Part shown: positions 1 through 32,194 of the stretch, piece after piece
Layout: every line of letters begins with the position of its first letter
How positions within the stretch are numbered: the first letter of the stretch is position 1
IMG/VR virus record: IMGVR_UViG_3300017781_000065
Location: 1 to 32,194 of that record
Strand: one strand, 5' to 3'
Source of the DNA: a virus
DNA: 32,194 nucleotides
Notes under the pieces: generated by a model
The model's database searches: none
Told to the model about the DNA's origin: nothing
What the model saw: only the letters and a program-made list of their open reading frames with translations
Program-made: the position numbers and the translations under genes

Positions 1-120
1 ATTTTTTTTTTTTGGGTGTTTTGGGTTGTAGGGGAGAGGGGGGGGAGGAGAGGGGGGGGGGGGGCTAAAAGTAGGGCTTTTCTGGGGGGGGGGCCGGGGG
101 GGGGGCCTAGGGGGAACGCG
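1..120. other. Homopolymer-rich contig edge, probable sequencing or assembly artefact
   Basis: The first 120 bases consist largely of a long T run followed by repeated G runs of about 8 to 14, with very little C or A. The composition changes abruptly to ordinary AT-rich sequence after about position 120. No reading frame, hairpin or repeat unit that makes biological sense is visible. Poly-G at a contig end is a common product of read-end errors in two-colour sequencing. A genuine G-rich terminal sequence cannot be excluded from the sequence alone. Confidence 0.7.
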
Positions 121-270
121 GTAGCCCTATATTTATAATGTGCTTTTTTAGTGACAATAGGTAGTTAATAGTAACCTAGTAGTAGGCTTATGTCACACTT
201 TTTAAATAATCACTTTACTATGTAACTATAAGGAGTATAAAGTACGTACATAAAAAAATCGATTTAAAAA
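121..270 (+). promoter_or_regulatory. AT-rich leader upstream of the first gene
   Basis: About 150 bases of ordinary AT-rich sequence precede the first start codon and have no plausible ORF. A purine-rich stretch (AAGGAG) lies around 230-235, too far from the ATG at 271 to act as its ribosome binding site. The bases directly before the start are almost all A and T, which fits Bacteroidota-style initiation. A promoter probably lies here because this is the longest gap before a gene in the window, but I see no consensus match I would defend. Confidence 0.3.
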
Positions 271-759
271 ATGAGCAAGTATATAAGTCCGACGTTAACA
301 ATTACGTCAAATGCGAATACAGCTACCACGGATCCAGGGCCACTAAGTATAGCTCTAAACCTTTCAACATCAGACAAACTAACTATAGCAGGGCATGTAG
401 AATCTCAAACATACGTGTTTGCAAATGACGCATCACACGTTATATTGTTTGACGGAGCTCTTAGTAAGTACGGTAACAACGCAGAAACGGCTGGTAGCGT
501 AGGAGCTTGGTTATACATGAAGAATGTAGGAGCTGCTAATAACGTATTTATTGGTGTTGGTGCTGACGATGATGTTGCTAAAGATATAGATGGAACTAAC
601 GACGGAGCATCGTATGATGACGACACCGCTAACGCAGTAAGACTTTTTACACTTCAACCAGGAGAATTTTGTTTCTTCCCTTATGACTACGCCTTAAGAA
701 TTATTGGCGATTCTAGCGGAGCAGCTACATTAGAGTACTGGTTATTTGATAAAGCTTAA
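271..759 (+). CDS. Small beta-rich candidate virion (decoration) protein
   Basis: This 162-residue protein has no signal peptide or membrane segment and is rich in Thr, Ala, Asn, Gly and Asp. It has alternating short hydrophobic and polar stretches typical of an all-beta phage structural protein. Recognisable pieces are SQTYVFANDASHVILFDG (about residues 45-62) and LQPGEFCFFPYD (about 127-138), which suggest a compact beta sandwich. I associate such proteins with uncultured marine phages, where they are unnamed. Its composition resembles the proteins at 4155-4937 and 6895-7554, so it may be a capsid decoration or fibre component. The exact role is unknown. The start is the first ATG after an A-rich leader. 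Confidence 0.6.
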   Translation: MSKYISPTLTITSNANTATTDPGPLSIALNLSTSDKLTIAGHVESQTYVFANDASHVILFDGALSKYGNNAETAGSVGAWLYMKNVGAANNVFIGVGADDDVAKDIDGTNDGASYDDDTANAVRLFTLQPGEFCFFPYDYALRIIGDSSGAATLEYWLFDKA

Positions 760-790
760 TATATATATATAAACAAACAATTAATTAATT
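757..790 (+). promoter_or_regulatory. TA-repeat plus AAAC/AATT leader
   Basis: The stop codon of the first gene runs into a TA alternation (TAATATATATATATA), followed by two AAAC units and three AATT units just before the ATG at 791. A very similar TAATATATATAT stretch at 4068-4079 is also followed by AAAC units before a gene. The reuse suggests a shared leader or promoter-like element; no Shine-Dalgarno sequence is present. Confidence 0.35.
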
Positions 791-1582
791 ATGGCATTTA
801 AAATGAATGGGTCCCCAATGCATTACGGGACGTCGGCACATAAGTCGGCACTAAAGAAAGCTTCTCCAATGACGAAAACATGGAAAGAAGCATACGCATC
901 AAGAGACATGGACCAATACGGTGGCATGTCAGAAGGCGATTACATTGCTGAAGCTAAGCGTCAAAAAACAGAGCACGCAAAAACTGGTAAGTGGGATGTT
1001 CCTGCGGCTAAGCCAGCACAAGGTGGTCAACCTGCAAAACCAGCACCTAAGGTTGATGTTGAGAAGAAAGGTGGTAGAGTTACCGCTACAGAAACAAGCG
1101 CTCGAGGCGAAAAAGATTCGGCTACAGTAGATAGAAAAGGTCGACTTAGAAAAACAGTAGATCAAGAGAATCTTAGTACATACGATGCAAAGACTCAAAC
1201 TGGTTCTTCTGGTCTAGGTATGAAAGAAACTACTCAGAGATACAAGAAGAGCGGAGACGCAAAGAGAAGGTCTAAGACTACTTACTCTAAGGGTACCGAT
1301 AGTAAGAGAGATGATAAGGTTACAAAGACTAAGTCGGCAAGAAAGCCAGGTGGCCGTTCAGTTTCAAAGACAAAAGATAGAGCAACTGGAGCTAAGTCTA
1401 AAATGGCTGTTAAAGGAGCAAAAGGAAACAGAGCAACTCAAGTACATAAGACAAAAGACGCTGCAGGAACAGTGACTAAGACTAAACACTACACTACAGG
1501 GAAGAAGGCTGGTACTTCTAAAACTAAAGAAAGGAAAAAAGGACAACTTTTCGGAAGAAAGGTTGACGTAGATTACTCATAG
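791..1582 (+). CDS. Highly basic Lys/Thr-repeat phage protein with MAFKM-type N-terminus
   Basis: The 263-residue protein is strongly basic and low in hydrophobic residues. It begins with MAFKMNGSPMHYGT and has a second S-P-M tripeptide near residue 25. The C-terminal half (about 170-250) carries five K-T-K triplets, at about residues 179, 193, 220, 230 and 244, within a loose repeat of K, T, S and G. No enzyme motif is present. The N-terminal eight residues nearly match those of the protein at 5953-6501. Proteins with this start recur in my memory of marine flavobacterial phages, without a function. A DNA-binding internal virion protein is possible given the charge, but that is inference. 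Confidence 0.55.
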   Translation: MAFKMNGSPMHYGTSAHKSALKKASPMTKTWKEAYASRDMDQYGGMSEGDYIAEAKRQKTEHAKTGKWDVPAAKPAQGGQPAKPAPKVDVEKKGGRVTATETSARGEKDSATVDRKGRLRKTVDQENLSTYDAKTQTGSSGLGMKETTQRYKKSGDAKRRSKTTYSKGTDSKRDDKVTKTKSARKPGGRSVSKTKDRATGAKSKMAVKGAKGNRATQVHKTKDAAGTVTKTKHYTTGKKAGTSKTKERKKGQLFGRKVDVDYS

Positions 1583-1625
1583 GGAAACTCCCTATACCAC
1601 AAATATAACCTAAAAACCATAAATC

Positions 1626-1916
1626 ATGACATATTTGTACTATAAGACGTCGAGTACGACGCACACAGCGAAACCTAATAAACAAGAGATCGCAGATTGG
1701 GCACACATGTCCGCAAAATCTAATTGGCGAATCACCCAATTACCAAACGGATACTACCAAACGGAAGTATCAAACCCTAAAGAAGACGATAATTGGCACG
1801 CTGTCACTCGTAGAGAAACGCTAGAAGGCGCGGAATCTGCGATTGACGGCAGTGTTGATTACTTCGCAAAGAAATTAGAGGCTACAAAAGGGCCTAAAGT
1901 GGTAAAAACATTCTAA
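1626..1916 (+). CDS. Hypothetical protein, 96 residues
   Basis: This is a small soluble protein I do not recognise. It has a central SNWRITQLPNGYYQTEV segment (about residues 32-48) that looks like a short beta hairpin. A following ESAIDGSVDYFAKKLEA segment (about 70-86) looks like an amphipathic helix. It has no membrane segment, signal peptide or catalytic motif. It sits between the basic repeat protein and the small protein upstream of groEL, with an 8-base gap to the next gene. The same strand and dense packing support it as a real gene of the same transcription unit. Confidence 0.5.
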   Translation: MTYLYYKTSSTTHTAKPNKQEIADWAHMSAKSNWRITQLPNGYYQTEVSNPKEDDNWHAVTRRETLEGAESAIDGSVDYFAKKLEATKGPKVVKTF

Positions 1917-1923
1917 AACTATT

Positions 1924-2199
1924 ATGGCATACACTAACAGCAGTAAATTTGCAAAAAAATTCTGTGGGAAATCACCGTTTAAAAGTGGCATTGGAGATAT
2001 CTATGCTCAAAAGAAGGCACTTAAAAACCTAGAACCCTTGCTTGGAACTGAGAAGTCTGAAATGGGTAAAACAGATTACCAAATGGGATTTGAACAAGAT
2101 GAATCAGTGGCAGAGGAGCGTAAGCACGTCGAGGGTACTGGACAGGAGGCTGATTTTGATGCTTATCATAAAGGGCGAAAAGAACAGTTAAGAAAATAA
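1924..2199 (+). CDS. Hypothetical protein with KSPFKSG motif, 91 residues
   Basis: This is a small, charged, soluble protein of unknown function. The N-terminal third is basic and carries the peptide GKSPFKSGIGDIYAQKKAL (about residues 18-36). The remainder is acidic and predicted helical, ending in a basic tail. The S-P-F/M/L/Y plus Lys/Gly pattern recurs in the proteins at 791-1582 and 30795-32194, which may mark a shared short linear motif. It lies directly upstream of groEL, separated by an AT-only leader. No domain is recognised. Confidence 0.5.
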   Translation: MAYTNSSKFAKKFCGKSPFKSGIGDIYAQKKALKNLEPLLGTEKSEMGKTDYQMGFEQDESVAEERKHVEGTGQEADFDAYHKGRKEQLRK

Positions 2200-2210
2200 A
2201 CCACAACACT

Positions 2211-2237
2211 ATAATTTAATTTAATTTACTATAATTC
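2211..2237 (+). promoter_or_regulatory. AT-only leader with TTTAA pentamer repeats before groEL
   Basis: The bases before the groEL start are a repeat of the pentamer TTTAA ending in TTTACTATAAT, with no Shine-Dalgarno sequence. The same string ATAATTTAATTTACT followed by TAAT occurs immediately before the cupin-like gene at 29482. Related AATTTAATT strings precede the gene at 8603. It could be a promoter, a translation-enhancing leader, or both. Confidence 0.4.
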
Positions 2238-3806
2238 ATGGAATACAACTTACCTAGTGAGTTGATCAAACGTTTAGACTTTGGTCAAACCGCTAAAGAA
2301 AAAGTAATTGCTGGCGTACATAAGCTAGCACAAGCCGTAAAAAGCACATTAGGCGCGTCGGGTAAATGCGTCATTTATGAAGATGCTCGCGGCAAGCCGG
2401 TCATAACAAAAGACGGAGTAACCGTTGCCCAAAGCGTAGTCTTATATGATCCGGTCGAAAACATAGGTGCCACCTTAATTAAGGAGGCAGCTAACAACAC
2501 GGTGAAAGAAGCAGGTGACGGTACCACTACGGCTACTGTCCTTGCTGAAGCACTGCTTAAAGAAGTAAACAAAGAAAAATACGCTGATGAATCTATTAGA
2601 GAAATCAAAGCAGGTATTAGTTCAGGCTTGGAGAAAGTTGTACAACATCTTGAAGACAGGGCTATTGAAGTTGAAGGGAACATGCTTAGCGCTGTTAGCG
2701 CGATTAGTTGCAATAATGATAAAGCCCTTGGATGCATTATTGCTGAAGCTTACCAAAAAGTAGGTAAGGATGGTGTCGTACTTATGGAGGAAGGTGACAC
2801 CGATGAAACGCATGTGGAGTTAGTTGACGGGGTGCAGTTTGATTGCGGGCTTACGTCGCCGCACTTCGTCACTAACACTGATAAACATCTAGCGGAACTA
2901 GATAATCCTTATGTACTCATAGTGACTAGTGAAATTCCTAATGTACGTAAAATACAAAATGTACTAGAACACGTCATTAAAAAAGGGCGCTCCTTACTTA
3001 TTGTGGCCCCAGTAGCACCAAGTGTTAAGTCTGCTCTTATGATGAATAAGGTAAAAGGTAATATTAAAGTTAATATTGTGGACTTACCAGGCTTTGGTCC
3101 TACTAAGAAAGACGCTACAGAGGATTTAGCTATTATGACCGGCACTACCGTTATTAATGAAGAACTAGGCGATGATTTAGATCTTATTACAGTAGAGCAT
3201 CTTGGTGAAGCTGAGTACTGTGTAACTAGCGATGCTAATACCGTTATAACGCTTGAAGAGGTGACAGATGAAATTAATGATCGCATTAAAACTGTTACCA
3301 CTAGAATATCAGAAGAGAAAGACGGTTTTATGAAAAAGAAACTTGAAGAACGCTTGGCAATGCTGTCAGGTTCTGTAGGCATTATTCAGGTAGGCGCTGG
3401 GTCAAAAGTAGAACTTAAAGAAAAGAAAGATAGGGTAGAAGATGCTATCTACGCTACCAAAGCGGCTTTACGAGAAGGCATTATACCTGGTGGAGGATCC
3501 GCATTGTGGTGGGCTTCTAAAAAAATTAAACCCACTAGCGTGGGTGAGGAGATACTCCTTGAGGCTATTAAGTCTCCGATGATGACTATCCTAGATAATG
3601 CTGGCCTTAGTGATATTAAGTGTGAAGGAGAGGATTACTGCGGTATAGATGTTATATCTGGTGAATGTACCGATATGATCGAGGCTGGAGTAGTAGATCC
3701 GGTTTTGGTAACAAAATCGGCGCTGAAAAACGCTGTATCAGTAGTATCAACTATTATATCAGCAGATTGTGTAATTTCAAACGCTAGAGCAGATGAAGGC
3801 TATTAA
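2238..3806 (+). CDS. groEL: Phage-encoded GroEL chaperonin (Hsp60)
   Basis: The 522-residue protein is a full-length group I chaperonin that would form the ATP-driven folding chamber. Visible family landmarks are STLGASGK (about 36-43), the nucleotide-binding TKDGVTVA (57-64, Asp59) and [15 protein letters not shown] (91-105, Asp94). The catalytic Asp402 lies in [13 protein letters not shown], and IIPGGG is at 415-420. These equal Asp52, Asp87 and Asp398 of E. coli GroEL, so ATPase activity should be intact. The apical domain is divergent: two positions I align with the hydrophobic E. coli Leu234 and Leu259 appear as Gln240 and Lys264. The C-terminus ends in Asp-Glu-Gly-Tyr and lacks the Gly-Gly-Met tail. 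It overlaps groES by 14 bases, suggesting translational coupling. The client is presumably a phage protein. Confidence 0.97.
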
Positions 3807-4050
3807 TGATTACATAATTGTAGACGCTGAGAAAGCAGGGCCTAAAAAAGTTGGTGGCTTACTTCTCACGGAAGAGCTAGACGAAAACAACAGATATATT
3901 AAAGCCAAGATTATTTCTACAGGTAATCTAGTTGAAGGCTTAAAGGATAACGATATTATATATTACGACAAACACGCTGGTCATGGTATAACTTGGGAAA
4001 GCACAATGTACTACGTGATTCGAGCAAGGGATGTTGTTTTAGTAGAGTAA
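3793..4050 (+). CDS. groES: Phage-encoded GroES co-chaperonin
   Basis: This 85-residue protein has GroES length and layout: a first strand [10 protein letters not shown] (5-14), a mobile-loop segment KVGGLLLTEEL (19-29) and the core strand KAKIISTG. Next come LKDNDIIYYDKHAG (about 50-63) and a C-terminal strand YYVIRARDVVLVE. The Leu23-Leu24-Leu25 tripeptide in the mobile loop corresponds to the hydrophobic tripeptide that docks onto GroEL. The gene starts inside the end of groEL, a 14-base overlap in a different frame. Bacterial operons normally place groES first. Its role is to cap the phage GroEL, or possibly the host GroEL as T4 gp31 does. Confidence 0.93.
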   Translation: MKAINDYIIVDAEKAGPKKVGGLLLTEELDENNRYIKAKIISTGNLVEGLKDNDIIYYDKHAGHGITWESTMYYVIRARDVVLVE

Positions 4051-4067
4051 TTACTTTACTAAACGTG

Positions 4068-4126
4068 TAATATATATATTAGACCTAAACCTCAAACTAT
4101 AAACTTTAAACGGTAAACATTTAAAC
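4068..4126 (+). repeat. TA-repeat followed by five in-phase AAAC heptads
   Basis: After TAATATATATAT at 4068-4079, the AAAC tetramer starts at 4087, 4094, 4101, 4108 and 4115, an exact 7-base period, with a sixth copy at 4123. The heptads read T/C-AAAC-N-N and the last two bases vary. They end about 30 bases before the start of the gene at 4155. This may be a repressor or activator iteron, or an unstructured C/A-rich leader favouring translation. The function is not known. Confidence 0.55.
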
Positions 4127-4154
4127 AATTAACTAATCTTTAAAAAAAAACAAA

Positions 4155-4937
4155 ATGGAAAGATTTATTTACATTCGTAACGCTGAGGATGACGCGTATA
4201 TGAATACAATATCAAACTTCAGAGGCATGACCAACGAGTCGTCTGGCGCTGTAGTTTTATATTTCGAGTCAGCGATATCTTCAACAACAGAAACAGGAGG
4301 TGCGTATGACAAAATTACTTTAGCTGCATCAGATGGTAAAGAAAAAGAAGCTATGATGGCTATCGCATCTTCATTTGCTAGCGGTAAGCCAGGTTCAACA
4401 GTAGTTGTCGCTGATGACTTCGGTAAAGTTTCTTGTAACGACAATATCTCTACAAGCACTGGTGTTACTTCTATTGAATTAGCTGCTAACGGAGTTGCTA
4501 GTAATGTTATTACTTTAACTGACGATAGAACACTTACATCTGGAGAGTCTGGAGCTTTTGTAGTTTTAAACCACGCTACTAAGGTAATCACTCTACCTAC
4601 AGCAGCTGCTGGTTTAAATTACAGGATCATGTTCTTACAAGATACTGATGCTGCTTGTACAATCGTAGCTGGTACTGGTGATTGTTTCTTTGGAAGCATT
4701 GAGGTTGTAAGTTCTACAGACAACAAGTGTGCTAGTCAAAATATTACTCACGCTACGGCTATTGGTACTGTTACAAGCTATGACAATCTAGACTTTGACC
4801 ACGATACTACTACATTAGGTGGTAAAGCTGGCGACGTTGTAGAGCTAATGTGTGTAGACGCTACGGCTTGGCACGTTGATGCAACATTAACTGTAGATGG
4901 TAACCCATCTTCAATCGCAGTAATCAACGCTGGATAA
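4155..4937 (+). CDS. Beta-rich candidate capsid decoration or fibre protein
   Basis: The 260-residue protein is rich in Thr, Ser, Ala, Asp and Val and poor in Lys and Arg, as in all-beta virion proteins. The N-terminal part (1-90) contains RFIYIRNAEDD and an Ala/Lys helix followed by PGSTVVVADDFGKV. The remainder includes TLTSGESGAFVVLNHATKV (about 126-144), then YRIMFLQDTDA and AWHVDATLTVDGNPSS. The segment from about 126 onward resembles beta repeats in phage decoration and fibre proteins. It follows the chaperonin pair and a long repeat-bearing leader, consistent with high expression. I recognise the type from marine phages but no characterised homologue. Confidence 0.6.
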   Translation: MERFIYIRNAEDDAYMNTISNFRGMTNESSGAVVLYFESAISSTTETGGAYDKITLAASDGKEKEAMMAIASSFASGKPGSTVVVADDFGKVSCNDNISTSTGVTSIELAANGVASNVITLTDDRTLTSGESGAFVVLNHATKVITLPTAAAGLNYRIMFLQDTDAACTIVAGTGDCFFGSIEVVSSTDNKCASQNITHATAIGTVTSYDNLDFDHDTTTLGGKAGDVVELMCVDATAWHVDATLTVDGNPSSIAVINAG

Positions 4938-4940
4938 TCT

Positions 4941-5381
4941 ATGCGATTAACAGCGCAGGATCTGCGTGATATGAATATCCTTAAGTACTACAGGCTCACG
5001 CGTAAGTGGGCCTGTAAGACTTATGGATTAACTGATGCTGATCTAGAACTACTTATATATCTAGATCATAAGGGTAGATTTACCCGAAACGAATTTATCG
5101 AGGGTGCTTACACATATTCTTGGGATAAGAAAAGGTGGGAGAAACTCCGATCAGCTGGATGGATAGAAGTTTGGCGACATAGAAATAGAAAGAGTATTAA
5201 ATACTCTATATTTAAAACTTCATTCAAATGCTCCCAGTTAGTTAGTAGAATATACCGCATTTTACTAGGCGAAGAGGATATGCCAACTTCTGAGCGAAGT
5301 ATTTTTTACAACAACAAATCATACACGGATAAAGTCTATAACAAGGCTATAGACGATATGATTAAAGATAAAGATAGATAA
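4941..5381 (+). CDS. Winged helix-turn-helix (MarR-like) DNA-binding protein
   Basis: The 146-residue protein has the look of a MarR-like winged-helix domain over about residues 20-95. An LTDADLELLIYLDHKGRF helix-turn segment is followed by TRNEFIEGAYTYSWDKKRWEK as the likely recognition helix. The wing GWIEVWRHRN..KYSIFK comes next. The C-terminal helix KCSQLVSRIYRILLG would contribute to dimerisation. It probably binds DNA as a transcriptional regulator, possibly of late genes. It starts 3 bases after the preceding stop and its own stop overlaps the next ATG (TAATG), so it is co-transcribed with structural and lysis-type genes. Target sites are unknown; the AAAC heptads upstream are one candidate. 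Confidence 0.6.
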   Translation: MRLTAQDLRDMNILKYYRLTRKWACKTYGLTDADLELLIYLDHKGRFTRNEFIEGAYTYSWDKKRWEKLRSAGWIEVWRHRNRKSIKYSIFKTSFKCSQLVSRIYRILLGEEDMPTSERSIFYNNKSYTDKVYNKAIDDMIKDKDR

Positions 5382-5740
5382 TGGCTTTTAGATTAGGTAG
5401 CGAATCAAGAGAACACAAAGATTCAAGTAATACGCCAATATATAAGAAAAAACTAGATCCAGGTGTAAAAGCTGAAGCTAATAAAGACGGTAGTATATTT
5501 GTGGATCATTCAGTTGATGTAAGTTCTAAAAAAGGTAAGCAAATCATTGCACACGAAATGCAGCATATTAAAGATATGAAAAGCGGTAAAGCTGCGTATG
5601 GTGATGATTTTGTAAGATGGAATAAGTCGACATACCCAAGGAGAGACGGTAAAATCCAATACAACGGCAAGTGGTATAATGAAGGTGATCCTAATCTACC
5701 TTGGGAAAAAGCCGCAATTAAAGCAGAAAAAAATGTTTGA
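5381..5740 (+). CDS. HExxH putative metallopeptidase
   Basis: The 119-residue protein contains IIAHEMQHIKDMKSG, giving a zinc-binding H58-E59-M-Q-H62 motif. A conserved-looking PWEKAAIKAE near the C-terminus follows, where Glu109 could be the third ligand, as in gluzincin-type peptidases. It starts MAFRLGSES, similar to the MAFKM-GS start of two other proteins here. There is no signal peptide. It is short for a free-standing protease. Its place beside two small membrane proteins suggests a part in lysis, and processing of virion proteins is an alternative. I have seen close relatives in marine phages but none with proven activity. Start and stop are coupled to both neighbours by overlaps. Confidence 0.6.
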   Translation: MAFRLGSESREHKDSSNTPIYKKKLDPGVKAEANKDGSIFVDHSVDVSSKKGKQIIAHEMQHIKDMKSGKAAYGDDFVRWNKSTYPRRDGKIQYNGKWYNEGDPNLPWEKAAIKAEKNV

Positions 5741-5951
5741 AATATTTAAAGACAATAACGAATGGAACGAAAAAGCAATAGTTGGGTTTGTAGCCTTTGC
5801 CCTTATGGTAATGGTGATGCTTGTGGATACTGTATCTGGGGCAATAGGTAAAGATTTAGTAATTAATGAATTTGTATACAACTCTTTTGTATGGGTAGTG
5901 TTAGGATCGTTTGGTATCAGTGGTGTAGAAAAATTCGCAAATAAAAAATAG
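5733..5951 (+). CDS. Small two-helix membrane protein
   Basis: I take the start at 5733, where the ATG overlaps the preceding stop by 8 bases; an upstream in-frame ATG at 5679 would only add residues lying inside the previous gene. The 72-residue product has two predicted membrane segments, about 15-36 (AIVGFVAFALMVMVMLVD) and 47-64 (FVYNSFVWVVLGSFGISG), with a charged N-terminus and a Lys tail. The size, topology and location just upstream of the 3TM-family holin candidate suggest a holin, antiholin or membrane anchor. There is no specific family match I can name. Confidence 0.6.
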   Translation: MFEIFKDNNEWNEKAIVGFVAFALMVMVMLVDTVSGAIGKDLVINEFVYNSFVWVVLGSFGISGVEKFANKK

Positions 5952-5952
5952 C

Positions 5953-6501
5953 ATGGCATTTAAAATGAAAGGCTCTGAGTTCTATGGGAACCTAAAGCTT
6001 AATAGAAACATGGACAACACGTCAAAGTCAGATGGCAGACCTAATAGTTCAGCGTTTCAAAAAAGAACTAGAACTGTAGAAAAGCGAGATGACTACGAGA
6101 CTATGCAAAATCCTGATGGATCTAATAAGCAGAAAGACACGCTAGTTGTAAAGAATAAACACGGGGAAACAGTACGTGAAAAAGACATCTCTGCTAGGAG
6201 AGCTGATCGTATTAGAAACCGCCAAGCGAAGAAAGCTGTCAAAAAGGATGCTCGACGCGATGTTCGTAAGAGCGGAAAGAATGAGACTGATGAACAGCAG
6301 GTAAATAGAATCAAAGGCGATTTTCCACCAGACTTTGGCAAAGAAGGTTACACGGGCCCATCTCTTAGAGAGTTACAACAAAGGTGGAAAATAACTGATA
6401 AAGCTTCTCCAGGTGGAGGTAAAAATAAAAATCAACCAACAGCTGCAGAGATTGCTAAAATGAAAGCAGAGATAGAAGCTGAAGCTCGAGGCGGCAAATA
6501 A
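5953..6501 (+). CDS. Basic charged protein with MAFKMKGS N-terminus
   Basis: The 182-residue protein is very hydrophilic, with a strongly basic helical middle rich in Arg, Lys and Ala (about 75-115). It has a Pro/Gly region (PPDFGKEGYTGPS) and a C-terminal helix of Lys, Glu and Ala. Its first eight residues nearly equal those of the basic protein at 791-1582, and the first 17 bases of the two genes are identical. No catalytic or membrane motif is seen. It lies between two small membrane protein genes and its stop overlaps the next ATG. A nucleic-acid-associated or internal virion protein is plausible; the function is unknown. Confidence 0.5.
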   Translation: MAFKMKGSEFYGNLKLNRNMDNTSKSDGRPNSSAFQKRTRTVEKRDDYETMQNPDGSNKQKDTLVVKNKHGETVREKDISARRADRIRNRQAKKAVKKDARRDVRKSGKNETDEQQVNRIKGDFPPDFGKEGYTGPSLRELQQRWKITDKASPGGGKNKNQPTAAEIAKMKAEIEAEARGGK

Positions 6502-6893
6502 TGAATGTTTTAAGTAAAATATTTTCTAGTGGAGCTACTGAGCTCGTTAAGGGCGTAGGTGGAGTACTAGATAATCTAACTACATCCAAAGATGAAAAGC
6601 TTGAAGCTGAAAGAAAAGTAAAAGAGTTAGTAGCCAATTACGAGATTGAGATGGAAAAGAATATTACATCTCGATGGGAGGCAGATCTTAAATCTGATTC
6701 ATGGCTTTCAAAGAACGTAAGGCCATTAACCCTTGTGTTCTTAATAGTATGCACGATGCTATTGATCTTTATTGATGCTGGTGCAATCAATTTTAACGTG
6801 AAGGATTCATATGTGGACCTTCTTCAATTAGTATTAATAACCGTGATCGGTGCGTACTTCGGTGGTAGATCACTAGAAAAAGTAAAAAAATAA
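6501..6893 (+). CDS. Holin, 3TM (GTA-holin-like) family
   Basis: The 130-residue protein has an amphipathic N-terminus and a charged helix (about 28-65). The segment DSWLSKNVRPLTLVFL (66-81), which I recognise from the GTA/3TM holin family, comes next. Two clear membrane helices are seen at about 75-94 and 107-122, ending in a basic tail. The N-terminal amphipathic region could form the third membrane-associated helix. Such proteins permeabilise the inner membrane to trigger lysis. No recognisable endolysin is adjacent; the HExxH protein is the nearest candidate partner. The gene is coupled to its upstream neighbour by a TAATG overlap. Confidence 0.75.
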   Translation: MNVLSKIFSSGATELVKGVGGVLDNLTTSKDEKLEAERKVKELVANYEIEMEKNITSRWEADLKSDSWLSKNVRPLTLVFLIVCTMLLIFIDAGAINFNVKDSYVDLLQLVLITVIGAYFGGRSLEKVKK

Positions 6894-6894
6894 A

Positions 6895-7554
6895 ATGAAA
6901 AATAGATCAGATGAAGTAGCATATGGTTTTGGTCAAAACGGTAGTGCTATAACAGACAACACTTCAAATACACTGTATCCACCTAGGGGCATGGCAATTG
7001 TTGCTATCACGGCTTTAGCGGACTTAACATTTGACGCATCTGGAGGTTTAGTTGGTGAATTAAATACAGATAACCCTGGTAGCGTTTCTGTATCTAGATT
7101 TGTTACTACAGAAGGAGCTGGTGGTCACGTTGACGGAGAAATAACAGACGCTGATCCACATAATGATAATGGCGGTAATGACGCGGGCGTTATAACATTG
7201 GCTGCAGCAAACTCAGCTATAAAAGTTGGTATGTATGTGCATACAACTGGAACGATGATACCTTATAATGAGGCTAATCCATATATGGTAAAAGCTATAG
7301 ATGGAGCAAATATAACTCTTACCAAGAAAAATCTTATTCCTGGAAGTGATCCCGCTAAAGGTGCTACTGCTGCTGTAAATGCTAATAAAGCAGATGGAGC
7401 AAACGAACCATGCTATTTTTATTCAGAGCGTGGTCAAGGTGTTGGTGGTTTAGAAATGGATGCCAGTGACCAGATACCTAAAGGAGTTACTATCTACGGT
7501 AGATGGAGTTCTATGAATTTAGATGGTGGGCGTGCTATAGTTTACTTTGGATAA
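6895..7554 (+). CDS. Candidate virion decoration protein
   Basis: The 219-residue protein is Gly, Asp and Ala rich with low charge. It contains DEVAYGFGQNGSAI near the N-terminus, YPPRGMAIVAITALADLTFD (about 23-42) and a C-terminal GVTIYGRWSSMNLDGGRAIVYFG. The C-terminal segment looks like the trailing strand of a beta sandwich. I recall similar proteins beside structural genes in uncultured marine phages, always unnamed. It is followed by a LamG-like protein coupled by TAATG, so the pair may form an external virion structure such as a head fibre. The function is inferred from composition and context only. Confidence 0.55.
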   Translation: MKNRSDEVAYGFGQNGSAITDNTSNTLYPPRGMAIVAITALADLTFDASGGLVGELNTDNPGSVSVSRFVTTEGAGGHVDGEITDADPHNDNGGNDAGVITLAAANSAIKVGMYVHTTGTMIPYNEANPYMVKAIDGANITLTKKNLIPGSDPAKGATAAVNANKADGANEPCYFYSERGQGVGGLEMDASDQIPKGVTIYGRWSSMNLDGGRAIVYFG

Positions 7555-8357
7555 TGTTAGGATTAGGATCAAGTTCGCTTGTAGGATATCAAGGTTATAA
7601 TGCCTTAGAGTCTAATTACGGCAGCTTAACAGGCGGCAAAATTTTTGACACTCAGTACTCTAACAACGCGCCGTACACCGGAGAATTCACTATATCCTTT
7701 TGGCTAAAGATGACAGATGGTCAATCGGTTGCGCCTGATGGGCTAACTAACAAACATTACGTCTCTGGCGCAGCTGGCACGAATGGTCAGTGTGAGTTTA
7801 TTATAACTAACTTAGGTGTTATATATTTCCTTTTTAAAGGCGGGAATAGTGACCTTGCTTTTGGAGTTGCAGGACTCGCCGGAATGTCAGACGGAGCGCA
7901 AGACTGGACTCATTTCGCTGTAACAGCGTCATTATCTGGTAGCGGCAACACTACGTTTAAGGTGTACAAAAACGGTTCTGGCTCATCTCCTACTATGATA
8001 GCCACTATTACGGAAGCTAACCACGCAAACTATGTGGCAGACACCAGTATACGAATTGGTGCTGCAACAAGTGGAGCAACTGGACCTGCAGCAGGAGCAG
8101 AGAAGGGAATGAGAGAAGACGAGTTCATGGATGACTTCTGTTTGCACTCGGCCGCTTTAGACGACGACGCTATTACGGCTATATATAACAGTGGTACACC
8201 TATTAACCTACTAGCTAACTCTGGTGATTATGATAACTCTGGTGATGTAGTCCTTTATTATAAATTTAATGGAACCTACGACTCAGGCTGTATAACAGAT
8301 TCGCATGGAACTAGTAATGCAGTAGGAGGTAACTTCTCAACAGAATCAGCAACATAA
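7554..8357 (+). CDS. LamG/concanavalin-like lectin-fold protein, possible head or tail fibre
   Basis: I place the start at 7554, inside the stop of the previous gene (TAATG), rather than the in-frame ATG at 7503, giving 267 residues. The central part has laminin-G-type signatures: EFTISFWLKMTDGQ (about 44-57), DWTHFAVTASLSG, TTFKVYKNG and a calcium-site-like EDEFMDDFCLHSAALDDDAI before IYNSG. This is the pattern of Laminin_G_3 domains. Such domains bind glycans and occur in phage adhesins and decoration proteins. It might bind surface polysaccharide of the host or organic particles. The C-terminal extension ends in VLYYKFNGTYDSG and a Ser/Thr tail. Confidence 0.75.
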   Translation: MLGLGSSSLVGYQGYNALESNYGSLTGGKIFDTQYSNNAPYTGEFTISFWLKMTDGQSVAPDGLTNKHYVSGAAGTNGQCEFIITNLGVIYFLFKGGNSDLAFGVAGLAGMSDGAQDWTHFAVTASLSGSGNTTFKVYKNGSGSSPTMIATITEANHANYVADTSIRIGAATSGATGPAAGAEKGMREDEFMDDFCLHSAALDDDAITAIYNSGTPINLLANSGDYDNSGDVVLYYKFNGTYDSGCITDSHGTSNAVGGNFSTESAT

Positions 8358-8575
8358 TGGCAATATATAAAATCATAACTAAAAACGAAGCAAGCACCTT
8401 AGATTACGACTCACTTGTTTGCTTTTCTACTATAACAAAATCAGAACCACATGAATTAGCGTTTATGTTTACTGATGATAATATTCCGGAGTTTTTCAAT
8501 GACAAAACTTCGTACGCAAAAGAGGAATTTGAAGCCATGACTAGAGATCCATCTAGTAAGTGGTATTTAGGATAA
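8357..8575 (+). CDS. Hypothetical protein, 72 residues
   Basis: This is a small acidic soluble protein, coupled to the LamG-like gene through a TAATG overlap. It contains SLVCFSTITKSEPHELAFMF and ends in SSKWYLG. No motif or family is recognised. Its support as a gene is the frame-perfect overlap and the lack of any alternative in the same place. Confidence 0.45.
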   Translation: MAIYKIITKNEASTLDYDSLVCFSTITKSEPHELAFMFTDDNIPEFFNDKTSYAKEEFEAMTRDPSSKWYLG

Positions 8576-8602
8576 ACAATTTTAATTTAATACAATTTAA
8601 TT

Positions 8603-8884
8603 ATGGGAGGAAAAAAGAAAATGAAGGCTAAAGACCTTCGAGCTGCAGCTATTAAAGACGAGCAGTTAAAAGAGCTACAAAACTTAGTAGCAGCTATCAA
8701 TAAGCTTCAATTTGATATTGGAGTTATGGAGGTACAAAAGCACAATGCTATGCACGCTTTGTTCGATGGTAATGATAAACTTGCTGAAATGCAAAAAGCT
8801 TTCGAAGAAGAGTATGGTACCAATGATATTAATATCCAAGATGGTACTATAAATTACAAAGATGATGAGTCAGCTAATTCGTAA
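8603..8884 (+). CDS. Small coiled-coil protein
   Basis: The 93-residue protein starts with a basic MGGKKKMKAK and then carries a long predicted helix (about 15-75) with heptad-like Leu, Ile and Val spacing. The C-terminus is acidic (NDINIQDGTINYKDDES). It resembles small coiled-coil accessory proteins in phage structural operons. No enzymatic motif is present. It is preceded by an AATTTAATT-type AT leader, and its 3' end overlaps the next gene by 23 bases. Confidence 0.5.
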   Translation: MGGKKKMKAKDLRAAAIKDEQLKELQNLVAAINKLQFDIGVMEVQKHNAMHALFDGNDKLAEMQKAFEEEYGTNDINIQDGTINYKDDESANS

Positions 8885-9086
8885 AATTACTATTGGTAAG
8901 GACTATAAAAATGATGCTATGCATTATTCTGTTGGGCAAGAAGTATACGGCGGCCATACTATCTGCGATATATTAGAAGAGTCAGACAAATACTCTGTTT
9001 ATATTCGCAAAGATAAAAACGTCATACCTTGGAAAGACTTTAATAAGAACATGGCTATATCTGTAGAATATAACCTAGAATACTAA
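8862..9086 (+). CDS. Hypothetical protein, 74 residues
   Basis: This small protein contains a beta-like core, HYSVGQEVYGGHTICDILEE then YSVYIRKDKNVIPWKDF. The layout suggests a compact SH3-like or OB-like barrel, but I cannot assign one. The first two codons are both ATG (8862 and 8865), so the exact start is ambiguous. The gene overlaps its upstream neighbour and its stop overlaps the next ATG, which places it in one translationally coupled run with the tandem GroES-like gene. Confidence 0.45.
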   Translation: MMSQLIRKITIGKDYKNDAMHYSVGQEVYGGHTICDILEESDKYSVYIRKDKNVIPWKDFNKNMAISVEYNLEY

Positions 9087-9667
9087 TGCAATCGCTATAC
9101 GAGTATATTGTTGAACCTTTAGGAGGAAGATATAATAACACGGTAAAGTTTGATGATAAAGAGTTGATTTTAAATACAGAGATTTTTAATCATCAATATA
9201 TTAATAGAGAAGCAAGAGTTACATCCATACCTAGAATCTGTGATTCTGAAATAAAAGTCGGAGACATTATTGTATTACATCACAATGTTTTTAGAAGATG
9301 GCATAATGTAAAAGGCAAAGAGAAAAACAGTAGATCATTTCTTTCTGAGAATGAATATCTAGTATCACCAGATCAAATATATTTATATAAGAAAGATAAA
9401 GAATGGACATGCCCTGACGGATATTGTTTCGTGCAACCGATAAAAGACGGTTGTCATCTAACGTTAGATATGGAACGTCCGTTAGTAGGAATCGTTAAGT
9501 ATTCAGACGGCACAGTTAACGTTGGAGATTTAGTTGGTTTTAGACCAAATAGCGAATTTGAATTCGTGGTTGACGGCAAAAGAATGTATAGGGTTTTATC
9601 TAAATTTATTACAATTAAATATGAATATCAAGGAGACGAAGAAGAGTATAATCCAAGCTGGGCATAA
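9086..9667 (+). CDS. Tandem GroES-like double-barrel protein
   Basis: The 193-residue protein reads as two successive GroES-like folds. Barrel one has YEYIVEP (5-11), a loop containing KELILNTE (25-32), REARVTSIP (41-49), IKVGDIIVLHHN (56-67) and DQIYLYK (96-102). Barrel two has GYCFVQPIK (112-120), RPLVGIVKY (131-139), VNVGDLVGFRPNSEF (144-158) and YRVLSKFITIKYE (168-180). Spacing and hydrophobic pattern match the phage GroES at 3793-4050. The Leu-Ile-Leu in barrel one sits where the GroEL-docking tripeptide lies in GroES, whereas barrel two has only a short loop. It lies immediately upstream of the terminase genes. It may be an additional co-chaperonin or a structural protein that borrowed the fold. 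The fold call is by eye. Confidence 0.65.
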   Translation: MQSLYEYIVEPLGGRYNNTVKFDDKELILNTEIFNHQYINREARVTSIPRICDSEIKVGDIIVLHHNVFRRWHNVKGKEKNSRSFLSENEYLVSPDQIYLYKKDKEWTCPDGYCFVQPIKDGCHLTLDMERPLVGIVKYSDGTVNVGDLVGFRPNSEFEFVVDGKRMYRVLSKFITIKYEYQGDEEEYNPSWA

Positions 9668-9896
9668 AGCGGTTGAGGAATTAATCAAAGTAGCTAAAGA
9701 AGCTATTGTTGATTCAGATGATGACATATCAGCTGACAGACTCAAGAATGCCGCTGCCACGAAAAAACTTGCGATCTTCGACGCCTTCGAGATATTAAAC
9801 AGAATCCAAGAAGAAGAAAATCTTTTAGAAGGTCGAGCACCTGAAGAAAAGAAAGAGAGGGTATTTAAGGGTTTTGCTGAAGGTAGATCTAAATAA
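9621..9896 (+). CDS. Putative terminase small subunit
   Basis: I choose the ATG at 9621, preceded by an AT-rich run, giving 91 residues; the in-frame ATG at 9534 lies deep inside the preceding gene. The protein is mostly helical and acidic, with GHKAVEELIKVAKEAI (about 13-28), then AAATKKLAIFDAFEILNRIQEEE (about 48-70) and a basic C-terminus. It sits directly before the large terminase and is coupled to it by TAATG, the usual place of the DNA-recognition subunit. No clear helix-turn-helix is seen, so the assignment rests on size, helical content and position. Confidence 0.45.
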   Translation: MNIKETKKSIIQAGHKAVEELIKVAKEAIVDSDDDISADRLKNAAATKKLAIFDAFEILNRIQEEENLLEGRAPEEKKERVFKGFAEGRSK

Positions 9897-12121
9897 TGTA
9901 CGAGCAAACGTTATACAAAATAATAGAGCCTATAAAGAAAACTACTATTACTAGATTAAACAGAGGTAAGAAGTGGAACTATGGTTATAATAAAGAACAC
10001 GATATAGTTGTTCTTTCACGTAACGGAGTTATAGGCGATATATATGATATACAAGGATTGAAGATAGCTTTACCTAGAGCTCCAAAGGACGTGTTTAAGC
10101 ACGAGAAGAACAAATGGGTTAAAGCCGAGTATCCTAAAGAGCTCAAGCGTATTAAAAATATATTTGATTGGAAGACCTATCCAGACGAACAAAAAGACAA
10201 GTGGTACGACTATATTGACGAAGAATTCAAGCGAAGAGAAGAAGGGTTCTGGTTTACTAACAATGGAGTACCTACTTGGATTACAGGTACGCATTATATG
10301 TACCTACAATGGAGTAAAATTGACGTTGGTGCACCAGACTTTAGAGAAGCCAATAGACTATTCTATATATTTTGGGAGGCTTGTAAAGCCGACAAGAGAT
10401 GCTACGGAATGTGCTACCTTAAGAATCGTCGTTCGGGATTCTCTTTTATGAGTTCAGCAGAAACAGTTAACTTAGCCACTATATCAAGTGATAGTAGATA
10501 TGGGATCTTGTCTAAGTCTGGTGCCGATGCGAAGAAAATGTTTACGGATAAGGTAGTACCTATAAGTATTAACTATCCGTTTTTCTTTAAACCGATACAA
10601 GATGGTATGGATCGTCCTAAATCGGAGTTAGCATATAGGGTTCCAGCTAGTAAGTTTACTCGTAAGAAAATACAGAGTAACGAGCGGCTGGAAGAGATAG
10701 CAGGTCTAGACACTACGATTGACTGGAAAAATACTGGTGATAATAGTTACGATGGTGAAAAATTAAATTTACTAGTACACGACGAGAGTGGTAAGTGGGA
10801 GAGACCTGATAATATACTAAACAACTGGCGAGTTACTAAAACCTGTTTAAGGTTAGGTAGTAGAATCGTTGGTAAGTGCATGATGGGTTCAACCAGCAAC
10901 GCATTAGATAAGGGTGGAGATAATTTTAAAAAGCTATACTATGATTCTGACGTATCAAGACGAAATGCTAATGGACAAACGAAGTCTGGGCTTTATTCTC
11001 TCTTTGTCCCAATGGAATGGAACTATGAAGGATTTATTGACGAATACGGACTTCCAGTATTTGATAATCCAAGTGATGGAGAACGACTGGGACCAGACGG
11101 TGAATTAATAGATGTAGGTGTAGTAACCAACTGGGAAAACGAAGCGGAAGGACTGCGTGATGATCAAGACGCGTTAAACGAGTTTTACAGACAATTTCCT
11201 AGAACTGAAGAGCACGCGTTTAGAGATGAAACTAAAAATAGTATATTTAATCTAGTTAAAATATACGAACAGATAGATTATAACGAAGGGAGTAGACACG
11301 CGGCGCATACTACTGTTGGAAGTTTCGGTTGGGTGAATGGCATAAAAGATACTCAAGTAGTATTTCATCCAGATCCTACAGGGAGATTTAAAGTTAGTTG
11401 GGTGCCTCCGACACACTTACAAAATAGACAATTTGTAAAAAATGGTATTAGATTCCCGGGTAATGAGCATGTTGGGGCCTTTGGTTGCGACAGCTATGAC
11501 ATTAGTGGTACTGTTGATGGCCGCGGTTCTAAAGGCGCTTTGCACGGATTAACAAAATTCTCCATGGAAGACGCGCCTTCAAGCACGTTCTTCCTAGAGT
11601 ACATAGCAAGACCACAAACCGCAGAGATGTTCTTTGAGGACGTTCTAATGGCATTAGTTTTTTACGGGATGCCTTTACTTGCGGAGAACAATAAACCTCG
11701 TCTATTGTATTATTTACGCCGTAGAGGATACAGAGGATACAGTATGAATAGACCGGACAAAACCTGGAAAAAACTATCGGTTGCAGAAAAAGAAGTCGGT
11801 GGTATACCAAACTCAAGCGAAGATATTAAACAAGCGCACGCTGCTGCTATTGAGATGTATATACAGAGTCACGTTGGTCATTTGGGTGACGGTAATTATG
11901 GTACTATGTACTTTAACGAAACGCTAAATGACTGGGCTAGATTTGATATAAACAAGAGAACTAAACATGACGCATCAATAAGCACTGGTTTAGCTATCAT
12001 GGCTTGCAACAGGCACTTATACACACCGAACGCTAAAATAGAAATACAACCTTTGAATTTGAATATATCTAAATACAATAATAAAGGATTTAACTCCAAA
12101 ATAATAAACACAAATGGCTGA
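9896..12121 (+). CDS. terL: Terminase large subunit
   Basis: The 741-residue protein is the DNA-packaging motor, with an N-terminal ATPase and C-terminal nuclease. It has an atypical Walker A-like CYLKNRRSGFSFMSSAE (173-189) lacking the usual GKT. The Walker B segment is LNLLVHDESGKW (290-301) with Asp296-Glu297. A coupling-type TSNAL stretch follows near residue 333. The nuclease half begins at about 525 with GAFGCDSYDISG (Asp532 and Asp535), then DGRGSKGALHG, and a late acid in KRTKHDASISTGLA (Asp692). The NRRSGFS and GCDxYDIS signatures resemble crAss-like and related podoviral terminases. Its 3' end overlaps the portal gene by 8 bases. Confidence is high from motifs and gene order. Confidence 0.92.
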   Translation: MYEQTLYKIIEPIKKTTITRLNRGKKWNYGYNKEHDIVVLSRNGVIGDIYDIQGLKIALPRAPKDVFKHEKNKWVKAEYPKELKRIKNIFDWKTYPDEQKDKWYDYIDEEFKRREEGFWFTNNGVPTWITGTHYMYLQWSKIDVGAPDFREANRLFYIFWEACKADKRCYGMCYLKNRRSGFSFMSSAETVNLATISSDSRYGILSKSGADAKKMFTDKVVPISINYPFFFKPIQDGMDRPKSELAYRVPASKFTRKKIQSNERLEEIAGLDTTIDWKNTGDNSYDGEKLNLLVHDESGKWERPDNILNNWRVTKTCLRLGSRIVGKCMMGSTSNALDKGGDNFKKLYYDSDVSRRNANGQTKSGLYSLFVPMEWNYEGFIDEYGLPVFDNPSDGERLGPDGELIDVGVVTNWENEAEGLRDDQDALNEFYRQFPRTEEHAFRDETKNSIFNLVKIYEQIDYNEGSRHAAHTTVGSFGWVNGIKDTQVVFHPDPTGRFKVSWVPPTHLQNRQFVKNGIRFPGNEHVGAFGCDSYDISGTVDGRGSKGALHGLTKFSMEDAPSSTFFLEYIARPQTAEMFFEDVLMALVFYGMPLLAENNKPRLLYYLRRRGYRGYSMNRPDKTWKKLSVAEKEVGGIPNSSEDIKQAHAAAIEMYIQSHVGHLGDGNYGTMYFNETLNDWARFDINKRTKHDASISTGLAIMACNRHLYTPNAKIEIQPLNLNISKYNNKGFNSKIINTNG

Positions 12122-14486
12122 GTCGATATATGTTGATTTTCCTTCCCAAGCAGTCTCTGATTCAGAGAAAACGAGTTCAGAGTATGGACTTAAGGTAGGG
12201 CGCGCGATAGAACAGGAATGGTTTAGGGACAATCTCAATAATAAATTTACTAGTAATCAAAATGATTTTAGACGATTAAGGTTATATGCTAGAGGAGAAC
12301 AACCTATACAAAAGTACAAAGACGAATTATCAATTAACGGTGATTTATCATATCTTAATCTTGACTGGAAACCCGTACCAATTATACCTAAGTTTGTTGA
12401 TATAGTAGTGAATGGAATGTCTGAACGTATGTTCAATGTTAAATGTTATTCACAAGATCAATATGGGGTATCGAAACGCACTAAGTACATGGAATCCATC
12501 ATGCGCGATATGCAAAGTAAGAAGTTTAATGAAGAAGCTTCTAGATTACTAAGTGTAGATTTAACAGAATCAGATGCGGAAAAATTACCTGGCTCTAAAG
12601 AAGAACTAGAACTTCACATGCAGCTTGAATACAAGCAAGCTGTAGAAATAGCAGAAGAGCAAGCTATAAACGTTTTATTGGAAGGCAGCAATTACGATCT
12701 CGTGAGACGTAGAATGCTATATGATCTCACTGTTCTAGGAATTGGCTGTGTGAAGACGAGTTTTAATTGGAGCGAAGGAGCTACTGTAGAATACGTAGAT
12801 CCAGCTAATATAGTTTATTCATATACTGAATCTCCGTATTTTGACGATATATATTACATAGGAGAAGTTAAGACAATACCTATCAATGAACTCGCTAGAG
12901 AATTTGATGCGTTAACCGAGAGTGAGATAAAGGAAATACATAAAAATTCTAGTAAAAGATATACTTCAGGGCGTCGCATACAAGACGTCGATAAAAACAA
13001 GGTCCAAGTATTATACTTTAATTATAAAACTCATATGAATGATGTTTATAAAATTAAAGAAACAAAAACAGGTGGCTATAAGGCTATTGAAAAAACAGAT
13101 GAATTTAACCCACCAGAAAATAAGACTGGTGGATATGGCAAACTACAAAGAGCCGTAGAGTGTGTGTTTGAAGGCGCGATGATTCTAGGGACAGATAAAC
13201 TACTAAAGTGGAAGAAGAGTGAAAACATGATGCGTAGTAAATCTGACTTTAATAAAGTTAAGATGAATTATTCGTTAATAGCGCCTAGGATGTATGAGGG
13301 TAGAATTGAATCTCTAGTCGGTAGAATCACTGGATTTGCTGACATGATTCAGTTGACACACTTAAAGTTACAGCAAGTTATGTCTCGCATGGTTCCTGAT
13401 GGAGTATATCTTGATGCTGATGGACTTGCTGAAGTTGATTTAGGCAATGGTACTAATTACAATCCGCAAGAAGCGCTTAATATGTTCTTCCAAACTGGTA
13501 GTGTAATTGGTAGGTCGTTCACTCAAGATGGTGATCCTAATCCAGGTAAAATACCTATTCAGCAGATATCTAACGGTGCTGGGCAAAATAAGATTGGTAG
13601 TTTAATAACCACGTACAATTACTATCTTCAGATGATACGTGACGTAACTGGACTTAACGAAGCAAGAGACGCTAGTCTACCTGATCCTAAGTCTTTAGTT
13701 GGTATACAGAAGATGGCTGCGGCTAATTCAAATGTAGCTACAAGACACATATTACTTGGATCAATGTTTTTAACAGCTGAGATGTGCGAAGCTTTATCTA
13801 TGAGGATATCTGATATACTAGAGTACTCACCGACTGCAGATGCTTTCGTTCAAGCTATTGGGTCACATAACGTAGCCACTCTTAAGGAGATGTCAGAGTT
13901 GTATTTATATGACTTTGGAATATTCATTGAGCTTGAGCCAGATGAAGAGGAAAAACAAATGCTTGAGAATAACATTCAAACGGCGCTGGCGCAAGGTTTA
14001 ATAGATCTTTCTGACGCGATAGACATAAGAGAGGTTAGAAATGTTAAGTTAGCAAATCAACTATTAAAAATAAAACGTAAGCAAAAAGAAGAGCGTGACC
14101 AAAAAATCCAACAACAGAACATGGAAGCGCAAGCACAAGCAAATGCGCAAACTCAACAAGCCTCTGCTCAAGCTGAGATACAAAAAAATCAGGCAAAAGC
14201 TCAACAAGACATGCAACTAGAGTCTGTTAAATCAGATACAAAGTTAGCTTACTTAAGAGAGGAGGTTAGACTAAAGAAAGAGTTGATGCAATTTGAGTTT
14301 GATCTTAACGAACAACTTCGTAACCAAGAGCGCTCCGATACTAAGGACTTAGAGCAAATGAAAGAAGATGGTAAGAATGTGAGAGAAAAAGCTAAGATAG
14401 ACAGTAAAAGATTTGAATCCGCAGGTAATGATACTATTGGAAGCGGAATGGGAGTAAGTAATTTTACTCCACAAATAGGAAAATAA
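12114..14486 (+). CDS. Portal protein
   Basis: The 790-residue protein should form the dodecameric ring at the head vertex through which DNA enters and leaves. The N-terminal part has YARGEQPIQKYKDELS and LNLDWKPVPIIPKFVDIVVN (about 58-98), which I recognise from crAss-like phage portals. A wing/clip region follows, then the crown helices around ATRHILLGSMFLTAEM. The last 150 residues (about 640-760) are a long Gln/Ala/Lys/Glu coiled coil, a large barrel-type extension. It lies between terminase and scaffold-like genes, as expected. Strong call from sequence character and order. Confidence 0.9.
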   Translation: MAESIYVDFPSQAVSDSEKTSSEYGLKVGRAIEQEWFRDNLNNKFTSNQNDFRRLRLYARGEQPIQKYKDELSINGDLSYLNLDWKPVPIIPKFVDIVVNGMSERMFNVKCYSQDQYGVSKRTKYMESIMRDMQSKKFNEEASRLLSVDLTESDAEKLPGSKEELELHMQLEYKQAVEIAEEQAINVLLEGSNYDLVRRRMLYDLTVLGIGCVKTSFNWSEGATVEYVDPANIVYSYTESPYFDDIYYIGEVKTIPINELAREFDALTESEIKEIHKNSSKRYTSGRRIQDVDKNKVQVLYFNYKTHMNDVYKIKETKTGGYKAIEKTDEFNPPENKTGGYGKLQRAVECVFEGAMILGTDKLLKWKKSENMMRSKSDFNKVKMNYSLIAPRMYEGRIESLVGRITGFADMIQLTHLKLQQVMSRMVPDGVYLDADGLAEVDLGNGTNYNPQEALNMFFQTGSVIGRSFTQDGDPNPGKIPIQQISNGAGQNKIGSLITTYNYYLQMIRDVTGLNEARDASLPDPKSLVGIQKMAAANSNVATRHILLGSMFLTAEMCEALSMRISDILEYSPTADAFVQAIGSHNVATLKEMSELYLYDFGIFIELEPDEEEKQMLENNIQTALAQGLIDLSDAIDIREVRNVKLANQLLKIKRKQKEERDQKIQQQNMEAQAQANAQTQQASAQAEIQKNQAKAQQDMQLESVKSDTKLAYLREEVRLKKELMQFEFDLNEQLRNQERSDTKDLEQMKEDGKNVREKAKIDSKRFESAGNDTIGSGMGVSNFTPQIGK

Positions 14487-14503
14487 TTATATAATATTTT
14501 ATC

Positions 14504-15703
14504 ATGGAAAATGAAAATCAAAAAGATCTTGAGGAGGTAATCCAAGAGGTCGAAAATGAAACACCACAAGAAGAGGTAGTAGAAGAAACACCTGAACTTG
14601 ATTTAGAAAAATTTCAAAGCAAAGATAACCCAGAAGTTATCAAAGTAGATTTAGCAAACCCACCAACCAATGAAACTGAAGAAGGTGACACTGACGACAC
14701 AGGAGTGGCTGGAGTCGATGAAAGTCCCGAGCCCACACAAGAACAAGAAGAAGTACAACCGCAAGCAGAAGTACAAGCAGAATTATCAGGATTAGAGGAA
14801 GTAACTGAGGAAGAAGTACAAGATTTTAAAGAAGAAATATCTGACGCTATAGATGAAGCTGAAGCTACAGGTAGTCCTCTTCCTGAAAATGTCCAAAAGC
14901 TTATAAACTTTATGGATGAAACTGGAGGTGATATACATGATTACGTGCAGTTAAACAGAGATGTTAGCGGGCTTGACGATCAAGACGCACTTCTTGAATA
15001 CTACAAGAACACAAAACCTCATTTAGATACTGAAGAAATAAATTTTCTAATGGAAGAGAACTTCTCTTACGACGAAGATCTAGATGATACTAAAGAAATA
15101 AAAAGAAAAAAAATAGCCCTCAAAGAGCAAGTTGCCGAGGCTAAAGCCTACTTAGACGGGCAAAAGTCTAAATATTACGAAGAGATTAAAGCTGGAAGTA
15201 AGCTCACAGGTGAGCAGCAGAAAGCAATTGATTTCTTCAACAGATACAATAAAGAGGAAAAGCAAACTCAAAAAGTAGCTGAAAAACAGAAAACTATTTT
15301 TCAAAAGAAAACTAACCAAGTTTTCAACAACGATTTCAAAGGTTTTGAATATAATGTTGGAGAAAAGAATTATAGAATGAGTGTTAGAAATGTAACTGAA
15401 ATTAAAGATAACCAAAGCGACATCAATAACTTCTTCAAAAAGTTTTTGAATAAAGATGATACGATGAGAGACGCTAAAGGTTATCACAAAGGTTTATTTA
15501 CAGCTATGAATCCAGATGTTGTTGCTCAACATTTTTACGAGCAAGGTAAAGCTGATGCTCTAAAAGAGAGCATGGCAAAAGCTAAGAACATAAACACCGA
15601 GAGTAGATCGTCGCACAGCAACGAAGATGCTAGCGGTTATAAAGTTCGAGTATTAGGTGATGACGCTTCCTCTTTTAAGTTCAAAATTAAAGGAAATAAA
15701 TAA
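14504..15703 (+). CDS. Putative scaffolding / procapsid assembly protein
   Basis: The 399-residue protein is extremely acidic in its first 120 residues, which are rich in Glu, Gln and Thr. A helical, increasingly charged middle follows (about 195-265, coiled-coil-like). The C-terminus turns basic and ends KFKIKGNK. This acidic N-terminus, helical body and basic C-terminus, placed between portal and capsid genes, is the classic profile of a scaffolding protein, whose basic end binds the capsid protein. No protease motif is seen. A head-associated internal protein is the main alternative. Confidence 0.65.
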   Translation: MENENQKDLEEVIQEVENETPQEEVVEETPELDLEKFQSKDNPEVIKVDLANPPTNETEEGDTDDTGVAGVDESPEPTQEQEEVQPQAEVQAELSGLEEVTEEEVQDFKEEISDAIDEAEATGSPLPENVQKLINFMDETGGDIHDYVQLNRDVSGLDDQDALLEYYKNTKPHLDTEEINFLMEENFSYDEDLDDTKEIKRKKIALKEQVAEAKAYLDGQKSKYYEEIKAGSKLTGEQQKAIDFFNRYNKEEKQTQKVAEKQKTIFQKKTNQVFNNDFKGFEYNVGEKNYRMSVRNVTEIKDNQSDINNFFKKFLNKDDTMRDAKGYHKGLFTAMNPDVVAQHFYEQGKADALKESMAKAKNINTESRSSHSNEDASGYKVRVLGDDASSFKFKIKGNK

Positions 15704-15722
15704 CATTTAAAACAAATTAAAA

Positions 15723-17288
15723 ATGGCTAATGGAAACATTACGGCTGGAGGTTTGTTGAATAGCACGCCTGCTTCACAGCAGACTACGCTAACTTCAAAC
15801 TATCTAGATCTAGCGTCTGCAGCTAACCAAGGCTGGGCGCAACAATACTTACCAGATCTAATGGAGAAGGAAGCTGAGGTATTCGGTAACAGAACAATCT
15901 CAGGATTTCTTTCTAAAATTGGGGCTGAAGAGTCTATGACGGCTGACCAAGTTGTTTGGTCTGAGCAAGGTAGACTACACCTTTCATACAAAGGTAATGT
16001 TCTTTCAGGACAATCTGCTGGTGGTAATGTAGTATCAGGTGGTATTATCGAGATCACTCACGATATCGATGGTAACGCTCAAACTACAAATCACGGTATT
16101 CGTGTAAACGATACAGTTGTTATTGCTAGTGCAGGAGGTGTATGTAAAGCTATCGTTACTGAGGCGGTGCGTTCGAACAACCAAATTGAGGTTGCTCCTT
16201 ACGGATTTGCATCTCTTAACGCTGCGAGTATTACTGAAGAAACTTCTCAAGCGTTAACTATCATGGTTTACGGTTCTGAGTTTAAGAAAGGTACTGCTTA
16301 CTCATTACACTCAGACATCTCTGCTGCTACTGCAACAGAAAACTCAAGAGGACATAATGAGCCACAGTTCAAGTCTTTCATGAACAAGCCGGTAATCCTT
16401 AAGGATTTCTACGAAGTATCAGGTTCTGACGCTTCTCGTATTGGTTGGGTTGAGGTTGCTTCTGAAGAGGGTCAATCAGGTTACTTATGGTACCTAAAGG
16501 CTGCTTCTGATACGCGTGCTCGTTTCAACGATTACTTAGAGATGGCTATGATTGAAGGTACTGTTGGCGGTGTCGCTGACTCTGGTGCTGTATCAGGTAT
16601 CGTTTCATCTGCAAGTTTAATTGACAACGCGTTTGATGACACTGACTCTGGCGTACGTTTTGGTACTCAAGGTTTATTTGATGCTATCGAGCAAAGAGGT
16701 AATATCACTGCTGGTTTAGCTCAAACAAACTCTGCAGGTTACAACTTACAAGAGTTTGATGATATCTTAGCTGAATTTGATAAGCAGGGTGCGATTGAAG
16801 AGAACATGATGTTCCTTAACCGTGGCACATCTCTTGCTATTGATGACATGCTTGCGGGTATGAACTCATACGGTAACGGTGGTACTTCTTACGGAGTATT
16901 TGAGAATGATGAGAACATGGCACTTAACCTAGGTTTCTCTGGGTTCCGTCGTGGATCTTACGACTTCTACAAGTCTGACTTCCGTTACTTGAATGATCTA
17001 TCTACTCGTGGAGGTATTAACGCTGCTAACGCTGCTGAAGCGATTCGCGGTGTTATCGTTCCAGCAGGTACATCTACTGTATATGATCAGCAGTTAGGTA
17101 AGAACCTTAAGCGTCCTTTCCTACACGTTCGTTACAGAGCTTCTCAAACTGACAATCGTAAGATGAAGACATGGACTACTGGTTCTGTTGGAGCTAGTAC
17201 TTCAGCGCTTGACGCTATGCAGCTTCACTTCTTATCTGAGCGTTGTTTGATTACTCAAGGAGCAAACAACTTCATGTTATTGAAGTAA
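15723..17288 (+). CDS. Major capsid protein
   Basis: The 521-residue protein follows portal and scaffold and is predicted to form the icosahedral shell with an HK97-like fold. Segments such as YLPDLMEKEAEVFGNRTISG (about 42-61) and QVVWSEQGRLHLSY (about 76-89) are ones I associate with major capsid proteins of crAss-like and marine Bacteroidota podoviruses. There are no membrane segments. Codon use differs from its neighbours: of 21 Arg codons I count 15 CGT, 1 CGC and 5 AGA, whereas the portal and tail genes mainly use AGA and AGG. That fits selection for very high expression. It is followed by a strong terminator hairpin, which isolates it as the end of a transcript. Confidence 0.88.
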   Translation: MANGNITAGGLLNSTPASQQTTLTSNYLDLASAANQGWAQQYLPDLMEKEAEVFGNRTISGFLSKIGAEESMTADQVVWSEQGRLHLSYKGNVLSGQSAGGNVVSGGIIEITHDIDGNAQTTNHGIRVNDTVVIASAGGVCKAIVTEAVRSNNQIEVAPYGFASLNAASITEETSQALTIMVYGSEFKKGTAYSLHSDISAATATENSRGHNEPQFKSFMNKPVILKDFYEVSGSDASRIGWVEVASEEGQSGYLWYLKAASDTRARFNDYLEMAMIEGTVGGVADSGAVSGIVSSASLIDNAFDDTDSGVRFGTQGLFDAIEQRGNITAGLAQTNSAGYNLQEFDDILAEFDKQGAIEENMMFLNRGTSLAIDDMLAGMNSYGNGGTSYGVFENDENMALNLGFSGFRRGSYDFYKSDFRYLNDLSTRGGINAANAAEAIRGVIVPAGTSTVYDQQLGKNLKRPFLHVRYRASQTDNRKMKTWTTGSVGASTSALDAMQLHFLSERCLITQGANNFMLLK

Positions 17289-17301
17289 ACTATATTTGAC
17301 G

Positions 17302-17332
17302 AAACTACCTCACCTTCGGGTGGGGTAGTTTT
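17302..17332 (+). terminator. UUCG-capped terminator after the capsid gene
   Basis: A 13-base arm (AAACTACCTCACC) pairs with GGTGGGGTAGTTT across a TTCG tetraloop, with a single G-U wobble. It starts 14 bases after the capsid stop. A short T run closes the 3' arm and AT-rich sequence follows. This is a convincing intrinsic terminator, or a stabilising 3' hairpin for the capsid mRNA. Confidence 0.85.
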
Positions 17333-17357
17333 ATATTAACTTTTATTATATTATATT

Positions 17358-18209
17358 ATGGCTAAAAAGAAAAAAGAAGAGGTTATAGAAGAACCTCTAG
17401 TAGAAGATACGGTTGTGGTTGAAGAATCTATTGAAAAATTCGAAGAACCAAAACCAGTATTCAATAGACCTGAGAATCCTAATGTTGATGGATGGGAGAT
17501 TAAAGATAGGATGTATTATCTAAAAGGTAAAAACAAACCTATATCTAGAGCTTTAAAAGCTTGTAACATCTACTGGTTTGACGAAGGCAAAGGTTATCAA
17601 CGTGAGTTAAAATACTGTACAAATCAGATAACTTCATTTGTTGATGAAATGAAAGGTGATCATAGATTATCTAGCATCATTTTTAGAAGCGGAGCTTTAT
17701 TTGTACCAAAAGAAGAAACAGTGTTGCAAAAGCTATTGTCTTTGTACCACCCTCATAGAGATCAAATTTACTACGAACATAAACCACAAGCTCTTGCTGA
17801 AGCTCAAATCGATAGATTAGAGATAGAGGCAGACGCTATTATAGCCGCTAGAGGATGTGCTATTGATTTAGCTGAGGCTATAGTTCGTACAGATGTAGGT
17901 TCTAAAGTAAATCAAATGAGCTCTAAAGAAATTAAGAGAGACTTACTTGTGTTTGCGAGAAAGCGTCCTATGTTATTCCTTTCATTGTTAAATGACGATA
18001 ACGTAGTGCTTAGGGATATGGGCATTAAAGCCACTGAAGCTGGCATTATAAGACTATCTTCCGACAATAGAACATTCATGTGGGGTTCTAATAAAAGAAA
18101 GTTATTTACAGTACCTTTCGATGAACATCCATATTCTGCTTTAGCCGCTTGGTTTAAGACAGACGAAGGAATGGAGATATATTCTCAAATTGAGAAAAGA
18201 TTAAATTAA
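17358..18209 (+). CDS. Probable head/neck virion protein, function unknown
   Basis: The 283-residue protein begins with a charged, probably disordered Lys/Glu/Val-rich tail (1-45). A compact domain follows, including GWEIKDRMYYLKGKNKPISR (about 46-65) and SSIIFRSGALFVPKEETVLQ. A helical half from about 145 contains EAQIDRLEIEADAIIAARG, a region around LLVFARKRPMLFLSLLND and a final segment ending EIYSQIEKRLN. It is flanked by two UUCG-capped hairpins, so its transcript is bounded on both sides. The position right after the capsid gene suggests a head accessory or head-completion protein. I cannot name the family. Confidence 0.55.
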   Translation: MAKKKKEEVIEEPLVEDTVVVEESIEKFEEPKPVFNRPENPNVDGWEIKDRMYYLKGKNKPISRALKACNIYWFDEGKGYQRELKYCTNQITSFVDEMKGDHRLSSIIFRSGALFVPKEETVLQKLLSLYHPHRDQIYYEHKPQALAEAQIDRLEIEADAIIAARGCAIDLAEAIVRTDVGSKVNQMSSKEIKRDLLVFARKRPMLFLSLLNDDNVVLRDMGIKATEAGIIRLSSDNRTFMWGSNKRKLFTVPFDEHPYSALAAWFKTDEGMEIYSQIEKRLN

Positions 18210-18217
18210 TAATCACT

Positions 18218-18255
18218 TAGTTGGGTGGCCACCCTTCGGGGTGGTCACTAAACTA
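18218..18255 (+). terminator. UUCG-capped intergenic hairpin without clear U tract
   Basis: GTGGCCACCC (18225-18234) pairs with GGGTGGTCAC (18239-18248) around a TTCG loop. A further five-base outer stem (TAGTT with AACTA) lies beyond a two-base internal mismatch. No T run follows on the plus strand, so it may be a weak terminator, an RNA processing site or a mRNA stabiliser instead of a strict intrinsic terminator. It ends 12 bases before the next ATG. Confidence 0.65.
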
Positions 18256-18267
18256 TAAAAACGAATT

Positions 18268-19002
18268 ATGGCAATAAGTGTAGATACAGTTTATCAAAGA
18301 GTTTTAACTCTTGCTAATAAAGAACAAAGAGGTTACATTACTCCACAGGAGTTTAACTTATTAGCCAACCAGGCTCAACAGCAAATTTTTGAGTCTTATT
18401 TCTATGCCCTAAACCAAAGGGATAGAATGGAAGAAGATAGAAAGCAGAACGTCGATGAAACAGATCTCGGTGAGCTTATATCCTTAAAAGCCGGCCCATT
18501 CATGAGCGTGGAGGTTGTTATCAATGGAGACACGTTCCCGGATACTGTAGCGGCTGGCGTTGAAAATCCAGAGGTATTTCAAACAGGTAGAGTGTTCTAC
18601 GGAGGTAACGTCTGTAAAAAGATAGACATTAGCGAGTCCGTGGGATTTAGAAACTCGGTTCGACACGCATATCCGTTAATGGGATTAGGACCTACATATC
18701 ACGATGCTTTAACCAGTAATGTAGATATTCAGGTATATGATAATTCTCCTACACCCGTAATAGCAGGCGTAACAGCGGAATGCTTTAGAAATCCTATTCA
18801 AGTTAACTGGGGATATGTAGTAGTTAACACCAAGGCTTTATACAATGCTAATACTTCCACAGATTTTGAATTACATAGGGCAGAGGAAGATACTCTTGTT
18901 AATCAAATACTTTATTTAGCTGGTATTGTTATAAACAAGATTGGATTAGCTCAAACAGCTGGAGCTAAAGACACAGCTGAGAAACAAATACAAAGCGCTT
19001 AA
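18268..19002 (+). CDS. Probable neck/ring virion protein
   Basis: The 244-residue protein starts with a helical segment TVYQRVLTLANKEQRGYITP followed by QEFNLLANQAQQQIFESYFY (about 8-46). I recognise this start from structural proteins downstream of the capsid gene in crAss-like and marine podoviruses. A mixed alpha/beta body follows and a C-terminal Ala/Gln helix ends the protein. No catalytic motif is seen. Position between the capsid and the large tail protein, and pairing with the gene 3 bases downstream, fit a head-tail connector or ring component. The specific role is inferred. Confidence 0.6.
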   Translation: MAISVDTVYQRVLTLANKEQRGYITPQEFNLLANQAQQQIFESYFYALNQRDRMEEDRKQNVDETDLGELISLKAGPFMSVEVVINGDTFPDTVAAGVENPEVFQTGRVFYGGNVCKKIDISESVGFRNSVRHAYPLMGLGPTYHDALTSNVDIQVYDNSPTPVIAGVTAECFRNPIQVNWGYVVVNTKALYNANTSTDFELHRAEEDTLVNQILYLAGIVINKIGLAQTAGAKDTAEKQIQSA

Positions 19003-19005
19003 CAA

Positions 19006-19989
19006 ATGGGTATATTAAAACCGTCAGCAGGATTATATTACGATAACTTAAGCCCAGATTACGGATCGTATCAAAGGTTAAGTCTACAAGAAATTATCGA
19101 GTCTTTTAATGCCACTTATGTTGGTAAAGGTAAGATATGTGAAGACGTTCTAATTAATGATGTAACTTTCCACGCTATACGAGGATTGCAAGAATTAAGT
19201 TACGATACGCTGCGTTCAGAAAAAGATTGGGAGCTAGTTGTGCCTTCGACATTAACTATAGTTCTACCTATAGATTATGTTAATTACGTAAAACTAGCTT
19301 GGAGCGATGGTGCTGGTATTGAGAGGATAATATACCCAGCACGTAATAGTTCTAATCCACTTGATATAACTACGCTGCCTTTAGCCGGTGGCGCAGATGG
19401 AAATGATCCAGTATGGTACGGAGACGGCTTTAATACAGGTGGTGCTACTGTAGACCTAACTACAGACGTTTCAGATGTATCTGACAATAATGCAGGTAAC
19501 TACTCTGATACGGTTTCAAAGTACCAAAGTCAAGTTCAGTCAGATCTTGGGGATATTGACGCAGATGAATTCGATGAAGAATTTGGGGAATTATTAGGTG
19601 GTAGATATGGTATCAACCCAGAGCAAGCACAAGCCAATGGAACTTACTTTATAGATGAAGATCAAGGTAAAATACACTTTAGTTCAAATCTATCTGGAAA
19701 AACATTGGTGTTAAAGTACCTTAGCGACGGTCTTGTAGATAGCGGTAGACCAGGCACTAGTATTGATCTTAGTATGTCTTACGTGCATAAGTTTGCAGAG
19801 GAGGCTATATATAGGCACATACTATACGGTTGCTTACTTGCTAGAAAGGATACTCAACCGTCGCTATTAGCGCAGTTAAAAAAAGAGAGATTCGCAGAAA
19901 CTAGAAAAGCAAAAATAAGGTTATCTAACCTTAAGTCAGAAGAACTAACTCAAGTACTTAGAGGAAACTCTAAACAAATTAAACATTAA
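19006..19989 (+). CDS. Probable tail/ring virion protein (stabilisation-type)
   Basis: The 327-residue protein has a helical start around SLQEIIESFNATYVGKGKI and DVTFHAIRGLQELSYDTLR (about 50-70). A beta-rich segment with PSTLTIVLPIDYVNYVKLAW (about 80-99) comes next, then an acidic linker. A later FIDEDQGKIHFSSNLSGKTL with LVLKYLSDG strand pair follows, and a C-terminal helical segment begins near KFAEEAIYRHILYGCLLARK. This layout is common in podoviral neck proteins encoded just upstream of the nozzle protein. It starts 3 bases after its upstream neighbour and ends 3 bases before the 9-kb gene, so the three are one translation unit. Confidence 0.6.
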   Translation: MGILKPSAGLYYDNLSPDYGSYQRLSLQEIIESFNATYVGKGKICEDVLINDVTFHAIRGLQELSYDTLRSEKDWELVVPSTLTIVLPIDYVNYVKLAWSDGAGIERIIYPARNSSNPLDITTLPLAGGADGNDPVWYGDGFNTGGATVDLTTDVSDVSDNNAGNYSDTVSKYQSQVQSDLGDIDADEFDEEFGELLGGRYGINPEQAQANGTYFIDEDQGKIHFSSNLSGKTLVLKYLSDGLVDSGRPGTSIDLSMSYVHKFAEEAIYRHILYGCLLARKDTQPSLLAQLKKERFAETRKAKIRLSNLKSEELTQVLRGNSKQIKH

Positions 19990-19992
19990 CGT

Positions 19993-22900
19993 ATGGGAGA
20001 GTTGAAGAGAGTATTCTCAAAGGCTGTAATGAACAAGGACATGGACGAGCGTCTTGTTCCTAATGGTCAATATAGAGATGCAAATAATATAGAAATAACT
20101 ACATCAGAAGGTTCTGAAGTTGGAACAGCTCAGACGCTATTCGGTAATACACAGAGAAATCAAGTGTTACAGAATTCGTCTAGTTTAGACAACGTTTTAG
20201 ATTGGACTACTACTGAAGCAACTATAGGAGGCTCAGCATACAATATGATGGGCCCTCATAATTTAGCGTCTGTAGTTGGTACTGTGGCAAACGTCAATAC
20301 TGACAAAATATATTATCTTGTATCTGGAGGAGATCTTAATAACGTAGGGAATATTACAAGTTACTTTGGAGCTACGGCTAATTTAGGAGTAACAAACAAT
20401 GTAGCAAAGGACTATATTCTCGAATATGATACAATTAACAACGTACATAGATATGTGTTTGTTGATATATTCAAAGTATACACGGATGTAGATGCGACTA
20501 CTTTTCCAGCTAATCTTGCGGAAGGTTCAACAGCATTTCATATCTCAGCTCAAGCTGGCCAATCAGGTGTCCCGCCTGGCATAAGAGTTGGTATGAGAAT
20601 AAGCGGTGTTGATTTAACACAACCGCAAGGCCAACAGCAAATTACCTCTAGCGGATTAGAAGTCTTAAGCATTGCATATGACACGTCTCTTGGTAACGAT
20701 GGCAATCCTATGAATATGTGGCAAGTAACGACTAATGAACCTCACGGTTTAGTTGATAATGCCATAGTTACATTTGATGCCGACAGAGTTTTAAAGTTCG
20801 ACAAAGAGAGACTTATTACAGGAATTAACATATTAGATGATTTCTTATTTTGGACTGACAATGTTACCGAGCCAAAGAAAATACACATAAAGAGATCTAT
20901 AGCTGGTACAGGTGGTTCTGCAGAACTAGACGCAGATAACTCTGAGCAAATATTTTTCGGAGACAACGATTACTTTCATACAAGATTAGTAAAAGATAAA
21001 GCACTTGTAGTAGATCCTAATAGTGCGAATTCTAGATATAGAGTAGCTACGAACTCAATCGGCAGCCCAGTATACACAACAGAAGAACACGTCACAGTAA
21101 TACGTAAGGCGCCAACTCAACCTCTTGATTTGGAGATGTATAGAACAGGTACCAATAGAGTTAATAGCGATGGTGTAGCGAATCCTACAACAGGTGTTAT
21201 CGCGGGTGGTACTTTGACTTGGGTTAACGAGTCGATAATCGATACTACTGTTGAGCTCTATACTTCTGAAAACACCATAAATGAAGTTTACTTTGCTAAC
21301 GACATACATCTTGAAGTTGGGGATATAGTACTAATATCTAATACTGAAGATATACTTAACACTGCAAACGAATCAGCATCTTATCTTATTAGAGCAAAGG
21401 TTATTGGTTCTCCAATTGGTCCAAATAGTGCGGACAATATTACCAACGGCGCGTTTGCGCTTGATATACTAAGTATAGACGCAAGCACTCCTTTAATATC
21501 TTATGATGAAGATAACCCAGACGGGTTTTATGATTTCTCAGAACCGGGTTGGGGACCTTGGTATGTTAGACTAGAAGACAAGAGAACTATGTTTGAAAAC
21601 CAATTCCCTAGGTTTTCGTATAGATACAAATACCAAGACGGAGAGTACTCTTCGTTTGCCCCTTGGTCTCAAATAGCCTTCCTGCCTGATTACTACGAAT
21701 ACTATCCTAAAAAGGGTTATAACTTAGGTATGGTAAATCAGTTGAGATCGTTAAAACTTAGATACTACCACCACGATGGGGATATCATGCCTCAAGATGT
21801 CGTGGAAATAGATATACTATATAAAGAAGCCGGTAAACCAAATGTGTACACTGTAAAAACATTAAAGGAGGAAACAACAGGAGATAACGGGTGGGTTTGG
21901 CCAAACACGTTGGTGAATGCATCACATAGAGGAACATTCACTATAGACACGGATATGATTCACGCGGTAGTGCCTTCCAATCAGATACTACGTCCATACG
22001 ATAATGTTCCGAGAAAGGCTTTAGCTCAAGAAGTGTCTGCGAATAGGCTTATATACGGTAATTACTTACAGAACTTTCATATTGCTAAAGAGCCTATTAT
22101 AAGAGTTGGATATGAGTCAACAAAACTGGGTGATAGTTACTACTTTGAATATGATAATTATGCATACCCGTCTGTTAAGACAATGCGTAAGTATCAAGTC
22201 GGTGTTGTGTTTAGCGACGGTTATGGTAGAGAAACACCCGTACTAACTCACGAGTCTTCTACGGTAACTGTGCTAAAAGACGCTTCAGACACTAGAAATA
22301 GATTAACGTGCCAGTTAGATCCTAAATTCTATACACATCCTAGTTGGGCTGAATATATGTCGTGGTACGTTAAGGAAACCTCAGTGGAATATTACACGAT
22401 GGCTATGGACCGCTGGTACGATGCTGCTGACGGAAATATATGGATTTCATTCCCATCATCTGATAGAAACAAATTAGATGATGAGACTTTTATTGTATTA
22501 AAGAAAGCACACGGAACCAACGTGGCTGTGAAAGAAAAAGCTAGATATAGAATATTAGCTATAGAAAATGAGGCTCCAGACTTTATAAAAACTGTAAAAA
22601 AGAACTTAGGAAGAATATATAATGGAGCGGCTGCTACAGGTCCAATAGGTCCTGATGGTTCTGGTTTTCCGTTCCAGGACTCTAGCTATGTAACAATTGA
22701 GGAAGGAGCTTTTGAAGCAACTTTTGGAGATCAGTTGCATGTTCTTCCACCAGACACAATCTATCTTAGATTTTATGGCGATATGCAAAGATCTGAAGAG
22801 TACGAAATATCAAGAGTAATAAAGGATTCCGCGGGTTTTTATAGATTAAACTTAGTGGGACGAATAGAAGAAGACGCGGATTTTCTTGCAACTGCTGATA

Positions 22901-25900
22901 CTTTTGAAACTGCTATAGATGGTATATCTATGGAGATTGTCGAGTGGGAGACTGAGAATAAACCAGAGTTTGATGGTAAGTTCTTTGTTAAAATCTTCAA
23001 GGATAAGGTGCTAGAAGAGTATGTACTAATGCCTGAAGAGCCTGAGTACGTGATAAACGAGACACAACAAATAGGCTATATAAACAACAACGGATTTACC
23101 GCAACCTCTAATTTTACTGGGCACTTAGGTTTTGAAACTTACCAACTTACGTATGGTGACTTTGATGATTATGATGGTATTTCAGCAGGTGCTCAAGGAG
23201 CTAACAACAGTACAGATGCAGTGGCTTCGACTACTCAAGCCCAAGCTTATAGTACTACTACGGCAGATGATGGAATCTATGGAATAAGAAATATAGCGGG
23301 TACTGCTTGGCACCCTACGGAACACTGGCACCATACGGCTCCTATTGGCATTGGTGGACAAGGTGGATATCTATATCAATTCGGTGCTCCAGGAACAAAC
23401 ACGGACGACGTAGATGGTAACTCATACCTTGCCTTAAACGATGCCCACAACCTTGACGCTCGTAAGTTTTGGCGGGGTCACGTTATGGAGCAACGAAGAT
23501 TCTTCATTGACGCGTGTACGGCATATACATATTGTAATGGCGGTGTTTATCCTTTCCCAGGAGTTAACAATTCTTACGGTGGAACCGTTGGCGCTATCTT
23601 TGACGATGGTGGTGGTGGTTCTCAACCAAATTTCGATTGGCCAAACGCTGGACTTGGAGCTCCAGGTCCAATTCCCTCAGATTTTGACTACGGATATGAC
23701 GGTGTGGGTGGTTATCCTTATGCTGCTAATACAATTGATGGTTACGGTCAACCTAGTAGAGGTATATGGCAACATCCAGATTATCAAGATATTTCGTTCA
23801 TAGATATATCTTGGTCAGGAATGGGTAACTCAAGTAACAGCTCGTTCAATATGTGGGCTGATGGTACTGGAGCTCAGGCTGATTTTGGCCCTGGATTTTG
23901 GGGTCAAAGCTCCCCCGATAGTAACGTAGCTGGTAATGGACTTGGCATAATCCACAGAATAGAAGACGTATTTATGTTCGCTGATGAGGCTAATCCATGG
24001 AGTAGTATCTCTGAGGCGGACGCGGCGGTAATCAACGCGGACTTTGCTAACGCGTGGAGTTTTATTCAGCAACTAGTTACAGTTGGTCAAAAGTTTAGAT
24101 TTAATAGAGATCCAGATAATGTTGTATACACCGTCGTTGCTCAACCGCATCCTACGCTAGATACGGCGAGTGGTACACAAAGTGGTTCTGGATGGGCTGA
24201 TGCAAATGTTTATCAAGAAGGTACTGGCCCTACAACAGGTGTGTGGGGTATACGAAACTATAGACCAGATAACGATCAAAATGCGGCGGGAGATTCCGGG
24301 ACTATTCCTCGAAGAGTTTATGAGACTGGTAATTTAAGACAAAGGTGGACTATAGCTGTTACCCCTAGAATAGGTAGTGTAAATGCTAAGTACAGCCCTA
24401 CAACGGGTACTGGTGGATATATACTTCAAAACAACGCTGGTAACACGGCTGGTGAAATAGTACCAGATCCAGATTATGATGGAGCATATGGAGATTTAAT
24501 TGTTGGTAATGATTCGTATCAGAGAGCCTTAAGACATGACTATACAGACTTTGATCAAATACAATTACTAGACGAATACTATAGCACGACAGCGGAGGAT
24601 ACGTTTACAGATAAGCCAGCTATATGGGAGACTGAACCTAAGGAAAGTGTTGAACTAGATATATACTATCAAGCTAGTGGACTCATACCGCTAAACATTA
24701 ACAACAATACTAACGAAGAGTATTTACCTATACAGCAAAATGGTTACGGCGGGACTAAATTCCGACTACTAGGATCTGATGGTAACTGGTACGAGCACGT
24801 AGTAACTGATTTTAATGATAGGACTATAACATTTGCTCCACCTATTGGTTTAGCTGAAACAGTAGCAGGCGTAAGTAACGGTGACACTATTGTGTTTACA
24901 AAGAGAGATAGTTACTCCGTAACTGGTCATATTGAGGAACTTACTCAATTTGGCATATTACAAAACGGTTCAACTACTATGACTCTTCACGATGGATCTA
25001 CATCAAACATAGCATCCCATCACATGGCTAATCAGAAGCATTGGTTAGATTGGAATAACTGTTGGTGCTTTGGTAATGGTGTAGAATCTGATAGAGTTAG
25101 AGACGACTTTAACGCAGCTCAAGTAGATAACGGCGTTAAAGCCTCTACTGTTTTAGCCGAACAGATAACTGAAGAAAGAAGAAAGCATGGCATTATTTGG
25201 TCTGGTATATATAACTCTACATCAGGTGTTAATGACTTAAATCAATTTATTGCAGCGGAGAAAATAACTAAAGATCTTAATCCAGTATATGGTAGTATTC
25301 AGAACTTATTAAATAGAGATACTAGATTAATCGTTTTTTGTGAAGATAAAATACTACGCGGTGTTACAAATAAAGACGCGTTATACAATGCGGATGGTAA
25401 TCCTCAGCTAATATCTAGTAATAGAGTTGTAGGCGATATGACTCCATATCTAGGGGATTTTGGTATATCTAAAAATCCAGAATCACTAGCTGTAACACCT
25501 AACAATGTTTACTTCTCTGATGTTATTAGAGGAAAGGTTTTAGCATTAGGTAATCAGGGAGATGGTTTACGAGTTATATCAGATGCTGGTATGAAAGATT
25601 ATTTTGGTGATACATTTGCTGATGATGTCTGGAGGAGTTTAGGTACATATGATGAGCGAAAGAAAGAATACAACTTAAGTATATATAAAAAATATAGCCC
25701 TAACTTTCCTAACGCTTACGAGCGAATAACGGTATCGTTTAGTGAGCTTTCTAAAGGTTGGATAAGTTTTAAGTCTTTTTATCCTCAGCAAGGCATAAGC
25801 TTGAATAATCAATATTATACTTTTAATAATGGGGGTTTATATCAACACCATATAAATACTACTAGAAATAATTTCTATGGAGTGCAAGGAACTTCAGATA

Positions 25901-28900
25901 TAACTGTATTATTTAATGATCAACCTAATTTAGTCAAAAGCTTTATGGCTTTAAACTACGAGGGAAGTAAAGCCAAAATACCAAACTTCGACACGGAGAG
26001 CTCTACGCAATGGTTGACAGGTGACTATAGTACTAGTCTTGGTTTATCTACAGAAAGCGTTACTGATGGCGAATACTTTAATTTAGCTCCCGACGTAACT
26101 GGCTGGTATGCATCTGAAATTACTACAAACCTACAAGAGTGTACTAATACGTATTTCAAAGATAAAGAAGCCAAGTATTATGGATATCTTACTGGAGCTA
26201 CAACGACCCATGGTTCGCACTGTGATATGACGTCTTCTAACCTTGATGAAAGCGAATTCTCTGTTCAAGGCATAGGTTTAGCTAATATAACTCACGGTGA
26301 TTCAACTCAAGGTGATGTAGTATGTATGACTATTGCAAACAACGTAACAGCAAGCTACATTGGTGATGATTCAACTGGTGACGCCTGGGACACCGCTGCT
26401 GATCTAGCTGAAGATGCTCAAAGATGGACATGCACATCTCAAACTATTGAGGTTGAAGGTGGAAGTGCAATCGGAGCTAATACTGCGGGTGTAAATCCTT
26501 CAGATACAGGCGTAACGTCGGGTGCTTACGGATATGGCGTTAATCTTACTATATCTCCTTTTGATAGCAATGGAAATCCTACAGGAGCTTTATTATCTGC
26601 AGCTAACTTTCACGTAGGCCCAGAAGGACCTACAGCTACCGCGGAGGCTTACCCTAGCCCTGGCAGTGGTTTGCTTGGTGATCCTACAACAACACTCTCA
26701 TACAAATACACGAACAACAACTTCGATGACTTAAATATTGATCCAGACGCTACTACCGTTAATAGCGGAGTGTTTTTTAGCGATACCGGCACACCTGGTA
26801 CTCCAGATAACACGATCAATGTTGCGGTGTTGTTCAACGGCGCGGGCGGTTCAAACTGGCCAACGGCGGATGACACTTGGTATATCGATATAGACGAGAC
26901 GCTTCCTGTATCTAAAGAAGATCCAGTTGACCCACCTTCGATAAGTGGTAGAAAGGTTTGTTTCCATGTGAGGTTTCCTAGGATATTATCACCTATAACA
27001 TACCCGCCTAGAATATACGACATAACAGCTGATCCCGCTGCGATAGATGACGGAGATCCTTTTACAATATACAATAGTGAGATAGGTTTTTCAGAGACAT
27101 CAATAACTCAAACTCAAACTGGAACTTACCCTGAAGGAGTAATGCTTTATATGGGAACTACAAATGAATATCCTGATCCAAATACGTGGAGCGGCGATGA
27201 ACCTTATGTACCTACTACATACTTAACGGGTACTTCTCCATCTGCAGATGTTCCATATACTTATGAACACTTGAACGCTCCCGCTATAAGCGACAGAGTA
27301 ATGCACGATGGGTATGTGCCAGATGGGCAAACAAGTCTCGTTGCTGAGTATGATTTTGAGTGTCGACCTCACTATCAATTACAAAACGAAGATGGATCTT
27401 CAAACACTAATAGCTTGCAAGTAGGGCATTATTTCTTTGCAACGGAAAACTCTGCAGGTAATATAACGGCCGCGCTTTCACAGATGGGTGATTACTTACC
27501 TTATTATGAGGCTCAAGTAATATATAACGATACAAGCGATCCAGATTACTGGTACGATACTACGACATCGCCAGTGGAATTAAACTATTCAGGATTTGTC
27601 CTTAAAAAGTTTAAGGTCAGAGTGTTTTACACTCCACCGCCTATTGGCGAGCTTGAAATAGGTTTTGGAGATTTACCTGGCGGCATGTGCTCTATAAACC
27701 CTGGTCCTCACCTTATTGACATTAGATTTAATTGTAATCACTACGCATCATGGATGGTGGAGCCTGATTTAAGAGGAGCTGAAATAAGTGATGTATTATA
27801 TAGTAGAGAGATAGGGTATGATGCAACGTCAGCTTATGTTCGTATACTAGGTACGCATGGGGCTTCGTTTAGTTTAAGTATAACTAGAGCTACTAGCACA
27901 ACAGATAATACTCCTGCTAGTTACTTCAACTTTGAAACAACTAGATTTCAATCTACACCAACAACGCTTGAAGGCGAAATACCTGTAAGCGGTAAGTATA
28001 TCCAAGCTATAGAACTACCTACTACTCGAAGCGATAGGAATTACAATATTGTAGTGACACCTCGTCTAAACGCAAGTAAAACTAAACCTGCAACACACGG
28101 GACTAACATACCGCTTGGGATTGGCGATGCTACTATAAAGAAGCGCGGAATAAAAACTATTACTATACGACCTGTTGCTGTCGCGGCTAGTAATTTTGGA
28201 ACAATACCTACTCAAGATGTTTTAGTACCAGCTATGCATTTTAACCGTCGCTTAAGGAAAGCACATTCCACTATGCTATACGGTATAAAGGGCGGTAATA
28301 ATAGCAAGTCTTCTACTAAAATTACTATAAATAAATACGATCCAAGAATAAGGCTTGGGTCTATATTGTTGACTAGATATGAGGATAATGGCATACCTCA
28401 CAACACTACAGTTACCGCTATTGAAGAGAATCTTATCACACTTAGTAATGCCGTGTCAATTCCTAATAACTCAGATATTCACTTCTTACGCAAAGGAGTT
28501 TCTACGGTACCGTTCTCTTTTGAGATACCTGTTAAAAATAAATTCACAGTACAGTCTGATATAAACTATGAAGCGAATGTGTTTAGTGGTGATAGATCAA
28601 TCATAAGAAAAACCAATGGCGCTGTAACGGCCGGTAAAATAATATCTTTAGATCCAGAATCTAGAGGTATAATAGCAGGTATGGCCATACAAGGAGATAA
28701 CCTTGTTAATACTGTTGGTTATAATTACCTAAGAGTAGCATCGGTAAACGAAGCTGCTAGAACGGTTAATGTAGATGTGAATCAAGATATCCCAGATGGA
28801 GCTACTCTTACCTTCGTGCAACCAGAGTCTATCCAAGATTCAGGCGAGTTCAGTGTATATGACGGGAAACACAACCTATCTTTACTACACATGCAGACTT

Positions 28901-29010
28901 CTAGTTCAGATGGCAAACTAATGGTAGAAGGTTATTTTGATATACATTGGATAGGGAAGGACAATACTAATATTGATATACTAATAGACAACTTTATAAC
29001 AATACACTAA
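19993..29010 (+). CDS. Giant tail nozzle/muzzle-like protein (P22 gp10/stabilisation type)
   Basis: The 3005-residue protein fills over a quarter of the window. The N-terminus has MNKDMDERLVPNGQYRDANN (13-32) and SEGSEVGTAQTLFGN, a signature I recognise from podoviral tail proteins. Further core segments are LFWTDNVTEPKKIHIKR (about 284-300), YKYQDGEYSSFAPWS (about 546), VVFSDGYGRETPVL (about 737), and DRWYDAADGNIWISFPSSDR (about 805). Farther on come NGVESDRVRDDFNAA (about 1695-1709), GISKNPESLAV (about 1820) and ISDAGMKDYFGD (about 1862). A Gly/Asn/Tyr/Trp-rich block from about 1034 to 1560 separates these core segments and looks like an insertion. The last thousand residues are beta-rich Thr/Asp/Gly sequence. 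It probably forms the lower tail and host-contact tip. Confidence 0.75.
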   Translation: MGELKRVFSKAVMNKDMDERLVPNGQYRDANNIEITTSEGSEVGTAQTLFGNTQRNQVLQNSSSLDNVLDWTTTEATIGGSAYNMMGPHNLASVVGTVANVNTDKIYYLVSGGDLNNVGNITSYFGATANLGVTNNVAKDYILEYDTINNVHRYVFVDIFKVYTDVDATTFPANLAEGSTAFHISAQAGQSGVPPGIRVGMRISGVDLTQPQGQQQITSSGLEVLSIAYDTSLGNDGNPMNMWQVTTNEPHGLVDNAIVTFDADRVLKFDKERLITGINILDDFLFWTDNVTEPKKIHIKRSIAGTGGSAELDADNSEQIFFGDNDYFHTRLVKDKALVVDPNSANSRYRVATNSIGSPVYTTEEHVTVIRKAPTQPLDLEMYRTGTNRVNSDGVANPTTGVIAGGTLTWVNESIIDTTVELYTSENTINEVYFANDIHLEVGDIVLISNTEDILNTANESASYLIRAKVIGSPIGPNSADNITNGAFALDILSIDASTPLISYDEDNPDGFYDFSEPGWGPWYVRLEDKRTMFENQFPRFSYRYKYQDGEYSSFAPWSQIAFLPDYYEYYPKKGYNLGMVNQLRSLKLRYYHHDGDIMPQDVVEIDILYKEAGKPNVYTVKTLKEETTGDNGWVWPNTLVNASHRGTFTIDTDMIHAVVPSNQILRPYDNVPRKALAQEVSANRLIYGNYLQNFHIAKEPIIRVGYESTKLGDSYYFEYDNYAYPSVKTMRKYQVGVVFSDGYGRETPVLTHESSTVTVLKDASDTRNRLTCQLDPKFYTHPSWAEYMSWYVKETSVEYYTMAMDRWYDAADGNIWISFPSSDRNKLDDETFIVLKKAHGTNVAVKEKARYRILAIENEAPDFIKTVKKNLGRIYNGAAATGPIGPDGSGFPFQDSSYVTIEEGAFEATFGDQLHVLPPDTIYLRFYGDMQRSEEYEISRVIKDSAGFYRLNLVGRIEEDADFLATADTFETAIDGISMEIVEWETENKPEFDGKFFVKIFKDKVLEEYVLMPEEPEYVINETQQIGYINNNGFTATSNFTGHLGFETYQLTYGDFDDYDGISAGAQGANNSTDAVASTTQAQAYSTTTADDGIYGIRNIAGTAWHPTEHWHHTAPIGIGGQGGYLYQFGAPGTNTDDVDGNSYLALNDAHNLDARKFWRGHVMEQRRFFIDACTAYTYCNGGVYPFPGVNNSYGGTVGAIFDDGGGGSQPNFDWPNAGLGAPGPIPSDFDYGYDGVGGYPYAANTIDGYGQPSRGIWQHPDYQDISFIDISWSGMGNSSNSSFNMWADGTGAQADFGPGFWGQSSPDSNVAGNGLGIIHRIEDVFMFADEANPWSSISEADAAVINADFANAWSFIQQLVTVGQKFRFNRDPDNVVYTVVAQPHPTLDTASGTQSGSGWADANVYQEGTGPTTGVWGIRNYRPDNDQNAAGDSGTIPRRVYETGNLRQRWTIAVTPRIGSVNAKYSPTTGTGGYILQNNAGNTAGEIVPDPDYDGAYGDLIVGNDSYQRALRHDYTDFDQIQLLDEYYSTTAEDTFTDKPAIWETEPKESVELDIYYQASGLIPLNINNNTNEEYLPIQQNGYGGTKFRLLGSDGNWYEHVVTDFNDRTITFAPPIGLAETVAGVSNGDTIVFTKRDSYSVTGHIEELTQFGILQNGSTTMTLHDGSTSNIASHHMANQKHWLDWNNCWCFGNGVESDRVRDDFNAAQVDNGVKASTVLAEQITEERRKHGIIWSGIYNSTSGVNDLNQFIAAEKITKDLNPVYGSIQNLLNRDTRLIVFCEDKILRGVTNKDALYNADGNPQLISSNRVVGDMTPYLGDFGISKNPESLAVTPNNVYFSDVIRGKVLALGNQGDGLRVISDAGMKDYFGDTFADDVWRSLGTYDERKKEYNLSIYKKYSPNFPNAYERITVSFSELSKGWISFKSFYPQQGISLNNQYYTFNNGGLYQHHINTTRNNFYGVQGTSDITVLFNDQPNLVKSFMALNYEGSKAKIPNFDTESSTQWLTGDYSTSLGLSTESVTDGEYFNLAPDVTGWYASEITTNLQECTNTYFKDKEAKYYGYLTGATTTHGSHCDMTSSNLDESEFSVQGIGLANITHGDSTQGDVVCMTIANNVTASYIGDDSTGDAWDTAADLAEDAQRWTCTSQTIEVEGGSAIGANTAGVNPSDTGVTSGAYGYGVNLTISPFDSNGNPTGALLSAANFHVGPEGPTATAEAYPSPGSGLLGDPTTTLSYKYTNNNFDDLNIDPDATTVNSGVFFSDTGTPGTPDNTINVAVLFNGAGGSNWPTADDTWYIDIDETLPVSKEDPVDPPSISGRKVCFHVRFPRILSPITYPPRIYDITADPAAIDDGDPFTIYNSEIGFSETSITQTQTGTYPEGVMLYMGTTNEYPDPNTWSGDEPYVPTTYLTGTSPSADVPYTYEHLNAPAISDRVMHDGYVPDGQTSLVAEYDFECRPHYQLQNEDGSSNTNSLQVGHYFFATENSAGNITAALSQMGDYLPYYEAQVIYNDTSDPDYWYDTTTSPVELNYSGFVLKKFKVRVFYTPPPIGELEIGFGDLPGGMCSINPGPHLIDIRFNCNHYASWMVEPDLRGAEISDVLYSREIGYDATSAYVRILGTHGASFSLSITRATSTTDNTPASYFNFETTRFQSTPTTLEGEIPVSGKYIQAIELPTTRSDRNYNIVVTPRLNASKTKPATHGTNIPLGIGDATIKKRGIKTITIRPVAVAASNFGTIPTQDVLVPAMHFNRRLRKAHSTMLYGIKGGNNSKSSTKITINKYDPRIRLGSILLTRYEDNGIPHNTTVTAIEENLITLSNAVSIPNNSDIHFLRKGVSTVPFSFEIPVKNKFTVQSDINYEANVFSGDRSIIRKTNGAVTAGKIISLDPESRGIIAGMAIQGDNLVNTVGYNYLRVASVNEAARTVNVDVNQDIPDGATLTFVQPESIQDSGEFSVYDGKHNLSLLHMQTSSSDGKLMVEGYFDIHWIGKDNTNIDILIDNFITIH

Positions 29011-29020
29011 ATAATTTAAT

Positions 29021-29428
29021 ATGCCACAAGCAACACTACAATTTTCAGCACCACTAAACGTATCATGTCAGGTGGGCGACACCGTGTATTATGTAGACAC
29101 TACAGCAGTAGGTGGTTTCGATACGAACTACACAAATACTGGCGCTACGGCTGCGAATGCTATCATTGAAATAGGGCAAATAAGACAGATCAACAACGCG
29201 ACATCGGATTCACCTGTTATTATTGCAGAAACATCTTTGGGTTATAATGAGTTAAATGGTTTAACTGATCAGTTTATATTATTCAGTAAAGACAATAAGG
29301 TTAACTTAAGTTCACCTTTAGGATATTATGCGGCTGTTAAAATGGTTAATGATAATAGCACGCTAGCTGGGGAGCTGTTTAGCGTTGGTGTAGAAATGTT
29401 TGAAAGCAGTGGTCACCCTTCATCTTAG
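29021..29428 (+). CDS. Small beta-rich virion-like protein
   Basis: The 135-residue protein starts after an AT-rich leader 10 bases beyond the giant tail gene. It is uncharged and beta-rich, with ATLQFSAPLNVSCQVGDTVYY (start) and later AIIEIGQIRQINNA then QFILFSKDNKVNLSSPLGYY. The C-terminus YAAVKMVNDNSTLAGELFSVG ends in a Ser/Pro tail. No family is recognised. The composition suggests a structural protein associated with the tail or head surface. Confidence 0.5.
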   Translation: MPQATLQFSAPLNVSCQVGDTVYYVDTTAVGGFDTNYTNTGATAANAIIEIGQIRQINNATSDSPVIIAETSLGYNELNGLTDQFILFSKDNKVNLSSPLGYYAAVKMVNDNSTLAGELFSVGVEMFESSGHPSS

Positions 29429-29463
29429 TGTAAATTACTACTATAAAGTGTGATTATATTGAT

Positions 29464-29481
29464 ATAATTTAATTTACTGTA
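29464..29481 (+). promoter_or_regulatory. AT leader shared with groEL
   Basis: The string ATAATTTAATTTACTGTAAT lies immediately before the ATG at 29482. It matches the leader of groEL except for one base (A against G) and one fewer TTTAA pentamer. The preceding 53-base gap is also the widest in this part of the window, so a promoter is plausible. Confidence 0.35.
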
Positions 29482-30111
29482 ATGAATATAGAAGATATTG
29501 ATAACCAAGCTCTAAACAACCCGCTATCTAAAGAGGAACTTAGAAAGCAATTTATAGAAAAGACTGAGGAGTTAGGATTACAACATACGTTTACTTTTGA
29601 CGAAGCTTGGGAGGTAGCTCAAGAGATCAGGAAAAGACAGGATTTTAGAGAGAAGATAACAGATCTTCACGAACAAGTTGTAAAGGGTGGAGCATTAGTA
29701 GGTAAAGAGTTACACGATTTAAACCCCACTAAACACACGTTTGCAGGAGGTTGCTATGTTAGAGAGATATTCAATCCTGCTAACATGTTACTAGTTACTA
29801 AGATACACAAGAAAGAGCATCCATTTTTTCTTATGAAAGGTAAGATGTCTATATTAACCGAAGATGGTGTTAAAACAATAGAAGCTCCACACCACGGCGT
29901 AACAAAGCCAGGAACAAAAAGAGCTATATTCACGCATGAAGATTGTGTGTTTATAACAGTGCACGCAACAGAATGCACTACGCCTGAAGATGTTGAAGAA
30001 GAGGTTATAGCTAAAGATTTTAATGATCCAGCGATAGCTCTAGACGCAATGGAAGAATTAAGTAGGGCTCTAGGTATAGAAGTAGAATTAATTAAAGATA
30101 AAATCACATGA
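29482..30111 (+). CDS. Cupin-like phage protein
   Basis: The 209-residue protein has a helical N-terminal region (1-80) and then a beta-barrel-like stretch, about 85-165. It includes GGCYVREIFNPANMLLVTKI, then HKKEHPFFLMKGKMSIL, IEAPHHGVTKPGTKRAIF and CVFITVHATE. The histidines 109, 113, 137, 138 and 161 and the G-x-M-x-I spacing are what a small cupin barrel would show. A C-terminal acidic helix ends the protein. I have seen this type in marine phages near tail genes, with no known function. It could bind a metal or small ligand, or simply be structural. The stop overlaps the next start by 4 bases. Confidence 0.55.
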   Translation: MNIEDIDNQALNNPLSKEELRKQFIEKTEELGLQHTFTFDEAWEVAQEIRKRQDFREKITDLHEQVVKGGALVGKELHDLNPTKHTFAGGCYVREIFNPANMLLVTKIHKKEHPFFLMKGKMSILTEDGVKTIEAPHHGVTKPGTKRAIFTHEDCVFITVHATECTTPEDVEEEVIAKDFNDPAIALDAMEELSRALGIEVELIKDKIT

Positions 30112-30779
30112 GTTTTATAGCAGCAGGTGCAGCGATAATTTCAGCCGGTGTAGCCATAGCAAAAATGGTTCAGTCTAGCAAGCAAGAAAAGCAAGCAAGG
30201 CTTGACGAGGCTAAAGCTAAGCAAGAGATGGATAAGCAGAAGGATGCTTTTGCTAGCATGGATACAACGAATCCATATCTTAACATGGAGAATACCATGG
30301 AAGACTTAACTGTTAACAAGCAGCAGGCTGAGTTTCAACAACAGCAGCAGATGCAGAGTCAAGCTAACGTCATGCAACAAATGCGTGGCGCGGCCGGTGG
30401 GTCTGGTATTGCGGCGCTAGCTCAGACTATGGCTCAACAAGGCTCAATGGATGCTCAAAGAGCTTCAGCTAGTATAGGTCAACAAGAATCTAGAAATCAA
30501 ATGCTCCAAGCTCAAGAGGCTAGTAGAATACAAGGGTTAGAAAGAGAAGGTGAAGGTATAAAGAGAAATCAACAGTTTGGTAAAATAAGTGGGATGATGG
30601 GCATGGCATCAGGCGATTTAGAAGGCGCTCGCTCAAGAATACAATCAGCACAAGAGCAGAATATGGCTGCAACAAAGGATATGGCTACAACAGCTACAGA
30701 TTTAGGAGAAAACTACGGATGGTATGATGGTAAACTTCAGCGTGATTATCAAGCTGGTGATTCAGGATTATACGGATAA
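30108..30779 (+). CDS. Ala/Gln-rich internal virion (ejection-type) protein
   Basis: The 223-residue protein opens with a hydrophobic Ala/Ile helix (about 3-20), then a Lys/Glu/Ala/Gln helix (24-50). A Gln/Met-rich stretch (75-95) and a Gly/Ala segment GGSGIAALAQTMAQQG (about 97-112) come next. A further helical region ends in YGWYDGKLQRDYQAGDSGLYG. This resembles small internal core proteins ejected by podoviruses (T7 gp14-like, or the cargo proteins of crAss-like phages). The hydrophobic start could insert in the host membrane during DNA entry. It overlaps the previous gene by 4 bases. The role is inferred from composition and position. Confidence 0.6.
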   Translation: MSFIAAGAAIISAGVAIAKMVQSSKQEKQARLDEAKAKQEMDKQKDAFASMDTTNPYLNMENTMEDLTVNKQQAEFQQQQQMQSQANVMQQMRGAAGGSGIAALAQTMAQQGSMDAQRASASIGQQESRNQMLQAQEASRIQGLEREGEGIKRNQQFGKISGMMGMASGDLEGARSRIQSAQEQNMAATKDMATTATDLGENYGWYDGKLQRDYQAGDSGLYG

Positions 30780-30794
30780 TTAAAATAAAATAAC

Positions 30795-32194
30795 ATGAGT
30801 TTTTCAGGATATCAAATAAGGGCAGATGTATTATCTAGTATGCGAAGAGCTGCTGGTGACTATATGCCCGAATATGGAAATTGGAGATATAAACTAAACC
30901 ACCCTAAACCAGAAGACCCAGATGACGGTGGTGGTGATAGTGGCGGTGGTGAAGAAGATGACAAAGGTAATGTACCTATTGAAGGTTCAGGAACCACTGT
31001 AGTACCTGCTCAGGAAGAAATTACTGAAGAAGTAGAAGTAGAGGGTGAAGCACTTCCAACCTATAAAGAGGCGTGGGAGCAAAACGCAGAAGGAATACAA
31101 CAGGTCTATGAAAATTATCAAGCCTACGTCGATGACATGGAGGGCATTGAAGAGGGGGATGATAGGGATAAAGAAAGAGAGACTGAAAGAGATAGACGTG
31201 GGCAAACGCACATGGAAACTCAGGTTGTTCAAGAGGCTGTTGAAGGAGGTGAAAGCGACTGGGCGTTCAAAGGTTATTTTGATCCTAATCACGATTTGCA
31301 TGTTGATTCAATATCAGGAGATGTACCACAAAGCTTCTTTGACGAGTATGATATCGACCCTAATGATCCTTCAATAGCCGAGGCTATGAGTTTAGATCAA
31401 GGTTCAGAAGATGTGGCTATGAAATATAGAGAACGTAGTCCTCTTCAAAGTAGTCCATATAAAAAAGGTGTAGCTAGTCCTTATGCAAAAAAACAACTGT
31501 ATGATGGGGTGGATAGGTTCTTAGATTCTCAAGTAAACAAGCTCCAAGTTAACGGTTCAATAGCTACTAAAGCTTTACATAAACATATTGAAAACATAGC
31601 GGGTGATATAAAAAACAATTTATATTTTAAACCAGCAAACAACAAGAAAGAAGAAAAAGCAAACCGCGCTGCCGCTAGTAAAGTTCAACAAGAAATAGCA
31701 AACTCTACAAAAGCCGCTTTGAGTAAAGATGGTTCTTTAGATATTTTCCATCAGAACTACAAGGAAAATCTTGTAAGCGAGTCTATGACTGATCAAGAGA
31801 AATACATAATGGCCCACATGTTGCAATCAGGTCCAGAGATTGTACCAAGGGTAAACGAGAACAATCACGTTGCATATATGGTACCTATGCCTGAAGGGTA
31901 TCAGTTTCCCGTAACAAACCAATGGTTAAGTGAAACGATTGCTAAAAGAACAAAACCTTTTACTGCTGCGCAAAATTTCGTTGAGTCAAAAGTTCAGTTT
32001 TTTGAAGCTGGTAGATCAGGACAACCTTTTGATCACAATAGTGTTATGCAGCGTAACATAAGAATGATTGACAGCAACCCTGATAAACTAGCTGCGTTCT
32101 TGCTTGATAGAGGCTTGTTTCACCCACAACCATTTCTAGACTTAATGCTAGACGCAGAGGATGCTAACGAAGAATCACCGTTCAATTATAGCGA
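30795..32194 (+). CDS. Large internal virion-type protein, 3' end beyond the window
   Basis: An open frame starts at 30795 after an AT-rich leader and runs to the last base, giving 466 visible codons without a stop. The N-terminal 130 residues are very acidic with a Gly/Asp/Glu low-complexity linker. A basic SPLQSSPYKKGVASPY motif occurs at about residues 216-231, recalling the S-P motifs of other proteins here. The rest is helical and charged, with a segment ending in SGPEIVPRVNENNHVAYMVP. A long helical protein following a small ejection-type protein fits a second internal or cargo protein. No enzyme motif is seen in the visible part. The function is uncertain. Confidence 0.7.
   Translation, partial: MSFSGYQIRADVLSSMRRAAGDYMPEYGNWRYKLNHPKPEDPDDGGGDSGGGEEDDKGNVPIEGSGTTVVPAQEEITEEVEVEGEALPTYKEAWEQNAEGIQQVYENYQAYVDDMEGIEEGDDRDKERETERDRRGQTHMETQVVQEAVEGGESDWAFKGYFDPNHDLHVDSISGDVPQSFFDEYDIDPNDPSIAEAMSLDQGSEDVAMKYRERSPLQSSPYKKGVASPYAKKQLYDGVDRFLDSQVNKLQVNGSIATKALHKHIENIAGDIKNNLYFKPANNKKEEKANRAAASKVQQEIANSTKAALSKDGSLDIFHQNYKENLVSESMTDQEKYIMAHMLQSGPEIVPRVNENNHVAYMVPMPEGYQFPVTNQWLSETIAKRTKPFTAAQNFVESKVQFFEAGRSGQPFDHNSVMQRNIRMIDSNPDKLAAFLLDRGLFHPQPFLDLMLDAEDANEESPFNYS

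Follow-up and report, generated by a model that had tools for sequence, protein, structure and literature searches.

What folding equipment does a phage possess when it carries groEL and groES side by side, in an order opposite to that of bacterial operons, and which proteins would that equipment serve? The window (the whole stretch of DNA analysed, 32,194 bases held as a virus record in IMG/VR) comes from a marine phage of Bacteroidota-type bacteria. An earlier note on this DNA had described a complete chaperonin pair and proposed virus-specific folding; both genes are indeed intact, but the pair is not the whole equipment, because a third component, a predicted tandem co-chaperonin encoded at 9086-9667, had been missed.

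The phage GroEL and GroES proteins

The groEL gene (2238-3806, forward strand, ATG at 2238 and TAA at 3804-3806) encodes a 522 aa group I chaperonin that belongs to the Cpn60 family over its full length, as seen in its matches to Pfam Cpn60_TCP1 (PF00118, E 2.6e-57, 195 bits, cut-off 34.3), PHROG 5725 (groEL, E 1.4e-133) and the NCBIfam GroEL subfamily PRK00013 (483 against a cut-off of 397); the stricter equivalog cut-off of TIGR02348 is not reached. Alignment to Salmonella GroEL confirms the full-length reading with its three catalytic aspartates, D52, D87 and D398 in E. coli numbering, and the remaining ATP-pocket residues examined are conserved as well, except for P33, which is replaced by A. 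Aligned with enterobacterial GroEL, the proteins of the window clade have no GGM tail at the C-terminus and are altered at apical (Y199L, Y203H, L234Q, L259K) and inter-ring positions (R452M, E461S, S463I, V464K). Because several of these apical residues bind GroES or substrate in E. coli (Y203H, L234Q and L259K in the window protein), lid binding by the phage GroEL is not to be assumed. Judged from these replacements, the phage protein may choose other substrates than enterobacterial GroEL does and may form a different number of rings, and the non-conserved inter-ring residues are compatible with a single ring but are no proof of one.

The groES gene (3793-4050, forward strand, ATG at 3793 and TAG at 4048-4050) encodes a single-domain co-chaperonin of 85 aa. 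Its place in the GroES/Cpn10 family follows from a match to Pfam Cpn10 (PF00166, E 1.3e-8, 35.2 bits, cut-off 21.1) together with an aligned mobile-loop motif, GGLLLT, that contains the hydrophobic tripeptide. The roof hairpin is shortened, most of it being absent.

Gene order and overlap

The two genes share 14 bases (3793-3806) in different frames, just as the earlier note had read them, and this overlap makes it probable that translation of groES is coupled to that of groEL. Gene order in related phage genomes, a check which that note had proposed, was examined in 80 relatives from IMG/VR whose GroEL is about 70-91% identical. Every one has groEL followed by groES on the same strand, and the genes overlap in 77, mostly by exactly 14 bases; in a more distant relative on a contig from a metagenome-assembled genome (MAG; L096, 52% identity) groES also starts within the end of groEL. 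Three relatives have an extra ORF of 142-152 aa that begins at the overlap site and separates the two genes (L010:3220-3660, L042:1892-2320, L080:5637-6095). Its product has an HxD...H pattern and its best Pfam match, 2OG-FeII_Oxy_3, scores 19.3 bits, short of the cut-off of 27, so that a dioxygenase is possible. Downstream of groES, 79 of the 80 relatives have a gene for a 146-aa protein (4941-5381 in the window), which sometimes overlaps groES and often lies 0.4-1.8 kb from it across variable cargo such as that at 4155-4937 (found in 8/80 relatives).

In the Bacteroidota bacteria sampled, groES precedes groEL and 3-129 bases separate the two genes, in agreement with the bacterial arrangement against which the phage order had been called unusual. 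That contrast with bacteria holds; the order is nevertheless a lineage trait, old and real, and not unique, because groEL is directly followed by groES also in the Flavobacterium elemo phages and in Manatee Spring phage MW202828. In Panino the order is groEL, one small gene and a GroES match, and in phi38:1 groES comes first.

Origin and conservation of the pair

A tree built from 67 GroELs recovers the window clade as monophyletic (SH-aLRT 99), on a long separate branch outside the clade of cellular Bacteroidota, within which the GroEL of Bacteroides phage DAC16 falls; because branches are long, the deeper placement of the window clade is unsure. Both genes are under purifying selection, with dN/dS against close relatives of 0.09-0.12 for groEL and 0.05-0.11 for groES. 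Among the related contigs checked, all those no shorter than 61 kb contain GroEL, and the seven related contigs that lack it are fragments of 30-38 kb. The separate clade, the conserved pair, purifying selection at a dN/dS of about 0.1 and presence in these long relatives support a virus-specific chaperonin system, as had been proposed.

Were the pair merely a recent acquisition from a bacterium, or an assembly chimera, nothing about it would be virus-specific. Among solved GroEL structures the nearest in sequence is that of a reconstructed ancestor of the Bacteroidetes group, and for this reason the ultimate origin of the phage protein may be bacterial; a recent capture or a chimera, however, is rejected by the long branch outside bacterial GroEL with its support of 99, which leaves no tight placement within any one bacterial genus, and by an arrangement common to 80 separate contigs, and it is further opposed by the purifying selection on both genes and by the presence of GroEL in all genome-length relatives checked. 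We give this explanation almost no credence. Phage contigs of the window group are also binned within two public MAGs (L092, L093 and L096, from genomes G001 and G002) that are labelled Maricaulis and Sphingobacteriales.

The pair is thus real but of a known sort, GroEL and its gene order being known from other phages. Nishimura et al. described GroEL from related marine Flavobacteriaceae phages in 2017; their 'group 2' contains 36 genomes that are related to phi38:1 and carry it (PMC5332604).

A gene for a predicted tandem co-chaperonin beside the terminase genes

The third gene (9086-9667, forward strand, 193 aa; PHROG 13932, E 3.2e-21) encodes what AlphaFold modelling and Foldseek searches indicate is a tandem double-GroES co-chaperonin resembling Cpn20, with an N-terminal GroES-like domain (residues 1-105, 9086-9400, identified from fold hits, a profile, motif counts and the loop motif ELILN) and a C-terminal GroES domain (residues 107-180, 9404-9625, identified with hhalign and from Pfam matches of homologues). 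In a full-length model built from 59 sequences of the window clade (pLDDT 78, pTM 0.72), residues 29-37 are flexible, at the place of the mobile loop in GroES, and the hydrophobic tripeptide of the N-terminal half lies within this predicted loop. Searched against the PDB with Foldseek, the model aligned over its full length to its top two matches, 7ekq_R and 7ekq_Q (E 1.3e-4 and 5e-4, TM about 0.5), tandem-length chains of one complex, of which chain R is named 'Cpn20 co-chaperonin subunit'; we take 7ekq to be the Clp complex of the Chlamydomonas chloroplast with its Cpn11/20/23 cap. The ranks below are dominated by GroES, Cpn10 and gp31, and enzymes with a GroES-like fold appear lower in the hit lists. 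The N-terminal half modelled alone (101 sequences, pLDDT 86) had only GroES, Cpn10 or gp31 among its first 27 PDB matches (best E 5e-3); as with the full-length model, these fold matches are of moderate TM near 0.5. The phi18:3 homologue, whose structure was predicted independently, matches the window model over its full length with a TM of 0.72 at 19% identity.

By sequence, the two halves differ in how clearly they resemble GroES. The C-terminal half qualifies as a GroES domain of Cpn20 type: it matches cellular GroES (hhalign E 3.6e-8), and the Pfam Cpn10 cut-off is passed by the homologous halves of phi38:1 and phi18:3, though not by the window protein itself. The N-terminal half qualifies by fold, with modest support from sequence; it matches a mixed profile of all phage and cellular GroES collected (E 4.3e-5), and in an earlier version of that comparison none of 150 column shuffles equalled its score, and no significant match was obtained with a profile of cellular GroES alone. 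Narrow profiles of the window clade gave no significant homology for either half, and wider alignments were needed. Nor did a profile of the tandem alignment match any PDB sequence, or the Panino protein as query anything in IMG/VR. The halves do not match each other significantly by profile, so that a recent internal duplication as the source of the protein is unsupported. In the window clade the long canonical mobile loop of the C-terminal half is missing or short, and phi18:3 has SLIYIPEDNKEK there. Taking fold and sequence together, we consider it very probable that the protein consists of two GroES domains in tandem.

The C-terminal half of the PHROG 13932 profile also matches the ordinary GroES genes of most of 395 Bacteroidota genomes; among the matches listed from these, full-length ones occur on just two contigs of G001, one of which is a known phage contig. 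Three viral proteins in BFVD (A0A516LJK4, A0A516L046 of 304 aa, and A0A516LTQ1) are full- or near-full-length fold matches to the tandem protein, one of them with about 100 extra residues, and the family may accordingly extend more widely.

The gene, which the first reading of the window had passed over, adjoins the terminase genes on their upstream side. It lies directly before them in 60 of the 60 relatives whose terminase loci have at least 900 bases upstream, and related phages annotate the gene at this place as 'co-chaperonin GroES', a label of the annotation pipelines that hides the fusion. Counted from groEL instead, it was found in 76/80 loci, and of the four without it three have at most 2.5 kb of sequence downstream, leaving one (L060) as a real or distant exception. 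Between it and the gene for the terminase large subunit (9896-12121, forward strand; PHROG 6681, E 3.6e-171) lies a conserved, helical-looking ORF of 91 aa (9621-9896, forward strand) with more than 150 matches among the fetched loci, a candidate small terminase by its position. This ORF shares 47 bases with the 3' end of the tandem gene, where the tandem protein has a near-invariant C-terminal tail, and because of the overlap the conservation of that tail need not reflect lid function. The portal gene (12114-14486, forward strand; PHROG 6547, E 4.4e-141) and a gene for a 521-aa virion structural protein (15723-17288, forward strand; PHROG 13704, E 8.8e-86) follow the terminase.

Such a setting could also suit a protein that is GroES-like in fold and yet no lid, for example a connector or a terminase accessory recruited as a part of the virion or of the packaging apparatus. 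Its position directly before the terminase in every testable relative agrees with this, as do the use of GroES-like folds in the enzymes lower in the hit lists and several near-invariant residues in an insert that follows the GroES-like part of the N-terminal half. A packaging part would not, however, be expected to show a hydrophobic tripeptide in a predicted flexible loop, a C-terminal half that is a Cpn10 domain by Pfam cut-off in two related families, or regular company with a second co-chaperonin gene, and the usual place of the small terminase is filled by the separate 91-aa ORF, which disfavours the tandem protein for that role. We regard a virion or packaging function as improbable.

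Co-occurrence of the three components

All three components, with a GroES of one domain, are found together in phi38:1, the elemo phages, Panino and MW202828. Both co-chaperonins, single and tandem, occur without a GroEL in four members of the Pachyviridae (phi18:3, phi13:2, phi19:3 and phi46:3), and with them the idea that the tandem protein always accompanies a phage GroEL was dropped: single and tandem proteins form the constant unit and GroEL is optional. In all 8 of the isolate or complete phage genomes checked that carry the tandem protein there is also a single-domain GroES, including the four without GroEL. In Tenacibaculum phage Gundel_1, which has a related terminase, no GroEL, single GroES or tandem protein was found. 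Given the few independent lineages, the co-occurrence is suggestive and no statistical proof.

A proposed folding machine with a mixed lid

The identity of the genes, their conservation and order, and the co-occurrence of the three parts are observed. On these we base a model of a three-protein group I chaperonin system in which the divergent GroEL is joined by a single-domain GroES, whose translation would be coupled to that of groEL, and by the predicted tandem double-GroES. We infer that the single and double co-chaperonins would assemble into one mixed lid on the phage GroEL, in which seven GroES domains, the number that a GroEL ring needs and that is reported for algal Cpn10/Cpn20, could be supplied, for example, by three doubles and one single or by two doubles and three singles. 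In relatives without a phage GroEL, both co-chaperonins would act on that of the host. The mixed lid would help large head proteins to fold, as gp31 of T4 does for gp23. Head proteins are the likely clients because the tandem gene lies near the genes for terminase, portal and the 521-aa virion protein, the last of which is a possible major capsid protein and candidate client; the earlier suggestion of the capsid or the tail protein as client of the window chaperonin has the same conditional standing. On balance, we lean slightly towards a phage folding machine with a mixed single/tandem GroES lid, probably for head proteins.

Alternatively, the tandem protein could self-assemble into a separate dedicated lid, used late in infection for the capsid protein, leaving the single GroES for other clients without any mixing of the two. 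The tandem gene indeed lies beside head genes and apart from the groEL-groES pair, the single and tandem genes of phi18:3 are likewise about 10 kb apart, homo-oligomers of Arabidopsis AtCpn20 are functional in vitro (PMC4242682; PMC5780408), and in T4 a capsid protein has a phage-specific lid of its own, gp31 (PMC6318259). Against this, an all-tandem lid would set an even number of domains on a seven-fold barrel, and the constant presence of a single GroES, even where there is no phage GroEL, is explained more simply by joint use. We therefore consider a dedicated lid unlikely, if a good deal less so than a packaging function.

No report of phage tandem co-chaperonins was found in the literature covered, which does not include the main viral-chaperonin survey by Marine et al. 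(2017, ISME J); within that coverage the tandem GroES architecture was described from plastids only. The tandem protein is the part likely to surprise chaperonin specialists. It is a puzzle, so far studied in plants, algae and apicoplasts, for what reason GroES domains are fused in pairs in plastids and in what way a lid with an even number of domains fits a seven-fold barrel; cultured phages with single and tandem lids (phi38:1, phi18:3, elemo) would permit direct genetic tests.

Comparison with known systems

The GroEL-related chaperonin gp146 of Pseudomonas phage EL, phage-encoded like that of the window, is reported to act without encapsulation and not to interact with E. coli GroES (PMC7185714). 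The window, unlike EL, encodes cognate lid genes, and their presence argues against such action without a co-chaperonin. T4 gp31 lacks the roof loops, which is believed to help it accommodate the capsid protein gp23 (PMC6318259); the window GroES resembles it in its reduced roof, and gp31 is among the fold matches of the tandem protein, but gp31 is a single domain that works with host GroEL, T4 having no GroEL of its own.

Another close system is that of Cellulophaga phage phi38:1 (Callevirus) and the 'group 2' phages (PMC5332604). It resembles the window in its terminase, portal and structural genes, which are related, and in combining GroEL and a single GroES with a tandem co-chaperonin whose gene immediately precedes the terminase. 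In phi38:1, by contrast, the order is groES, one ORF and then groEL, next to DNA polymerase genes, and its GroEL is only about 38% identical to that of the window. Methylated phi38:1 GroEL is reported from both infected cells and free-virion samples (PMC13288928), the latter reflecting either carry-over or a virion-associated chaperonin. The elemo phages (Elemovirus) and MW202828 have adjacent groEL and groES and the tandem gene before the terminase, as in the window; in the elemo phages, however, the pair lies far from the head genes and on the other strand than the genes around it, and the GroEL is only distantly related.

In architecture the closest parallel is with plastids. Cpn20/Cpn21 carries two GroES domains head to tail in about 190-200 aa, alongside a single-domain Cpn10 (PMC5780408), and plants, algae and the apicoplast thus resemble these phages in combining a tandem chain with a single-domain co-chaperonin; a plastid-type Cpn20 is also the best PDB fold match of the phage protein. 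Unlike the plastid protein, that of the window clade is without a long mobile loop in its C-terminal half and is of phage origin, and it shows no significant sequence match to plastid Cpn20 over the whole length. We accordingly claim a likeness of predicted architecture, not kinship by descent. Chlamydomonas CPN20 or CPN23 forms functional hetero-oligomers of seven GroES domains with a single-domain protein (reviewed in PMC5780408), and one Arabidopsis Cpn10 is active only together with Cpn20 (PMC4242682). The single and tandem equipment of the phages is the same in kind, and we infer that it may form similar hetero-oligomers. It is conceivable, though we would put it somewhat short of even, that tailed phages independently of plastids evolved a Cpn20-like double co-chaperonin and with it a mixed, asymmetric seven-domain lid specialised for capsid proteins, working on phage or host GroEL. 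If so, a widespread group of marine phages would have a dedicated folding chamber, and the tandem architecture of the plastid co-chaperonins would have arisen a second time, in viruses.
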